Source: Roseobacter sp. SK209-2-6 | GTDB taxonomy: Bacteria > Pseudomonadota > Alphaproteobacteria > Rhodobacterales > Rhodobacteraceae | DNA length: 64,000 nt | Assembly: GCF_000169455.1 (NCBI RefSeq) | Contig: NZ_AAYC01000002.1 | Coordinates: 1-64,000 of the forward strand | Direction of reading: 5' to 3' | Part shown: piece by piece, positions 1 through 64,000 of the stretch | Position numbering within the stretch: the first letter of the stretch is position 1 | Layout: the number at the start of each line of letters is the position of its first letter | Position numbers and translations under genes: made by a program | Notes under the pieces: model-generated | What the model saw: only the letters and a program-made list of their open reading frames with translations | The model's database searches: none | What the model was told of the DNA's origin: nothing

Positions 1-168
1 CTGGCCCAAGGCCGTTCAGGTAGGGGCGGCAAAGCTGGCCCTGCGTGCGGGCGCGGGAGGATCTGCCTTTAGGTTATTGGAAGAAAACCAATAATTGGGA
101 GGGGCAGGAGTTTCAGGACCGCGATAGGTTGCCTTTCCTCTCCAAGGCCCTCAGCTTCTGGGGCCGGT

Positions 169-783
169 TTACCCCTTGGGGGTCAACATGCGCCGGTACA
201 GAGTTTCCAGGTACTCGGGAGCGGCATCAAAGGGGTCTTCCTCACCCATAAGCGTGCGCACCTGTACGTCAAAATCCGCATAATGCTGTGTCAGGGACCA
301 GATCGAAAACAGCAAATGCTTGGGGTGTGCGCGGTTGATTTTTCCGGCATCCATCCAGCTTTGTAGCAACTGGGCCTTCTCTTCGACCAAATCCGAAAGG
401 TCCCCGGCGATTACCTCATGTAGCCGGGGCGCCCCCTGGACAATCTCATTGGCATAGAGGCGGCTTTCGCGTGGGAAATCTCGGCTCATCTGCAGTTTGC
501 GTTGGACATAGGCCAGGATTTCTTCCAGCGGCTCACCCTCTGGGTCAAGTGCTCGAAGGGGGTCCAGCCAGGTGCCCAAAAGCTCCGCCATCAACTCGTT
601 GAAGATCGCTTCCTTGGAGGGGAAATAGTAAAGCAGATTGGGCTTGCTGAGCCCCGCAGCCTTTGCAATCTGATCCACAGTGGAGCCGCGAAACCCATGG
701 GTAGAGAAGACATCCAAGGCGGCCTCCAGAATGGCTGCGCGATTCTTTTTCTGAATGCGGGTGGGCGAACGGTCTTTTGGCAT
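169..783 (-). CDS. rutR: TetR-family repressor, RutR type
   Basis: A 204-residue regulator with an N-terminal TetR helix-turn-helix at about residues 15-62 (the helices around STVDQIAKAAGLSKPNLLYYF) and an all-helical ligand domain after it. Length and N-terminus fit RutR, the uracil/thymine-responsive repressor of pyrimidine degradation. It is transcribed away from an amidohydrolase/dihydropyrimidinase locus. The gap between them carries a perfect match to the known RutR operator, which makes the assignment strong. The ligand is inferred from the family. The upstream Shine-Dalgarno is weak (AGGATCG). Another TetR repressor of the same branch is the main alternative. Confidence 0.88.
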   Translation of the reverse strand: MPKDRSPTRIQKKNRAAILEAALDVFSTHGFRGSTVDQIAKAAGLSKPNLLYYFPSKEAIFNELMAELLGTWLDPLRALDPEGEPLEEILAYVQRKLQMSRDFPRESRLYANEIVQGAPRLHEVIAGDLSDLVEEKAQLLQSWMDAGKINRAHPKHLLFSIWSLTQHYADFDVQVRTLMGEEDPFDAAPEYLETLYRRMLTPKG

Positions 784-875
784 TGTGAAAAAGCGATCCT
801 ATCTGGACGAATTGCTCGTGATTTGCGCGTTATGCCCCGAATTCGGGAGTTTTCGGAACCATTGTGACTCAATTT

Positions 876-904
876 CTTGACTGGTGCCATTCCCGTGATA
901 GCGT
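876..904 (+). promoter_or_regulatory. Predicted promoter of the pyrimidine locus
   Basis: CTTGAC at 876-881, a 17-base spacer and TAGCGT at 899-904. The expected start of transcription falls inside the RutR-like palindrome at 908-925, as expected for a repressed promoter. The -10 box is only moderate. Confidence 0.5.
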
Positions 905-907
905 GAG

Positions 908-925
908 TTTGACCAGTTGGTCAAA
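908..925. promoter_or_regulatory. RutR operator, perfect palindrome
   Basis: TTTGACCAGTTGGTCAAA is a perfect inverted repeat. Its core equals the published Escherichia coli RutR consensus TTGACCANNTGGTCAA. It sits between rutR and the amidohydrolase gene, 125 bp from the rutR start and 112 bp from the amidohydrolase start, just after a predicted promoter. It probably controls the catabolic operon and perhaps rutR itself. Confidence 0.85.
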
Positions 926-1036
926 TCCCGTGACGGCAAAGCCGACAAATGGAAGGGCCAACGCTTCAAAGCCACCTCTGGTGCCAAGCCAGGATGAACC
1001 CGCGCTTTAGACGGGATGAACAGGAAGGAAGCTGCG

Positions 1037-2287
1037 ATGACGTCTTTGGGACAGAATCTGAAAATCAATGGGGATCGGCTGTGGGACAGCCTGATGGAGA
1101 TGGCAAAAGTCGGCCCGGGTGTTGCAGGTGGCAACAACCGCCAGACCCTGACCGACGAAGACGCCGAGGGGCGCGCCCTGTTCCAGAAATGGTGCGAAGA
1201 GGCTGGCTGCGAGATGGGCCTCGATCAGATGGGCAATATGTTTGCCACCCGCCCTGGAACCGATCCTGAAGCACTGCCGGTCTATGTGGGATCGCATCTG
1301 GACACCCAGCCCACCGGCGGCAAATATGATGGGGTGCTGGGGGTGCTGGCGGGGCTGGAGCTGATCCGCTCGCTCAATGATATGGGCATCAAGACCAAGC
1401 ACCCCATCGTGGCCACCAATTTCACCAATGAAGAAGGCACCCGGTATGCGCCGGCCATGCTTTCTTCCGGGGTCTTTGCGGGTATCCATACCCAGGACTG
1501 GGCTTACGACCGCGAAGATGCGGAAGGCAAGAAATTCGGTGATGAGCTGAAACGCATTGGCTGGCGCGGTGATGAGGAAGTCGGCGCGCGTAAGATGCAT
1601 GCTTTCTTTGAACTGCACATTGAACAGGGCCCCATTCTGGAGGCCGAGGGCAAAGACATCGGTGTTGTCACCCATGGCCAGGGCCTCAGCTGGACCCAGG
1701 TGACGGTGACCGGAAAGGACGCCCATACCGGATCTACTCCGATGCCGATGCGCAAGAATGCAGGCCTTGCCATGGCGCGCATCCTTGAGTGCGTGGATGA
1801 AATCGCCTGGGGTCATGCCCCCCATGCGGTCGGTGCGGCCGGTCATATCGATGTGTATCCGAACTCGCGCAATGTGATCCCCGGCAAAGCAGTCTTTACC
1901 GTTGATTTCCGCAGTCCGGATCTGGACGTGATCACCGATATGGAGAAGCAGCTGCGCGAAAAGGGACAGGAGATCGCCGATGCCATGGGTGTCAGCATTG
2001 AGTTTGAGAAAGTCGGCGGCTTTGACCCCGTGGCCTTTGACGAGACTTGCGTGACTGCGGTGCGCAGCGCAGCGGAACGGCTGGGCTATTCACATCACGA
2101 TATCATCTCCGGCGCAGGCCATGATGCCTGCTGGATCAACGGGGTGGCGCCGACCGCGATGGTGATGTGCCCCTGCGTTGACGGCCTCAGCCACAATGAA
2201 GCTGAAGAAATCAGCAAGGAATGGGCCGAGGCCGGCGGCAATGTTCTGTTCCACGCGGTGGTAGAGACGGCAGAGATCATTTCGTGA
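1037..2287 (+). CDS. M20 Zn-dependent hydrolase, beta-ureidopropionase / N-carbamoyl amino acid amidohydrolase type
   Basis: A 416-residue member of the allantoate amidohydrolase/ureidopropionase branch of peptidase family M20. Metal-ligand motifs are in order: GSHLDTQP, TNEEGTRY, HIEQGP, SGAGHDA and GLSHNE. These enzymes hydrolyse an N-carbamoyl group to amine, CO2 and ammonia. Next to a dihydropyrimidinase the expected substrate is N-carbamoyl-beta-alanine or N-carbamoyl-beta-aminoisobutyrate, the last step of reductive pyrimidine degradation. The ATG at 1037 is preferred over one at 1016 because AGGAAGGAAG lies just before it. A close paralogue occurs at 28350-29591. Hydantoin-derived carbamoyl amino acids are an alternative substrate. 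Confidence 0.88.
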   Translation: MTSLGQNLKINGDRLWDSLMEMAKVGPGVAGGNNRQTLTDEDAEGRALFQKWCEEAGCEMGLDQMGNMFATRPGTDPEALPVYVGSHLDTQPTGGKYDGVLGVLAGLELIRSLNDMGIKTKHPIVATNFTNEEGTRYAPAMLSSGVFAGIHTQDWAYDREDAEGKKFGDELKRIGWRGDEEVGARKMHAFFELHIEQGPILEAEGKDIGVVTHGQGLSWTQVTVTGKDAHTGSTPMPMRKNAGLAMARILECVDEIAWGHAPHAVGAAGHIDVYPNSRNVIPGKAVFTVDFRSPDLDVITDMEKQLREKGQEIADAMGVSIEFEKVGGFDPVAFDETCVTAVRSAAERLGYSHHDIISGAGHDACWINGVAPTAMVMCPCVDGLSHNEAEEISKEWAEAGGNVLFHAVVETAEIIS

Positions 2288-2544
2288 TCCGACTGCGCGC
2301 AGGGCGTCTTGGCTTTCTTGGGGTCTTCCTTGTTCTTTCGGCCTGTTTGCAGGCGGAGACGCGGGAAGAACCGGTAGAGGCCGGTTGGAGCGGTATCTCT
2401 GATAAGGCGCGTGCTGCGCTGCCTGATCATATCGGCCCCGAGGATGTGCTGCGCGACAACACAGGCTGCTATGCGATCTTTGATCGCGGTGACAATTGGG
2501 TCCGCCCCCTGCTGAATGCAGAAGGGGACCAGATCTGCGACTAG
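2284..2544 (+). CDS. Small lipoprotein of unknown function
   Basis: An 86-residue protein starting at GTG 2284, which overlaps the stop of the upstream hydrolase as GTGA, so the two are translationally coupled. The N-terminus has arginines, a hydrophobic stretch (about residues 9-18) and an LSAC lipobox, so it should be lipidated and anchored in a membrane facing the periplasm. The mature part is about 65 residues and matches no family I recognise. Its place between the two pyrimidine-degrading enzymes suggests co-regulation, but the role is unknown. Confidence 0.7.
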   Translation: MIRLRAGRLGFLGVFLVLSACLQAETREEPVEAGWSGISDKARAALPDHIGPEDVLRDNTGCYAIFDRGDNWVRPLLNAEGDQICD

Positions 2545-2589
2545 CCCGCCAAGAGGCAAAGTCGCTTTCGAAACAGGGAGTTTTGAACC

Positions 2590-4044
2590 ATGAGCAAAGT
2601 CATCAAGAACGGCACAATTGTGACCGCTGACCTGACTTATAAATCCGATGTCTTGATCGAAAACGGGGTTATCACCCAGATCGGTCCCAACCTGAAAGGC
2701 GATGAGGAGCTGGACGCCACCGGCTGCTACGTCATGCCCGGCGGCATCGATCCCCATACCCATCTGGAAATGCCCTTTATGGGCACCTATTCCTCGGATG
2801 ATTTTGAAAGCGGCACCCGTGCGGGCCTGGCAGGCGGCACCACCATGGTGGTGGATTTTGCCCTGCCCAATCCGGGTGAGAGCTTGCTTGATGCGCTGAA
2901 GCGCTGGGACAACAAATCCACCCGTGCCAATTGCGACTATTCCTTCCACATGGCGGTGACCTGGTGGGGTGAGCAGGTCTTTGACGATATGAAGACCGTG
3001 ATCGAGACCCGCGGCATCAATACTTTCAAGCACTTCATGGCCTACAAGGGCGCCTTGATGGTGAACGATGATGAGCTCTACTCCAGCTTCCAGCGCCTGG
3101 CAGAGCTGGGCGGTATCGCCATGGTCCATGCGGAGAACGGCGACGTGGTTGCCGAGCTTTCGGCGAAACTCCTGGCCGAGGGCAACAATGGACCGGAGGC
3201 CCACGCTTATTCCCGTCCGCCGCAGGTGGAGGGCGAGGCCACCAACCGTGCGATCATGATCGCTGATATGGCGGGCGTGCCGCTTTACGTGGTGCATACC
3301 TCCTGTGAGGACAGCCACGAGGCCATCCGCCGTGCGCGCATGCAGGGCAAGCGCGTCTGGGGTGAGCCGCTGATCCAGCACTTGACCTTGGATGAAAGTG
3401 AGTATTTCAACCAGGATTGGGACCACGCTGCGCGCCGGGTGATGTCGCCGCCCTTCCGCAATAAGCTGCATCAGGATAGCCTGTGGAATGGCTTGCAGTC
3501 CGGCTCTCTCTCGGTGGTGGCAACGGATCACTGCGCCTTTACCACCGAACAGAAACGCACCGGGGTGGGCGATTTCACCAAGATCCCCAATGGCACCGGC
3601 GGTCTGGAAGACCGGATGCCGATGCTTTGGACTCATGGCGTTGCAACCGGTCGGCTGACGCCGAATGAATTTGTCGCCGTGACCTCGACCAATATCGCCA
3701 AGATCCTGAACTGCTACCCGAAAAAAGGTGCAGTATTGGTTGGCGCCGATGCGGATCTGGTGGTTTGGGATCCGGAAAAGAGCAAGACCATCGCAGCCGG
3801 CACCCAGCAGAGTGCGATCGACTACAACGTCTTTGAGGGCCATGAGGTCAAAGGCCTACCGCGCTTTACCCTGACACGGGGACAGGTCGCGGTGCATGAC
3901 GGTGAGATCCGCACCCAGGAAGGCCACGGCCGCTTTGTCGAGCGCGAGGCCAATGCCACGGTGAACAAGTCGCTTTCCACCTGGAAAGAGCTGACCTCCC
4001 CGCGCCCGGTAGAGCGTTCTGGCATTCCGGCAACCGGCGTTTAA
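2590..4044 (+). CDS. hydA: Dihydropyrimidinase / D-hydantoinase
   Basis: A 484-residue cyclic amidohydrolase that opens 5,6-dihydrouracil or dihydrothymine (and often hydantoins) to the N-carbamoyl amino acid. Binuclear metal-site residues are visible: DPHTH (His56, His58), the lysine expected to be carboxylated in AYKG (Lys153), MVHAEN (His180), VVHTS (His236) and ATDHC (Asp313). Length is normal for the family. Its product is the substrate of the upstream M20 hydrolase. No dihydropyrimidine dehydrogenase is seen in the window, so the reductive first step must be encoded elsewhere, or the pathway starts from imported dihydropyrimidines or hydantoins. Confidence 0.95.
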   Translation: MSKVIKNGTIVTADLTYKSDVLIENGVITQIGPNLKGDEELDATGCYVMPGGIDPHTHLEMPFMGTYSSDDFESGTRAGLAGGTTMVVDFALPNPGESLLDALKRWDNKSTRANCDYSFHMAVTWWGEQVFDDMKTVIETRGINTFKHFMAYKGALMVNDDELYSSFQRLAELGGIAMVHAENGDVVAELSAKLLAEGNNGPEAHAYSRPPQVEGEATNRAIMIADMAGVPLYVVHTSCEDSHEAIRRARMQGKRVWGEPLIQHLTLDESEYFNQDWDHAARRVMSPPFRNKLHQDSLWNGLQSGSLSVVATDHCAFTTEQKRTGVGDFTKIPNGTGGLEDRMPMLWTHGVATGRLTPNEFVAVTSTNIAKILNCYPKKGAVLVGADADLVVWDPEKSKTIAAGTQQSAIDYNVFEGHEVKGLPRFTLTRGQVAVHDGEIRTQEGHGRFVEREANATVNKSLSTWKELTSPRPVERSGIPATGV

Positions 4045-4104
4045 AGAGAGCAGGGCTGCTGCAGCATTGCGGCGGCCCCCTCACAGTCTGAGCAAGGCAA
4101 ACAC

Positions 4105-4926
4105 ATGAATACTCAAACGACCACCCAGGCCCATGCCATCGCAGATGCACCCGAGGCTGTCGTTGAAGCGAAGAACCTCGATCTGGTTTTTCCCACCAAT
4201 GACGGACCGGTGCAGGCGCTGAAGGATGTGAACCTCACCATCAACAAGGGCGATTTTGTCAGCTTTATCGGCCCCTCTGGCTGCGGCAAGACCACCTTTT
4301 TGCGGGTTATGGCTGCGCTGGAGCACCCCACCGGCGGTAGCATTACCGTCAATGGCATGACCCCGGACGAGGCGCGCAGGAACCGCGCCTATGGCTATGT
4401 GTTTCAGGCGGCAGGGCTTTACCCTTGGCGCACCATTGCCAAGAACATCAAACTGCCGCTGGAGATCATGGGATACTCCAAGGCAGAGCAGGACAAGCGC
4501 GTCCAGGAGGTGCTGGAACTGGTGGAGCTTGCGGGCTTTGGCGGCAAATACCCCTGGCAGCTTTCGGGGGGCATGCAGCAACGGGCCAGCATCGCGCGGG
4601 CGCTGGCCTTTGATGCGGATATCCTCCTAATGGATGAACCCTTTGGGGCGCTGGACGAGATCGTGCGCGATCACCTCAACGAGCAACTGCTGAAGCTCTG
4701 GGCGCGCACCAACAAGACCATCGGCTTTGTCACTCATTCGATCCCCGAGGCGGTCTATCTGAGCACAAAGATTGTGGTGATGTCCCCGCGTCCGGGCCGC
4801 ATTCACGATGTGATCGACAGCACCCTGCCACGCGAACGCCCCCTGGATATCCGAGACAGTCCCGAGTTCATCGAGATCGCCCATCGCGTGCGCGAAGGCC
4901 TGCGGGAAGGCCATGCGGATGACTGA
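4105..4926 (+). CDS. ABC transporter ATP-binding protein, nitrate/taurine/pyrimidine-precursor type
   Basis: A 273-residue ATPase with Walker A GPSGCGKT at about 56-63, signature LSGGMQQR, Walker B LLMDEP and the switch histidine in FVTHS. It is closest to the SsuB/TauB/ThiZ group. It powers the two permeases encoded just downstream. A short G-U-containing hairpin lies in the 60-bp gap after the dihydropyrimidinase gene. Genomic context and the RutR sites point to a pyrimidine-related substrate, but this is inference. Confidence 0.92.
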   Translation: MNTQTTTQAHAIADAPEAVVEAKNLDLVFPTNDGPVQALKDVNLTINKGDFVSFIGPSGCGKTTFLRVMAALEHPTGGSITVNGMTPDEARRNRAYGYVFQAAGLYPWRTIAKNIKLPLEIMGYSKAEQDKRVQEVLELVELAGFGGKYPWQLSGGMQQRASIARALAFDADILLMDEPFGALDEIVRDHLNEQLLKLWARTNKTIGFVTHSIPEAVYLSTKIVVMSPRPGRIHDVIDSTLPRERPLDIRDSPEFIEIAHRVREGLREGHADD

Positions 4927-5350
4927 AGATTCGGTTAGAAGGGCGACAGAGGCCGATATTCCTGCCATGGCTCAGATCATCTTTGATTGGGAAGAGGCGA
5001 CAGAATGGATGCCAAAGACCTATAGCCTAAAGGAGTCTGAGGATTTCATTCGGGAGATCATGCCAAAACGGGAAATCTGGGTCTCGGGCGAGCCTGTCAA
5101 AGGCTATCTTTCATTTGATCCGGAAAACCAAAGAGTTGGCATGCTTTATTGCAGTGAACGCGGCAAGGGCCATGGCAAATCCCTTATGGATCGCGTGAAA
5201 AACGGACGCGGCTTTGTCTGGCTGACCACACAGGCGTGCAATCAGGCGGCGCAGAGCTTCTACAAGCGGGAAGGCTTTGCTGAGACTGGTCCGCACGCGG
5301 TAGATCTACCCAACCAGTTGCCGGAAACCCGGATGGAGTGGCGGACATGA
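4919..5350 (+). CDS. GNAT-family N-acetyltransferase
   Basis: About 143 residues with a GNAT fold. The acetyl-CoA loop appears as ERGKGHGKSLMDRV, and the C-terminal half has the typical ACNQAAQSFYKREGF helix-strand pattern. The start overlaps the ATPase gene (ATG at 4919, or 4913) and its stop overlaps the next ATG as ATGA, so it is embedded in and coupled with the transporter genes. It might acetylate an amine formed from the transported compound. The substrate cannot be read from the sequence. Confidence 0.8.
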   Translation: MTEDSVRRATEADIPAMAQIIFDWEEATEWMPKTYSLKESEDFIREIMPKREIWVSGEPVKGYLSFDPENQRVGMLYCSERGKGHGKSLMDRVKNGRGFVWLTTQACNQAAQSFYKREGFAETGPHAVDLPNQLPETRMEWRT

Positions 5351-6264
5351 AAAGTTTTCTAGCTGTTCTAACCGTTGTCGCCACAATCGTGGTGATCTGG
5401 TATCTCGCCTGTATCCCGATGAACATAAAAGGCGTGTTGGATGCGGCCGAACGGGCAGAGGAGCAGGTCATGCCTGCGACTGCCAAGGAACGCCGCAATG
5501 CCTCTGCCCTGGGGTTGGTGGCGAAAAACACCTTTGCCATCAACCGGGTCTGGTCGGTGGAGCGCCCGCGTCTGCCCGCACCGCATCAGGTGGCGCAGGA
5601 GCTGTGGAAGACCACCGTGCAAAAGAAGATCACCTCAAAGCGCAGCCTGATCTATCACGGCCAGGTGACGCTTTCGGCAACTCTGTTGGGCTTTGTCATC
5701 GGCACCGGGCTGGGGATCCTGCTGGCTGTGGGCATCGTGCATTCCAAGGTGATGGATATGTCGGTGATGCCTTGGGCCATCGTTAGTCAGACCATCCCGA
5801 TCATCGCGCTGGCGCCGATGATCATCGTGGTGCTCTACTCGATCGGGGTGCAGGGGATCATCCCCAAGGCGATCATTTCGGCCTATCTCAGCTTCTTCCC
5901 CGTGGTGGTCGGCATGGTCAAAGGGCTGCGTAGTCCTGACGCCATGCAGTTGGATCTGCTGAAGACCTATAGCGCCTCGACCAGTCAGGGGTTCTGGAAA
6001 CTGCGGCTGCCTTCTTCGATGCCCTATCTCTTTGCCTCGCTGAAGATCGGTATCGCCGCTTCCCTGGTGGGTGCCATCGTGGGGGAGCTTCCAACCGGCG
6101 CGGTTGCTGGCCTAGGTGCGCGCCTTTTGGCAGGCAGCTACTATGGGCAGACGGTGCAGATCTGGTCAGCCCTCTTCGCGGCAGCCATTCTGGCGGCTCT
6201 GCTGGTGGCGTTGCTTGGCTTTATTGAACGTAACGTGCTGCAGCGGATGGGGATGAGCGCATGA
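5347..6264 (+). CDS. ABC transporter permease (first)
   Basis: A 305-residue membrane protein of the BPD_transp_1 type. An N-terminal membrane segment (about 3-22) precedes a polar stretch, then several hydrophobic segments. The EAA-like loop that contacts the ATPase lies around KTYSASTSQGFWKLRLPSSM. The start is the ATG at 5347, overlapping the GNAT stop. It pairs with the second permease, which has the same loop, to form a heterodimeric membrane domain. Confidence 0.9.
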   Translation: MKSFLAVLTVVATIVVIWYLACIPMNIKGVLDAAERAEEQVMPATAKERRNASALGLVAKNTFAINRVWSVERPRLPAPHQVAQELWKTTVQKKITSKRSLIYHGQVTLSATLLGFVIGTGLGILLAVGIVHSKVMDMSVMPWAIVSQTIPIIALAPMIIVVLYSIGVQGIIPKAIISAYLSFFPVVVGMVKGLRSPDAMQLDLLKTYSASTSQGFWKLRLPSSMPYLFASLKIGIAASLVGAIVGELPTGAVAGLGARLLAGSYYGQTVQIWSALFAAAILAALLVALLGFIERNVLQRMGMSA

Positions 6265-7106
6265 CTTTGGTTCTTCTCGCAGTTCTTGCCTGGTGTGCAG
6301 GCTGGTGGATCAATAGCCGTCTGGCCAATAGTCCAGCGGCCAAGACCCGCGCGGTGCAGCTCTTGGTGCCTGTAATCTTTGGCGTGACCATTCTGGTGGT
6401 CTGGGAACTCTTGGTGCGCGGCCTTGAGGTCTCTCTGGTGATCCTGCCAGCCCCAACACTGATCGCGGAGCGTTTTGCCTCTAGCCTGCCGATCCTCTGG
6501 CAGGATTTTGCCCAGACCTTCCTCAAAGGCGCCTTGTCCGGCTACATCATGGGCTGCGGGGCAGCGTTGTTGATGGCGGTGGCGGTTGATCGCAGTGACT
6601 TTCTGCGCCGGGGACTGCTGCCGGTGGGCAATTTTGTTGCGGCCTTGCCCATTGTCGGCACCGCGCCCATTCTGGTGATGTGGTTCGGTTTTGACTGGCA
6701 GTCCAAGGCGGCAGTGGTTGTGGTAATGGTCTTCTTCCCGATGCTGGTCAATACCGTGGCTGGCCTGCGTGAGACCTCTGCCATGCAGCGCGATCTGATG
6801 CAGACATATGCGGCCAGCTATTGGCAAAGCTTCTTTAAACTGCGCCTGCCGGCGGCACTGCCCTTTATCTTCAATGGTCTGAAAATCTCCACCACCTTGG
6901 CGCTGGTCGGCGCGATCGTGGCTGAGTTCTTTGGCTCACCCACCGTGGGTATGGGCTTCAGGATCTCCACCAGTGTGGGGCAGCTTGCGCTGGATATGGT
7001 CTGGGCCGAGATCCTGGTTGCGGCCCTTGCCGGGTCGCTCTTTTATGGGGTTATCGCTCTGGTTGAGAAGAGCCTGACCTTTTGGCACCCGTCGCAACGG
7101 CGTTGA
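6261..7106 (+). CDS. ABC transporter permease (second)
   Basis: A 281-residue permease whose ATG overlaps the stop of the first permease gene (ATGA). The EAA loop reads around QTYAASYWQSFFKLRLPAAL. It is clearly homologous to the preceding permease. It is followed by a stem-loop and then the separately promoted solute-binding gene, so membrane and ATPase parts form one transcript with the catabolic genes. Confidence 0.9.
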   Translation: MTLVLLAVLAWCAGWWINSRLANSPAAKTRAVQLLVPVIFGVTILVVWELLVRGLEVSLVILPAPTLIAERFASSLPILWQDFAQTFLKGALSGYIMGCGAALLMAVAVDRSDFLRRGLLPVGNFVAALPIVGTAPILVMWFGFDWQSKAAVVVVMVFFPMLVNTVAGLRETSAMQRDLMQTYAASYWQSFFKLRLPAALPFIFNGLKISTTLALVGAIVAEFFGSPTVGMGFRISTSVGQLALDMVWAEILVAALAGSLFYGVIALVEKSLTFWHPSQRR

Positions 7107-7114
7107 TGAGACTA

Positions 7115-7142
7115 CCCCATCCGGATCAGTTGCCGGGTGGGG
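7115..7142 (+). terminator. Stem-loop after the permease genes
   Basis: CCCCATCCGG and CCGGGTGGGG form a 10-bp stem (one G-U pair) with an 8-base loop, 8 bases after the second permease stop. No T-run follows, so it is a weak or Rho-aided terminator, or an mRNA-stabilising hairpin. Confidence 0.4.
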
Positions 7143-7265
7143 AGGACCAGAGAGGCGATCTGGTCCGGTGCCTGCGCCGCCTGTGCTAAAAGCGGGCTTT
7201 CACCAAAACACGCGCCTCATGCTTGTGCAAAAGGGTAGGATGCTGAAATAAAACAAATAAAAATC

Positions 7266-7283
7266 TTTGATCGAAGGGTCAAA
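7266..7283. promoter_or_regulatory. Imperfect RutR-like operator before the solute-binding gene
   Basis: TTTGATCGAAGGGTCAAA matches the perfect site at 908-925 at 13 of the 16 non-central positions, with the same 18-base length and spacing. It lies 43 bp before the solute-binding protein gene. This suggests the binding protein belongs to the RutR regulon from its own promoter. Confidence 0.55.
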
Positions 7284-7325
7284 TTCGCGCAAGCTTTTGT
7301 CATAACCAATAGGGAGAACATACCA

Positions 7326-8312
7326 ATGAAACACATTTTGACAGCAGCCGCTCTGGCGCTGGGTGCAGCAGGTGCAGCACAAGCGGCAGATGATGTGAAG
7401 CTGCAGCTCAAATGGGTGACACAGGCACAGTTCGCTGGCTACTACGTGGCGCTGGACAAGGGATTCTATGAAGAAGAGGACCTGAATGTCACCATCCTGC
7501 CCGGTGGTCCGGACATCGCGCCGACCCAGGTGATCGCCGGTGGCGGTGCCGATGTGACGGTTGAATGGATGCCAGCCGCTTTGGCGGCGCGTGAAAAGGG
7601 GCTGCCGCTGGTCAATATTGCCCAGCCCTTCAAAAGCTCGGGCATGATGCTGACCTGCTGGAAAGACACCGGCATTGCAGAGCCCAAGGATCTGGCCAAC
7701 CGCACCTTAGGTGTCTGGTTCTTCGGCAATGAATTCCCCTTTATGAGCTGGATGAGCCAGCTGGGCATTTCCACCGAAGCCAAGGGCGAGGCGGGTGTTG
7801 AAGTTCTGAAGCAGGGCTTTAACGTGGATCCGCTGCTGCAGCGCCAGGCCGACTGCATCTCGACCATGACCTACAACGAATACTGGCAGGTCATTGATAG
7901 CGGCGTTGGCGCTGATGAGCTGGTCACCTTCAAGTATGAAGATCAGGGGGTCGCAACCCTGGAAGACGGTCTTTATGTTCTGGAAGAGAACCTGAGTGAC
8001 GCTGCCTTTGTCGGCAAGATGGAGCGCTTTGTGCGTGCCTCTATGAAGGGCTGGAAATATGCCGAAGCACATCCGGATGAGGCGGCTGAAATCGTGCTCG
8101 ACAATGACGCCTCCGGTGCCCAGACCGAGGTGCACCAAAAACGCATGATGGGTGAGATTGCCAAGCTGACCGCGGGCAGCAATGGCGCCCTGGACCCTGC
8201 CGACTATGAGCGCACCGTAAAGACCCTGCTGGATGGTGGATCCTCACCGGTTATCACCAAAGCGCCGGAAGGGGCTTGGAGCCATGTGATCACAGATGCA
8301 GCACTGAAGTAA
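7326..8312 (+). CDS. ABC transporter solute-binding protein, NMT1/ThiY-like
   Basis: A 328-residue periplasmic protein with a clear signal peptide (cleavage expected after AAQAA, about residue 21). The family-typical start LQLKWVTQAQFAGYYVAL is characteristic of the NMT1/THI5-like group, which binds pyrimidine-type thiamine precursors and similar aromatic ligands. It completes the ABC system encoded upstream, with its own leader and a RutR-like site. A pyrimidine, dihydropyrimidine or hydantoin ligand is inferred. A good Shine-Dalgarno (AGGGAG) precedes the ATG. Confidence 0.9.
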   Translation: MKHILTAAALALGAAGAAQAADDVKLQLKWVTQAQFAGYYVALDKGFYEEEDLNVTILPGGPDIAPTQVIAGGGADVTVEWMPAALAAREKGLPLVNIAQPFKSSGMMLTCWKDTGIAEPKDLANRTLGVWFFGNEFPFMSWMSQLGISTEAKGEAGVEVLKQGFNVDPLLQRQADCISTMTYNEYWQVIDSGVGADELVTFKYEDQGVATLEDGLYVLEENLSDAAFVGKMERFVRASMKGWKYAEAHPDEAAEIVLDNDASGAQTEVHQKRMMGEIAKLTAGSNGALDPADYERTVKTLLDGGSSPVITKAPEGAWSHVITDAALK

Positions 8313-8338
8313 GAATACGAACTTCTAGTGTCAAAGTG

Positions 8339-8369
8339 AGCCGCCAAGCCTCAAAGCTTGGCGGCTTTA
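8339..8369 (+). terminator. Rho-independent terminator after the solute-binding gene
   Basis: AGCCGCCAAGC pairs perfectly with GCTTGGCGGCT across a 6-base loop, followed by TTTAT. It ends the pyrimidine transporter unit. Confidence 0.8.
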
Positions 8370-8467
8370 TCGTGGCTTTCGAAAAGCTTGCGCAAAAACG
8401 AATCAGAATTGAAAATCCTTGAAGCCGAAATCTCCCAGCGTGCTACATTTGCTGTGGGAGATGTGGC

Positions 8468-9580
8468 ATGCGGATAAGCGCAACAAAAGGCAGAGCTCAA
8501 CCCAGAGACACCGAGGAAGCAAAACAACCGTTCTGCTCCGCAGAAGTGAAACGGCTATGTATCTGCGGGTGTTGTGATTTTGAAACTTTGGATGCGGCGG
8601 CGCTGACGCAGAAACGTTACCTCTCGCGTGAATGGCGGCAGCATTCGCGACGCAACTGGTCCACAGATCCCGAAAGCAGCGAGAGAGATCAGCTGGTCTT
8701 GCAACAAATTGATGAGATTTGCCGCTCCGCTGCTGTGCGTCGGCAATCGGGGGGGGAGACGCAGATCCTTATATTGCTCCTTCCCGGAGGCAAGCGCCTT
8801 TTGGGCCTGTCTACTGGGGGAGAGCCCACGGTTTTTCAAAAACTGAACGCGCTCGCCGCTTCCAATCGTGTGTTTCTGACTTTGTTGGAGATTTGTGACC
8901 CCGCGGAGCTGAGCCATCAGGAGCTGCTCTTTATGCTGACAGCTGGGTTTGACCAGGTTTGGTTACAAAGCACCAAGGTGGAAGACGAAATCTCTCCTCA
9001 GCGAAGAGAGGTTTCGCTGGCTGCCAGTTTCAGTGGGCGGGGGCGGATTTTCTTGTTTTCGGCACTGACCGGTTTGCTTTCTCAGATCACGTCTGCAGCC
9101 CCCTTGTCCCGTCGAGATCGATTTCGCGGCGGAGCAAAGGGATGTAGTTCCAAAACCGTGTGGGAGATGGTTCGCATTCTGCAACCAGAGGGTACTGACC
9201 AGGTGGTTCTTCCCAATTTTGCGCCCTATGGGCACATCCGATTGCAAGAGCAGAATTGCAATATGTGCCGGGCCTGTGTCTGGCTTTGCCCGACAGGTGC
9301 TTTGGGTCTTTCTGCGGAAGATGGCAGATTGACCCTGACCGAAAACAGCTGCGTGCAATGTGGGATTTGTGTTTCAGCCTGCTCCCAGAAGGCGCTGGAT
9401 CTCACGCCGGCGCTCTCTCTACAAAAGAGCGCATTGGAAGCGAGACCTCTGAAAACTTCGATGCCCAGCGTTTGTAGTCGTCCAAGCCCCCTTCGGGACC
9501 AAACAGCCAGGCAGACCAATGAGGAAGCAGAGGAGGATGTTGACCTCATGACCTGGTCCACAGCTCAATGGGGTTTTTAG
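8468..9580 (+). CDS. Shortened 4Fe-4S binding protein
   Basis: A 370-residue protein with a C-terminal two-cluster ferredoxin module: Cys264, 267, 270, 274 (CNMCRACVWLCP) and Cys295, 298, 301, 305 (CVQCGICVSACS). Upstream of it, sequence resembles the middle of the larger (about 650-residue) ferredoxin-containing proteins found beside formate dehydrogenase genes in this group, including the APYG lead-in to the clusters. A cysteine-rich CICGCC (31-36) near the N-terminus may correspond to their N-terminal motif. The zinc-finger-like tail of the long form is absent and the end is low-complexity. It has no partner gene nearby; both neighbouring operons are unrelated. An electron-transfer role is inferred from the clusters only. 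Confidence 0.7.
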   Translation: MRISATKGRAQPRDTEEAKQPFCSAEVKRLCICGCCDFETLDAAALTQKRYLSREWRQHSRRNWSTDPESSERDQLVLQQIDEICRSAAVRRQSGGETQILILLLPGGKRLLGLSTGGEPTVFQKLNALAASNRVFLTLLEICDPAELSHQELLFMLTAGFDQVWLQSTKVEDEISPQRREVSLAASFSGRGRIFLFSALTGLLSQITSAAPLSRRDRFRGGAKGCSSKTVWEMVRILQPEGTDQVVLPNFAPYGHIRLQEQNCNMCRACVWLCPTGALGLSAEDGRLTLTENSCVQCGICVSACSQKALDLTPALSLQKSALEARPLKTSMPSVCSRPSPLRDQTARQTNEEAEEDVDLMTWSTAQWGF

Positions 9581-9641
9581 AGAGATCGCCGGACGCGCGG
9601 TTAGCGCTGGCATGCCAGGGGGAGTGCAGCTTTATCGAGAA

Positions 9642-10142
9642 CTAGGGCTGCTCTAGAAAACCGCCATATTGCCCGCGTTTAAAGATCAAACCCTTTCCAG
9701 GTGTGGTGGTTACTGACGTGACCTCTCCCAGAATGATGGTATGATCCCCGCCTGGATAGTCGGCGAATTTCTTGCATTCAAAACGGGCAATAGCACCGGG
9801 AAGATAGGGGGTTTTCTCCGCGCTCAGATGCCAATTCACCGTGTCAAAAGCTTCGCCGTTTTTTGCAAAATGCTGAGCCATTTCGAATTGTCCTTCTGCC
9901 AGAACATGAATGGCGAAGCGTTCCGCGTTGACAAAGGTGTCATGGCGCAGCGAGCTTTGTGCCGGGCACCATAGCAGAAGCGGAGGGTCCAGCGAGACAG
10001 ACGTAAAGCTGTTGACAGTAATGGCAAGGGGGCCATCCACAGTCTGCGTGGTGATAACGGTAATGCCAGTGCCAAAGCAGCCCAGGGCATCACGGTAGGC
10101 ACGGTGGGAGTCCGGGCCGGGAACAAAGGTGACTTCAGGCAT
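9642..10142 (-). CDS. Flavin reductase-like domain protein
   Basis: A 166-residue protein of the flavin reductase (HpaC/FMN-binding split barrel) family. The N-terminal half has the typical GCFGTGITVITT and NSFTSVSLDPPLLL motifs; GDHTIILGEV lies near the C-terminus. Such proteins reduce FMN/FAD with NAD(P)H for a partner monooxygenase, or bind flavin themselves. It lies 15 bp after the exonuclease gene on the same strand and is probably the last gene of that operon. No monooxygenase is near. Confidence 0.85.
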   Translation of the reverse strand: MPEVTFVPGPDSHRAYRDALGCFGTGITVITTQTVDGPLAITVNSFTSVSLDPPLLLWCPAQSSLRHDTFVNAERFAIHVLAEGQFEMAQHFAKNGEAFDTVNWHLSAEKTPYLPGAIARFECKKFADYPGGDHTIILGEVTSVTTTPGKGLIFKRGQYGGFLEQP

Positions 10143-10157
10143 GTCGCGCGCCTCGTA

Positions 10158-11612
10158 TCAGGTGGTCGCGTCTGCCTGCCATGTGCTGCCGTGATTGTCC
10201 ACAGGGTTCAGGTCTTCCAGTAAACGCCCGTGTTGCCGCGTTTGCTCCAGAACCTCGTCCAAGGTTGTAAATCCACGCGCTTCCAGCATGGGCAGCATCC
10301 GCAACAGTGCTTCGGCAGTGGCCTGTGCATCCCCCATTGCCGTATGGCGCAGGGCCTCAGGAATGTTAATCTCCAGACGGTCGCAGAGCGCATCCAGAGT
10401 ATGAGGGACCGAAGCGCCAAAGATCACCGCACTCAGCAAAACAGTGTCGAGAACCATATGATTCCAATCAACTCCTGAAGATTTTGCATGACGCCGCAGG
10501 AAAGCGATATCAAAGGGCGCATTATGCGCAACTAAAACGCTATCCTTGCAAAACTGGTGAAAAGCTGCCCCAGCGGTTTTTATCATTGGGGAATTGCGCA
10601 CCATCTCGGTGGTTACACCATGCACCGCAGTAGAGGCCGCAGGAATGTCAAAGCCGGGGTTCACCAGAGTTTCAAAACCCTCACCATTAACCAAGCGCCC
10701 ATTGACTACCCGTAGTGCCCCAATCTGAACGATCTCATCCTTGTGAGGCAGCAAGCCTGTGGTCTCGGTGTCAAAAACGGTAAAACTCAGACTCCGGAGG
10801 GGCCTTGTTCGCAGACCATTCGTTTGTGTGGCAAGCAGGTCGAAATCATAGACCAATGGGCGTGACTCTTCTGGCGCGATCTCCAAGGAGACGTCTGAAA
10901 AGACCAAGACATATCCATTGCCCGCGCCCAATGGCCGCAGACGCAGGTCAAACTGGACCTTCCGCCCGGTGGCTTTTACCTGGGTTTTGACCTCTTTGCC
11001 TGTTGCATTCATACAATCATGAGCTTTGATCAGGGCATCTTTCTCTAGGTAGTCGAAAAGGGATGCCGCAAGGCGCGGGGGAGCAACCTGCGCCAAGACA
11101 GATGCCGCCTGCATATCATAGAGAACGATCTGATGCTGCGGGCTGATCAGGGCGGTGGCGACTGGGATCTCGCTCAGCAAAGCTGTCAAGTGCTGCTTTT
11201 CTGCTTCCAACCTTTGGGTTTCGACCGCGATGCTTTCTGCCGAACGCAAAGAGGCAACCCCCAGCTCTCCGGCCAGCCCCGCAGCCGCAGGGGCTAGGTC
11301 GCCCAGGTATCGCGCAGCATCGCTGTCCATCTTGCGGGTTACACCCGCATGCGCCCGGCTGCGCATCTCTGCCGCCAGCATCTCGATGGGTTTGGCGACA
11401 TGTTCGTCAAACAGGAGCCAGATGCCGGCAACCAGGCCCAGGACTAGAAAGCTGCTCAGCAGCCCGGCAAAGACAAAGGGATCAAGCGGCGTGCCTTCTG
11501 CTGCACGTTGGTAGCCACTCCACAGGGCGCCTGCAAAAACCAGCAATGTCCCCATCGCAATCAGGCAAAAGAACAAAAAGACCCTGAGACGCAGGCTGAG
11601 CCTATTCAACAT
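10158..11612 (-). CDS. Membrane-anchored DnaQ-type 3'-5' exonuclease with sensor-like N-terminus
   Basis: A 484-residue fusion. Residues about 8-30 and 45-68 are membrane segments. A HAMP-like linker (VAKPIEMLAAEM) and a PAS-like stretch (about 130-250) follow. The C-terminal third is a DEDD exonuclease of the DNA polymerase III epsilon type with FDTETTG (Exo I), VAHNAPFDIAFL (Exo II) and HTAMGDAQATAEA (Exo IIIepsilon). The arrangement looks like a histidine kinase input half joined to a nuclease. It is 1 bp from the upstream membrane-protein gene and belongs to the symporter operon. The substrate is unknown. Confidence 0.88.
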   Translation of the reverse strand: MLNRLSLRLRVFLFFCLIAMGTLLVFAGALWSGYQRAAEGTPLDPFVFAGLLSSFLVLGLVAGIWLLFDEHVAKPIEMLAAEMRSRAHAGVTRKMDSDAARYLGDLAPAAAGLAGELGVASLRSAESIAVETQRLEAEKQHLTALLSEIPVATALISPQHQIVLYDMQAASVLAQVAPPRLAASLFDYLEKDALIKAHDCMNATGKEVKTQVKATGRKVQFDLRLRPLGAGNGYVLVFSDVSLEIAPEESRPLVYDFDLLATQTNGLRTRPLRSLSFTVFDTETTGLLPHKDEIVQIGALRVVNGRLVNGEGFETLVNPGFDIPAASTAVHGVTTEMVRNSPMIKTAGAAFHQFCKDSVLVAHNAPFDIAFLRRHAKSSGVDWNHMVLDTVLLSAVIFGASVPHTLDALCDRLEINIPEALRHTAMGDAQATAEALLRMLPMLEARGFTTLDEVLEQTRQHGRLLEDLNPVDNHGSTWQADATT

Positions 11613-11613
11613 G

Positions 11614-12135
11614 TTATCCCTCCTGGCAGGCTGCCTTTAGCAGGCTGTCCTCTTCTTCTCCCTGGATCCAATCCACCCCTTTGATCGCGCCATCTGTGGT
11701 AAAATCCGCCTCTACAGTGATCAGGGCACGGCGCCATTCTTGGCAGTCCATCGCGGCCTGAACCTGATTGACCGGGGCCCATCTGCCAAAGAAGTAAAGG
11801 GTTGTCAGCTTGGTTCCCGGATGGGAGCGGTGCTCTTGCAGGTTGAAGGTATCTATTGCCGCAAAGCGATCATAATAGGGAACCAGATAGGTCCAGGGGC
11901 GATAGAGGCTCTGGTTTTCAACCTTCTCGACCACCACAAAACCTTCAGGCAGGGCCTGGGCGTTGCGTTGATACCAACCGTATTCGGAAAAAATGGTAGC
12001 GGCGATCATGCCAAGACCGGCTGCAACCGGGGCAGACCAGCGTGGCAGCCGCCCACCTGTCACCTTGTTCAGCAACATCACCAGCCCCGCGAGGGCAATA
12101 CCTGCAAAAATCACCGCGATGAGTTCTAGAAACAT
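11614..12135 (-). CDS. Membrane protein of unknown function
   Basis: A 173-residue protein with two N-terminal hydrophobic segments (about 3-22 and 36-52) and a soluble C-terminal domain of about 110 residues containing several aromatic and charged residues. I do not recognise the family. It is separated from the exonuclease gene by a single base and lies 72 bp after the nucleotidyltransferase-like gene, so it is probably translated from the same message. A role at the membrane with the symporter or the anchored exonuclease is a guess from position. Confidence 0.75.
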   Translation of the reverse strand: MFLELIAVIFAGIALAGLVMLLNKVTGGRLPRWSAPVAAGLGMIAATIFSEYGWYQRNAQALPEGFVVVEKVENQSLYRPWTYLVPYYDRFAAIDTFNLQEHRSHPGTKLTTLYFFGRWAPVNQVQAAMDCQEWRRALITVEADFTTDGAIKGVDWIQGEEEDSLLKAACQEG

Positions 12136-12207
12136 CGAAATCCTCGAATCTGCCTTACTGATCTATTGGTCATAGGCTCGGCACATCCGGCCTCTGACGC
12201 ATTCCAC

Positions 12208-14031
12208 CTAGCTTAGCATTCCTTTTCCGTGGCCCAGGGCCGATTGCATTGTTTTTACCACGACAAAGGCATCCCGAAGATGACTTCGCTCAAAGTCTGA
12301 GAGGCTGGAAGGGGAAAGATAGTTATCGGGCGCTTCACCGCGGCGCACCAGGGTGGCTTGATGCTCCAACCGGGTCTGCTGGATCAGGTCATAGGCATCC
12401 AAAAGGTCCTGCGCACCGCTGGGGCTTATGGCGCCCAACTCTGCGCCTGCTTCCAGCCGGGCCCTTGTGTTCGCCGCAGTGATGCCGGTTTGTAGGGCAT
12501 AGATCCGGGCCAGATCCGTTACGGGAACGACCCCGTTGTGTTTTAGATCCAGAGTATTGCGGTGCTCTCCCGACCGAATGGTTGCGAAACCGCGCAGCAA
12601 CCCCAAGGGAGGCGTATGTTTCAGCGCATTGGAGGCCATATGAGCGGTGAAGATCGAATTGGCACCTGCAAGCGCCAGGACTTCGGCCTGTAGCCCCTCA
12701 AACAGGCTCTTGTCGCCGCCGATGGGGCGCAGGTCGAACATGACCGAGGCCAGCATCTGTGCTTCGGGACCGGGCTTGCGGATCCACCCTTCGAAGTAGC
12801 CACGCCAAACCGACAGTCGCTGTCTCCAGCGCGGGTTGCTGGCCATCATATCCCCAGGACAAAAGACATAACCGCAGGTGTTGAGACCGTCGCAGACAAA
12901 ATCCGCCAGGGCTTTGAAATAGGCTTCGTGGTCCGCCGCATAGCGATCATCCAGGATCAGGCAATTGTCTTGATCCGAAACACCGGTCTGCTCCTGACGA
13001 CCCTGACTGCCGCAGGCCAACCAGAGATAGGGAACCGGGGGCGCTCCGAGAGCCTCTTCCGCCAGAGTGAGCAAACGCCGGGTGGCGGCATCTGCAATGT
13101 CAGTGATCAAACGGGTTACAACTTCGTGTCGATTTCCTGCGGCGACCAGTTGCACCAAAAGTTGCGGGATTTCCGCCGTGGCGAGGGCCATTTCGGAAGC
13201 ACTGCTGGCACGGGCCACGCGGGAAACCAGTTCAGCCGAGTTGACCGCCTGAAAACGGGTCAGGTCGGTCTGGGTCACAATGCCAACAATCTCCTTGCCC
13301 TGGGTGATGGGGACATGGCCAATGTGGTGCTCCATCATCGCATGCAAGACATCAGAGCCCAGGGCTGAAGGGGGCAGGGTGATTGGCGCTTGGGTCATCA
13401 CTTTTGAGACCGGGGTCGAAAAGGGCAGCCCCTCGGCCAGTAATTTCTCAGTCAGATCGCGAGTGGTCAGAATGCCCTGCAGTCCGGCATCTTCGGTGAC
13501 GCAGAGGCACGAAATATGATGTTGGCGCATCAGTTGCGCGGCACTTTGGCAGGTGAGACCGGTCGAGCAGGTGACCGGATCTTTGGCCATGAAATCCGCG
13601 GCGCGGGTTGTGGTGAGGCCGCTGTATTGCGCAGGTTCCGGGCGGCGACGATCAAAAAAACGGGCAACACTGCGCTGCGCCGCCATGAGAGAGAAAAAAC
13701 CCTCTTTGGGCAGGAGCAACAACAGGCAATCCTCGGTGGCCCGGGCAGAGGTGACGGCCAGTCCATCGCGGATCAGCCCGCGTTCTCCAAAGGAGTTTCG
13801 CGGGCCCAGGATAGAGACGGCCATACCGTTCTCATCCAGTACTTCGACTTCACCGCTATAGACCAGATAGAGCCCCATGAGAGGGTCCTGCAACTGGTAG
13901 ATCTGCGATTGTGAGGGGAAGTCGAGCACCTCAAACTGGGGGGCCAGATCTGCAAGTACCCCTGACTCCAGGCTGTCATAGGGGTGCACCGATGAGAGGA
14001 AACGGATCAGGCCAGCAGGGGTGAGGGACAT
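12208..14031 (-). CDS. cNMP-binding/CBS/DUF294 nucleotidyltransferase-like signalling protein
   Basis: About 607 residues. Order: cyclic-nucleotide-binding fold (about 10-125), two CBS domains (about 145-265), DUF294 nucleotidyltransferase-like domain with GSQGRQEQTGVSDQDN (about 335-350) and the DUF294 C-terminal helical domain. The Gly-Ser/Asp-x-Asp motif resembles the GlnD uridylyltransferase core, so nucleotidyl transfer to a partner is plausible but unproven. The family is commonly encoded next to this symporter type. ATG at 14031 is preferred; GTG at 14040 would add three residues. Confidence 0.9.
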   Translation of the reverse strand: MSLTPAGLIRFLSSVHPYDSLESGVLADLAPQFEVLDFPSQSQIYQLQDPLMGLYLVYSGEVEVLDENGMAVSILGPRNSFGERGLIRDGLAVTSARATEDCLLLLLPKEGFFSLMAAQRSVARFFDRRRPEPAQYSGLTTTRAADFMAKDPVTCSTGLTCQSAAQLMRQHHISCLCVTEDAGLQGILTTRDLTEKLLAEGLPFSTPVSKVMTQAPITLPPSALGSDVLHAMMEHHIGHVPITQGKEIVGIVTQTDLTRFQAVNSAELVSRVARASSASEMALATAEIPQLLVQLVAAGNRHEVVTRLITDIADAATRRLLTLAEEALGAPPVPYLWLACGSQGRQEQTGVSDQDNCLILDDRYAADHEAYFKALADFVCDGLNTCGYVFCPGDMMASNPRWRQRLSVWRGYFEGWIRKPGPEAQMLASVMFDLRPIGGDKSLFEGLQAEVLALAGANSIFTAHMASNALKHTPPLGLLRGFATIRSGEHRNTLDLKHNGVVPVTDLARIYALQTGITAANTRARLEAGAELGAISPSGAQDLLDAYDLIQQTRLEHQATLVRRGEAPDNYLSPSSLSDFERSHLRDAFVVVKTMQSALGHGKGMLS

Positions 14032-14157
14032 AGGGTACACCTGTCAAAATTGCACAAGGGTCTGGAATGAATGCAACCCGCCCCGGTTAGACCGGGGCGG
14101 GACGCCTGAGGAAAGGATGGCCGTTGGGGTGTATGGGCCGGTCCATCCAGGGAGGGA

Positions 14158-15942
14158 TCAGTGATCCTGAGCCGCGCCTGCGCCGCGGGGGATGCGAACA
14201 CTTTCCACCAGCTCTTCGATTTCAGCCGGGATGGCTGCACTCGATTTCGACACTGCAAAGGCCACCGCAAAGTTCACCATGGCGCCGATCGCACCAAAGG
14301 AGGTGGATTTGATGGTGCCCAGCAGAGGATCTGCATCGGTGAAGGAGTTGGTGCCCGGGATGAACAGCCAGCCCTTATGCAGGAAGATATAGATCAGGGT
14401 CACAACCAGACCCGCAACCATACCCGCTACCGCACCTTTGTTGTTCACCTTGGTAAAGATGCCCATCATCAGCGCCGGGAAGATCGAAGCCGCCGCGAGA
14501 CCAAAGGCCAGAGCCACAGTCTGTGCCGCAAAACCCGGAGGGTTGAGGCCCAGGTATGTGGCAACCGCGATAGCAACAGCCATGGCGATACGGGCCGACA
14601 GCAGCTCACCTTTTTCCGAGATATTCGGATTGATCGAGCCTTTGATCAGGTCGTGGGATACCGCCGAGGAAATTGCCAGCAAGAGACCCGCAGCCGTAGA
14701 AAGCGCCGCCGCCAGGCCGCCAGCAGCCACCAGGCCGATGACCCAGCCCGGAAGGTTGGCAATCTCAGGATTGGCCAGAACCAGGATATCGCGGTTGAAC
14801 TTGGTCAGTTCATTCCCGGCCCAGCCATTGGCCGCAGCAGTTTCCTGCAGCTCAGCACTCTTGTCGTTGTAGTACTGGATTGCACCGTCGCCGTTCTTGT
14901 CTTCCCAAGCCAGAAGGCCGGTTTTCTGCCAGGTGGCCATCCAGTCGTACTTTGGATCGTTTTCGATCTGCTCGACTGTGACAGCGCCGCCTTCGATGCC
15001 GCCATTCGGCCACATCATCTCGGTGATGTTGAGACGCGCCATGGCGCCAACAGCCGGAGCGGTCAGATAGAGCAGAGCGATGAAGACCAGCGCCCAGCCA
15101 GCGGACCAGCGTGCATCAGCCACTTTTGGCACGGTAAAGAAGCGCATGATAACGTGGGGCAGGCCCGCAGTACCGATCATCAGCGACAGGGTGAAGAGCA
15201 CCATGTTGAAGGTGTCGGAGTGATGCGCGGTATATTCCTTGAAGCCCAGCTCGGTCACGATGGCGTCCAGTTTCGCCAAGAGCGGCTCACCGGAAGCAGC
15301 GTGATCACCAAAGAGGCCAAGTGCTGGCACCGGGTTGCCGGTCAGCTGCAGGGAGATGAAGATGGCCGGAATGGTATAGGCCATGATCAAGACGCAGTAC
15401 TGTGCCACCTGAGTATAGGTCACACCCTTCATGCCGCCGAAAACCGCATAAGCAAAAACCACACAGGCACCAATCAGCAGACCCGCAGTGTTGGAGACCT
15501 CGAGGAAGCGGCCAAAGGCCACGCCAACGCCGGTCATCTGGCCGATCACGTAAGTTGTCGAGGCAACGATCAGGCAGATCACCGCCACAACCCGCGCGGT
15601 CGGGGAGTAGAACCGGTCGCCGATGAACTCGGAGACGGTGAATTTGCCGAATTTGCGCAGGTAAGGCGCCAGCAGCAGCGCCAGCAGAACATAGCCGCCG
15701 GTCCAGCCCATCAGGAAGGTGGAGTTGTCATAGCCGGTAAAGGCAATGAGGCCCGCCATCGAGATGAAGGAGGCTGCGGACATCCAGTCGGCCGCGGTGG
15801 CCATGCCGTTGGTGACGGGGTGAACACCCCGACCGGCTGCATAGAATTCAGATGTGGAACCCGCGCGGGCCCAGATCGCGATGCCGATGTAGAGCGCGAA
15901 GGATGCGCCCACAAACAGCAGGTTGATGGTAAACTGATCCAT
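14158..15942 (-). CDS. Sodium:solute symporter large subunit, acetate-permease-like
   Basis: A 594-residue SSS-family transporter with about 13 hydrophobic segments. It resembles ActP and especially the two-subunit branch whose small partner is a DUF4212 protein, encoded here immediately upstream. An insertion at about residues 330-380 between membrane segments carries an EF-hand-like loop (DKNGDGAIQYYN). The nearby acs and adk genes support a short-chain carboxylate such as acetate as substrate. That is inference; propionate, pyruvate or other monocarboxylates remain possible. Confidence 0.9.
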   Translation of the reverse strand: MDQFTINLLFVGASFALYIGIAIWARAGSTSEFYAAGRGVHPVTNGMATAADWMSAASFISMAGLIAFTGYDNSTFLMGWTGGYVLLALLLAPYLRKFGKFTVSEFIGDRFYSPTARVVAVICLIVASTTYVIGQMTGVGVAFGRFLEVSNTAGLLIGACVVFAYAVFGGMKGVTYTQVAQYCVLIMAYTIPAIFISLQLTGNPVPALGLFGDHAASGEPLLAKLDAIVTELGFKEYTAHHSDTFNMVLFTLSLMIGTAGLPHVIMRFFTVPKVADARWSAGWALVFIALLYLTAPAVGAMARLNITEMMWPNGGIEGGAVTVEQIENDPKYDWMATWQKTGLLAWEDKNGDGAIQYYNDKSAELQETAAANGWAGNELTKFNRDILVLANPEIANLPGWVIGLVAAGGLAAALSTAAGLLLAISSAVSHDLIKGSINPNISEKGELLSARIAMAVAIAVATYLGLNPPGFAAQTVALAFGLAAASIFPALMMGIFTKVNNKGAVAGMVAGLVVTLIYIFLHKGWLFIPGTNSFTDADPLLGTIKSTSFGAIGAMVNFAVAFAVSKSSAAIPAEIEELVESVRIPRGAGAAQDH

Positions 15943-15943
15943 C

Positions 15944-16228
15944 TTATTCTTCCTCCACGCCGTATTCGCGGTCCAGCTTGTTCATGCGGAAGGCGTAGAA
16001 AAAGATCAGGCCCAGAAAGACCAGGATCGATCCCTGCTGGGCAAACCAAAAGCCCAGATCAGTGCCGCCAACTGTGATGCCCGACAGAAGCGGGCGCAGC
16101 AGGATGCCAAATCCAAATGAAACGACAGCCCAAATCACCAGGCTGACAAGAATGATACGTACATTTGCAGCCCAATAGCCCTTGTCGGCCTCGGCTACCT
16201 CTGCAGCATTTGTGGTACGGTCCGCCAT
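15944..16228 (-). CDS. DUF4212 small subunit of sodium:solute symporter
   Basis: A 94-residue protein with two membrane segments (about 25-48 and 62-82), typical of the DUF4212 small-subunit family that accompanies this symporter branch. The ATG at 16228 is chosen because AAGGAGGAG stands just before it; an upstream ATG at 16255 has no such signal. One base separates it from the large-subunit gene, so co-translation is likely. It is the first gene of the minus-strand operon running to the flavin reductase. Confidence 0.88.
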   Translation of the reverse strand: MADRTTNAAEVAEADKGYWAANVRIILVSLVIWAVVSFGFGILLRPLLSGITVGGTDLGFWFAQQGSILVFLGLIFFYAFRMNKLDREYGVEEE

Positions 16229-16397
16229 GGCGGCTCCTCCTTCTTCCTCCAACACCTGATTGAGGGGTCAATCAGGCAAAAGCTCTCCCTTTGCCTGCGC
16301 CGCCTTTTTCAAGTGAAAGGCGATCCTCAGGCATGGCTCCGCCGGACCGCTGACCTGATGTCAGTGGGGGAGGGCGGGTCTTTCCGGTTTTTGAAGT

Positions 16398-16424
16398 GGG
16401 ATCCGGCAGAGCGGGCCGGATCCC
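16398..16424. other. Perfect 10-bp stem-loop between adk and the symporter operon
   Basis: GGGATCCGGC and GCCGGATCCC with a 7-base loop, just after the adk stop on the minus strand. No T-run follows on either strand, so it is a possible Rho-type or processing hairpin. Confidence 0.4.
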
Positions 16425-16436
16425 TGGAAATGGGTC

Positions 16437-17120
16437 TTAGCCCGTAACGCTGGTCACGATCTTGGCAAGTCCTTTCGAGATATCCCCGATGTCGCCCATT
16501 GCGTCGATCTTCTGCAGCGCATCTTTGCTGTCATAGTAGGCGATCAGCGGGGCAGTCTGTTCGTGGTAGGCAGCCAGACGGCTGGCTACGGTTTCTGCAT
16601 TGTCGTCGGCGCGGCGGGTCATCTCTGTGCCGCCGCATTTGTCGCATTTGCCCTCTACCGCGGGCTGTTTGAAGCTGTCGTGATAGCCCTCACCGCAGCC
16701 GGCACAGGTGTAGCGGCCAGAGATCCGTGTCACCATGGCGCTATCATCCACTTCCAGGCTGATAGCGGCGTTGATCTTCTGTCCGGTTTCCGCCAGCAGC
16801 ACGTCCAGCGCCTCTGCCTGCACCGTGGTGCGCGGGAAGCCGTCCAGGATCACGCCCTTGGCGCAGTCCGGTTCCGTCAGGCGGTCGCGCAGGATATTGA
16901 TTACGATCTCATCCGAGACGAGGCCACCGGCCTCCATCACCGCTTTGGCGGCTTTGCCGGCCTCGGTGCCCGCAGCAACCGCCGCGCGAAGGAGGTCGCC
17001 GGTGGAAAGCTGCACCAGGCCAAACTCCTGTTCCAGAACGCGGGCCTGGGTGCCCTTCCCGGCGCCGGGCGGGCCGAGAAGGATCAGAACGGCAGGGCGG
17101 GTCATTACATCTGTTGTCAT
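16437..17120 (-). CDS. adk: Adenylate kinase (zinc-LID form)
   Basis: A 227-residue enzyme converting AMP and ATP to two ADP. The P-loop GPPGAGKGT is at 16-24, DGFPRT in the middle, and the LID carries a Cys4-type zinc site (CAGC and CDKC) as in long bacterial forms. It starts 4 bp after the acs stop, so the two are co-transcribed. That fits recycling of the AMP made by acetyl-CoA synthetase. The usual housekeeping adk of this group lies in the ribosomal protein operon, so this is probably a second, acs-linked copy. A later ATG at 17105 is possible. Confidence 0.93.
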   Translation of the reverse strand: MTTDVMTRPAVLILLGPPGAGKGTQARVLEQEFGLVQLSTGDLLRAAVAAGTEAGKAAKAVMEAGGLVSDEIVINILRDRLTEPDCAKGVILDGFPRTTVQAEALDVLLAETGQKINAAISLEVDDSAMVTRISGRYTCAGCGEGYHDSFKQPAVEGKCDKCGGTEMTRRADDNAETVASRLAAYHEQTAPLIAYYDSKDALQKIDAMGDIGDISKGLAKIVTSVTG

Positions 17121-17124
17121 ACCC

Positions 17125-19086
<1,962 letters not shown>

Positions 19087-19736
19087 GCAGGTCTCCTCCC
19101 AATAGTCTTATCAGTTTGACACACCACAACTGGTGGGCGTGACTGTCAAACCGTTTCCTTCCTCAGCGCTGATCATAGGGAAAATTGCAAATTTGTGAAT
19201 AACAGACCGAAAAATAACGATTTGCTTGTAAATGAATTTCCGAACCTGTTCTGATTTTGAAAAGTTTTGCAAGATACTGCCCTGGAAATCCTTTTTTTTA
19301 TGAGGTTTGAGAGTCAACGTATTCTCTACCCAGTTTTACGGATTTTACAGAATTTCACATGGCTAGGCAGGTGCCACCCTGCAGGGGTTGGCGGTACTGC
19401 TGCGGCATTTTGGACATGTGAGCGTAAACAGGGAACGGGATTTAACCACTCTCTGCTTTGGCGCTGCCTGGAAAGCGTTCAGGATTGAGCATTCCGAGCA
19501 GAGTAGGAGATCTCTCTACCAGGTCCTCCGGGCGCGCCTGAAACCTGGCCCAAAGGGTGAGACCCTGCCCAAGGAAAGTCCCTGTCATCTGCTACTCAGA
19601 AACAGGGGCGCGAGGGTTGAGGCGCGTCCGTTTTCTATCTTAGACCTTGGTTGCGATGCGTGAACCATGAAGCGGCAGGGGCCAATCAGACGGGCTTTAT
19701 TCCTGGCCTGATTGGCCCTGGGCCCTCTCTGCTGAG
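19087..19736. other. 650-bp gene-free stretch between acs and aldehyde dehydrogenase
   Basis: The first 65 bases hold the acs leader with a nested inverted repeat. The next 200 bases are AT-rich, suiting the acs promoter. The remainder has small open frames without family features or ribosome sites. A stem-loop at 19679-19712 (GGGCCAATCAG with CTGATTGGCCC) lies just after the aldehyde dehydrogenase stop. No convincing gene is seen. Confidence 0.6.
19114..19151 (-). promoter_or_regulatory. Nested inverted repeat in the acs leader
   Basis: Outer arms GTTTGACA (19114-19121) and TGTCAAAC (19144-19151) enclose inner arms CACCA (19122-19126) and TGGTG (19131-19135). The structure lies 28 bp before the acs start. 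It could be a DNA operator or an RNA hairpin near the ribosome site. Confidence 0.45.
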
Positions 19737-21161
19737 TCAGCCAAAATGCAGGGTCTTTACTTCCAGATAGTCTTCCAGCCCCATGTGCCCCCCTTCGCGT
19801 CCGTTGCCGGATTGCTTGTAGCCGCCAAAGGGAGAGCCATAGTTGAAGCCGCCGCCGTTGATATGCACAGCACCAGCCCTGAGGCGAGCGGCGACGCGTT
19901 CGGCGCGTGCAGCGTCACCGGTTTGCAGATAGGCTGCCAGCCCATAGGGAGTGTCATTGGCGATATCGATGGCTTCTTCCTCTGTATCGAAGGGGATCAC
20001 CACCAGAACCGGACCAAAGATCTCTTCCTGGGCAATTGCCATCTGGTTGTGCACATCGGCAAAGATGGTGGATTTGCAGAACCAGCCGGTTTCAAAGCCT
20101 TCAGGCTTGCCCAGGCCTCCGCTGAGCAGACGCGCGCCTTCGTCCAGGCCGGTCTGGATTTTCTCCTGTACGCGCTCATACTGGATGCGATCAAAGAGAG
20201 GGCCGATGTGGTCGCCTTCTTCTGCGGGGTTGCCAACAGCGATACCATCAGCGGTGGCCTTGGCGATTTCCAGTGCCTGATCATAACAGCTGCGCTCCAC
20301 CAGCAGGCGTGTTGGGGCATCGCAAGACTGGCCAGTGTTATACATCACCTCATGAACAGAGCCCGCCACGCGTTCTTCCAGATCGCAATCGGCAAAGACC
20401 AGATTTGGGGATTTCCCACCAAGCTCCAAGGTAACCCGTTTGACCGTATCTGCCGCATCTTTGGTGATGGCGCTGCCTGCACGGGTGGAGCCGGTAAAGG
20501 ACATCATCTGAATGTCAGGGTGGCGTGACATCGCGGAGCCGACAGAGAGGCCATCACCATAGACTAGATTGAAGACACCAGCAGGATAGCCAGCCTCATG
20601 GATGATCTCAGCATAAATGGCAGCCGACATAGGGGTGTGCTCTGAAGGTTTCAGGATGCAGCAACAGCCAGTGGCGAGAGCTGGCACCACCTTGAGCGCA
20701 ATCTGGTTCATTGGCCAGTTCCATGGGGTGATCAGCCCGCAAATGCCAATAGGCTCACGCAGCAGGATATCGCCATTGGCCAGAGTTTCGCGTGTTGGGA
20801 GTTCTTTCATCGCGGCGATGAAACCTTCCAGGTGACCAATTGCGGCATCGGCCTGGGCGTCACGTGCCATGGTGATTGGCGCTCCCATCTCCTGGCTCAT
20901 TGCCTGGGCCAGATCCTCCTGGCGTGCTTTGGTAACTTCCAGCAGACGATCAAGCAGGGCAAGACGCTCTCCCTGCGAGGTTTGCGAGAAGCTTTCAAAA
21001 GCGGACTTGGCGGCCGTTACCGCACGATCGACATCTGCGGCCCCACCCATGGCTAGAGTGCCAATCTGCGTTTCAGTCGCCGGGTTCAGAATTGGCATGC
21101 TGGAAGAGGAAGTGGGGGTAACCCATTCACCACCAATGTAAAATTTATCCAGGTTCCGCAT
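19737..21161 (-). CDS. NAD(P)-dependent aldehyde dehydrogenase
   Basis: A 474-residue ALDH-superfamily enzyme. The general-base glutamate is in LELGGKSPN and the catalytic cysteine in NTGQSCDAPTR; PWNWPMNQ and the C-terminal PFGGYKQSGNGREGG are also typical. It oxidises an aldehyde to its acid. The substrate cannot be told from sequence; acetaldehyde would suit the neighbouring acs, but the 575-bp separation argues against one operon. Confidence 0.92.
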   Translation of the reverse strand: MRNLDKFYIGGEWVTPTSSSSMPILNPATETQIGTLAMGGAADVDRAVTAAKSAFESFSQTSQGERLALLDRLLEVTKARQEDLAQAMSQEMGAPITMARDAQADAAIGHLEGFIAAMKELPTRETLANGDILLREPIGICGLITPWNWPMNQIALKVVPALATGCCCILKPSEHTPMSAAIYAEIIHEAGYPAGVFNLVYGDGLSVGSAMSRHPDIQMMSFTGSTRAGSAITKDAADTVKRVTLELGGKSPNLVFADCDLEERVAGSVHEVMYNTGQSCDAPTRLLVERSCYDQALEIAKATADGIAVGNPAEEGDHIGPLFDRIQYERVQEKIQTGLDEGARLLSGGLGKPEGFETGWFCKSTIFADVHNQMAIAQEEIFGPVLVVIPFDTEEEAIDIANDTPYGLAAYLQTGDAARAERVAARLRAGAVHINGGGFNYGSPFGGYKQSGNGREGGHMGLEDYLEVKTLHFG

Positions 21162-21670
21162 GGTTTTCCCTTTCGGTTCAAAGCGTAGTCAGCCTGTTCT
21201 TTGGCAGGCAGGATTCTTGTCTCATCGGGGCTGCCCAAGTTTAATGAGAGCCGAATTCAAAGACAGAAGCCAGTAGGATAATTGGGGCAAAACCGGGAAG
21301 ACTGCGGAAATCGTCAAGGCGTTTGTCAAAGGCGTCACAAGAGCACCGGAGGGTGCTTTGGTAGGGCGATTGGGGTGTGGCGATAGGGTGAATTTCCAGA
21401 GAGGCGATTTTGAAGTCCGAGCGGGTTCGAATTGGATTTGATTCTCTTGCTGCCCTGTCTTTCCGGTGCCCGAAACGCGGCTGCGAGATCCGTCTATGGG
21501 GATCTGGGGGGCGCGCAAATGTAAGATAGCTGATTTTTTTAGTCAAAAATCAACAGCCAAGCCTCGAAGCTGGGGATTCTCCCTTGACATTGCAGACCTA
21601 AATATGAGTTTTTCCCTCAGGATCTAATTCTTGATAAAAATAATCAAGAGTGACAAGGGACAAAACAGAG
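21162..21670. other. 509-bp gene-free stretch with regulatory palindrome
   Basis: No gene is supported here. The right end carries the leader of the DUF4856 gene: CTTGACA at 21583-21589, a perfect 7-bp-arm palindrome at 21629-21649 and an AAGGGA ribosome site at 21655-21660. The left part is probably the aldehyde dehydrogenase promoter region. Confidence 0.6.
21629..21649. promoter_or_regulatory. Palindrome before the DUF4856 gene
   Basis: TCTTGAT and ATCAAGA separated by seven A/T bases (AAAAATA), ending 21 bp before the start codon. Form and place suit a repressor site. An iron-responsive regulator is a guess based on the gene it precedes. Confidence 0.5.
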
Positions 21671-23068
21671 ATGAAATCACTCAAGCTTACAACCTGCCTG
21701 GTTGCCACAATGATGTTCGCTGGCACCGCCTACGCTGTTGAAACTTATGGACCTTTCCCGGTCACCGTTTTGGGATACGACGGCGAAAAAGAAAACTCTG
21801 TCTCTTACAGCGGGCAAATTGCGCGCCATGTTCTGCATGACAGCTTGAAAAAACTGGCTGGCAAAGGCAATGGTGGCGCCAATGCCGCCGAGCTGGAAGC
21901 CCAGATGCTGAGCTACTTCAACGGCTCCGAGACCGACCTGCCGATCATTGCCCCCGCCTCCAAAGATGGCGTTCCTGTAAAACAGACAATGCTGAACGAG
22001 ATTTCTGCGGGCAAGAACATCGCCGGCAAATTCTACGACGGTTCAATGCCTGCCTGGCCTGGCGAGATGACAGGCAAGGAAGTGATCCTGCACATGATCT
22101 CCCACGCGGCCAAGGCTGATGGCGGCTATGATGCGGTAAACGGCTATGACTATGCGCAGCTGATCTCCAAATTCACTATGGGTGCGATGCCTTACAGCCA
22201 GGCCGTCGATAACTACCTGGATGAAAAACTGGGTGAAGGTGTCAAGCCGAATGGCCAAGCCTATAAAACTGGCGCCTATTACACCGGCAAAGAGCATGTC
22301 TGGGATGAGGCATTTGGCTATTTTGGGGCAGCGAGCCACAGCATGCGCCTGAGTGCCGAAGACAACTACAACGTCGCCAAGCTGCGTGACCTGGGGTCTG
22401 CGGATCTTAATGGCGACGGTGTGATCGACCTCAAAACCGAATATGTCTTTGGGCCGGCCTATTATGCTGCTGGTGCCGATAAATCCGGTAAAACCGCCTA
22501 TATGGAAACCATGATGGGGGCCTTTATCGAAGGTCGTGCGCTGATCACCGGGGCGAATGGTCAAAACCTGACCGACCAAGAACGCGCCAAACTGCAGAGC
22601 CACGCCAAGACCATCGCGGACAATTGGGAACTGGTTCTGGCCGAGGCCACCTTTAAGTATGCTGGCTCTGTATACAAAGATATCTCTGCGATTACAGCAG
22701 CTTCCAGCGAAGAAGAGCAGGCGAAAGCCTTCCGCAAATATGTAAAGCACTGGGGTGAGCTGAAGGGCTTTGCCATGGCGATGCAAAGCGGCAAAAACGA
22801 TCTGGGCAAAACCGCTGTCCACCTGAACCGCTTGATCGGTTTTGGTCCGGTCACGCTGGATGGAACCTTTGTCAGCGGCCTGGATGCGGATGGCAATTTT
22901 GTCAAAGAGCGTAAGATGTCCTGGAACAGCTATCAGCTGCATATGCTGCGCGTTCAGGAACTACTGGCAAAGAACTTTGCGATTGAAGCACGCGCCAACG
23001 ATGCCACCGCAGAGCTCGCGGGCCTGCTAGAAAGCCTGAGCGGTGACGGCGGAGCCGAAACCGACTAA
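21671..23068 (+). CDS. DUF4856 family exported protein
   Basis: A 465-residue protein with a signal peptide (hydrophobic stretch LTTCLVATMMFAGTAYA, cleavage near residue 21). The mature start (PFPVTVL...NSVSYSGQIARH) and the central FGPAYYAA region match the DUF4856 family, often linked to imelysin-type iron uptake proteins. A calcium-loop-like DLNGDGVIDLKT lies mid-protein. The ATG at 21671 follows AAGGGA and a palindromic operator. It is followed by a strong hairpin and then the hydroxylase gene. The function is not established; a periplasmic role in metal handling is a hypothesis. Confidence 0.8.
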   Translation: MKSLKLTTCLVATMMFAGTAYAVETYGPFPVTVLGYDGEKENSVSYSGQIARHVLHDSLKKLAGKGNGGANAAELEAQMLSYFNGSETDLPIIAPASKDGVPVKQTMLNEISAGKNIAGKFYDGSMPAWPGEMTGKEVILHMISHAAKADGGYDAVNGYDYAQLISKFTMGAMPYSQAVDNYLDEKLGEGVKPNGQAYKTGAYYTGKEHVWDEAFGYFGAASHSMRLSAEDNYNVAKLRDLGSADLNGDGVIDLKTEYVFGPAYYAAGADKSGKTAYMETMMGAFIEGRALITGANGQNLTDQERAKLQSHAKTIADNWELVLAEATFKYAGSVYKDISAITAASSEEEQAKAFRKYVKHWGELKGFAMAMQSGKNDLGKTAVHLNRLIGFGPVTLDGTFVSGLDADGNFVKERKMSWNSYQLHMLRVQELLAKNFAIEARANDATAELAGLLESLSGDGGAETD

Positions 23069-23080
23069 ATTCAACACATT

Positions 23081-23105
23081 GGTAGCGCCGCCTTCTGGCG
23101 CTACC
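23081..23105 (+). terminator. Perfect hairpin between DUF4856 and hydroxylase genes
   Basis: GGTAGCGCC and GGCGCTACC pair over 9 bp with a 7-base loop, 12 bases after the DUF4856 stop. The following TCTCCTGCCTT is only partly T-rich, so it may be a partial terminator that lowers expression of the next gene. Confidence 0.5.
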
Positions 23106-23131
23106 TCTCCTGCCTTGTTGAGGCCCGGCCC

Positions 23132-24121
23132 GTGGAATTTCTAGAGCAGCTCCCGGCACTATTTTCCGATTTTGCCAACCCAAAGAAGCGGATCTTCTTT
23201 GGGTATCTTGCTTTGTCGGTGCTGATTGCGCTGGGGTGGCTCACGCTGGTACGCAAGACCTCCATCGCAGAGGCACTGCGTCGGATCTTTGATCGTCGCG
23301 TTTTCTTTTCCGGCTCCGCAATTGCCGATTACAAGATCTTTGTGATCAACAGGATTTTCACCTTTTTCATCTCACCAATGCTGCTCAGTCAGGTGGCGAT
23401 TGCCACTGGGATCTATTTCTTTCTGCACAGTCTGGATTTCTTGAACCCTGCGGCATTTACCGGGGTAAATCAGGCCACTGTTGTGGTGCTGTTCACCCTC
23501 ACGCTTTTCTTGTTCGATGATTTCTCCAAGTATCTGGTGCATCGCTGGATGCATCGCTTCCCGGTGCTTTGGGCTTTGCATAGGGTGCATCATTCAGCGA
23601 CGGAACTGACACCGGTAACGGTCTACCGGGTTCATCCCCTGGAGGGGGTGCTTTACACGCTGCGCGGTGTCGTTGTGCAGGGGGTTACTATCCCGACATT
23701 CTACTACCTCTTTGGCAGTGCAGTCAGTCTTTACACCGTGGTTGGTGTGAATGTGCTGGTGTTTATCTTTCACGTGAGCGGATCGAACCTGCGCCACACC
23801 CATATCAGCATCAGCTATTGGCCCTGGTTGGAACATCTGTTGATTTCACCAGCGCAGCATCAGCTGCACCATTCCGTGGCTGAGCGGCACTTTGACAAAA
23901 ATTTTGGCGCCGCCTTGGCGATCTGGGACTGGATGTTCCACTCGCTGCATCTCTCCAGCGGGGAAGGGGAGTTGGTCTTTGGTCTGGATGCCTCCGAGGG
24001 GAGTTCCGCATCCAGTCTCAAAACCTTATACCTGCAGCCCTTCCACGATATTTTCAGAATCCTTCGCAGGAGAGTTCGCGGGTTTTATGGTCTTGCTCAG
24101 CGCCTTATGACGCGCGTTTGA
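23132..24121 (+). CDS. Fatty acid hydroxylase / sterol desaturase family membrane protein
   Basis: A 329-residue integral membrane di-iron oxygenase. The histidine clusters of the family are present: HRWMH, HRVHH, LRHTH and QHQLHH, within four to five hydrophobic segments. Such enzymes hydroxylate or desaturate lipids using O2. It starts at GTG 23132, 63 bp after the DUF4856 gene and probably in one unit with it. The lipid substrate is unknown. The di-iron centre makes a functional link with an iron-related neighbour conceivable. Confidence 0.88.
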   Translation: MEFLEQLPALFSDFANPKKRIFFGYLALSVLIALGWLTLVRKTSIAEALRRIFDRRVFFSGSAIADYKIFVINRIFTFFISPMLLSQVAIATGIYFFLHSLDFLNPAAFTGVNQATVVVLFTLTLFLFDDFSKYLVHRWMHRFPVLWALHRVHHSATELTPVTVYRVHPLEGVLYTLRGVVVQGVTIPTFYYLFGSAVSLYTVVGVNVLVFIFHVSGSNLRHTHISISYWPWLEHLLISPAQHQLHHSVAERHFDKNFGAALAIWDWMFHSLHLSSGEGELVFGLDASEGSSASSLKTLYLQPFHDIFRILRRRVRGFYGLAQRLMTRV

Positions 24122-24327
24122 ACCCGCAGAATGCCGACAGCCGAAGGAAGCGCTTTGCAGAGTTGAGACACTGGTCAACCCTTCGCCGCTGAAAAACTGC
24201 CAATTCTCTCAGGCGGAGATTCCTCTGGAATGCTATGGGCTTGGCCTCTTTGTGCGATGTATCAAGCTTTGCGCCATGAAGCTTTTGAGGGGAGAGTGAA
24301 AAAAAATCGATCTGGTTGATTTTTCCT

Positions 24328-24356
24328 CTGGACCTGCCTCGAGGCCAAAGCTATAC
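24328..24356 (+). promoter_or_regulatory. tRNA-Asn promoter (first copy)
   Basis: CTGGAC, a 17-base spacer, then CTATAC, ending 11 bases before the tRNA. The second tRNA-Asn copy has the same boxes and spacing with a different spacer sequence, which supports both. Confidence 0.7.
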
Positions 24357-24367
24357 CGCCCCCACAT

Positions 24368-24442
24368 TCCGGCGTAGCTCAGCGGTAGAGCAGTTGACTG
24401 TTAATCAATTGGTCGTAGGTTCGATCCCTACCGCCGGAGCCA
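24368..24442 (+). tRNA. tRNA-Asn (GTT), first copy
   Basis: A 75-nt cloverleaf with 7-bp acceptor stem TCCGGCG/CGCCGGA, anticodon loop CTGTTAA (GTT), T-loop GTTCGATCC and encoded CCA. It is identical to the copy at 38672-38746. Confidence 0.97.
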
Positions 24443-24844
24443 TGAAAAGCCCTTAAGTCGTAAAGACTTGAGGGATTTTTTGGTTAGTGCGACAAGTGTT
24501 CTAACTTTTGTGCACTGGTGCAGTGAACCTACCCAAAGTCGGCAATCGTAGCCAACTGAGGCAAACTCTATCGACCTGCAGGTTCTAGAGAAAGCTCCGG
24601 GCCCGCATCGCCATGGGCCAATGCATCTCAGTAGTCCTACCATTCATCAAATCTTGTAAGCATAGGCAGTTTGCTGCAGCAAAGTCTGACCTTCGCAGCA
24701 AGAGAACCTTAAACCAGGGTCGAACAAATAGATCGCGGATAACAACAGATTTAATTGCGACTGCACCTTTGGCCGCTTTTTGGAAACGTCTGCAAAGATA
24801 CTGCCCCGCAGCCGGAGCTTTGCCAGGGGGCAGTTGAAAGGAAC
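24443..24844. other. 400-bp gene-free stretch after tRNA-Asn
   Basis: After the tRNA terminator I see no gene with a ribosome site or family features. The sequence is AT-richer than average. A 17-base string at 24686-24702 (CTGACCTTCGCAGCAAG) has a 15/17 match at 39632-39648, in the stretch following the other tRNA-Asn copy. Confidence 0.5.
24450..24481 (+). terminator. Rho-independent terminator of tRNA-Asn
   Basis: CCCTTAAGTC and GACTTGAGGG form a 10-bp stem (one G-U) with a 5-base loop, followed by ATTTTTT. Confidence 0.9.
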
Positions 24845-25189
24845 CTAGTTCGCTTCAAAGATGCGAATTTCTGGCTCTCCAGCAAACAGGGGTGACAGCT
24901 TGGTCACGATATCTTCCTGAAACATGCCACTTTCCAAATAAGCTGCCGCGTTTTCAACAGTATCGAAACCATGCAGAACCTGAATATCATCCATTCGGAC
25001 AAGAAGGCTTTTCTGTTCTGCACCATCGATGGTTGTCAAGAATGGCTCTTTGTAGTCGAAATAGACAGCGGCTGCAGCAGCACGATTTTCATTTTCAATC
25101 GCCACAGTAATTTGAAGGTATGCACCAGGTTCCGCGAAGGCGGGCATAGCAACAATAGCAAGGGCGGTTGCAGCAACAAGAGATTTCAT
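24845..25189 (-). CDS. Small exported protein, possibly a dimeric alpha-beta barrel
   Basis: A 114-residue protein with a signal peptide (MKSLVAATALAIVAMPAFA). The mature part (about 95 residues) starts with a beta strand and alternates strands and helices in a way that recalls antibiotic-biosynthesis monooxygenase-like ferredoxin folds, though I cannot name a family. It is transcribed divergently from a LysR gene 169 bp away, the common arrangement of target and regulator. The AT-rich composition suggests acquisition. Confidence 0.7.
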   Translation of the reverse strand: MKSLVAATALAIVAMPAFAEPGAYLQITVAIENENRAAAAAVYFDYKEPFLTTIDGAEQKSLLVRMDDIQVLHGFDTVENAAAYLESGMFQEDIVTKLSPLFAGEPEIRIFEAN

Positions 25190-25358
25190 TTTTTGGTCCT
25201 TTGATTGAAAACTGTGTCGTGCTGCTGAATGTGCAGATGACGGACCACCATGAGAAATTCTGTTATCTTATGAAGGTATTTCTAATCCGAATTTATTCGA
25301 TGCGATCAGACGGGCTATAACCCAAACGACTGGCAACTTAGCTCCGGGGCTCTTTGAG

Positions 25359-26231
25359 ATGAACTTCCAACACCTTCGATTTGCTATTTCCGTCGCCGAA
25401 ACAGGTTCGTTCACACGAGCGGCTGATATTTGCTGCGTGACACAACCTGCGCTCTCAAACGCGATTGGACAGTTAGAAGAAGAACTTGGAGGTCGCCTAT
25501 TTGATCGCACAACGCGTTCGGTCACAACGACGGAGTTTGGAGCCGTGATGGTCGATAAGATGCGCGACGTCGTTTCCGCGCGTCAAAGCCTTCTAAGCAG
25601 CGCGTCAGACTTTCTTGCCCGTCATGACAACGTCGTTCGGATCGGTCTATCCCCATTGGTCAGTGTGGATTTCTCAAGGGCAATGCTTGCGCGCGCCACA
25701 CAGCATGATTTGGAGCTGGTGTTGACGGAAATGAATAAGGCCGACATTTACCCAGCGCTTCAAAGCGGAACAATTGATTTTGGGCTCTGCCCATCACCGC
25801 AAGTCAGCACAAATCTCCGGTCTACAAAGATCTACTCGGAACCTTTGTTCGTAGTTTCGGATCAATTGAACGCGCATGAATTTGATTCATTTCCCTTAAC
25901 AGACCTTGCCGATAGGAAAATACTGCTAGTTCCTGATGATTGCGGCTTGTCTGATACCGTGCGATTTCTGTTCCAAAATCAGAAACTGAAATTGCATGCC
26001 TATGAGGGGCGCGCTCTGGCCTATCATGTTTTGGAGCACTGGGCTCATTTAGGCATTGGCACTACCATTCTCCCTGCATCTCAGGTGACAAAACCTGAAT
26101 TTGCCTGCCCTCTCGGGGCCACGGTAGATAACATTGTCTCGATCAAATTCGAGGCACATTGGATGGCCAGCCAAGAGCAACGAACGAGCTTCAACACTAT
26201 TATGTCTTGCCTGGGTGTGCCGACCGGGTGA
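25359..26231 (+). CDS. LysR-family transcriptional regulator
   Basis: 290 residues: winged HTH in the first 60 (SFTRAADICCVTQPALSNAIGQLEEELGG), then a two-lobed ligand domain. The first part resembles OxyR-like members. Codon use and composition are AT-richer than the surrounding core genes. It is divergent from the small exported protein and is its likely regulator. The effector is unknown. Confidence 0.9.
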   Translation: MNFQHLRFAISVAETGSFTRAADICCVTQPALSNAIGQLEEELGGRLFDRTTRSVTTTEFGAVMVDKMRDVVSARQSLLSSASDFLARHDNVVRIGLSPLVSVDFSRAMLARATQHDLELVLTEMNKADIYPALQSGTIDFGLCPSPQVSTNLRSTKIYSEPLFVVSDQLNAHEFDSFPLTDLADRKILLVPDDCGLSDTVRFLFQNQKLKLHAYEGRALAYHVLEHWAHLGIGTTILPASQVTKPEFACPLGATVDNIVSIKFEAHWMASQEQRTSFNTIMSCLGVPTG

Positions 26232-26388
26232 CACCCTCAATGTCGCCTTTCGGATGCCACCTGCATGTTGAAGTTGCCAAGCAAACAGCTTGCGACATCT
26301 CATATGGTGGGCGCTCTACCCCTGGTTCTGACCTGGTATCTTCGTTTGCTAGAAAACGCCTTCAACACCAGAAACTAGGCTCCATAGC

Positions 26389-27315
26389 TCATGGGTTTTT
26401 TCCACGAACCGGCCCCCCAGCGTTTTTCACAAGCTGGATAAAGGTTTTCACCACCAGGTTTGGCTCTTCACCGCGTTTGCGCACCAGCTTGATTTCGGAC
26501 TTCAGGTCGAACATGCCATCACCCACCGAGCGCATCTTTCCCTCGCGCATCCAGATCGCGGCAAAGCTTTCCGGCAGATACCCGATGTAGCCTCCGGTTA
26601 GCACCAGCATGGCAATGCCCTCGATCTGATGGGCGCTGGCGTTCGAGGGTAGCCCGCGGGACACCGGGGCCACCAGATCCTCGTTCAGATAGGCGCGCTT
26701 GCAGAAGTTGGCCTGGGGCAGCAGCGTTTCGACCTCTGCCGGCGTGTCTGCCTTGAACAGCGGATGACCGGGGCTGCAGTAAAGCCCGATGCGCTCGAAC
26801 CCCAGGGTTTCATAAATCAGGCCGGGCTTGTGCTTGTGGAACACCCCGACCCCGATAGCGATCTGACCGTCCTGCACCGCCATTTCGATGTCATCCGGTG
26901 CCAGGGAGTGCATTTCGATTGCCACCTCGGGCGCGATCCGGGTGAATTCGCTCAAGGCCCCCATAACCGGGGCTTCATTGTTGAAAACCCAATTGTCGAT
27001 CGCAGCAACCGTCAGGCGCCCTACCAGCTTGCCGCGGGTGCCGTCTACGGTTTCGCCGAACTGATCCAGCGCGGCAAACAGTTTGTGCGAGGCGGCATAG
27101 ACGATCTCGCCCTTGTCGGTCAGCCGGAATCCTTTGCGGCCGCGTTGGCACAGGCGCATGCCCAGGCGGGTTTCTAGATCGGCAATCTGCCGCGAGATGG
27201 TAGAGGCCGAGACATTTAGGGCGATTTGTGCCGCCGAAAACCCGCGCGCCTCGACTACGGCGCAGAAGACATACAGTAGGTGCAAATCGGCTTTGGACAG
27301 GGCAGGGGGCAGCAT
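26389..27315 (-). CDS. LysR-family regulator of the guanidino-compound cluster
   Basis: 308 residues with the LysR HTH at about 12-70 (FSAAQIALNVSASTISRQIADLETRLGM) and a typical effector domain. It is transcribed divergently from the deiminase/carbamoylase/transporter operon, with a 117-bp AT-rich control region between. LysR regulators usually control the divergent operon, so it is the likely inducer-responsive activator of that system. The effector would be the imported compound or a product, by inference. Confidence 0.92.
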   Translation of the reverse strand: MLPPALSKADLHLLYVFCAVVEARGFSAAQIALNVSASTISRQIADLETRLGMRLCQRGRKGFRLTDKGEIVYAASHKLFAALDQFGETVDGTRGKLVGRLTVAAIDNWVFNNEAPVMGALSEFTRIAPEVAIEMHSLAPDDIEMAVQDGQIAIGVGVFHKHKPGLIYETLGFERIGLYCSPGHPLFKADTPAEVETLLPQANFCKRAYLNEDLVAPVSRGLPSNASAHQIEGIAMLVLTGGYIGYLPESFAAIWMREGKMRSVGDGMFDLKSEIKLVRKRGEEPNLVVKTFIQLVKNAGGPVRGKNP

Positions 27316-27333
27316 GGGGCCACCATACTTGCA

Positions 27334-27347
27334 AACTTATAAAAGTT
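27334..27347. promoter_or_regulatory. Possible LysR operator
   Basis: AACTT-ATAA-AAGTT is a perfect inverted repeat in the AT-rich gap between the LysR gene and its divergent operon. It lies 18 bp from the LysR start and 85 bp from the deiminase start. Confidence 0.4.
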
Positions 27348-27432
27348 AAATCCCTTAGTTTGTAATTTAATAAAAGCTAGTTCCGTCCGATCCTGCCGCC
27401 CAAGCATGTATTGACTGGGAAGGTTGGGCAGC

Positions 27433-28353
27433 ATGGACGCAAGCACCGCAACGGCCAAGCGCTGGGGGATCAACAACGACTATGCCAAGCTGACGGATGT
27501 TCTGCTGGGCAAGCCGGAGTATTTCAAATGGGTTGAAGCCGGCCCGCTGATCGGACGCACCCTGGCCAATGCCCATAAGACCGGCGTGCAGTTCGACCTG
27601 CAGCTGGCGATGAAACAGCACTCTGAGATGGTCTCGATCTACGAGGGGGCCGGTGTTACCTGCCACTATCTGGACAGCGACGAGGTGCTGCACCGCAACT
27701 TCTTTGCCCGTGATAGCTCAGCGATGACGCCCTGGGGCGCCTTGATCTGCCATATGCAGCTGAAATGCCGCCGGGCGGATTATGCCACCGCGATCAAATT
27801 CTATCAGGACAACGATATTCCGATCTGGAAATTTGCCACCGCGGGCCATTTTGAGGGCGGTGATTTCAACATCATCGAGCCGGGCCGGGTGTTGATTGGC
27901 TATTGCGGCGAGCGGTCCGAGAAAGAGGGCTCGGAACAGGTGGCGGAATTTGTCCGCGCCGAAGGCTGGGAGGCCGTGGTGGCGCCGATTAGCCGCGAGT
28001 TTGTGCATATGGACGGGCTGATCGTGCCGCTGGCCGAAAAGCTGGCGGTTGCTTGTATCGACGCGATGGAGCCTTGGCTGGTGGATATTGTCAAAGGCTG
28101 GGGGATCGAGATCGTCAATGTTTCCTATGCTGAGGCCAAGAATCTGGGCGTGAATCTTGTGGCCTTGGGCGATGGCGAGGTGCTGTCGATGGCCGGCGCC
28201 AAAGATCTGAATGCCAAGATGCGGGCGCTGGGGTTTGAGGTTTTTGATCCCGATATGTCTATGTTCACCCTGGGCGGCGGCGGCGTGCATTGCCTGAGCC
28301 AGGCCCTCTGCCGGGAAGACACGGGCCGCCAAGACGCCCCCCAAAGCACATGA
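27433..28353 (+). CDS. Deiminase/amidinotransferase-fold hydrolase (DDAH/arginine deiminase superfamily)
   Basis: 306 residues with the pentein-fold catalytic set: Arg93-Asp94 (FARDSS), Glu141-Gly-Gly-Asp144 (HFEGGDF), His192 (FVHMDG) and Cys287 (GGGGVHCLSQ). Family enzymes attack the guanidinium carbon through the cysteine, turning a guanidino group into a ureido group or transferring the amidine. ATG at 27433 is chosen over an upstream TTG because GGGAAGG precedes it. Its stop overlaps the next ATG, coupling it to an M20 carbamoylase, the natural next step on a ureido product. The exact substrate (a guanidino acid, or a methylated arginine) is not readable. Confidence 0.88.
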   Translation: MDASTATAKRWGINNDYAKLTDVLLGKPEYFKWVEAGPLIGRTLANAHKTGVQFDLQLAMKQHSEMVSIYEGAGVTCHYLDSDEVLHRNFFARDSSAMTPWGALICHMQLKCRRADYATAIKFYQDNDIPIWKFATAGHFEGGDFNIIEPGRVLIGYCGERSEKEGSEQVAEFVRAEGWEAVVAPISREFVHMDGLIVPLAEKLAVACIDAMEPWLVDIVKGWGIEIVNVSYAEAKNLGVNLVALGDGEVLSMAGAKDLNAKMRALGFEVFDPDMSMFTLGGGGVHCLSQALCREDTGRQDAPQST

Positions 28354-29591
28354 GCAGCAACCAGTGCATAAACGGCGCCCGGCTGTGGCAGAGCATCATG
28401 GAAATGGCCAAGATCGATGCCTTGCCGGGGGGCGGCTGTGGGCGGCTGACGCTGACGGATGGCGATCTGGAAGCCCGTGCGCTTTTCAACCGCTGGTGCG
28501 AGGACGCGGGCTGCACGGTAACCTATGACCGGCTGGGCAACATGTTTGCCCGCCGCGAAGGCCGCGAACTAGATGCGCTGCCGATTGCCATCGGCAGTCA
28601 TCTGGACACCCAGCCGCACGGCGGCAAGTTCGATGGTGTCTATGGCGTGCTAGCGGGCCTCGAGGTGGTACGCACCCTGAACGATTTGGGGCTGGAGACC
28701 GATGCCCCCATCGAAATCGTCAACTGGACCAACGAGGAAGGCGCGCGCTTTGCGCCTGCGATGCTGTGTTCCGGGGTCTATGCCGGGCTGTTTGATCTGG
28801 AATTTGCCCTCAGCCGCGAAGACGCCGACGGCAAGCGGTTCGGCGATGAGCTGGCACGGATAGGCTATGCCGGGTCTGAGCCCTGCGGTGCGCATCGGTT
28901 CGGCGCCTTCCTGGAGGCTCATATTGAACAAGGCCCGGTGCTGGAACGCCATGATGAGGTGATTGGCGTTGTCACCGGCGGCCAGGGCCAGCGATGGTAT
29001 GATGTCACTGTCACCGGGCGCGATGCCCATTCCGGTTCCACTCCGATGCCGGGGCGCCGCGACGCGCTGGTCTCCGCGGCGCGTATGATCCAGGAGGTGC
29101 AGCGGATTGCCCTGGCCTATGGCCCCGACGGGGTCGGCACCGTGGGTGCGCTGCAGGTCAGCCCCAATTCGCGCAACACCATCCCCGGCGAGGTGCGGTT
29201 CACCATCGACTTCCGCCACCCCGACGACGCGCTGCTGAGCGGCATGGACAACGCCATCCGCCGCGCTGCCCTCGAGGAGCAGGAGGCCTGGGTCGCGCTG
29301 GATATGATCTGGCACAATCCGCCGGTGAAATTTGACGAGGTTTGCATCGACGCAATCGAAACGGCGGCCAAGGACATCGGTCAGCCCTGGCGCCGGATGG
29401 TGTCCGGTGCGGGCCATGACGCCTGCCAGCTGGCGCGCAAGGTGCCCGCGGCGATGGTGTTTGTACCCTGCCGCGATGGCCTCAGCCACAACGAGGGTGA
29501 ATGGGCCGAACCGGATCATCTGGAGGCCGGCTGCAATGTGCTGCTGCAGGCTGCTCTTACTCTTTCAAAACAAATGGCACCGGTAACGTGA
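28350..29591 (+). CDS. M20 Zn-dependent N-carbamoyl amidohydrolase (second copy)
   Basis: A 413-residue paralogue of the gene at 1037-2287 with the same metal motifs (GSHLDTQP, TNEEGARF, HIEQGP, SGAGHDA, LSHNE) and clear similarity throughout. The ATG overlaps the deiminase stop (ATGA). In this setting it should remove the carbamoyl group from the ureido acid made by the deiminase, giving a free amino compound, CO2 and ammonia. This pairing is inference from adjacency and known family chemistry. An allantoate-type substrate is less likely here. Confidence 0.88.
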   Translation: MSSNQCINGARLWQSIMEMAKIDALPGGGCGRLTLTDGDLEARALFNRWCEDAGCTVTYDRLGNMFARREGRELDALPIAIGSHLDTQPHGGKFDGVYGVLAGLEVVRTLNDLGLETDAPIEIVNWTNEEGARFAPAMLCSGVYAGLFDLEFALSREDADGKRFGDELARIGYAGSEPCGAHRFGAFLEAHIEQGPVLERHDEVIGVVTGGQGQRWYDVTVTGRDAHSGSTPMPGRRDALVSAARMIQEVQRIALAYGPDGVGTVGALQVSPNSRNTIPGEVRFTIDFRHPDDALLSGMDNAIRRAALEEQEAWVALDMIWHNPPVKFDEVCIDAIETAAKDIGQPWRRMVSGAGHDACQLARKVPAAMVFVPCRDGLSHNEGEWAEPDHLEAGCNVLLQAALTLSKQMAPVT

Positions 29592-29649
29592 TCACGCGCC
29601 GGGTGCTGAAACAAAAAACAAAGTGATCAGCCAACAAGGGAGAAGAAAT

Positions 29650-30600
29650 ATGACAACAGCAAAGACTTTGGCCGCCGCCGCACTGGCCGCCACTCTCGGC
29701 AGCACTGCCATGGCGCAGGACGTGGTGATCGGGGTGCCGAACTGGGCCTCGGTCCGCGGCACCGCTCATATCCTGAAAGTGGCGCTGGAAGACAACCTGG
29801 GCCTGTCAGTAGGACTGCAGAACGGCACCAACCCGATCATCTTTGAGGCGATGGATTCTGGTGCTATGCATGTGCACCCGGAGGTTTGGTTGCCGAACCA
29901 GCAAAACCTGCATGACACCTTTGTCACCGGTAAGGGCTCGGTTGCCCTGAACCCAAATGCGGTTCTTTCCGATCAGCATATTTGCGTCACCAAGGATACG
30001 CAGGAACGCACGGGTATTTCGGCGCTTAGCGATCTGACCGACCCGGATATGGCGGCCAACTTCGACACCGATGGCGACGGGCGTGGCGAGGTTTGGATCG
30101 GCGGGGCAGGCTGGGCCTCGACCAATGTCGAGAAGATCCGCGCCAAATCCTATGGCTACTCCGAGACCATGAACCTGATGGAGATGGATGAGACCCTGGC
30201 GCTGGCCCAGGTCGACAATGCCGTGGCGCAGGGGCAGAACATCGTTTTCTACTGCTACACGCCGCACCATATGTTCTCGCTTTACGATCTGGTGCCGCTG
30301 TCCGAGCCTGCCTATGACGCCGCCGAATGGGATGTGAAACAGCCCACGGATGACCCGAACTGGCTGGAGAATTCCAAGGCCGGCACCGCCTGGGACGCAG
30401 CCAAGTTGCATGTCTTCTACGCCTCCGGCCTGGCCGAGAGCCAGCCAGAAGCGGCTGCCATGCTGGGCAAGGTCGCGCTGACCACCGAGCAGGTCAATGC
30501 AGTGGTCTATGCCCTGTCGGTTGATGGACAAGATCCCGCGGAGTTTGCCCGCAAGTGGGTGGATGAACATTCCGATCTGGTCGACTCCTGGTTCCAGTAA
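29650..30600 (+). CDS. ABC transporter solute-binding protein, glycine betaine/proline (ProX/OpuAC) family
   Basis: 316 residues with a signal peptide ending AMA-QD. The mature protein begins VVIGVPNWASVRGTAHIL, typical of OpuAC-type binding proteins, which hold cations in an aromatic cage. Tryptophans and tyrosines in PNW, PEVW, GAGW and FYCYTPHH may form such a cage. A calcium-loop-like DTDGDGRGE is present. The ATG at 29650 follows AAGGGAGAAG. With guanidino-cleaving enzymes on both sides, a planar guanidinium cation is a more likely ligand than betaine itself. Confidence 0.9.
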   Translation: MTTAKTLAAAALAATLGSTAMAQDVVIGVPNWASVRGTAHILKVALEDNLGLSVGLQNGTNPIIFEAMDSGAMHVHPEVWLPNQQNLHDTFVTGKGSVALNPNAVLSDQHICVTKDTQERTGISALSDLTDPDMAANFDTDGDGRGEVWIGGAGWASTNVEKIRAKSYGYSETMNLMEMDETLALAQVDNAVAQGQNIVFYCYTPHHMFSLYDLVPLSEPAYDAAEWDVKQPTDDPNWLENSKAGTAWDAAKLHVFYASGLAESQPEAAAMLGKVALTTEQVNAVVYALSVDGQDPAEFARKWVDEHSDLVDSWFQ

Positions 30601-30624
30601 ACAGCGGAGCAACAGGCGCCATCC

Positions 30625-30649
30625 GGCGGGCGACGTGCAGCTGCCCGCC
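30625..30649 (+). other. Intergenic hairpin after the solute-binding gene
   Basis: GGCGGGC and GCCCGCC pair across an 11-base loop between the binding-protein and ATPase genes. No T-run follows. Such hairpins often stabilise the upstream message, giving more binding protein than ATPase. Confidence 0.5.
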
Positions 30650-30678
30650 ACAGACACCGGGACAACCGGAGACGGAAG

Positions 30679-31728
30679 ATGACTGAGCATGTGATCACGC
30701 TGGACGGCGTGTGGAAGATATTCGGTGCCAACTCAGGCGCTGCGATGGAGGCAATCCGCAAGCGCGGGTTGGGCAAGGCTGAGGTGCTGGAAGAATTCAA
30801 CTGCGTGGTCGGTATTGCCGATGTGTCCTTTGAGGTGAAGCGCGGCGAGATTTTCTGCGTGATGGGGCTGTCGGGCTCTGGTAAATCCACCATGGTGCGG
30901 CATCTGAACCGGCTGATTGAGCCGACCACCGGGAACATCTCGGTGATGGGCCGCGACATGCTGACCCTGTCGGACGCCGACCTGCGCGAGATGCGGGCGA
31001 TGAATATCGGCATGGTGTTCCAGCACATGGCGCTGCTGCCCCACCGCACCGTGCGCGACAATGTGGGCTTTCCGCTGCAGGTGCGCGGCGAGCCGAAATC
31101 CACCCGCTGGGAAGTCTCGCAGCGCTGCCTGGACAAGGTGAACCTGACGGGATTTGAGGACCGGTTTCCAGCAGAGCTGTCAGGCGGCATGCAGCAGCGG
31201 GTCGGGCTGGCGCGTGCGCTCGCCTCGGATCCGGATGTGCTGCTGATGGATGAGCCGTTTTCGGCGCTGGATCCGCTGATCCGGAGGCAATTGCAGGATC
31301 AGTTCATGAAGCTCTCGGCCGAGCTGAACAAGACCACCGTTTTCATCACCCACGACCTGGACGAGGCGATCCGCATCGGCAACCGCATCGCCATCATGAA
31401 GGACGGCCGCATTGTGCAGATCGGCACGCCGGAGGAGATCGTGACGCAGCCTGCCGACGATTATGTGCGCGACTTTGTCGAGGGTATTTCCAAGCTGAAA
31501 CTGGTCTTTGCCCATTCGATCATGGTGCCGATCAGCGAATACCAGCCCACCCGGCCCGTCGATTTCGACGAAAGCCCGCGGGCGCATCACGGCACCGATC
31601 TGGATCAGCTGATCGACATCGCCACCTCCACTGAAAACGTGATTGTCATCACCGGTGACGATGGCACCGATATCGGCGTGGTTGACCGCGCGACGTTGCT
31701 GAAAGGCATTCAGGGAGGCAAGGCATGA
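30679..31728 (+). CDS. ABC transporter ATPase, ProV/OpuAA type
   Basis: A 349-residue ATPase of the quaternary-amine transporter class: Walker A LSGSGKST, signature LSGGMQQRVGLARAL, Walker B LLMDEPFSALDP. The C-terminal extension ends in a short CBS-like segment (VIVITGDDGTDIGVVDRATLLKGI), the osmo/ionic-strength or regulatory module of this family, here probably only one CBS unit. The stop overlaps the permease start. Confidence 0.92.
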   Translation: MTEHVITLDGVWKIFGANSGAAMEAIRKRGLGKAEVLEEFNCVVGIADVSFEVKRGEIFCVMGLSGSGKSTMVRHLNRLIEPTTGNISVMGRDMLTLSDADLREMRAMNIGMVFQHMALLPHRTVRDNVGFPLQVRGEPKSTRWEVSQRCLDKVNLTGFEDRFPAELSGGMQQRVGLARALASDPDVLLMDEPFSALDPLIRRQLQDQFMKLSAELNKTTVFITHDLDEAIRIGNRIAIMKDGRIVQIGTPEEIVTQPADDYVRDFVEGISKLKLVFAHSIMVPISEYQPTRPVDFDESPRAHHGTDLDQLIDIATSTENVIVITGDDGTDIGVVDRATLLKGIQGGKA

Positions 31729-33284
31729 AGGATACGGCTTACCAATCCCCTGATCTGAGTGTTGAAGAATTTGCTGTTGAGAACGGCAGCTACTACGCTC
31801 ACGAATTTGCCCGCATCCAGGGCAAGACCGGCTTTTCCTGGTCGTGGAACACCATGGCTGCGGTCTGCGGCCCTTTGTGGGGTGCTGCCCGCGGTGCCTG
31901 GGGGTTCTTCTGGATGTTTCTGGTGCTGGAGCTGTTTGCTCTGGTGCAGATCGGCCGGGGCCTGTGGGGCGAACTTGGTGCGGATCAGCTTGCCCGCTAT
32001 GAGCGGCTCTTGTCCAATATCGCCAAGCGCGAGGCGCAGGCGGCAGACCTGACCGCCGCAGGCGATGCCGCCGGGGCCGCCGCCAAGCTGAAGATCGCCG
32101 ACAACTTGCGTGCGGCTGCTGATAAGGCGCTGGAGGCTGCCACTGCCGCCAACAGCACCGCAGTCGCCATTCTGCTGACCGGTCTTGCCCTGATGGCGGC
32201 GATCAAACTGGCCGAGGGTTTTTATGCCAACACCGCCTATGAGGCGCAGTATCTGCGCTGGCGCTCGGGCCAGAAGGCGCAGTCGGGGATGAGCCGCAAC
32301 GGGCTGATTTTTGGCGCCATAGGCCTCTTGGCGATCTGGCCGCTGACCCTGGTGCGTTTTACCGTTGCCAAACCTGACGAGGCCCTGGCCAATGTCACAG
32401 GCGGGCTGCTGGGAGGACGGCTGCCGATCACCGAATTCCCCGTCGGCAAAGAATACTTCGCCGCACTGTCTAAGAAAGGCGATGCCGGGTTTGACTGGCT
32501 GGCCAACAACTTTGGCGATGTCTTCGACGGGGTCACTGTCGGCATCCGCTGGGTACTGGACGGGCTTGAGGTGCTGTTGATCCAGACTCCTTGGCCGGTG
32601 GTGATGTTTGTGACTGTTGTTATGGCGCTGCGCCTGGCCGGGCCGCGTGTGGCGATCTTTACCGCAGCCTCTCTTGCCTATCTTGCCTTCATGGGCCTGT
32701 GGGAACTGGCGATGATCACTGTGGCGCTGATCGGGGCAGGGGCCTTCCTCTGTGTGGCGATCGGCATTCCGCTGGGAATCTGGTTTGGCAAGTCCAAACG
32801 CGCCTATGCGATTGCAGAACCGGTGCTGGACTTCATGCAGACCATGCCGGCCTTTGTCTATCTGATCCCGATCATTGCCTTTTTCGGCACCGGCAAGCCG
32901 CCTGGGGTGCTGGCCACGCTGGTCTTTGCGATGCCACCGGTGATCCGCCTGACTGCCCTTGGCATGCGCGGTGTGCCCGAGGCCACCAAGGAAGCCGCCG
33001 TGGCATTCGGCTGCTCACGCCGTCAGCTCTTGTTCAACGTCGAGCTGCCCTTGGCGCTACCCTCGATCATGACCGGCATCAACCAGACCATCCTAATGTC
33101 GCTGTCGATGGTGGTGATCGCCTCGTTGATCGGTGCTGAAGGCCTGGGTGCGCTGATCCTGGAAGCGCTGCAATACGCGGCCAAAGGCCAGGGTCTGCTG
33201 GGCGGTCTCGCCATCCTGTTCTGCGCCATGGTCATCGACCGGATCGCACAGGGTGCATACCGCCAGAAAACCGGTGGGCACTGA
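31725..33284 (+). CDS. ABC transporter permease, ProW type with long N-terminal domain
   Basis: 519 residues, against roughly 280-350 for ordinary ProW proteins. The C-terminal 230 residues are the permease core, with the EAA loop EAAVAFGCSRRQLLFNVELP. The N-terminal 250 residues add about three membrane segments and an alanine-rich helical stretch (about 95-140). ATG at 31725 overlaps the ATPase stop (ATGA). Some marine bacterial betaine/TMAO transporters also have enlarged permeases, so this may be a lineage trait rather than a fusion peculiar to this locus. Confidence 0.9.
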   Translation: MKDTAYQSPDLSVEEFAVENGSYYAHEFARIQGKTGFSWSWNTMAAVCGPLWGAARGAWGFFWMFLVLELFALVQIGRGLWGELGADQLARYERLLSNIAKREAQAADLTAAGDAAGAAAKLKIADNLRAAADKALEAATAANSTAVAILLTGLALMAAIKLAEGFYANTAYEAQYLRWRSGQKAQSGMSRNGLIFGAIGLLAIWPLTLVRFTVAKPDEALANVTGGLLGGRLPITEFPVGKEYFAALSKKGDAGFDWLANNFGDVFDGVTVGIRWVLDGLEVLLIQTPWPVVMFVTVVMALRLAGPRVAIFTAASLAYLAFMGLWELAMITVALIGAGAFLCVAIGIPLGIWFGKSKRAYAIAEPVLDFMQTMPAFVYLIPIIAFFGTGKPPGVLATLVFAMPPVIRLTALGMRGVPEATKEAAVAFGCSRRQLLFNVELPLALPSIMTGINQTILMSLSMVVIASLIGAEGLGALILEALQYAAKGQGLLGGLAILFCAMVIDRIAQGAYRQKTGGH

Positions 33285-33303
33285 CTGACACTCCCTCTGA
33301 CTG

Positions 33304-33340
33304 CCCCGGCGTGCACACCCTGGCGCCGGGGGCCTTTTAT
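33304..33340 (+). terminator. Internal terminator-like hairpin before the ureohydrolase genes
   Basis: CCCCGGCG and CGCCGGGG form a perfect 8-bp stem with a 12-base loop, then GCCTTTTAT. It lies in the 78-bp gap between permease and ureohydrolase genes and may separate or attenuate the two parts of the cluster. Confidence 0.6.
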
Positions 33341-33362
33341 AGACAAGACCGAAAGGCTGAAA

Positions 33363-34352
33363 ATGGCTGACGAACATCTGAAATCCATGATGGAGAACCT
33401 TTACTGGTGGGGCATTCCCACCATGTTCCGCTGCCCCAACGAAGGGCCGGAAAACCAAGATATCGCTCTGGTGGGTGTGCCCCATTCAACTGGCAACGGC
33501 ACCACCGAGCGCGACCAGCACCTGGGCCCTCGCGCGCTGCGCAATGTCTCTGCTGTGGGCCGGCGGATGCATGGCGAATTCCAACTGAATCCCTGGGAGG
33601 CTGCCAAAATTGTAGATGTCGGCGACGTGCCTTTCCCGCGCGCCAATGACAATGAGGACTGCATCGAGCAAATCACCCGATTCTATCAAGAGATCGACGC
33701 GGCCGGCGCCCGCCCTGTGTCCATCGGCGGCGACCACTCGATCACCGGCGGCATCGTGCAGGCCTTGGGCTGCGGCAAGATCACCAAGCGCGAGCCGGTC
33801 TGCTTTTTGCATTTTGATGCCCACACGGATGTCTTCACCAAGGTTGACCACTTCCTGGGTGCCAAAAAATCCGCCGCCCATTGGGGCGCCTACCTGGCGG
33901 ACCAAGGCAAGGTCGACCCGCATCATTCCATGCAGATCGGTATCCGTGGCCATGCCCGCACCCTAGACTGGCTGGAGCCCTCTTATGACTATGGCTACAA
34001 CGTTGTCACCATGAAGGAGTTCCGCAAACGCGGGGTCGAGGATGTGGTGGCCCAGATCAAGGAGGTGATGGCGGGAAGGCCTGTTTACATCACTTTTGAC
34101 CTCGACAGTCTGGACCCGACGATTGCACCGGCGGTGTCCAATCTGGAGCCGGGCGAAAAGGGGTTTGACATCGACGAAGCGGTTGCCCTGCTGCATGCCG
34201 TGCGCGGCATGAATATTGTTGGCGGAGATATTGTCTGCATGATGCCGACCAAGGACAGCCCCAACCAGATCACCGCGCTGACCGCCTCGGCGATCATGTT
34301 CGAGATGATCTCGATGATTGCGGAAAACGTGAAAAACGGAGCAACGGCATGA
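33363..34352 (+). CDS. Ureohydrolase (agmatinase/arginase family), divergent specificity loop
   Basis: 329 residues. The binuclear manganese/nickel ligands are all present: His125 (GGDHS), Asp152, His154, Asp156 (FDAHTD), Asp246 and Asp248 (FDLDSLDP). Family enzymes hydrolyse a guanidino group to amine plus urea. After the last metal motif the usual APGTGTPE-type loop is replaced by APAVSNLEPGEKGF (255-268), implying a substrate other than agmatine. It is followed by a second ureohydrolase whose start overlaps its stop. Guanidinobutyrate, guanidinopropionate, taurocyamine or free guanidine are candidates. Confidence 0.9.
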   Translation: MADEHLKSMMENLYWWGIPTMFRCPNEGPENQDIALVGVPHSTGNGTTERDQHLGPRALRNVSAVGRRMHGEFQLNPWEAAKIVDVGDVPFPRANDNEDCIEQITRFYQEIDAAGARPVSIGGDHSITGGIVQALGCGKITKREPVCFLHFDAHTDVFTKVDHFLGAKKSAAHWGAYLADQGKVDPHHSMQIGIRGHARTLDWLEPSYDYGYNVVTMKEFRKRGVEDVVAQIKEVMAGRPVYITFDLDSLDPTIAPAVSNLEPGEKGFDIDEAVALLHAVRGMNIVGGDIVCMMPTKDSPNQITALTASAIMFEMISMIAENVKNGATA

Positions 34353-35341
34353 CCCAGACAGGTGATGATTTCTTTCAACCGGTATCCGCCATGGATCTGC
34401 CGCGGTTTGCAGGCGTGCCTACCTTCATGCGACTGCCGTCGCTGACGCCGGATCATCCGCGCTATGGCGAGGTGCAGATGGGGCTGGTGGGCGTGCCCTG
34501 GGACGGCGGCACCACCAACCGCCCCGGAGCGCGGCACGGGCCCCGCCAGCTGCGCGATTTCTCCACCATGATCCGGGCGATGAACCCGGTGACGGGCGTG
34601 AACCCTTTCACTAGCGTCAACTGTGCCGATCTGGGCGATGTGCCGCCCAATCCGGTGGACATCCAGGACTGCCTGGAGCGGATCACCGCCTATTATGCCG
34701 ACCTCAAGGCTGCGGGCATCACCCCGATGACCGCAGGCGGCGATCATCTGATCTCCCTGCCGATCCTGCGTGCCTTAGCGGCGGACGGTCCGTTGGGGCT
34801 GGTGCAATTCGACAGCCACACCGACCTCTTCGACAGCTATTTCGGCGGCTATAAATACACCCACGGCACGCCATTCCGCCGCGCGGTGGAGGAAGGGCTG
34901 GTCGACCCCAAACGCTTTGTCCAGGTTGGCATCCGTGGCACCGCCTATAACACCAAAGACATCGAATGGGGCCTGGAGCAGGGCATCCGCATCATCCGCA
35001 TCGAAGAGCTGTTTGATCGCGGTATCAAGGATGTGATGGAAGAGGTGCGCGGTATCTTGGGCAGCCGGCCGGCCTACTGCACCTATGATATTGATTTTGT
35101 TGATCCCACTTACGCGCCCGGCACCGGCACGCCGGAAATCGGCGGTCCCAACAGCTTTCAGGCACAGCAGGTGATCCGCGAGCTGGCGGGCGTCAACCTG
35201 ATCGGCGCCGATCTGGTCGAAGTGGCGCCGCCCTTTGACGAGTCTGGAAGCACCGCATGGCTAGGCATTTCGCTGATGTTCGAACTTATGTGCGTGCTCT
35301 CTCAGGCGATGGGCCGACAAACGGGTGGCGTCCAGAGTTAA
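34349..35341 (+). CDS. Ureohydrolase (agmatinase family), canonical
   Basis: 330 residues with all metal ligands: His133 (GGDHL), Asp155, His157, Asp159 (FDSHTD) and Asp-x-Asp in YDIDFVDP. The specificity loop APGTGTPEIGG is of the standard agmatinase/guanidinobutyrase type. ATG overlaps the stop of the first ureohydrolase, so the two are co-translated and may even form a heteromer. It ends the transporter/deiminase/ureohydrolase cluster. Confidence 0.92.
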   Translation: MTQTGDDFFQPVSAMDLPRFAGVPTFMRLPSLTPDHPRYGEVQMGLVGVPWDGGTTNRPGARHGPRQLRDFSTMIRAMNPVTGVNPFTSVNCADLGDVPPNPVDIQDCLERITAYYADLKAAGITPMTAGGDHLISLPILRALAADGPLGLVQFDSHTDLFDSYFGGYKYTHGTPFRRAVEEGLVDPKRFVQVGIRGTAYNTKDIEWGLEQGIRIIRIEELFDRGIKDVMEEVRGILGSRPAYCTYDIDFVDPTYAPGTGTPEIGGPNSFQAQQVIRELAGVNLIGADLVEVAPPFDESGSTAWLGISLMFELMCVLSQAMGRQTGGVQS

Positions 35342-35681
35342 TCCTCCCGGACCGTAATGATTGGCGCTCCTGGCCTAAAAAGACGAGGGACAAGGATGGG
35401 CACCTATCGGAGAAAACCAAAAGAGATTGTCGTGTAGTCGCTGCTAGCTAAGGAGCAGTTCCGCCGGTGAAACTTGGCGATATGAGCGAAATGGCCGCTG
35501 AACTCAGCCGAAGGAACCGGCGCCCAGTTCGTATGTTTCATCATCATGCAGAGAGCAACAGCATTCAAACGATCCGGAAACGGCCTGTTTCACAGACTGG
35601 AGCTGCCGACTGGGTTAAATCACAGCACAGGAAAACAACGGAGGCCGGTTGAGCGCCAGGATTGGATCTTGGTTTGGGCGG
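35342..35681. other. 340-bp gene-free stretch
   Basis: No gene with family features, ribosome site or tRNA is visible. No strong terminator was found after the second ureohydrolase. Composition is lower in GC than the cluster to its left. Confidence 0.5.
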
Positions 35682-36137
35682 TTAGGCCCAAACCAGTTTT
35701 TGACCGCTCAAACATCCAGCAATGGAATCTTCTGGCAGCTGGCCCGTTTGCTCAAAAGCAGAGAAGAGGTTTAGCAGGCTACGTAAGCCGGTAATCTTCC
35801 CCCCTTCGATCAGAAACAAGACCGTGCCTTGCACCTTCAGGGGCTGCTCAACATCAGGTCGGGGCGCCAGGAGGTTGAAACAGCAACAGATCCAATCTCC
35901 TTCCTCTAGGAACATATCGATTTCCACCTTCGGAGGCCCCATCATTCCATGCAGCACTTCGACGAGAATCGGGATATCTTCCGGCGATTTGACCACCGAT
36001 CCATCTAGGGCTTCAGGGCTGAAATTCGCCGCCATCAACTCTTCAATGGCTGCCAAATTCCCCTTTTCCCAGATCTCTGAAAACCAGAGCCGAACAATTT
36101 CGCGCTTGTCCTTTGGCGTCTGCGGCGTCTTCGCCAT
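35682..36137 (-). CDS. NTF2-like (SnoaL-type) protein
   Basis: About 151 residues from ATG 36137 (GTG at 36149 would add four). The N-terminal helix VRLWFSEIWEKGNLAAIEELMA followed by curved-sheet strands and IEGGKITGLRSL is the pattern of SnoaL-like NTF2-fold proteins. These bind small molecules or act as isomerases/cyclases. No catalytic pair can be assigned and there is no operon partner. Function unknown. Confidence 0.7.
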   Translation of the reverse strand: MAKTPQTPKDKREIVRLWFSEIWEKGNLAAIEELMAANFSPEALDGSVVKSPEDIPILVEVLHGMMGPPKVEIDMFLEEGDWICCCFNLLAPRPDVEQPLKVQGTVLFLIEGGKITGLRSLLNLFSAFEQTGQLPEDSIAGCLSGQKLVWA

Positions 36138-36259
36138 TCTGTTCACCACTTCAATTCAAAACAGCTCATAGGAGCAGGTCCCGATCCACACGCTGGCTCA
36201 CCGTCAGGCATGCTCAACGCGATACAGTTTTCGGGTCTTTTGGACACAGAAGTCCGCAC

Positions 36260-37579
36260 CTAACGTGCGATTACAATATCTGCAAGCAACCCGCCCAGAT
36301 CAGGGCTGCGCGCCAGTCGAAGCGTGCCCCCATGGGCGCGCGCAATATCGGTCACAATTGCCAATCCCAGCCCAACACCCGTGCCAAGGTCCTGGTTGCG
36401 CGCCGGATCCAATCGCGCAAAGGGGCGCACCGCTTCCTGGCGCAGGTCCGCTGCAATGCCCGGACCGTCATCCTCGACCCGCAAACGCAGGGTACGCTCT
36501 GTCAGAGCGACGGAAACCCGTGCCCGTGTCCCATAGCGCACAGCATTCGAGATGAGATTTTCTAGTGCTCGGCGAATGGGCTGCTGTCGCAGCTCCACAA
36601 GACCAGATCCGCTCAACTCGCCGAGCATAACATCCTTCCCCTGACGGCGCCAATCCTCCACGATGGAGTGAACCAGCGCCTGCGGGTCCGTCGGTTCCGG
36701 GGCGGCGGTAGAGGCCCCGCGCGAAAAATCCAAAAATGCATCCAGCAGCGCCTGCATTTCACTCACATCGCGCAGCATTGGCTCGGCCTCTTCCTCGTCG
36801 ATCATGGCCAGGCTCAGTTTCAGTCGTGTCAGTGGTGTGCGCAAATCGTGACTGACCCCAGAGAGCATCAAGGTCCGCTGCTCAATCTGGCGCTCAATAC
36901 GCGCGCGCATATCTAAAAAGGCACTGCCAGCTGCGCGCACCTCTGTGGCACCTCTTGGGGAATAGGGCATATTGCGCCCCCGGCCAAAGGCCTGCGCCGC
37001 CTCTGCCAGCTTTTTGATCGGCCGCAGCTGGTTGCGCATGTAGACAAAGGCAATCACCGTCATCAGAAAACCAAAGAAGACCATGGTCACGATGAGCTGG
37101 TGCGGCGCCGCCGCGGTCACCCGCCGCCGATCCAACTGAAGTTCCAGAAAGCCAGCCGGTGTCTCTAGGTAGAGCAGGAACAAATGCCCCTGCGGGAATC
37201 GCACCGCCACATAGCCAGGCAGTTCCCTTTGCATTTTGTCACGTACGATGCGGCCGGAAAACTCGTTCCATGACAGCTCATCCGCAGGCCTGCCCGCATC
37301 GGTGGGCAAGATCCGTGCGCGCATGGTCAAGGGGCCAAGATAGGGCGATAAGCGATCCAGAATGTCCTCCGCTTCTTGTGCCCCCTCCGTGACATTCAGC
37401 AATAGGTGTATCTCGCGCAGAACCGTTGCGGTCATCTGGGTGGTGACATCCTCCAGATCTCTCTTGATGAAAACAACAGAGACAATCAGCTGCAATGCAA
37501 CAATTGGCAGAACGAGGATCAGCGCCGCACGGGCATAGAGACTGCGCGGAAGATATTGTTTGAGCCATTGGAAGAACAT
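36260..37579 (-). CDS. Sensor histidine kinase, EnvZ type
   Basis: 439 residues: membrane segment about 14-35, periplasmic region to about 155, second membrane segment about 162-182, HAMP, phosphoacceptor SHDLRTPLTRLKL, N-box NLISNAVRYG, G-boxes DDGPGIA and GVGLGLAIV. Full-length and intact. No response-regulator gene is adjacent; the divergent neighbour is a hydrolase. It therefore acts as an orphan sensor whose partner lies elsewhere. Confidence 0.92.
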   Translation of the reverse strand: MFFQWLKQYLPRSLYARAALILVLPIVALQLIVSVVFIKRDLEDVTTQMTATVLREIHLLLNVTEGAQEAEDILDRLSPYLGPLTMRARILPTDAGRPADELSWNEFSGRIVRDKMQRELPGYVAVRFPQGHLFLLYLETPAGFLELQLDRRRVTAAAPHQLIVTMVFFGFLMTVIAFVYMRNQLRPIKKLAEAAQAFGRGRNMPYSPRGATEVRAAGSAFLDMRARIERQIEQRTLMLSGVSHDLRTPLTRLKLSLAMIDEEEAEPMLRDVSEMQALLDAFLDFSRGASTAAPEPTDPQALVHSIVEDWRRQGKDVMLGELSGSGLVELRQQPIRRALENLISNAVRYGTRARVSVALTERTLRLRVEDDGPGIAADLRQEAVRPFARLDPARNQDLGTGVGLGLAIVTDIARAHGGTLRLARSPDLGGLLADIVIAR

Positions 37580-37681
37580 AGGGTCACCTTACAGCCGCGC
37601 TTCAGGACTGTGAAGGCAGAGAAATCAGCCCGCTATAGCCCCTGGTTTGGCCGAAAATAACGTGACAGAGGATAAGAGCTC

Positions 37682-38602
37682 ATGCAGGTGCAAGACGACT
37701 TCAACCCGCTACCCGGGGTGGTAGAAGAGCTGGAACCAGGCCTGCGCCGCATTCTCGCGCCAAACCCCTCTCCGATGACCTATCGTGGCACCAATACCTA
37801 TCTCGTCGGTACACAGAAGCTGGCGATAATTGACCCCGGCCCGGAGGATCCAAGACACATGCAGGCCATATTGGATGCGGTCGCACCGGGGCAGGAGGTT
37901 AGCCATATCATCGTGACCCACAGCCATTTGGATCACTCGCCCCTTGCCCGCCCCCTATCGCAACAATGCAATGCGCCGGTCTATGCCTTTGGCCCCAGCG
38001 ACGCCGGTCGCAGCCGCGTCATGCAAGAGCTGATCGAGCAGGGCATGCAGGGCGGTGGTGAAGGGATCGATACCTCCTTCGCCCCGGATATTTTGCTGAA
38101 GGATGGTGAGATCCTTGAACAGCACGACTGGCAACTGGAGGTCATTCACACCCCCGGCCATCTTGGCAATCATATTGCCCTGGCTCTTGGGGATGCTTGC
38201 TTTACCGCAGATCACATCATGGGCTGGGCTAGCTCCCTGGTTTCCCCGCCCGATGGGGATCTGACTGATTTCATGGCGTCCTGCGAAAAGCTCAAAACGC
38301 GGAACTGGCGGGTGTTTTATCCGGGCCACGGTGCTCCGGTAGATCAACCTGCCGCCCGCCTTGATTGGCTGATCGCTCACCGCAAAGGCCGCGAGGCGGA
38401 GATCCTAGCGGAACTGGAGAAGGGCCCAGCCACCACTGCGCAACTGGCGCGAGATATCTATACAGAAACCCCAGAGGCTCTCTTGCCCGCGGCCGAGCGC
38501 AATGTCTTTGCACATCTCTTGGACCTCTCCAATCGCGCACTGGTAAAGGCCCAGCCCCCACTGTCTCAGCAAAGTTCATTTGCCCTGCACAAAGCGCTGT
38601 GA
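37682..38602 (+). CDS. MBL-fold metallohydrolase (LACTB2-like)
   Basis: 306 residues. The metal-binding motif THSHLDHS, then HTPGHLGNH, an aspartate in CFTADH and the final histidine in YPGHGAPV make a complete zinc site. The C-terminal 80 residues form a winged-helix-like domain (TTAQLARDIY...AERNVFAHLLDL), as in LACTB2-type hydrolases or nucleases. It is divergent from the histidine kinase and just upstream of tRNA-Asn. The natural substrate is unknown. Confidence 0.9.
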   Translation: MQVQDDFNPLPGVVEELEPGLRRILAPNPSPMTYRGTNTYLVGTQKLAIIDPGPEDPRHMQAILDAVAPGQEVSHIIVTHSHLDHSPLARPLSQQCNAPVYAFGPSDAGRSRVMQELIEQGMQGGGEGIDTSFAPDILLKDGEILEQHDWQLEVIHTPGHLGNHIALALGDACFTADHIMGWASSLVSPPDGDLTDFMASCEKLKTRNWRVFYPGHGAPVDQPAARLDWLIAHRKGREAEILAELEKGPATTAQLARDIYTETPEALLPAAERNVFAHLLDLSNRALVKAQPPLSQQSSFALHKAL

Positions 38603-38630
38603 TTTTTTTGAAAAAAGGCGCATCTCCCCT

Positions 38631-38659
38631 CTGGACCTCTGCAAATCTCCCCGCTATAT
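38631..38659 (+). promoter_or_regulatory. tRNA-Asn promoter (second copy)
   Basis: CTGGAC, 17-base spacer, CTATAT, ending 12 bases before the tRNA: the same architecture as at 24328-24356. Confidence 0.7.
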
Positions 38660-38671
38660 CGCCTCTACCGT

Positions 38672-38746
38672 TCCGGCGTAGCTCAGCGGTAGAGCAGTTG
38701 ACTGTTAATCAATTGGTCGTAGGTTCGATCCCTACCGCCGGAGCCA
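38672..38746 (+). tRNA. tRNA-Asn (GTT), second copy
   Basis: A 75-nt gene identical to the one at 24368-24442, with encoded CCA and its own promoter and terminator. Confidence 0.97.
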
Positions 38747-39691
38747 ATCATCCCTTAAGGGATTGATTTCAAAGAAGAAGCGACCCCTAGCAGGGTCGCT
38801 TTTCTCGTTTCTGGCACTGCGAATGGCACACCGCTTGGCACGTTGTGGGACATGGGAGAGACAGTCATGCCTTGTTCATGCAGAATTCCCCACCTCGAGT
38901 ATCGTCGCTCCGGATACGTTTGGCGCCGCAGATGGCCAAAGAGTCTCTCCGAGAGATCGTCGGATTCAGAACCTTATGTATCTGCAACCGAACCGAATCC
39001 TCTGATCTTCAAATCCTCTAGACGAGAAATGGGGCCTATGGGGTATACCATGCAGCATCGCGTAGTTTGGGCTCAGACCTGCCTTGCGACGGTGCAGCAG
39101 CCCGTCTACATTGAGTTTTCATGTGATAGCGATTGCCCTGGGACCGCTCCCGGCCCATTCCTGCCGTTCGTCCATAAAGATCGTCGCTGTGGTACGGCCC
39201 GTCGAACCAGCCATTCGCTGCGCTGGTGAAATCCGACGGCAGTAGAACTCACAGCCTGCGGACAATGCGACCACTCACCTGTTTTGGGGACTGGGACCGC
39301 AGGCAGCCCGATGCTGTCATTCGTTGAACCAACGGCGGGCGTCAAGTTTGAGCCCAAAGCGGTCCTTAGTTGGACGCTCTGCCTCATGGATGCCGCAACT
39401 GCAAAACCTTCAGCCAATCTTACCGAAAACGGCCCTTCGTCGGCCTTGGTGAACGCTCCCCAGTGCTGCAACCTACACCAGTGTCAGAGAGGCGCAGAAA
39501 GCGGGCTTTGCAAAGTCGCGAGAACTTATGGTTTGGCCTTGGCCGAATGCCACAGTAGCACTGGAAAAAGCAGCCCTTTGCTACACCTGCAGCCAGACGC
39601 CATGATCGAGAGGCAATGATGCAGGAGATTGCTGACATTCGCTGCAAGTGCGGCTCTTGTAGCTCGGTGACAGCAGTTAAACTATTGCACC
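38747..39691. other. 945-bp gene-free accessory stretch
   Basis: After the tRNA terminator there is nearly 0.9 kb without a convincing gene. Open frames on both strands are short, rich in Cys, Arg and Ser, lack ribosome sites and look like chance frames. The stretch may be a decayed element or gene remnant. It lies between a tRNA and a Hint gene followed by an IS, an accessory pocket. Confidence 0.55.
38780..38803 (+). terminator. Rho-independent terminator of tRNA-Asn (second copy)
   Basis: GCGACCC and GGGTCGC with a 6-base loop, followed by TTTT. Preceded by a short palindrome ATCCCTTAAGGGAT right after the tRNA. Confidence 0.85.
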
Positions 39692-41167
39692 TCAGGCATT
39701 CGGAAGGGAAAGAAAAGAAGGTTTTTCCTCAGGTTTCGCCAAATTTGAGAGCAGCAATTGGCCTTCGTGAGATTTAAGTTCAATGCGCGCTATCGGGCCA
39801 TAGCCTTCGAAATCCGCCATAAGCTCCAGCACCTCACGCCTCGTTTCATCATCAAAAGACCCAAGAGTCTCAGCTCCAGGATGATAGCTCTCAGTCTCGA
39901 GGCCGTTGCTGCGGAGGATTTCATGCTCATCAAACAACAAGTGTACATAGGTCACCTTTTGGCCATCCGCCCGCACGCGGATCGTTGTGTCGTTCACCAG
40001 ATGCTTCGCCTTTACCAGGACTTCGGAATGCCCAAATAATAGCTCTGACAGCTCAGAAGAAATCAAAACCCGATGATTTTGCGACACGGCGATACGGTCA
40101 TGAGCGCCAAGTGCATTAGCGGCAAAAACCACCGGCGCACAACGCCCCGTTGCCTGGCGGGTACTGAACCCAATCCAACGAAGGGGCTGCAGACCATGAT
40201 CCCGGGTCATCACCTCGGTTCCCACCTCTAGGTCCTCGACAGCGACAGTACCATATCCAGTATCTATCTGCGTGCCTGCCACGAAACACGGTGGGGCACC
40301 TCCAATGGTTTTGACTGATACTGAGCCGAGGTCATTGTTTCCTTGGTCATCGGCAACTGTGTAGGAGAACGTATTGGTTTCGGAAACAGCACTGTCGTTG
40401 ATAATCGATAGGGTGCCGTCCGGGTTCAAAGTGACGACTTCGCCGCTGCTCAGCGTTACGGACCCGCCCGGCGAAACAGCCTGCCCGTCAATATGGGTGA
40501 GCGTCAGGCTGCTGCCGGCGCCATGAAGGTCATTGTCCAGAACGTTCAATACCTCGGATCCATCACCCGAGATTTGAAAGAAATCACTGTTTGCGACCAG
40601 ATACGGTTCAAATGGTCCCGTCATCGTATCGATGTCCGAGTTCCAGACCAGATCCCCGAGCAATCCGCCATCCGGCAGGTTCGAGAAGTCGACGATCATC
40701 GTGGTATAGAGGTCTCCGACAGCCTCGCTTCCGGACAAATTCACAATTCCGGTATAGGTCGCTGTGATGTTCCCTGACAGGTCCTCATATTCTGGAGCTA
40801 CTTTGAACGGGAAGCCGTTCTTGGACGTTGGCGTGGATCCCCCGCCAGGATCATCGTCCATGGCAAAGGTCGTATCAAACACAGAGCTGGCCGGGGCAAG
40901 GTCGATCTGAAGCGAGGTCAGCAGCTTCGTCGCCGATAGTTCGTGCCAGCTGTAGCCGAAGAACATATCGATGTTTTCGCCCGAGGCCCCGCCCGTGGTG
41001 TACGGATCCAAAGCATGCCAAGTCAGGGTTTCCGTTGTGCCATCGACATAGGTTGCCGTTATCTGAGCGCCTTCCAGATCCACCCCGCGAGAGGATGTGT
41101 CGGCGCGAACAGTATAGGTACTTTCATGCGGGTCTTCAGTAAGTCGGACAATATCAATCGTAGGCAT
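39692..41167 (-). CDS. Hint (hedgehog/intein) domain protein with cadherin/VCBS-like module
   Basis: 491 residues. N-terminal half without a signal peptide; a cadherin/Big-like module at about 220-310 (VLDNDLHGAGSSLTLTHI, FSYTVADDQGNN). Then a C-terminal Hint domain starting at PPCFVAGTQIDTGYG (the cysteine is the splice/cleavage nucleophile) with VEDLEVGTEVMTRD and SQNHRVLI. This architecture is common in rhodobacterial exported proteins, often type I secreted. Self-cleavage at the cysteine is expected from the family. No secretion genes are adjacent. The Shine-Dalgarno is poor. Confidence 0.87.
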   Translation of the reverse strand: MPTIDIVRLTEDPHESTYTVRADTSSRGVDLEGAQITATYVDGTTETLTWHALDPYTTGGASGENIDMFFGYSWHELSATKLLTSLQIDLAPASSVFDTTFAMDDDPGGGSTPTSKNGFPFKVAPEYEDLSGNITATYTGIVNLSGSEAVGDLYTTMIVDFSNLPDGGLLGDLVWNSDIDTMTGPFEPYLVANSDFFQISGDGSEVLNVLDNDLHGAGSSLTLTHIDGQAVSPGGSVTLSSGEVVTLNPDGTLSIINDSAVSETNTFSYTVADDQGNNDLGSVSVKTIGGAPPCFVAGTQIDTGYGTVAVEDLEVGTEVMTRDHGLQPLRWIGFSTRQATGRCAPVVFAANALGAHDRIAVSQNHRVLISSELSELLFGHSEVLVKAKHLVNDTTIRVRADGQKVTYVHLLFDEHEILRSNGLETESYHPGAETLGSFDDETRREVLELMADFEGYGPIARIELKSHEGQLLLSNLAKPEEKPSFLSLPNA

Positions 41168-41376
41168 AACCTAAGAGTCTTTCGAATGGGGGCGGCCCCG
41201 GCCACCTTGACTGCTGAGCCGATAGTAATAGTCGGCCTTGAAAACACATCTGGTTACCATGAACATCCAATATGGCGTCACAGAGGCATAAACTCAGCAG
41301 AGTTAGGGCAGGAAATGCGGATTGAGATCTGCTCATCGGTGTGCAGCCTCATCTGACTGGTCCAAGTTGATTGTTA

Positions 41377-41396
41377 GGCTCTGGACCCATTGATTT
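41377..41396 (+). repeat. Left inverted repeat of the IS
   Basis: 20-base end matching the complement of 42206-42225 at 16 positions; flanked by TA. Confidence 0.85.
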
Positions 41397-41449
41397 GGTT
41401 GCGGTCTCCGCGCGATCTTGATTCAAGCTCCCAAGCTTTAGGGGGCGTG

Positions 41450-41797
41450 ATGAGCAATCTTTTCTGGCTGACTGACGAGCAGATGGCGCGGCTCCGGCCA
41501 TACTTTCCGAAGAGCCATGGCAAGCCACGCGTCGATGATAGGCGTGTTCTGAGTGGCATTATCTTCATCAATCGCAATGGCTTGCGTTGGAGCGATGCAC
41601 CAGGGGAATATGGTCCGCCCAAGACACTCTACAATCGCTGGAAACGGTGGAGCGACATGGGCGTGTTTGCTCGGATCATGGAAGGGTTGGCGGCGGAAGC
41701 CGCTGATCACAAGACCATCATGATTGATGCCACTTACCTCAAGGCTCACCGCACGGCTTCCAGCCTGCGGTTAAAAAAGGGGGGCGTGGCAGGCTGA
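41450..41797 (+). CDS. IS427-type transposase, first frame
   Basis: About 115 residues (MSNLFWLTDEQMARLRPYFP...). It contains the N-terminal DUF4096-like DNA-binding part and the first catalytic aspartate (IDATYLKAHR). The frame ends just after a TTAAAAAAGGGGGG run at about 41772, where a -1 shift leads into the second frame. Alone it would be an N-terminal fragment. Confidence 0.88.
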   Translation: MSNLFWLTDEQMARLRPYFPKSHGKPRVDDRRVLSGIIFINRNGLRWSDAPGEYGPPKTLYNRWKRWSDMGVFARIMEGLAAEAADHKTIMIDATYLKAHRTASSLRLKKGGVAG

Positions 41798-42207
41798 TTG
41801 GCCGAACAAAGGGGGAGATGAACACCAAGCTGCATGCGGTCACTGACACCAACGGTCGTCCGATCCGCTTCTTTATGACGGCCGGTCAAATCAGCGACTA
41901 CACCGGAGCCAGGGCTTTGGTCAGCAGCCTGCCATCAGCCGATTGGCTGTTGGGAGACCGCGGTTATGACGCGGACTGGTTCCGCGAAGCCCTTGTAGAT
42001 AAGGGGATCAAGCCCTGCATTCCAGGGCGGAAGTCACGCGACAAAACCATCCGATATGACAAGCGGCGCTACAAACGACGCAACCGGATCGAGATCATGT
42101 TCGGACGCCTGAAGGACTGGCGTCGTGTCGCCACCCGCTATGACAGATGCCCAAAGGTGTTCCTATCAGCCATAGCACTTGCAGCCACGGTCTTGTTCTG
42201 GCTGTAA
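41772..42207 (+). CDS. IS427-type transposase, second frame (after -1 frameshift)
   Basis: The downstream part, in the -1 frame relative to the first, with KGGMNTKLHAVTD, LLGDRGYDADWF (second catalytic Asp) and RRNRIEIMFGRLKDWRR (catalytic Glu), completing the DDE triad. An internal ATG at 41818 could also start it alone. Together with the first frame it makes a full DDE transposase of normal length. Confidence 0.87.
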
Positions 42208-42225
42208 ATCAATGAGTCTGGAACC
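42206..42225 (-). repeat. Right inverted repeat of the IS
   Basis: AAATCAATGAGTCTGGAACC, complementary to the left end at 16 of 20 positions; followed by TA. Confidence 0.85.
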
Positions 42226-42426
42226 TAGATGGACGAAAGTGGTTGAACCCTCAGTTTTCTGTATTTTGGTTGACTATGTATCTGGGAGAAACGGCGGAGG
42301 GCGAAGGTCGAAGAAAGCCGGCGAAACCGCGGTACACCTTCTTCATAACCCGTTGAAACTTAATGAGCGCGAAAGGTGAGGTGCGGTACAACTTTGTCTT
42401 TGAAAACATTGTATTTTTGTGGCGAG

Positions 42427-42502
42427 TGGTAGGCCCGGCAGGATTTGAACCCGCAACCAAAGCGTTATGAGCGCTCTGCTCTAACCGTTGAGCTACAGGC
42501 CC
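42427..42502 (-). tRNA. tRNA with CAT anticodon, probably tRNA-Ile2
   Basis: A 76-nt cloverleaf including encoded CCA. The anticodon loop is CTCATAA. The acceptor stem GGGCCTG/CGGGCCT has two G-U pairs. The body resembles tRNA-Ile(CAU), whose C34 is changed to lysidine, more than elongator or initiator tRNA-Met. An IS sits 200 bp from its 3' end. Confidence 0.85.
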
Positions 42503-42537
42503 GCCTGTCCTGTGGTTAGAAAAAGGTGGCGGGAAGG

Positions 42538-43473
42538 TCAAGCGGTGATTGCGCTTGGCGGTTGCTGTCTGGCCAAAAAGGCCGTCTGCATCGCAGCAAG
42601 CTTGTCCTGCAGCCCTTGGATGATCACCTCATGGCGTCTGTCAAAGCTGTGCCGAGAGGGATAGACTGCAAAAATGGGTTTGGGCGGCACTCTGTAGGCG
42701 GGCAGGATCTCTTCAAAGCGGCCATCCTCCAGGCCTTCTTGCAGAAACAGGCGCGGCGCGCGGGCATAACCGGTCTGGTTGCTGACCGCCCGGATGATCA
42801 GATCCGGGTCATCGGCGGTAAAGCCAACGCGCACGGGGGCCTGAAACTCTATGCCCTCGCGGGTCAGGGGGAAGTAGCCGCCAGTCTGGTCTTCGTGGTG
42901 CTGGATGAATTTGAGCCGTTTGAGGTCTTCCGGCGTTTCTGGTCGACCGCATTCATCCAGATATTCCGGGGTGGCGAACAGAATGTTGTCCATCTCGGCA
43001 ATCTTGCGGGCCGCGCCTTCGGTTTCTCCCAGGGTGCCGGAGCGGATGGCAAGATCGATGTTCTCCCGGATCACATCCACCAGCCGGTCCTCCAGCTTCA
43101 TGACGATATCCAGGTCCGGGTAGGCCTGGTTGATGTCCAAGAGAACCGGCCCCAGCACGATGCGGCCAAAAAAGGTGCTGGTGCTGACCCGGAAGGTGCC
43201 GGACACCCGGTCCTCCAGCGCGCTCAGCTCGGCGCACATGCGGTCGTATCCCGCCAAAAGCCCCTGCGCCTGGGCATAGACCAGCTCTCCGGGGCGGGTC
43301 GGTTTGACCCCGCTAGAGGTGCGGATCAGCAGCTCTTGCTTCAGCAGGCCTTCTAGTTGCTTGATTTGCAGGCTCATCGCGGGCTGCGAGATGCCACGGC
43401 GCTGCGCGGCCCGGTTCAGGCTGCCCTCATCCAGGGCGATCACAAAGCTTTCAAGCAAAGCGAGACGATCCAT
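42538..43473 (-). CDS. LysR-family transcriptional regulator
   Basis: 311 residues with an N-terminal HTH (LNRAAQRRGISQPAMSLQIKQLEGLLKQE) and a LysR effector domain. It is divergent from the Tat-exported MBL protein gene, 115 bp away, and is its probable regulator. The stop is 36 bp from the tRNA-Ile gene. Confidence 0.9.
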   Translation of the reverse strand: MDRLALLESFVIALDEGSLNRAAQRRGISQPAMSLQIKQLEGLLKQELLIRTSSGVKPTRPGELVYAQAQGLLAGYDRMCAELSALEDRVSGTFRVSTSTFFGRIVLGPVLLDINQAYPDLDIVMKLEDRLVDVIRENIDLAIRSGTLGETEGAARKIAEMDNILFATPEYLDECGRPETPEDLKRLKFIQHHEDQTGGYFPLTREGIEFQAPVRVGFTADDPDLIIRAVSNQTGYARAPRLFLQEGLEDGRFEEILPAYRVPPKPIFAVYPSRHSFDRRHEVIIQGLQDKLAAMQTAFLARQQPPSAITA

Positions 43474-43588
43474 ATGCTATAACTACCTCTTATATCCTTC
43501 ATTGGCATTTTCAGCCTACTGAAGGGGTATTGCCAGAATTATTTTGCTGAAGCGGGTCAGGAATGACCAGGAAATATTGGAGATACTT

Positions 43589-44557
43589 ATGACGATCAAT
43601 CGCAGAACCCTTTTGGCTGGTCTCTCGGCTGCTCCGGCGGCGGCTTTGGTCTCTGCCCCGGGTGTGGTCCTGGCGGGTAGCGCTGAGGAACGCCGGCCAG
43701 TGCTTCATCAGTACAGCCTTGGCGCGGCAAAGGTGACTGTCTTCCTTGATGGGCACCTGCCATTGGGGACACAGCTTTTTGCCGCTTATGACGAAGAGGC
43801 GGCACAGGCGGCTCTGTCAAAGGGGTTGCATCGGATGACACCCGAAGGATTGAACATCCCGGTGAATGGCTACCTGATCGAACAGGCCGGGCAGAAGATC
43901 CTTGTCGATGCCGGGACCTCAGACTTGCTGGGGCCGAACCTGGGGGCGATGGGCGATGCTCTCCTGGCTGCGGGCACCCGCCCGGAGGAGATCGATTTGG
44001 TTTTGCTAACCCACATGCATCCGGATCATTCCGGTGGCCTGTCCACCGCTGATGGCGAAGCTGTCTATCCCAATGCGGAGTTGGCAGTGTCAGAGGTGGA
44101 GTGGGGGTTCTGGCATGATGACGCGATCATGGCTTCGGTTCCCGAAGGCAGTCAGGGATTCTTTCTGATGGCGCGCAAAACCGTTGCGCCCTATGCGGAC
44201 CGGCTGCGCCTGTTCAAAGGTGAAGTAGAACTGGGGGCCGGGTTCACCTCTCTGCCTTTGCCGGGGCATACGCCGGGCCACACAGGTTTCATGCTGGACA
44301 GCGGCGGTGAGCAGCTCTTGTTCTGGGGCGATGTGATTCACAGCGTCGCACTGCAATTTGCCTATCCGGACTGGACCATTGCCTTTGACACTGATCCGGC
44401 GATGACTGCTGAGACCCGTCGCAAGATGTTTGACCGCGCAGTGGCGGACAATCTGCTGCTGACGGGTGCCCATATCGATTTCCCGGGGCTGGGCCGGGTG
44501 CTGAAGCAGGATGGGGCCTATGCCTATCAGGCAGCCCCCTGGCAATTCGGGCTCTGA
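43589..44557 (+). CDS. Tat-exported MBL-fold metallohydrolase
   Basis: 322 residues from ATG 43589 (GGAG at a good distance). N-terminus [21 protein letters not shown] is a twin-arginine signal. The zinc site is complete: [10 protein letters not shown], a histidine in [10 protein letters not shown], aspartate in FWGDVIH and the last histidine in TGAHIDFPG. It is a periplasmic hydrolase of the lactonase/glyoxalase-II-like group. The divergent LysR gene probably controls it. Lactones, including acyl-homoserine lactones, are possible substrates but unproven. Confidence 0.88.
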
Positions 44558-44679
44558 GCCGAAAACCGGACGTCTTGGACGCCCTTCACCGCAGGGCTTT
44601 GGCTCTGCGGTGGATTCCCTTGTTTCCTTCCTGCGCGCCTTGCGATAAAGGCTCTGCAACAATTCCAAGGAGCCAAGAG

Positions 44680-45726
44680 ATGACCAGCGGCAAGAACGGT
44701 TTGACCTATGCGGATGCAGGTGTGGATATTGACGCGGGCAACGCGCTGGTTGACCGGATCAAACCGGCTGCCAAGCGGACCAACCGCTCAGGTGTGATGA
44801 GCGGGCTGGGTGGCTTTGGCGCCCTGTTTGACCTCAAGGATGCGGGCTATAGCGACCCAATTCTGGTCGGCGCCACCGACGGCGTCGGCACCAAGCTGCG
44901 CATCGCCATCGACACAGGTGTGGTGGATGGTGTGGGCATCGATTTGGTGGCCATGTGTGTGAATGACCTGGTCTGTCAGGGCGCCGAGCCGCTCTTCTTC
45001 CTCGACTATTTCGCCACCGGCAAGCTGGAGACAGAGGTCGCGGCCCGTATCATTGAAGGCATTGCCGAGGGCTGCGTGCGCTCTGGCTGCGCGCTGATTG
45101 GCGGTGAAACTGCTGAAATGCCCGGCATGTACCCAAAAGGCGATTTTGATCTTGCGGGTTTTGCAGTGGGCGCCATGGAACGCGGCACCGCCCTGCCAGC
45201 AGGTGTTCAAGAGGGCGATGTCCTACTGGGGCTGGCCTCTGACGGGGTGCATTCCAATGGCTATTCGCTGGTGCGCAAACTGGTAGAGGTCTCCGGCCTG
45301 GGCTGGGATGCGGATTGTCCCTTTGGTGAGGGCACATTGGGTGAGGCGCTGCTGACGCCCACGCGTCTTTATGTAAAGCAATGCCTGGCGGCTGTACGGG
45401 CAGGGGGTGTGCATGCGCTGGCCCATATCACCGGTGGTGGCCTGACAGAAAACCTGCCGCGCGTGCTACCAGAGGATCTGGGGGCGGATATCGACCTCGG
45501 CGCCTGGGACCTGCCACCTGTGTTCAAATGGATGGCAGAGACCGGCGGTATCGCTGAGGCTGAGATGCTGAAGACCTTCAATTGCGGCATTGGCATGATT
45601 CTTTCTGTCTCCGCTGACCGTGCCGATGCGCTGGTTGAAGTGCTGGAAGCAGAAGGCGAAACAGTCAGCCGTCTGGGCACCGTGACCGCAGGTGCAGGCA
45701 TGCGCTACTCGGGTAAGCTGCTGTGA
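44680..45726 (+). CDS. purM: Phosphoribosylformylglycinamidine cyclo-ligase
   Basis: 348 residues; closes the imidazole ring to AIR using ATP in purine synthesis. Typical motifs: [56 protein letters not shown] 44680 is used because AAGGAG precedes it. Overlaps purN by GTGA. Confidence 0.97.
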
Positions 45727-46322
45727 GCCACAAGAAGGTCGCCATATTGGTCTCGGGGGGCGGTTCCAACATGGTGGCGCTGGTCGAGAGCATGACCGGC
45801 GACCATCCGGCGCGCCCCTGTCTGGTCCTGTCCAATGATGCTGGCGCGGGCGGTTTGAAAAAGGCCGCTGCCGCGGGCATCGCGACAGCTGCGGTGGATC
45901 ACCGGCCCTTCAAGGGCGATCGCACCGCCTTTGAGGCCGAACTGGTAAAACCGATTCTCGAAGCGGGCGCCGACATTGTCTGTCTGGCAGGCTTTATGCG
46001 CGTGCTGACCGAGGGCTTTGTGTCGCAGTTTCAGGGGCGGATGCTGAACATTCACCCTTCGCTCCTGCCAAAATACAAGGGTCTCAACACCCATGCCCGC
46101 GCGCTAGAGGCAGGAGATGTCGAGGCAGGCTGTACCGTGCATGAGGTGACGCCAGCCCTGGATGATGGGCCGATTTTGGGGCAGGCAAGGGTGCCAGTTC
46201 TTGCCGGAGACACGGCAGAGACGCTGGCCGCGCGGGTTCTGGTACAGGAACATCGGCTTTATCCGGCCGTGTTGCGCCGCTTCGCAGCAGGCGATCCTTC
46301 ACCGGTTCTGCTTGAGGGCTAA
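45723..46322 (+). CDS. purN: Phosphoribosylglycinamide formyltransferase
   Basis: 199 residues; transfers formyl from 10-formyl-tetrahydrofolate to GAR. Motifs: SGGGSNM near the start, [20 protein letters not shown] and the [13 protein letters not shown] region. GTG start overlapping the purM stop shows translational coupling. Confidence 0.96.
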
Positions 46323-46419
46323 GAGCAAATTTGCATTGCGGCTTGCAAGCGCGTATCACCATGCTTGAGCCTGAGAAACGGGCGCCAAGTAGAGTAGAAC
46401 ACAAAAAAAGTCGCGATTT

Positions 46420-47586
46420 ATGAAAATCATTACCACCACCGATGAGCTGCAGTCCTTTTGTGAAGAGGCAGCACAGTATGCCTATGTCACGGTGGACACC
46501 GAGTTTCTGCGCGAACGGACCTATTATTCCAAACTCTGTCTGATCCAGTTGGCCTTTGCCGGAGATGGCGAAGAGGACGCGGTTCTGGTTGATCCCCTGG
46601 CAGAAGGCCTCGCCCTTGATCCGCTTTATGATCTGTTTCGCAATGAAGCGGTGGTCAAGGTCTTCCATGCCGCCCGCCAGGACCTAGAGATTTTCTGGGT
46701 GGACGCCGGCGTATTCCCCAAGCCGCTCTTTGATACCCAAGTTGCGGCTATGGTCTGCGGTTTTGGCGAACAGGTTGGCTATGAAACCCTGGTACGTAAG
46801 ATTGCCAAGCAGAGCCTGGATAAAAGCTCTCGCTTTACCGATTGGTCCCGTCGCCCTCTGAGTGGGGCGCAGAAGACCTATGCTCTGGCGGATGTGACCC
46901 ACCTGCGGCGCATCTATGAATTTCTGGCCAAAGAGCTGGAAAAGAGCGGCCGCTCTCATTGGGTGGCGGAAGAGCTGAAGGTGCTCACCGATCCGGCGAC
47001 TTATGATATCCGCCCTGAAGAGGCCTGGCGGCGGGTAAAGACCCGCACCTCCTCGGGTAAGTTTCTTGCGGTCGTGCGTGAGCTTGCTGCATTCCGTGAG
47101 GATCATGCGCAGCGCAACAATGTGCCGCGCAATAGGGTCTTCAAAGATGATGCCCTGGTTGAGCTGGCCTCCACCAAGCCGCGAACGGCCTCTGATCTAG
47201 GTGGATCGCGCCTGCTCTTGCGCGAAGCCCGCAAAGGCGCCATCGCCGAGGGCATTCTGGAGTCGGTCACCAAGGGCATTAACTGCCCCGCGGAAAAACA
47301 CCCCAAACCAGATCGCAGCCGTGAGAAGATCCAGGTAAATCCAGCACTTGCGGATCTTTTGCGGGTTCTGTTGAAAGCCAAGACAGAAAGTGCCGGCGTT
47401 GCCGCCAAGCTGATCGCGCCAAGTGCGGATCTGGATGCCATTGCCGCCGGTGAACGAGATGTCCCAGCGCTGACCGGCTGGCGCTATGAGGTCTTTGGTG
47501 AGGATGCCCTGCGTCTCTGCGAAGGGAAAATCGCCCTGGCTGCCAAAGGCCAATCGGTGAAAGTGGTAAAGCTGACGGACGAATAG
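46420..47586 (+). CDS. rnd: Ribonuclease D
   Basis: 388 residues; 3'-5' exoribonuclease for tRNA 3' maturation. DEDD exonuclease: VDTEFLRE (I), VFHAARQDLEIF (II), YALADVTHL (III). An HRDC domain follows at about 205-290 (FREDHAQRNNVPRNRVFKDDALVELA). Ends before a bidirectional terminator. Confidence 0.95.
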   Translation: MKIITTTDELQSFCEEAAQYAYVTVDTEFLRERTYYSKLCLIQLAFAGDGEEDAVLVDPLAEGLALDPLYDLFRNEAVVKVFHAARQDLEIFWVDAGVFPKPLFDTQVAAMVCGFGEQVGYETLVRKIAKQSLDKSSRFTDWSRRPLSGAQKTYALADVTHLRRIYEFLAKELEKSGRSHWVAEELKVLTDPATYDIRPEEAWRRVKTRTSSGKFLAVVRELAAFREDHAQRNNVPRNRVFKDDALVELASTKPRTASDLGGSRLLLREARKGAIAEGILESVTKGINCPAEKHPKPDRSREKIQVNPALADLLRVLLKAKTESAGVAAKLIAPSADLDAIAAGERDVPALTGWRYEVFGEDALRLCEGKIALAAKGQSVKVVKLTDE

Positions 47587-47732
47587 TCGAGCGGTGGGAT
47601 TTTCTCTCAGCGCAATTCGAACTTAAGCCTTGCCCAGTGCCGCTATCTTGATCGAAATGGGGCTTGTTCGAAATGTGTAAGATGCCGAAATGGGTAAGCT
47701 GGTAAAGTAGGCTGCCACATAGGCCTAAATGT

Positions 47733-47764
47733 AAAAAACCCGAAGCGCAGGCTTCGGGTTTTTT
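47733..47764. terminator. Bidirectional rho-independent terminator
   Basis: AAAAAACCCGAAGC and GCTTCGGGTTTTTT form a perfect stem with a 4-base loop and serve both rnd (plus) and the lipoprotein gene (minus). Confidence 0.93.
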
Positions 47765-47803
47765 GCTTCTTCAAGGCACTTACTAGACTACAAGCGAAAA
47801 AAG

Positions 47804-48316
47804 TCAGCGGCGGCGTGTTTCGCGAATGTTGCTGGAGCCTTTTACTCGGATGAGCTTTGTGCCGCGTAGATCCTGTTTTGAAAGGGTCACGGCGACATTG
47901 AGTGTGCGGCTGTGCGTGCTGCCCGTCTGAGTTGCTGACTCGGGGTAAATCACCCGGAATTCATACTCCAAAACGGAAGGGTCTTCGGTTTCAATGGCGC
48001 GGAGAGCCAGTTTGTGAGCGCCCTGTCGCGCGCCCAAAGCTGTTGCATGAATGATGGCCCCAGCAGGTGTAGGTTCAACTTTCAAAGCGAGAATCTCTTT
48101 AGCCAGAACACTTTTGTCCTCTGCTTCGGCCCGCGCGAAGAGACCTATCCGATCCGTTACAGGGATCAGGGGATTAGTGGCTTCGGTGGATGTGCTTGCA
48201 ACTTCAACCGAGCGGGATTTTCCGAACCAGTTCAGCGGATTTACGCGTGAATCTCGAAAGCCGCAGCTCGACACCGCCAGGGTGCCGACCAGGAAGATTA
48301 CCAAGGATTTGCGCAT
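47804..48316 (-). CDS. Lipoprotein of unknown function
   Basis: 170 residues with a lipoprotein signal (LVIFLVGTLAVSSC; lipidated Cys18). A mostly beta mature domain follows, ending in a positively charged tail (RETRRR). I recognise it only as a conserved-looking rhodobacterial lipoprotein; homologues are sometimes misnamed as D-galactarate dehydratase. It has its own promoter region divergent from sufE. Confidence 0.78.
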   Translation of the reverse strand: MRKSLVIFLVGTLAVSSCGFRDSRVNPLNWFGKSRSVEVASTSTEATNPLIPVTDRIGLFARAEAEDKSVLAKEILALKVEPTPAGAIIHATALGARQGAHKLALRAIETEDPSVLEYEFRVIYPESATQTGSTHSRTLNVAVTLSKQDLRGTKLIRVKGSSNIRETRRR

Positions 48317-48451
48317 AAGGACCCACCTGTCAAAATTCTTGTAGTTCGTGGTTACCCGATTGTGCCGCGCTTGAAAAGCTGTTGAAAATCCTTCCGCTCC
48401 GGCATAGGTCCGTGCGGGTGAAACCAGTCAGCAGGAAGGGGACGCAGGGCC

Positions 48452-48862
48452 ATGGCCAGCGCCGCATTTGAAGAGATCGTCGAAGACTTCGAATTCCTGG
48501 AGGATTGGGAAGATCGCTACCGCCATGTGATCGAGCAGGGCAAGGCAATGGCGCCGCTGGAAGACGCATTGAAAGTGCCCGCAACCAAGGTGGATGGCTG
48601 CGCCAGCCAGGTTTGGCTGCACCCGGTGATCGAGGGGGGCAAGTTCCATTTCGATGGTGACAGCGATGCCTTGATTGTGCGGGGGCTGATTGCGGTCCTG
48701 CGCTGTCTCTACAATGGTCTGACCCTGGCCGAGGTTGTGGCGGTGGATGCGCGTTCTGAACTGGAACGCCTGGGTCTCAACGAACATCTCTCGGCTCAGC
48801 GTTCCAACGGGGTGCGCGCCATGATCGAACGGATCCGTGAGACCGCAGCAGCGCAGCTGTAA
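48452..48862 (+). CDS. sufE: SufE-type cysteine desulfuration protein
   Basis: 136 residues. The sulfur-accepting cysteine is in KVDGCASQVWL (about residue 50). SufE takes persulfide from SufS for Fe-S cluster assembly. Length and all conserved stretches (FEFLEDWEDRYRHVIEQGK, GVRAMIERIR) are normal. GGAAGG precedes the start. No other suf gene is adjacent. Confidence 0.93.
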   Translation: MASAAFEEIVEDFEFLEDWEDRYRHVIEQGKAMAPLEDALKVPATKVDGCASQVWLHPVIEGGKFHFDGDSDALIVRGLIAVLRCLYNGLTLAEVVAVDARSELERLGLNEHLSAQRSNGVRAMIERIRETAAAQL

Positions 48863-48948
48863 CATTGCGGAACCTTCGGGCGTTGGGGCGGAGTTGAGCC
48901 TGACGCTAAGCCCAGTCCTGCGATCAAGGCTCCAGCGACCTCGGCGCG

Positions 48949-49650
48949 TCACCCCAGGCGCCGCCGATCAAGCGATTTGAGATAGGCCACATAGTCCCGC
49001 AATAGGGGAACCCGTCGGGGCCGAAAGCTGTCTGCCGTTTTTTGGTAGTTCTCGATTCGGGTGACATGGAACATGCGGAAATCGGTGCGCTTGCAGCACC
49101 AGGCCAGCAACATGATCGCCCTGTCATGATAGGATAGCGCAAGCGGGTAGATGCGGCGCTCCGTTCGGGCTTCCTTTAGGTCGCGGTAAGTTATGTCCAG
49201 TGCCTCTTCGGCCCACATTGCTTCGCGCAGCTCTGTCATATCTATTGCGGGCTTCAACGGGGCCGTCATCCTGTGGACAAGAGTAACCGCATGCGCCGCC
49301 TGCCGTTGCTGACGCTCTGGGAGGGTGGCCAGGATCTTGATCAGAGCGTCCTGAGCGGCCTGTGCCAGGTCCGGATCCCCCCTTTGCCCGACGTCCGCCA
49401 ACCCCAGAGTGAGCGCCTCTATCTCGATCTGCGTAAAGGTTTGCGGCGGTAACGCCGGATCTTCGACCATGGTATAGCCAAGTCCTGCCTCACCTTCGAT
49501 CCGGGCCCCCGCGGCACGCAGGCTGTCGATGTCGCGATAGATCGTCCGCTCTGACACCTCCAGGGCGGCTGCGAGTCTGGCAGCGGTCACCGGAGGGGTG
49601 AGGCCGCGGATCAAATGCAGCAGGCGAAAGAGACGATCGGATTTGGCCAT
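48949..49650 (-). CDS. WYL-domain (YafY-type) transcriptional regulator
   Basis: About 233 residues from ATG 49650 (an upstream in-frame start at 49704 would add 18). An N-terminal HTH_11 winged helix (TAARLAAALEVSERTIYRDIDSL) precedes a WYL domain (ITYRDLKEARTERRIYPLALSYHDRAIMLLAWC). Divergent from the GST gene and its likely regulator. WYL domains sense small ligands or nucleic-acid signals; the effector is unknown. Confidence 0.9.
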   Translation of the reverse strand: MAKSDRLFRLLHLIRGLTPPVTAARLAAALEVSERTIYRDIDSLRAAGARIEGEAGLGYTMVEDPALPPQTFTQIEIEALTLGLADVGQRGDPDLAQAAQDALIKILATLPERQQRQAAHAVTLVHRMTAPLKPAIDMTELREAMWAEEALDITYRDLKEARTERRIYPLALSYHDRAIMLLAWCCKRTDFRMFHVTRIENYQKTADSFRPRRVPLLRDYVAYLKSLDRRRLG

Positions 49651-49748
49651 AGGGATATACTCGGCGAATGATACTGACAGAAACTGGCAAGAGCCTAGCG
49701 TCATAACCCGGCTATCGACAATCGATAGTTTTGAAAAGGAGCTCTCTT

Positions 49749-50378
49749 ATGCCAACTCTCTATCATTCTCCGCAGTCCCGGTCCTCGCGCGTTATCGCGC
49801 AACTGATGCTGATGGGGAAACTTGATGCGGTTGATGTGATCAACGTAGACATCATCAAAAACGATGGCAGCGGTCGCATAGACCCAAAGAACGCGCACCC
49901 AGAGGGAAAAGTTCCCTTTCTGGTGACGGATGAGGGCGAAGAGATCCGCGAAAGTGCGGCCATCATGATCTATCTGGATGAGCTGTTCGGCCAACCGCTG
50001 AGCCCCAAGCAGGGCGAGCCGGGACGCGGCAGCTATCTGACATGGATGGCCTATTCCGGCGGCGTGATGGAACCCGCGCTGGTGGCGCATTTTGCCGGGT
50101 TGGACCACCCTGCTCTGACCGGCACCTTTCGCACCATGAAAGAGGTTGGCGCACAGCTGGAGCGCGGGCTGAAAGGCCGGTCCTTCCTTCTGGGCGAGGA
50201 GCTGACGGTTGCTGACCTTCTCATGGCCTCTGCCTTTCAATGGGCGCCGCATCTCACCCCGGATATTCCCATGGTCAAAGCCTGGGTTGAACGGGTGACA
50301 TCGGCGCTGGACAATGAGGGGCTGGCGGCTTTTGAGGCCAAAGCAGAAGAAGAGCTGAGGCAGAAGGAACTGACCTGA
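49749..50378 (+). CDS. Glutathione S-transferase family protein
   Basis: 209 residues from ATG 49749 (AAGGAG upstream). Thioredoxin-like N-terminal domain begins PTLYHSPQSRSSRV, with the glutathione-binding GKVPFLV and ESAAIMIYL; all-helical C-terminal domain with ELTVADLLMASAF. A serine near position 8 or 11-13 may be the catalytic residue. Divergent from the WYL regulator. Confidence 0.9.
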   Translation: MPTLYHSPQSRSSRVIAQLMLMGKLDAVDVINVDIIKNDGSGRIDPKNAHPEGKVPFLVTDEGEEIRESAAIMIYLDELFGQPLSPKQGEPGRGSYLTWMAYSGGVMEPALVAHFAGLDHPALTGTFRTMKEVGAQLERGLKGRSFLLGEELTVADLLMASAFQWAPHLTPDIPMVKAWVERVTSALDNEGLAAFEAKAEEELRQKELT

Positions 50379-50439
50379 CCTGAGGTAGACCTGGGGCAGG
50401 CCGGGAGAACAATCAGTAGAAGGCGCATGAGCCCATGCT

Positions 50440-51159
50440 TCAGGCCTTGGGCTTGCCCCAATCCATAAGGGTGCTTTGCAGCTCCCCATAGCCGGTGTGG
50501 CGGTGTTCAAACTCCAGCCCCATCCGGTTGGCGCAGTCACGGGCCTTGTCCAAAAGGGCAGGGTCCTTGAGCTGCGATTGATAGACCAGCTTGGTATAAT
50601 TGCCAAAAATCATGTCGCGCAGTTCCGGGTTCTTATCCAGTCCCATGGGCCGCCAAATAAAGGCGTCAAACTGCTTGACCAGAAAATCGGTCAGATAGAA
50701 GGCTGTGATTTCCCCGGCTTCACTATGGGCTTCAAAGACCTCATTGCCCTCAAAGAAGGAATAACAATGGGGCCCGGCCACCATCTCAACACCCAGTTCT
50801 GCACATTTGCGTTCCAGCGCGCCGCCGGTTCCGCAATCCGCATAGACCACATAGATCTGGTCATAGACGGCGGAATGCTTGGCGACGGCGCCCTCGACGC
50901 AATCGACAATCTGTTCGGGATAGAGGTGCAGCTTGGCAGGCAGGCAGGTCAGATCCATATGATCCAAGGCGTTCTGCTCTTTGATGGCCAGGATTTCGCG
51001 CGCCAGGGCGCCACAGGCGATCAACAGGATACGGCCCAGCTTCTTTTCCGGGGCGGCGAGGCCCTGTTCGGTGAGGGAGCTTTCCTCAAGCGTCCGCCCG
51101 GTCGGGGGACGGAAGGCAGCCCGCTCATTCAAGCGGGCTGCGCGTCCTTTGCGTGCCAA
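50440..51159 (-). CDS. DUF1638 protein linked to corrinoid methyl transfer
   Basis: 239 residues. The DUF1638 domain begins at about residue 40 (LGRILLIACGALAREILAI) and contains several conserved cysteines and histidines (CLPAKLHLYPEQI, YADCGTGG, GPHCYSF). The gene starts 1 bp after the corrinoid protein gene, so co-translation is near certain and a role with the corrinoid protein is likely. Its reaction is not established. The N-terminal 40 residues are polar and may be variable. Confidence 0.85.
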   Translation of the reverse strand: MARKGRAARLNERAAFRPPTGRTLEESSLTEQGLAAPEKKLGRILLIACGALAREILAIKEQNALDHMDLTCLPAKLHLYPEQIVDCVEGAVAKHSAVYDQIYVVYADCGTGGALERKCAELGVEMVAGPHCYSFFEGNEVFEAHSEAGEITAFYLTDFLVKQFDAFIWRPMGLDKNPELRDMIFGNYTKLVYQSQLKDPALLDKARDCANRMGLEFEHRHTGYGELQSTLMDWGKPKA

Positions 51160-51160
51160 A

Positions 51161-51859
51161 TCAGGCGCTCATCGAGTTGTGCTTGCGCGCAACGAAGTCT
51201 TTTGCAGTTTCAACTGCAACAGCCGCGTCACGGCAGTAAGCGTCGGCGCCGATGGCCTTGCCGAACTCTTCGTTCAGTGGCGCGCCACCAACCAGCACGA
51301 TGTAGTCGTCGCGCTTGCCTTGTTCGACCATGGTGTCGATGACGACCTTCATGTAGGGCATGGTGGTGGTCAAGAGAGCGGACATGCCGAGGATGTCGGG
51401 CTTATGCTCTTCCATCGCTTCCAGGTAGTTCTCAACCGGGTTGTTGATGCCGATGTCGACAACTTCAAAGCCCGCGCCTTCCATCATCATGGAAACCAGG
51501 TTCTTGCCGATGTCGTGAATGTCGCCCTTAACGGTGCCGATGACCATCGAACCCATGCGCGGTGCGCCGGTTGCGGCCAGAAGTGGCTTCAGGATGGCCA
51601 TGCCGCCCTTCATGGCGTTTGCTGCCAAGAGAACTTCTGGGACAAAGAGGATACCGTCGCGGAAGTCGGCACCAACGATGGTCATGCCGCCAACCAGCGC
51701 CTCGGTCAGGACCTTGTAGGGAGCCCAATCGCGGGACAGAAGGATGTTCACACCCTCTTCGATTTCTTCCTTCAGACCATCATAGAGGTCATCAAACATC
51801 TGCTGGACAAGTTCTTCATCGTCCAGATCCGCCAGGATGATATCTTCTTCTTCCGACAT
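51161..51859 (-). CDS. Methyltransferase-type corrinoid (B12-binding) protein
   Basis: 232 residues: a helical cap (about 15-95) then a B12-binding Rossmann domain with the base-off cobalt ligand His115 in DIHDIG and GGAPLNEEFG. Homologous to MtbC/MttC and to the B12 part of MetH. With the homocysteine methyltransferase at 54429-55451 it is probably a component of the split, multi-protein methionine synthase described in roseobacters. The folate-binding and reactivation parts are not in this window. Confidence 0.9.
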   Translation of the reverse strand: MSEEEDIILADLDDEELVQQMFDDLYDGLKEEIEEGVNILLSRDWAPYKVLTEALVGGMTIVGADFRDGILFVPEVLLAANAMKGGMAILKPLLAATGAPRMGSMVIGTVKGDIHDIGKNLVSMMMEGAGFEVVDIGINNPVENYLEAMEEHKPDILGMSALLTTTMPYMKVVIDTMVEQGKRDDYIVLVGGAPLNEEFGKAIGADAYCRDAAVAVETAKDFVARKHNSMSA

Positions 51860-52087
51860 GCGCCTATTCCTTGACTGGGCCGGGAATCCCCGGCGTGGCC
51901 TTGCAGTGATTTAACGACTATTGGGCCAGAATGCCGCTTTGAAACTGCATTATTTGCGACATCGCCTTAGCTTGTACCGACGTATAGGTGCAAAAAATGC
52001 AGAATGATAATGAAGATTTCGCAAGGAAATCTTCGATTTTGCGCGCTTGTTCTTCATTTGTTCCAAAATCGGTGTCATTCTGCCCGA

Positions 52088-53167
52088 ATGAGCTATTTGA
52101 TTCACCAAAGTAAGGAACGTCGCAAAGCGCGTGCCAGTCTGAGCAATGCGCCAGGGCGGTTTGACCTCTCGCGTGAGCGTTTTGAGGATGAGTGGTATCA
52201 AGACCCTGAAACCGATGTCATCCGAACCACGATCCGGCAGGAACAGGCGCGTAGCATTATCTCTTATAATCGCTCGCCGGATCTGCCTTTTGATCGCTCG
52301 GTCAACCCTTATCGCGGTTGCGAACATGGGTGCATCTATTGTTTCGCCCGCCCTAGCCATGCCTATCTGGGCCTTTCTCCTGGGTTGGATTTTGAAACGC
52401 AGCTGATTGCGCGCCCCAATGCGGCGGAGGTCCTGCGCCAAGAACTTTCCAAGCCGCGCTATCGGGTGGCGACCTTGGCTCTGGGCACCAATACGGATCC
52501 TTATCAGCCCTGTGAGCGGGATTTGGGGATCATGCGCGACTGTCTGGAAGTCCTGCGGGATTTCAACCATCCCATTGCCATCGTGACCAAGGGCAGCCTG
52601 ATTGAACGGGATATCGATATTCTGTCGGAAATGGCTGCCAAGGGATTGGTTCGGGTTGGTATTTCCCTCACCACATTAGATCCCGATCTCTCCCGCCGGA
52701 TGGAGCCGCGCGCCCCGGCGCCCGCACGTCGGTTGGCAGTGATCCGTCGCCTTTCTGATGCGGGCATTCCCGTCCGGGTGATGACCTCTCCCGTGGTGCC
52801 GGGCCTGACGGACCATGAGCTGGAGGCCCTTTTGGCCGCCGGGGCGGAGGCAGGGGCGGATACCGCCAGCTGGATCATGCTGCGGCTCCCGCGCGAGGTG
52901 TCACAGCTCTGGCAGGATTGGCTGGCCGAGCATGAACCAGGGCGCGCTGAGAAGGTCATGACGAGGCTGCGTGAAATGCATGGAGGGCGCGATTACGACC
53001 CACGGTGGGGGCAGCGCATGCGCGGAGAGGGGCGCTATGCAGAGATGATCGCACAGCGGTTCAAATCGGCCTGCAAGCGGTTGGGGTTGCAAGAAAAAGC
53101 GACTGACCTCAGAAACGATCTGTTTCGCGTGCCGCCGCAGGCGGGGGACCAGCTGGCCCTGTTTTGA
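52088..53167 (+). CDS. Radical SAM protein, PA0069/SPL-like family
   Basis: 359 residues from ATG 52088. The radical SAM motif CEHGCIYC (Cys-x3-Cys-x2-Cys) is followed by FARPSHAYLGLSPGLDFE, typical of the PA0069 family related to spore photoproduct lyase. No spore genes are present, as expected; the family's role is unknown. Divergent from the corrinoid protein gene and no operon partners. Confidence 0.9.
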   Translation: MSYLIHQSKERRKARASLSNAPGRFDLSRERFEDEWYQDPETDVIRTTIRQEQARSIISYNRSPDLPFDRSVNPYRGCEHGCIYCFARPSHAYLGLSPGLDFETQLIARPNAAEVLRQELSKPRYRVATLALGTNTDPYQPCERDLGIMRDCLEVLRDFNHPIAIVTKGSLIERDIDILSEMAAKGLVRVGISLTTLDPDLSRRMEPRAPAPARRLAVIRRLSDAGIPVRVMTSPVVPGLTDHELEALLAAGAEAGADTASWIMLRLPREVSQLWQDWLAEHEPGRAEKVMTRLREMHGGRDYDPRWGQRMRGEGRYAEMIAQRFKSACKRLGLQEKATDLRNDLFRVPPQAGDQLALF

Positions 53168-53257
53168 TGTCTTGGCCGAGCTGGCCTAGTCACAGTCCAT
53201 GAACTCAGTCCCATAGACCTGAGCAAAAAGAGATCTCACGGCACTTAGAACGCCCCG

Positions 53258-53791
53258 CTAGATCAGGCCAATGGACTGACTGATGGCCTGGCCTTGATTG
53301 ATGGCTTGATAAGCCGGACGTAGAGGTTTTTGGCTGAGGTCAACTGAGCGGGAGACCCACTGCCGTTCTTCCAGCTGACCCAAGGACTGGGAGAGAGCCC
53401 GGTCAGTGATCTGTCCAAGATCCGATTTGATTTCGGTAAAACGCCGTGGTGCGGTTGTGATGGCCAAAACCGGAAGAGTCCAGCTGCGGCGCAAAAGGCC
53501 AAACTCGTCTTTGTCCGGGGCAAGGGAAACGATCTTGGCTGCGATCTTAGCTGCGTCCTGGCCCACAGGGGTCAGGCGGAATTCCGGCCGCAGAGGGTGG
53601 CCGTGACCGGGGTTTCTCTCCAGCAGATGCAATTGGACCAAATGTTCCAGGCTGGCGGCAAAGGCTGTGCGGCTGGCTCCGGTCGCCGCCAGCAAGGGGG
53701 CCTGACGTCCGGGGATGCCTTGGTGAAGTGCGGCCAGAATGCTCATCGACCAGGCGCGTGAAGTCAGGTTGACAAGAAGTTTTATGTCCAT
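53258..53791 (-). CDS. Tandem winged-helix (HxlR-like) regulator
   Basis: 177 residues made of two HxlR-like winged helices in tandem. Residues about 10-80 start with SRAWSMSILAAL, the second half (about 100-170) with RRSWTLPVLAIT. Both continue with a TxRALSQSLGQL-type recognition helix and end in a similar LRPxxxxxxxGQ stretch. Ordinary HxlR proteins have one such unit and act as dimers, so this may be a single-chain dimer. Divergent from the VOC protein gene, its likely target. Confidence 0.75.
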   Translation of the reverse strand: MDIKLLVNLTSRAWSMSILAALHQGIPGRQAPLLAATGASRTAFAASLEHLVQLHLLERNPGHGHPLRPEFRLTPVGQDAAKIAAKIVSLAPDKDEFGLLRRSWTLPVLAITTAPRRFTEIKSDLGQITDRALSQSLGQLEERQWVSRSVDLSQKPLRPAYQAINQGQAISQSIGLI

Positions 53792-53830
53792 AAAGTATAG
53801 TAACTATATTTTGTGAAAAAGGGAAGACCA

Positions 53831-54208
53831 ATGGCAGTAGCTGCGCTTGAAAAAACGATTACCTTGGCACTTTCTGTTCGTGACCGTCACAAAAGTGCCA
53901 GTTGGTACAATGAGATGCTGGGGTTTTCCCTGCTCTATCACGCGGATGAGGCCGGATGGAGTGAGCTGCAGACGCTGACAGAGGGGGTGACGCTGGGCCT
54001 TGGCGAACAGACGGAACCAGTGCCGGGCAATATGGTGCCTGTGTTCGGAGTGAGTGATATCGTGACAGCCCGCAGCGCCTTGGAGGCGGCAGGGCTGCGT
54101 TTTGATGGACCGACCGAAACCATTGAGGGAATGGTGAGTACGGCCACCTTTTATGACCCTGATGAAAATGCCCTGATGCTGGCGCAGGATTTGACCTCAG
54201 CGCAATAG
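53831..54208 (+). CDS. VOC (glyoxalase/bleomycin resistance) family protein
   Basis: 125 residues from ATG 53831. One VOC unit pair: LALSVRDRHKSASWYNEMLGF in the first beta-alpha-beta-beta-beta module and PVFGVSDIVTARSALEAAGL in the second. Metal ligand positions are incomplete to my reading, so either a binding protein or an enzyme is possible. Controlled probably by the divergent tandem winged-helix regulator. Confidence 0.88.
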   Translation: MAVAALEKTITLALSVRDRHKSASWYNEMLGFSLLYHADEAGWSELQTLTEGVTLGLGEQTEPVPGNMVPVFGVSDIVTARSALEAAGLRFDGPTETIEGMVSTATFYDPDENALMLAQDLTSAQ

Positions 54209-54314
54209 CGGCAACCCCAAAATCCACGTTTGGGTCTCTGAAACAGGTCACTCTAACGCATGCCTCTTTTCCGGGACTACGCTGGACGCTGAAACCGACG
54301 AGCCAATGCATGAA

Positions 54315-54346
54315 AAACGCCCGGCCCAATGAAGGGCCGGGCGTTT
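54315..54346. terminator. Strong terminator hairpin
   Basis: AAACGCCCGGCCC and GGGCCGGGCGTTT pair perfectly over 13 bp with a 6-base loop. It ends the VOC gene transcript and faces the methyltransferase gene, so it is probably bidirectional. Confidence 0.88.
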
Positions 54347-54428
54347 CTGTAGTGGTATCTTAAAAACTGGCTCGATGCAGTGACACAGGTGCTGAAGCGC
54401 TGGAGACTTTGGCTTACCTCTGCGGGGA

Positions 54429-55451
54429 TTAACCTCTGCGGCGACCGCGACCTCTGCGGCGCTCTGCACCCTCGGCGGCATCCTCTCCGGTGCCATCGCT
54501 GGCAGAGGTGAAGGGGCCCAGGACCTCGACGATTTTCTCAAGGGCCGGGCGCTCGCCGCGGGGACGCGTGTCAAGTGCTTCACGCATGCTGCTCAGATGC
54601 TCAGGCATGGTGCCGCAGCAGCCGCCAATGATCTTGGCGCCGGAATCGCGAGCCATAACCGCATATTCGCCCATCAGTTCAGGGGTGCCGTCATAGTGAA
54701 TATGACCATCCACATATTTGGGGATGCCCGCGTTGCCTTTGGAGATGATCGGGCGCTCGGTGCCTTGGGCGGCAAAACCCAGTACCGTGCGCAGAATGTC
54801 GGAAGCGCCGGTGCCGCAGTTGGCGCCAAATGCCACAGGGGCATTATCGAACTCTTCGACCAATTGAGCGAGGTCGGCAGAGGTCACACCCATCATGGTG
54901 CGCCCGGCGGTGTCAAAGCTCATGGTGCCGCACCAGGTCATATCCGCCAGCTTAAAGGCCTCAGCCGCAGCGCGGAATTCTTCAGGAGCAGAAATAGTCT
55001 CCAGCCAGAGCACATCGGCGCCACCTTCCTTCAGGGCTTCGGCCTGCTCGTGGAACATCTCGACCGCCAGGGCGTGGGTCATGGGGCCAACCGGCTCAAA
55101 GATCTCGCCGGTCGGGCCGACGGAACCGGCAACCGCGATCTTGCGCTCTGATTTGTCCGCCACCTCACGGCCCAGCTCTGCTGCGGCCTGGTTAAGTTCG
55201 CGCACACGTTTCTGAGCATCATGTAGTTTCAGGCGTGCTGCCGTACCACCAAAACTATTGGTCAGAAACAGGTCGCTGCCCGCATCCACAGAGCCCTGAT
55301 AGAGCGCCATGATTTTCTTGGGCTCATCCGTGTTCCAGAGTTCTGGCGCATCGCCGGATTGCAGACCCATCTTGAACAGATTGGTTCCGGTGGCGCCATC
55401 GGCCAACAGCGCGTCTTTCTCTGCCAGAAGAGTTTTGAATGTGTTTGTCAT
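54429..55451 (-). CDS. bmtA: Homocysteine S-methyltransferase family protein (MetH N-terminal type)
   Basis: 340 residues. The (beta/alpha)8 homocysteine-binding domain has the zinc cysteines in FGANCGTG and in GGCCGT, and DGATGTNL near the start. It equals the first module of MetH and is usually called BmtA in this group. With the corrinoid protein it can form a split methionine synthase, or use betaine directly. The last 15 residues are a basic tail (RRRGRGRRRG). A GC-rich tandem repeat lies in its leader. Confidence 0.9.
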   Translation of the reverse strand: MTNTFKTLLAEKDALLADGATGTNLFKMGLQSGDAPELWNTDEPKKIMALYQGSVDAGSDLFLTNSFGGTAARLKLHDAQKRVRELNQAAAELGREVADKSERKIAVAGSVGPTGEIFEPVGPMTHALAVEMFHEQAEALKEGGADVLWLETISAPEEFRAAAEAFKLADMTWCGTMSFDTAGRTMMGVTSADLAQLVEEFDNAPVAFGANCGTGASDILRTVLGFAAQGTERPIISKGNAGIPKYVDGHIHYDGTPELMGEYAVMARDSGAKIIGGCCGTMPEHLSSMREALDTRPRGERPALEKIVEVLGPFTSASDGTGEDAAEGAERRRGRGRRRG

Positions 55452-55493
55452 CTTTGGATCCTGATCAATGCGATGGCAGGCACTAAGCCCACT

Positions 55494-55516
55494 GGCGGGG
55501 CCCAGCGGCGGGGCCC
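55494..55516 (-). repeat. GC-rich direct repeat in the bmtA leader
   Basis: GGCGGGGCCC occurs twice with a 3-base spacer, 43 bp before the start codon. It could affect leader folding. It does not match a SAM riboswitch pattern I know. Confidence 0.5.
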
Positions 55517-55555
55517 GGTGAAAGGGGGGGTGATGCCCAAGTTAAACGTCCTGTG

Positions 55556-57550
55556 TCATGACCTGCCGTTTCGGGCAATCGCAGAATCTTCAACTTCATT
55601 ATGAAACTTGCGCAAATAGCTGTCGGCGTAGTTGGAATAGGAGAGATGCGCCGCAAACTCCTGGTCTTCTTCTGCGGCGCTTTCGGTCCAATCCGCATTC
55701 GGTTCTGTTACGGGCAATGGAGGGGCAGGGCGGTGGACCAGACGGGTCATCTCCGCCAGGGCGGCCAGGACCTCGGGCCAACTTGGTGCGGCGATATATC
55801 GAGCTTCCCAATGTGGCGCAAAACAGGCTTTGAACCGGCGTAACCCAGGGTCCAGGCTTTTGGACCACCGGTGTTCCGGGACAGCAGCAAGGGACAGGCG
55901 CCGGACTCCGTCTTCTGCCGCAGCGGCGATTGCGCTGCGGACCAGGCTATGTCCGGTCCCATCGGGCGCATCAGGTAGGATCCTGACCAGATCGAGACAC
56001 CATTCCTGAGGCGTTTCATGCAGGCTGATAAAGCCAATGATCCGGTCATGTTTCCAGGCGAGGAAGACCCTCTGATGTTGCAGATAGCCTGCCTCGAATT
56101 GGCCCATTGTTGTGCCATAAGCACGACCATGGCGGTCTTGCCACAGCTTGTCGACGCGTTGCATCTGCTCTAGCGGCAACTGCATTGGTGCAGGCAGGAT
56201 GGTCACATCTGCCTTTTGAGTGTGGCGCAATTTGCGTCGGAGCTGCCGGTGACAGGATCCGCTCTCGCTGAACTCCACCGGGTTCAGAATCGCCTCGGAT
56301 GCAATCCGCATTACCGCCCAACCCGATTTGCGAGCCTCTAGAGCGGGTTTCGAGGAAATCTTATAAAAACAAGCAAGTGCATTGCGCTTGCGTGCATAAG
56401 ACTTCATCGGCTGCAGCGTTTCGCCAAGATCACCGGAGATGGGATCAAAGAGGGAGACAGATATCTGGGGGCTGTCTAGCAAAGCCAATTGGTTGAGACC
56501 GAAGGCACGGATATGTCCGCCGTTTTGCCCGATGACAGCTGTTTCAGCCACCGGACGTTGGGTGGGAAGGTCATGCGCAGGACGTTGCTGCGTTCCCAGA
56601 AGGGCCTCTGTCCTGTTCTGAGGGAGCTCTGGGCCTGTCTTTGCATCCGGAGAAGCCTTGCGTGGAAGGAACAACATGGCTGTCGCCAAGAGCGCAGGGA
56701 GCGCATAATAGACCAGTCGGAAGGCCAGAAGGCCAGCCAGAAGCGCGCCGCTATCTGCCACGCTGAGAAGCGACAAGATTGTCAGCTCCAATGGCCCAGT
56801 TCCCCCCGGTGCAGAGGAGAGGATCGCGGCCCCCAAGGCGAGGGTGTAGACCGCCAGCAGGCTCCCGAAGGGAACGGTTGCTCCCTCTGGCAATAAGAGC
56901 CACAGCGCGGTTCCGGCCGCTGCGATGTCCAGAAAGGCCCAGAAGGTCAGCGCAACCATGGCTGCTATGGATGGCCAACGCATTTTGAAGCGCCCAAACC
57001 GCATTTCAGGTTTCAAAAAGCTGAAGGCCGCTGCAATCAAGGAGGCGCTGACAAGAAATGAGCCCAGGGCCACATATAGCGGTGAAGGTGCAAAAACCAG
57101 CATGGAACAGCCGCTGATAAAGATCAGGGCCATCATAAAGGTCAGTCCAACAAGCGCGGTCAATTGCCCCGCGCGCAGCGCCGAAATACCCGGCAAAAGG
57201 CGCCAGCGCGCATAGGCACCGGTAAACAATCCAAAGCCTACGGTCTGTGAAAAGGCAATCGCAGCCATGCCCGCGCGGCGAACTTTGGGGCTATCCTGAC
57301 CGGTTTGCAGGTGCCGGTGCGCGACACCGTCATAGCGCCCGAGCGCCCAGAAACTCACCGCTGTAGCGATCCCAGCGGCGCCCCATCGCCAGGCTTCGAT
57401 ACCGCTCAGGAGGGTGTGCAACTCACTCCAGGTGGGAATTTCTATGCGTGTAAAAAGCGCCCAGAGGCAGAGGCCTGCCATTACAAGAGGGAGGGTGAGT
57501 CGAATGAGACTCAGAGAGGGACGCGCCGTTTGGGGATGGGAAACTGACAT
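55556..57550 (-). CDS. MprF-like membrane protein (flippase + aminoacyl-phosphatidylglycerol synthase type)
   Basis: 664 residues. The N-terminal half has about eight hydrophobic segments of the LPG-flippase type. The C-terminal half (about 340-620) is the DUF2156 GNAT-like catalytic domain (SYARKRNALACFYKIS, RIASEAILNP, FISLHETPQEWCLDLVRILPDAPDGTGHSLV). MprF proteins add lysine or alanine from aminoacyl-tRNA to phosphatidylglycerol and flip the product, raising resistance to cationic peptides and acid. Shorter than classical MprF (about 840 residues), so substrate and activity are inferred. Confidence 0.85.
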   Translation of the reverse strand: MSVSHPQTARPSLSLIRLTLPLVMAGLCLWALFTRIEIPTWSELHTLLSGIEAWRWGAAGIATAVSFWALGRYDGVAHRHLQTGQDSPKVRRAGMAAIAFSQTVGFGLFTGAYARWRLLPGISALRAGQLTALVGLTFMMALIFISGCSMLVFAPSPLYVALGSFLVSASLIAAAFSFLKPEMRFGRFKMRWPSIAAMVALTFWAFLDIAAAGTALWLLLPEGATVPFGSLLAVYTLALGAAILSSAPGGTGPLELTILSLLSVADSGALLAGLLAFRLVYYALPALLATAMLFLPRKASPDAKTGPELPQNRTEALLGTQQRPAHDLPTQRPVAETAVIGQNGGHIRAFGLNQLALLDSPQISVSLFDPISGDLGETLQPMKSYARKRNALACFYKISSKPALEARKSGWAVMRIASEAILNPVEFSESGSCHRQLRRKLRHTQKADVTILPAPMQLPLEQMQRVDKLWQDRHGRAYGTTMGQFEAGYLQHQRVFLAWKHDRIIGFISLHETPQEWCLDLVRILPDAPDGTGHSLVRSAIAAAAEDGVRRLSLAAVPEHRWSKSLDPGLRRFKACFAPHWEARYIAAPSWPEVLAALAEMTRLVHRPAPPLPVTEPNADWTESAAEEDQEFAAHLSYSNYADSYLRKFHNEVEDSAIARNGRS

Positions 57551-57862
57551 TGCGATCCTTGTGCTGGCCGGAGATGGCAGTGCAGATCCAAAAGCTAGCA
57601 GTCGGGGGTTTTCGAGCAGTTAATCGTAAAAACCTCGAGAAGGCATGACTTGCAAATCCCTGAATGGCGGGCGTTCTAAAAAAGTGAATAAAAATAATGT
57701 GTAAGAAGTTTTTCCTGCAGGGAGGATCAGGTCAGTTTTCCAGCTTTTGTCTAAAACAGGAATGACTTTTTCCTGCACAAAGAGGCAATTGCCCTTGCCT
57801 GCGCATCCAGCCCGCAGCGGATCGGCTGCGGGGCGGCGCGGCGACTTCCTGGATCTGCTTGC
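57551..57862. other. 312-bp gene-free stretch
   Basis: Contains the MprF-like promoter region and, at 57811-57832, a hairpin (CCCGCAGC with GCTGCGGG) just after the zeta-inhibitor stop. TTTTTCCTGCA occurs twice (around 57710 and 57767). No gene is seen. Confidence 0.5.
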
Positions 57863-58177
57863 CTAGGCTTCTTCCAGGAGTTGTGCCTGGGCGAGGGCCA
57901 TCATCTCATTGCGCTTGGCTGCGATCATTTCCGGGCTGGCGCGATGGCCGAGGTCTGCGGCGATTTTACGGATCACATCCGCATGCCCGCTTTCCTCCAG
58001 ATCGGCGGCGATCACAGTCGCGGCATAGGCCTCAGCGTCACGCCCCTTGTGACCCAGCAAATCCGCTGCCCAAATGCCCAACAGACGATTGCAGCGAGCT
58101 TCGGCTTTGAAACGCAGTTCTGCGTCATGGACGAATTTGGCTTCAAAGGCCTGTTCGCGGTCGTCAAAAGTGGTCAT
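57863..58177 (-). CDS. ATPase inhibitor subunit zeta (DUF1476)
   Basis: 104 residues ([23 protein letters not shown]...) from ATG 58177, preceded by GGGAGAGAG. This is the DUF1476 family, shown in Paracoccus denitrificans to be the zeta subunit that blocks rotation of the F1Fo-ATP synthase through its N-terminal inhibitory helix. Entirely helical, normal length. Divergent from purC. Annotations that begin at 58309 would add 44 spurious residues. Confidence 0.9.
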
Positions 58178-58392
58178 ACTCTCTCTCCCCGTTACTAAAT
58201 CCACACTATAAATATGGGGGTCTTTGGCTGTTTCGACAAGAGAACTGTAGCGAAATGCCGGTTCTGTTCCGATACTTGGGCAGTTGTGGAAGCGCTTTGC
58301 GCGAAGCAAGCTTGCAGCAAATGACCCCTTGCACTATGAGAGCGGCAAGAAACCGGGCCGGGATTCCTGGCCTTCACCTCGAAAGGCTCCCC

Positions 58393-59154
58393 ATGTCACG
58401 TCGCAAAAAAATCTACGAAGGCAAAGCCAAGACCCTTTATGAAGGTCCAGAGCCGGGCACCATTGTGCAGTACTTCAAGGATGATGCCACGGCCTTTAAT
58501 GCGGAAAAGAAGGACGTGATCGACGGCAAGGGTGTGTTGAACAACATCCTGAGCGAGTTTTTCATGCAGGGGCTTGGCCAGATCGGTGTGCCGACCCATT
58601 TCCTCAAGCGTTTGAACATGCGTGAGCAGCTGGTGCGCAGCTGTGAAATTGTGCCGCTGGAAGTGATCGTGCGTAACTATGCAGCCGGTTCTATGTCCAA
58701 ACGCCTTGGCATCGAAGAGGGCACACAACTGCCGCGCCCCATCGTGGAATATTGCTACAAGGATGACGCCCTGGGTGACCCGCTGGTCACCGAAGAGCAT
58801 ATCGCCGCCTTTGGCTGGGCCAGCCAGCAGGATATGGACGACATTCTGAGCTTGGCGCTACGGGTCAATGACTTTTTGTCCGGCGTGATGCTGGCAGTTG
58901 GCATTCGCCTGGTGGATTTCAAAATCGAGATCGGCCGCATCTACGATGGTGATTTCCAGCGCCTTGTCGTCGCCGATGAGATCAGCCCCGACAGCTGCCG
59001 TCTGTGGGATATCGAAAGCGGTGAGAAGCTCGACAAAGACGTATTCCGTCGCGATCTGGGAAGCTTGACCGATGCCTATTCCGAAGTGGCGCGGCGCTTG
59101 GGCGTTCTGCCCAACAATCCGCCCAGCCCCAGCAAGCCAACGCTGGTGAACTGA
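58393..59154 (+). CDS. purC: SAICAR synthetase
   Basis: 253 residues; joins CAIR and aspartate with ATP. Motifs: [14 protein letters not shown] at the N-terminus, [23 protein letters not shown] and [15 protein letters not shown] 58393 fits the family's usual N-terminus ([13 protein letters not shown]). First of a purCSQ group. Confidence 0.97.
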
Positions 59155-59171
59155 GACCGGACGTAAAACAC

Positions 59172-59203
59172 GCCCGCCCCGTGGGGCGGGCTTCACTTTT
59201 TCT
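59172..59203 (+). terminator. Terminator-like hairpin between purC and purS
   Basis: GCCCGCCCC and GGGGCGGGC with a 2-base loop, then TTCACTTTTT. Likely a partial terminator or attenuator inside the pur group, since purS follows 50 bp later on the same strand. Confidence 0.75.
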
Positions 59204-59254
59204 GCAAAGGGCGCCGCTACCCGGTGCCCGCCATCGAACCTGAGGGAAAATACG

Positions 59255-59485
59255 ATGAAAGCGCGTGTGCATGTCATGCTGAAAAACGGGGTTCTGGATC
59301 CACAGGGTGAGGCCGTGCGCCACGCGCTTGGGGCTCTGGGCTTTGACAAGGTCGAAGGCGTGCGTCAGGGCAAGGTGATTGACCTGGAGCTGGCAGAAGG
59401 AGCCACCGAAGCCGATGTCACCGAGATGTGTGAGAAGCTTCTGGCCAATACCGTCATCGAATCCTACAGCATCGAGCTGCAGTGA
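59255..59485 (+). CDS. purS: Phosphoribosylformylglycinamidine synthase subunit PurS
   Basis: 76 residues ([21 protein letters not shown]...[18 protein letters not shown]). Small subunit that bridges PurL and PurQ and channels ammonia. Stop overlaps the purQ start (TGATG). No purL follows in this window, so the large subunit is encoded elsewhere. Confidence 0.96.
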
Positions 59486-60153
59486 TGAAGGCGGCGGTAG
59501 TAGTCTTTCCGGGTTCAAACTGCGACCGCGATCTGGCGGTGGCTTTTGAACAGGCCGGCTTTGATGTCTCGATGGTATGGCACAAGGACAGCGCGCTGCC
59601 CGAAGGTGTCGATATTGTTGGTGTGCCTGGCGGTTTCTCTTACGGTGATTACCTGCGCTGCGGCGCCATCGCGGCGCAATCCCCGATCTGCAAGGCGGTC
59701 GTCGCCCATGCGGAACGCGGTGGATATGCACTGGGTGTCTGCAACGGTTTCCAGATCCTGACAGAAACCGGCGTTCTGCCCGGAGCGCTCCTGCGCAATG
59801 CGGGCCTCAAATATATCTGCCGCACCGTGGATCTGAAGGTCGCAACCTCGGATAGCGTCTTTACCCAAGGCTACAATGCAGGCGATGTGATCGGCATTCC
59901 GATTGCGCATCACGATGGCAATTACTTTGCCGATGCAGAGACCGTAGCGGCGCTGAAGGATCAGGACCGGGTGGCCTTCACCTATGAGGCCAATCCCAAT
60001 GGCTCCGTTGATGACATCGCGGGTATTCTGTCGGAAAACCGTAGGGTTCTGGGCATGATGCCGCATCCGGAGCGCGCTTCGGACGAGGGCCATGGCGGCA
60101 CCGATGGAACGGCTATGTTCCGCGCATTGGCAGGCCTTGTCGCTACAGCGTGA
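59485..60153 (+). CDS. purQ: Phosphoribosylformylglycinamidine synthase, glutaminase subunit PurQ
   Basis: 222 residues from ATG 59485 (GTG one codon earlier also possible). Class I glutamine amidotransferase with nucleophile Cys in [10 protein letters not shown] and the His/Glu of MMPHPERA. Supplies ammonia to PurL. Followed by the DctB-like kinase 36 bp later, but that gene is functionally unrelated. Confidence 0.96.
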
Positions 60154-60189
60154 CTTGAGGTCCTGCGGCGGCAGGAATAGGTTTACCCT

Positions 60190-61962
60190 ATGAGCACGCC
60201 GCAGGATACATTCGCGAGAGAAAGTAAGTCCCAAGGCTCGGGTACTGTTCCATGGCAGGCCCGGTTGGCGCTTGTCCTGTTCATGGCCATTGCTGCGGTC
60301 ACCATATGGGTGACAAATCAGCAGCTTACCCACCGCTTTACAGATAGCACCCGCAACCGCGGTGAGCTGCGTCTGGCGCTTTACTCTGGAAATCTTGTCA
60401 GCGAGTTGCGTCGCCACGCCATTGTGCCCGACCTTCTGGCCCGGGATCAGAGCCTGATTTCCGCCCTGCAGAGCCAGGATTTTTCCCTCTCCACCCAGCG
60501 CCTGATCTCCTTTGTCGATGAGATTGACGCCGCCTCGATCATGTTGATTGCCAATGATGGACGCGTTGTGGCCGCGACCAATCGCAATCGCCTGGGCGAA
60601 AACCACCGGAATGCAAACTACTTTGTTGATGCGGCGCGTTCCAAGACAACTGTTTTCTCGGCGATGAAGCGTGAAGTCGGTGGCTTTCGCTTTACCTATT
60701 CGCGCCGGGTTGTGGATACCTCTGGCTTGCTCGGGGTGATCATGATCGAAGTGGATCTGCACCGCTTTGAACGGGCCTGGGCGGGGATCTCGGATGCGGT
60801 CATGGTGACCGACAGCACTGGTAATATCGTTCTGGCCACAGAGGCGCGTTGGCGCGGTCTGACCGAGAGCGAGGCGCTGCAGGTCCAGACGCCCGAGGGG
60901 GCAATTCAACGCGCCATCCGTGCCACCGCCGATTGGAGCGCACTGCCGCCTGATGCCTACCTCTTGGGGGAGGCAGTCATGCGGCTGGAAACGCGGGTGC
61001 CTTTCCGGGGCTGGCGGATGACCTCTTTCACCACCTATGCCTCAATCCGGGAAAAGGTGAATGCAGTTCTGGCGCTGGAGATCATGGGATTCGCCATTCT
61101 TCTGGCGCTGGCTTTCTATGCACTGAACCGCAAGACCGCGCTGCGGATGGCCTTGTTCCAGCGGGAGTCGGCGGAGCTTCGCGTATTGAACGCGCGCCTC
61201 CAGCGGGAAATTGCCGAGCGGGAGCGCATGCAAAAGAACCTTGCCGTGGCGGAACAAAGCTTGGCGCAGAGCTCTAAACTCGCCGCTTTGGGAGAGATGT
61301 CAGCCGCGGTCAGCCACGAGCTGAACCAGCCCCTGGCGGCGATGAAAACCTATCTGGCCGGGGCGCGGCTTTTGCTCAACCGCAACCGCCCGGATGAGGC
61401 GCTGGCCTCCTTTGGCCGGATTGATGATCTGATTGAGCGCATGGGCGCCATTACCCGCCAGCTCAAGTCCTACGCTCGCAAGGGGGGCGATGCCTTTAGC
61501 CCTGTAAACTTGGGCGATGCGCTGGCCTCGAGCCTGTCGATGATGGAGCCCCAGCTGCGCCAGCGCCATGTCACGATCACCCGGATCCTTCCCGAGGAAC
61601 CGGTCTATGTGATGGCGGATCGCATGCGTCTGGAGCAGGTCATGGTGAACCTCTTGCGCAATGCGTTGGATGCCACCAAATCCGTGGATGACCCAGAGGT
61701 AGAGATCCTTCTGGCAGCAGGTGAAACCGCGACCCTCACGGTGCGTGACAATGGCATCGGGATTGAGGATTTTGGTAGTCTTTTTGACCCTTTCTACACC
61801 ACCAAACAGGCGGGCGAAGGGGTCGGGCTAGGGCTTGCCATCTCCTCCGGGATCGTGAACGACCTAGGGGGAAGGCTCTCGGCCCGCAATGGGCAGAACG
61901 GTGGAGCCGTATTTGAAATGCAATTGCCCATCCTAGTGGATGGGGTTGAGGCTGCCGAGTAG
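60190..61962 (+). CDS. dctB: Sensor histidine kinase, DctB type
   Basis: 590 residues: membrane segment about 24-43, a long periplasmic double-PDC/Cache region (to about 285), second membrane segment about 292-312, coiled coil, then a kinase core with SHELNQPLAAMKTYL (phosphoacceptor), NLLRNALDA, DNGIGI and GEGVGLGLAISSGI. This is the C4-dicarboxylate sensor architecture. The next gene is its response regulator. No dctPQM/dctA transporter is within the window. The signal molecule is inferred from the family. Confidence 0.92.
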   Translation: MSTPQDTFARESKSQGSGTVPWQARLALVLFMAIAAVTIWVTNQQLTHRFTDSTRNRGELRLALYSGNLVSELRRHAIVPDLLARDQSLISALQSQDFSLSTQRLISFVDEIDAASIMLIANDGRVVAATNRNRLGENHRNANYFVDAARSKTTVFSAMKREVGGFRFTYSRRVVDTSGLLGVIMIEVDLHRFERAWAGISDAVMVTDSTGNIVLATEARWRGLTESEALQVQTPEGAIQRAIRATADWSALPPDAYLLGEAVMRLETRVPFRGWRMTSFTTYASIREKVNAVLALEIMGFAILLALAFYALNRKTALRMALFQRESAELRVLNARLQREIAERERMQKNLAVAEQSLAQSSKLAALGEMSAAVSHELNQPLAAMKTYLAGARLLLNRNRPDEALASFGRIDDLIERMGAITRQLKSYARKGGDAFSPVNLGDALASSLSMMEPQLRQRHVTITRILPEEPVYVMADRMRLEQVMVNLLRNALDATKSVDDPEVEILLAAGETATLTVRDNGIGIEDFGSLFDPFYTTKQAGEGVGLGLAISSGIVNDLGGRLSARNGQNGGAVFEMQLPILVDGVEAAE

Positions 61963-61988
61963 GCGGCGAGACTATGGAGGGGACGCGA

Positions 61989-63326
61989 ATGGCACAGGCC
62001 ATGAAAATCGCGATCGTCGATGATGAACAGGACATGCGGCAATCGATCAGCCAATGGCTGGCGCTGTCGGGGTACGACACCGAAACCTTTGCCAGCGCCG
62101 AGGAAGCGCTGAAGGTTCTGGGGCCGGATTATCCGGGCATTGTCATCTCGGATATCAAGATGCCGGGCATGGATGGCATGCAGTTCCTGAAAAAGCTGAT
62201 GGGATCCGACTCGGCGCTGCCGGTGATTATGATCACCGGCCATGGCGATGTCCCCATGGCAGTAGAGGCCATGCGGGTCGGGGCTTTTGACTTTCTGGAA
62301 AAGCCTTTTAACCCAGATCGCATGTCCGAGCTGGCCAAACGGGCTACCGGCTCGCGTCGCCTAACTTTGGATAACCGGGCCCTGCGCCGGGAACTCTCGG
62401 ATGGCGGTCAAATCATGAAGAAACTCATCGGTCTCAGCCCGGTGATGGACCGTCTGCGTGAGGATATTCTCGATCTGGGTCAGGCCGACGGCCATGTTCT
62501 GATCGATGGGGAGACCGGCACGGGGAAAACCCTGGTGGCCCATGCGCTGCATGCGGTTGGTAGCCGGGCAGGTAAGAAATTTGTGCTGATCTCCTGTGCG
62601 GCCCTAGAAGAAGAGGCCCTGTCCAAACGGCTCTTTGGCCCGATGCAGCCCGAAGACAGCCTGCTGCCTGCTTTGGAAGAAGCCCGTGGCGGCACCCTGG
62701 TGCTGGAAGGGATTGAAGCCCTCAGCGAGGCGCTGCAGGCCAAGCTGCTAAGCGCGATCAATGAACAGGGTACGCCGGGGGAGACCCGGATCATCGCCAT
62801 TTCCAACCTGCAGGAAGCGGGGAAAACCAGCGAGGACGTGCTGCGTTCAGATCTGTTCTACCGGCTTGCAGCCCTGCGGATCACGGTGCCGCCCCTGCGA
62901 CAGCGCGGTGAGGATATCCTGACGCTCTTTACCCGGCTCTGCGAACAATTTGCCGAGGAATACGGCTGTGAGGCACCGCAAGTCTCTGCTCAGGAAGCCG
63001 CACAGCTCTTACAGGCGCCTTGGCCGGGCAACGTGCGTCAGCTGATCAATATCGCCGAGCGCGCGGTTTTGCAGGCGCGCCGCGGGTCGGGAACCATTGC
63101 CTCACTTCTGATGTCGGATCATGAGGAGATGCAGCCGGTGATGACCACCGAGGGCAAGCCGCTGAAAGAATATGTCGAAGCCTTTGAGCGCATGTTGATC
63201 GACAACACCATGCGTCGCCACAAAGGGTCGATCGCAAGCGTGATGGAAGAGCTCTGCCTGCCGCGCCGAACGCTCAATGAGAAGATGGCAAAATACGCCT
63301 TGCAGCGGTCCGACTATCTGGTCTGA
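61989..63326 (+). CDS. dctD: DctD-like response regulator with degenerate AAA+ domain
   Basis: 445 residues from ATG 61989 (GGAGGGG upstream). Receiver domain intact: Asp11-Asp12, phospho-Asp55 (ISDIKMPGMDG), Thr83, Lys105. The AAA+ domain keeps Walker A GETGTGKT (174-181) and the RSDLFYRL arginine region. The GAFTGA loop of sigma-54 activators is missing: between RLFG and GGTL there are about 5 fewer residues. Walker B reads TLVLEGI in place of TLFLDEI. A Fis-type HTH ends the protein. Probably a DNA-binding regulator that does not activate sigma-54 polymerase. Confidence 0.9.
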   Translation: MAQAMKIAIVDDEQDMRQSISQWLALSGYDTETFASAEEALKVLGPDYPGIVISDIKMPGMDGMQFLKKLMGSDSALPVIMITGHGDVPMAVEAMRVGAFDFLEKPFNPDRMSELAKRATGSRRLTLDNRALRRELSDGGQIMKKLIGLSPVMDRLREDILDLGQADGHVLIDGETGTGKTLVAHALHAVGSRAGKKFVLISCAALEEEALSKRLFGPMQPEDSLLPALEEARGGTLVLEGIEALSEALQAKLLSAINEQGTPGETRIIAISNLQEAGKTSEDVLRSDLFYRLAALRITVPPLRQRGEDILTLFTRLCEQFAEEYGCEAPQVSAQEAAQLLQAPWPGNVRQLINIAERAVLQARRGSGTIASLLMSDHEEMQPVMTTEGKPLKEYVEAFERMLIDNTMRRHKGSIASVMEELCLPRRTLNEKMAKYALQRSDYLV

Positions 63327-64000
63327 CCCTCGCCACATGTGCAGACACAGTCCTTCAGGGCGCCTTTGGCGCCCTGATGTGTTTCCGGTGACGCCTGAGC
63401 GACAGCCTTTGGAAAAAGGGGAGCGCTGCGGCAAGGGAATACTCTCGAACTTGTGCCTTATCTGATTCCTGGGGAGCCTTCTTCATCTGCGCGCGCGCGT
63501 TTCCCTGTTGGCATGGAGGGCGCTTAGGTGAAGAAGGATCTGGAATGCATAATTTTCGCCAAATTTTAACCTTTTGCCCTGCTAAGTGCCTTTGATTTTC
63601 ACGATTGGCTCTGCGCTATGACGAATGCCCATTGTCATTGTCGCGCTGCTGCCCTTATGGTGAGAATGTGGACAGGTGTCTAAAGTTCGGCACCCCTACT
63701 GATGAGTTTCGCTGCAACATGCTTTTGGCCGGCAAGATCCGAGAAAGCTGTGGCAGACCGATTGGCTCCGCTTTTGGCGGAGCAGTTTAGCGCCTCTTGG
63801 GACTGCTCTGCGGGAACGCAGCAGATAGACCCCCGAAGAGGGAAAAATGGCAGAGCCTGGATGAATCCAGCCTGCCGGAGAAGAAACGCGATGACGCGCG
63901 CGAGAGCGAAGAGCATGCAGGCACGAGGACCGGACGTTAGTTCCAGGGCCGTCTCCTGCTGCGCGCCGTCCCAGATCGCCCTGACAAGACACTCCCCCTT
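63327..64000. other. Right edge, no confident gene
   Basis: After the dctD stop there is a hairpin and then AT-mixed sequence without a supported gene. A minus-strand open frame runs from the right edge (about 64000) to 63680, giving about 105 residues with a hydrophobic patch. It shows no family features and may be chance or the end of a gene beyond the window. Confidence 0.4.
63356..63384 (+). terminator. Terminator-like hairpin after dctD
   Basis: CAGGGCGCC and GGCGCCCTG pair perfectly over 9 bp with a 3-base loop, followed by ATGTGTTT. The T-run is weak. Confidence 0.6.

Follow-up and report, generated by a model that had tools for sequence, protein, structure and literature searches.

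Eight consecutive genes in Roseobacter sp. SK209-2-6 appear, on balance, to form a cassette, regulated by a LysR protein and passed among marine bacteria, that scavenges nitrogen from acid-headed guanidino compounds. We hold this view at the level of the compound class, and with slightly more confidence than doubt; the individual substrates named below are all ones that we infer. The genes lie in a window of 64,000 nucleotides (contig NZ_AAYC01000002.1) and encode a divergent LysR-type regulator, a predicted deiminase (PENT), a carbamoylase (M20), a binding protein (SBP) with its ABC ATPase and permease, and two ureohydrolase-fold proteins (URE1 and URE2). An earlier sequence-only reading had named the same families in the same order. 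All eight are open frames where it placed them, Pfam agrees with the assignments, and three ATGA overlaps are present (PENT/M20, ATPase/permease and URE1/URE2). Its proposal that the genes are transcribed together, to take up and hydrolyse acids of the guanidino type, is likewise supported, as a prediction from sequence. The regulator (26389..27315, minus strand; PF00126/PF03466) is separated from PENT by 27316..27432, where an AT-rich block, partly conserved in an alignment of orthologous upstream regions, may serve as a LysR operator.

The segment is shared between genomes as a block. When the window was compared by blastn with eight loci, preselected for already carrying cassette genes, a single collinear match at ~26.43-35.31 kb was seen in seven, with the whole 8.9 kb shared and the flanks differing; in the eighth, L056, only M20 was missing. 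The window outside the cassette gave only short blastn pieces of 64-78% identity, several of them landing on cassette genes themselves. Collinearity in seven of the eight chosen loci, with differing flanks, therefore indicates that the segment behaves as a cassette, and an Alisedimentitalea plasmid also carries it. Two tRNA-Asn copies in the window are candidate integration sites only; in the mobile-island test, a histidine kinase gene, a hydrolase gene and tRNA-Asn occurred together in four cassette-free congeners.

Membership varies across related loci, with PENT, M20 and URE2 the variable members, and Ruegeria pomeroyi DSS-3 has the importer, URE1 and URE2, its operon lacking a pentein gene. 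URE1 was found in 37 of 50 pentein genomes, a number that holds at 1e-100, the threshold at which 21 of 295 family genomes have it; of the 39 pentein genomes whose fetched locus does not include URE1, 26 carry it elsewhere. In the first family sample 12 genomes had URE1, and five of these gave no pentein match at 1e-20. Direct linkage of URE1 to the importer was seen in only 7/18 and 10/18 anchored URE1 loci; elsewhere URE1 is solitary, or adjoins a kynureninase gene (L310), a CN-hydrolase gene (L312) or a histone-deacetylase-family gene (L162). Among the 86 pentein loci, a good number of them truncated, 27 include a LysR relative. Sequences with less than 85% coverage of the query were removed ahead of the counts.

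PENT (27433..28353, plus strand) is better started at the ATG at 27433 than at the TTG at 27424, from which its residues are numbered here. It exceeds the cut-off of the arginine deiminase superfamily model PF02274 (60 bits, cut-off 22.8), and mapping to PDB 1rxx and 2aci places a catalytic set of D97, E144, H195, D197 and C290, unchanged across 98 sequences, beside two carboxylate arginines, R116 and R164. We take the roles of these residues to be those of arginine deiminase (ADI) chemistry. Fold searches matched PENT to NnhA, ADI, DDAH, AGAT and ArgZ. It thus has the catalytic residues of ADI, together with the two carboxylate arginines, in common with the pentein-fold group of ArcA, ArgZ, DDAH and the amidinotransferases, but at about 300 residues it falls far under the NCBIfam cut-offs for ADI, DDAH and ArgZ (50 bits against 489 for the arcA equivalog TIGR01078, and at best 59 against 340 for the DDAH models); that it passes Pfam DDAH_eukar (54 over 23) is expected from the fold. 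After the catalytic His, PENT reads HMD where the DDAH structures 3rhy and 1h70 read HLK. Methylated arginines, which headed the original list of candidate substrates, are unlikely for PENT given this ADI-type HxD motif, and dimethylarginine was set aside on the motif and the low NCBIfam DDAH scores together.

The neighbouring carbamoylase, M20 (28350..29591, plus strand), belongs to the hydantoinase/carbamoylase/allantoate amidohydrolase subfamily, with 410 bits against TIGR01879 (cut-off 204) and 624 against NF006769 (cut-off 452). PENT would deiminate an unsubstituted guanidino acid to a ureido acid, from which M20 would then remove the carbamoyl group. The two-step route proposed in the original reading is possible and is supported by the sequences. 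The agmatine deiminase pathway of AguA and AguB likewise consists of a pentein deiminase followed by a carbamoylase; there the carbamoylase is of the nitrilase type rather than M20, and the substrate is an amine where ours would be an acid. M20 is missing between PENT and SBP in L056, L058, L088 and L095, and is dispensable.

Of the two ureohydrolase-fold proteins, URE2 (34349..35341, plus strand; PF00491) is the more conventional. Its best PDB match is 3nip, the 3-guanidinopropionase GpuA, at 397 bits. Its six metal ligands were present in all 35 sequences at ≥40% identity, in a set cleared of duplicates and of any alignment no longer than 230 residues, and Glu291 and His172 were present in all 17 at ≥60% identity, window included. 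Arg76, which by hand count aligns with R72 of GbuA (3nio), is also kept in 17/17; GbuA R72, which comes from the neighbouring subunit, caps the site and could meet the acid group (PMC9772407). URE2 thus resembles GpuA, GbuA and human GDAH (AGMAT) in fold family, metal ligands, proton-shuttle His, guanidinium Glu and acid-binding Arg, and differs in having a deiminase and a betaine-type importer as its cassette partners. Its score against the agmatinase model TIGR01230 is just above the cut-off (176.6 bits, cut-off 174.3). URE2 is a guanidino-acid hydrolase of the GpuA/GbuA type by these residues and relatives, from which we suggest that it would release urea and an amino acid from a guanidino acid with a short, linear chain. 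Taurocyamine was considered on account of TauD neighbours and set aside, as these occur in only 3 of 115 loci, one of which (L094) holds a gene above the NCBIfam taurine-dioxygenase cut-off; for URE2 it still counts as a weak lead.

URE1 (33363..34352, plus strand; PF00491, 213 bits), mapped to 3nip and 3nio, has the same metal site and acid-binding arginine (Arg67) as these enzymes, the six metal ligands being kept in 52 of 52 sequences and in the window, but the position of the guanidinium-binding Glu is Cys292 in 53 of 53 sequences, window included. Among 53 other PF00491 sequences in the filtered set, 52 have Glu at this position and one has a gap (the URE2 of the window, also Glu, was excluded). 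In a study of agmatinase, an E274A change left only 1-2% of activity (PMC8125230). URE1 falls below TIGR01230, at 131.4 bits against 174.3. The original reading had both ureohydrolases releasing urea and an amine from guanidino compounds; this holds up for URE2, as a predicted one-step hydrolase, but the invariant Cys means that equal treatment of the two is not supported. Nor do they resemble the heteromeric metformin hydrolase MetCaCb beyond being two adjoining PF00491 genes, and that comparison was set aside: both keep all six metal ligands, whereas five of six are changed in MetCb (PMC11271267), and URE1 occurs without URE2 in L088, L095 and L110. By Pfam, no nickel-chaperone gene is found among the eight cassette genes.

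URE1 may act as a hydrolase on an acid-headed compound, attacking a group that the usual Glu does not hold. Our first choice of reaction would be creatine to sarcosine and urea, a leading guess that we nonetheless regard as doubtful, with a neutral ureido acid ranking as its rival. In favour of creatine, a Rhodococcus URE1 homologue adjoins a creatininase-family gene; against it, the encoded protein is under its NCBIfam cut-off (180 vs 235) and the region also carries aromatic-ring dioxygenase genes. Also in its favour, within 7 kb of URE1 or PENT, MttB-like genes were seen in 13 of 115 loci and dimethylglycine-dehydrogenase-like genes in eight, versus none of 18 controls. This count excluded loci of 9 kb or less, took each of its query genes from a locus that was itself counted, and had few controls, which were of another kind. 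Genes of both sorts are tied to sarcosine, and creatine is reported to be common in sponges (PMC11525543). On the other side, these MttB and oxidoreductase neighbours fall under the NCBIfam equivalog cut-offs, human GDAH does not hydrolyse creatine (PMC9772407), and the Glu to Cys change should weaken the binding of any guanidinium, creatine included.

On the rival reading, URE1 would split the neutral product of PENT, a ureido acid, into an amine and carbamate, replacing M20 where it is absent. Unlike Glu, a Cys could act as hydrogen-bond donor to the ureido carbonyl. In favour of this, the cation-binding Glu is lost but the acid-head Arg retained, URE1 tracks the pentein gene across genomes, is its direct neighbour in L065, and many pentein loci lack M20. 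We nevertheless think this unlikely: URE1 and the importer occur in genomes with no pentein match (L161, L164), the R. pomeroyi operon has URE1 but no pentein, URE1 and M20 coexist in the window, and a carbamoylase is rarely lacking, since 49 of 50 pentein genomes contain one or another M20 relative.

Other pathway candidates at related loci were rejected. A sulfoacetaldehyde acetyltransferase in L100 scored 399 to 414 bits, under the cut-offs; for an arginine-transaminase pathway in L250, where AruH and AruI were expected, none of the listed cut-offs is reached by the aminotransferase, and the TPP enzyme exceeds only that of an acetolactate-synthase model; and a DoeA-like gene in L237 is just below the ectoine-hydrolase cut-off (574 vs 613 bits).

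The importer comprises SBP (29650..30600, plus strand; PF04069; residues numbered from the GTG at 29623), a ProV/ChoV-type ATPase (30679..31728, plus strand; TIGR01186, 344.9 bits, cut-off 326.6) and a permease with a long N-terminal extension (31725..33284, plus strand; PF00528 at residues 347-507). This betaine-type system would import a zwitterion. The best fold for SBP is TmoX (4xz6), with OpuAC and ProX also among the nearest; the ligands in these structures are TMAO, glycine betaine, choline or DMSP, and not guanidines. Of the ProX-like aromatic cage proposed earlier, alignment to OpuAC, OpuA and ProX retains two Trp (W41 and W89), but the third position is a Tyr (Y212). An HPEVW motif is invariant across 19 sequences except for its His, which is near-invariant. 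AlphaFold models reached mean pLDDT values of 76.5 and 75.5, a medium level of confidence, with the SBP model below 50 at model residues 39-74, the stretch that holds one cage Trp. Compared with TmoX, DmpX, ProX and OpuA, SBP is alike in fold and aromatic residues, and its ATPase is ProV-type, but it has Tyr for the third cage Trp, low sequence similarity, and linkage to ureohydrolase-fold genes.

An ordinary osmolyte importer for glycine betaine, proline or TMAO, lying by chance beside arginine-catabolism genes, would suit the family names, and SPOA0231, by inference the R. pomeroyi relative, is placed under proline in a table of one paper (PMC9038784). We consider this rather improbable, since the importer-URE1 order recurs across many loci, SBP is under the ProX (79 vs 215) and choline-binding (72 vs 379) equivalog cut-offs, and SPOA0231 is reported not to bind DMSP (PMC10030565). 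A substrate that combined both ends, a guanidino betaine such as arginine betaine, would explain the betaine-type importer and the MttB and DMGDH-like neighbours of some relatives: the cage would bind the quaternary amine, MttB-type enzymes would demethylate it and the hydrolases would take the guanidino end. However, the window cassette has no MttB, and the two carboxylate arginines of PENT are suited to an ordinary amino acid or guanidino acid. We also know of no abundant natural guanidino betaine, and overall find this very improbable.

We found no description of this gene set in the open-access literature, searched at title and abstract level; the R. pomeroyi counterpart of this importer, however, is already in print as a DMSP non-binder (PMC10030565). 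It is possible, although our doubts outweigh our confidence, that URE1 represents an activity new to the ureohydrolase fold. It would then be a ureido-acid hydrolase or a creatine amidinohydrolase with no relation to the M24 creatinase, from whose fold its PF00491 assignment separates it, and the cassette would serve marine and invertebrate-associated bacteria as a dedicated system for importing and degrading creatine or some other guanidino osmolyte. Guanidino compounds, among them phosphagens and guanidino acids, are nitrogen-rich metabolites of animals and plankton, and to our knowledge their uptake by bacteria in the sea is poorly assigned. The cassette yields a candidate importer and an enzyme subfamily for which an active-site swap is diagnostic. 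R. pomeroyi DSS-3 is a tractable host for both the importer and the URE1-type enzyme.

All eight genes of the cassette lie in the window where the sequence-only reading had placed them, and family-profile scores confirmed the family given for each: a LysR-type regulator (26389-27315, minus strand), then on the plus strand a pentein-fold gene (27433-28353), an M20 carbamoylase gene (28350-29591), the binding protein (SBP, 29650-30600), ATP component (30679-31728) and permease (31725-33284) of a betaine-type ABC importer, and two ureohydrolase-fold (PF00491) genes, URE1 (33363-34352) and URE2 (34349-35341). The genes are packed as one transcription unit, with ATGA overlaps, as claimed, at pentein/M20, ATP component/permease and URE1/URE2; the pentein is best read from the ATG at 27433, M20 from 28350 and the binding protein from 29650. 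More than 240 residues precede the matched region of the permease; this part looks membrane-like and coiled-coil-like by eye, and orthologous frames are similar in length. Nearby are a second LysR-type gene just upstream, outside the collinear block (25359-26231, plus strand), and a SnoaL-like gene after the cassette (35682-36149, minus strand), another of which occurs in a URE1 neighbourhood elsewhere (L310). Close to the start of the window (about 1055-1746), a segment with 64-67% DNA identity to M20 of several cassette loci probably holds a second M20-type gene.

The cassette is probably mobile, moving as a unit. When the window was compared by blastn with eight loci already known to carry cassette genes, seven gave a single collinear match over about 26.43-35.31 kb and the eighth (L056) lacked only M20, while the rest of the window matched in short pieces of 64-78% identity. 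Judged by eye, the flanking gene lists of four loci (L055, L056, L057 and L062) are unlike one another, and an Alisedimentitalea scapharcae plasmid also holds the full set. Four congeners retain, at the corresponding site, the neighbouring histidine kinase gene, a hydrolase gene and tRNA-Asn, and the 12-18 kb examined there contained no cassette gene that passed the filter. Among the carriers in the pentein scan are Leisingera, Ruegeria, Roseovarius, other Rhodobacteraceae, Granulosicoccaceae, Hyphomicrobiales and Kiloniellaceae, and record titles give bryozoan or mollusc sources for some of them. Two tRNA-Asn(GTT) genes of identical sequence and orientation (24368-24442 and 38672-38746) bracket the cassette-bearing segment; in the four cassette-free congeners tRNA-Asn adjoins the same kinase and hydrolase genes, and in two of them the kinase side also has a tRNA-Met.

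The pentein carries an arginine-deiminase residue set. D166, E224, H278, D280, C406, R185 and R243, residues with roles in arginine deiminase, align from PDB 1rxx/2aci with D97, E144, H195, D197, C290, R116 and R164, none of which varies across 98 sequences, and the same search found HMD where DDAH has HLK. This combination, unlike that of DDAH, points to an acid-headed substrate whose guanidinium would be unsubstituted, and argues against the earlier suggestion of methylarginines. The AlphaFold model (pLDDT 76.5) matches NnhA, ADI, DDAH, AGAT and ArgZ, so that transferase activity is compatible with the fold; the adjoining carbamoylase favours a deiminase. The proposed pairing of deiminase and carbamoylase is itself supported by the adjacency of M20 and pentein in two settings, Ruegeria-type cassettes and three Roseovarius loci (L077, L080 and L083) with a different, peptide-type SBP (named by eye). 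In three Rhodobacteraceae (L043, L045 and L047), a paralogous pentein, 45-48% identical, lies between pheS- and pheT-like genes (by eye).

Among 86 pentein loci (L035-L040 and L055-L134, six being second copies of the same contigs and many ending early at contig ends), relatives of the ATP component were seen in 31, SBP in 31, permease in 29, LysR in 27, URE1 in 17, URE2 in 13 (five only about 45% identical) and M20 in 10. The importer adjoins URE1 in 7 of the 18 URE1 loci that the family and phylum samples gave, and in 10 of the 18 anchored loci among 20 further URE1 loci from pentein genomes; the two unanchored ones (L240 and L243), probably left so by ORF selection, do carry URE1. The Ruegeria pomeroyi DSS-3 megaplasmid has LysR-SBP-ATP-permease-URE1-URE2, with 70% (SBP), 84% (URE1) and 74% (URE2) identity to the window. 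On these counts and this operon, the commonest core is importer plus URE1, a pairing present in roughly half the URE1 loci observed.

URE1 also tracks the pentein across genomes. For 50 of the 80 pentein loci from the genome-contig scan, URE1 was found in 37 genomes, all 37 also at 1e-100; it lay inside the examined locus in 11 and elsewhere in the genome for 26 of the other 39. Background frequencies, each counting the window's own genome, were 21/295 in the family (1e-100), 4/398 in the phylum (1e-90) and 12/385 in the class (1e-85). Fisher's test of 26/39 against 21/295 gives p ~1e-16, which is indicative only, since the genomes share ancestry and some belong to other families. With the window's genome excluded from a 198-genome sample, five of six pentein-orthologue genomes had URE1 (p ~1e-6, assuming, as the numbering suggests, that the first sample is nested in the later one); conversely, 5 of its 12 URE1 genomes had no pentein match at 1e-20.

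The URE1 active site is altered. All six metal ligands (H125, D152, H154, D156, D246 and D248) and R67, aligned with GbuA R72, are invariant, and the HMMER alignment places His173 at the shuttle His (the MAFFT alignment is shifted there); Cys292 replaces the guanidinium-binding Glu in 53 of 53 sequences. For comparison, the E274A mutant of E. coli agmatinase is reported to have a higher KM and to keep 1-2% of activity (PMC8125230). In a homologue on a Rhodococcus plasmid (53%), the Cys is shared and the His is replaced by Asn, like N199 of metformin hydrolase (PMC11271267). The kept R67 and metal site, with Glu changed to Cys, mark URE1 as a subfamily of its own; its substrate would have an acid head without being bound like a normal guanidinium. 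In two loci (L162, by PF00850, and L170, by eye) URE1 adjoins a gene of the histone-deacetylase family, another arginase-fold amidohydrolase.

URE2 retains Glu291 and His172; its best PDB match is the 3-guanidinopropionase GpuA (397 bits), and its Arg76 falls at the position of GbuA R72, a residue that caps the active site and could contact the acid group (PMC9772407). The same paper describes a human homologue that cleaves taurocyamine and guanidinobutyrate, an Arg variant that also cleaves guanidinopropionate, and inactivity of the homologue on creatine and guanidinoacetate. Linear guanidino acids, for example 3-guanidinopropionate, 4-guanidinobutyrate or taurocyamine, suit URE2.

The aromatic cage proposed for the SBP held in two tryptophans (W41 and W89), the third position being Tyr212; the nearest folds to its medium-confidence model are TmoX, OpuAC, ProX, ChoX and DmpX. 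We infer that the R. pomeroyi SBP is SPOA0231, because PMC10030565 gives this OpuAC protein about 70% identity to one that KLH11 encodes near dddD; this fits the KLH11 locus (L062), whose SBP is 69% identical to that of R. pomeroyi and whose 830-residue CoA-transferase-like frame (L062 18387-20876), downstream of the cassette, is probably that dddD. Recombinant SPOA0231 showed no DMSP binding by ITC (PMC10030565), a table in PMC9038784 places it under proline, and the main text of the mutant-library paper PMC10130141 makes no mention of SPOA02, creatine or guanid. At one place (L160 and L253), a second SBP/ATP/permease set (37, 59 and 40% identity) has a neighbouring gene for the D-cysteate sulfo-lyase CuyA (482 bits, cut-off 450). 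From this neighbour, the importer family may serve sulfonated amino acids too.

Neighbours were counted in 115 loci within 7 kb of URE1 or the pentein, some genomes entering twice and each query coming from a counted locus: MttB-like (13), DMGDH-like (8; our name for a protein combining DAO and GCV_T), LLM mono-oxygenase (5), TauD (3), CuyA (3), DegT (2) and DoeA-like (2). None of these occurred in the controls, a small set of 18 loci that differ in kind. One MttB clade (at least 54% identity) makes up 10 of the loci, from 9 genomes and with that of the query included; the DMGDH-like and MttB proteins score over Pfam and under NCBIfam cut-offs. The Rhodococcus URE1 homologue adjoins a creatininase-family gene (PF02633, 154 bits, over cut-off; 180 of 235 for the creatininase equivalog, under cut-off), with a cytosine-permease-like gene, an FAD oxidoreductase, an isochorismatase-fold hydrolase and aromatic-ring dioxygenase genes also in the region. 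Elsewhere URE1 adjoins kynureninase (L310; 265 bits, cut-off 246), a CN-hydrolase (L312) and others, and such variety argues against a single substrate answer. Creatine is ranked first as the URE1 substrate and a ureido acid second, both as tentative candidates of low probability.

The pathway logic of the sequence-only reading is sound in outline. What is new here is the altered URE1 active site, the co-occurrence of URE1 with the pentein and the link between importer and URE1. The cassette is real, and it probably scavenges nitrogen.
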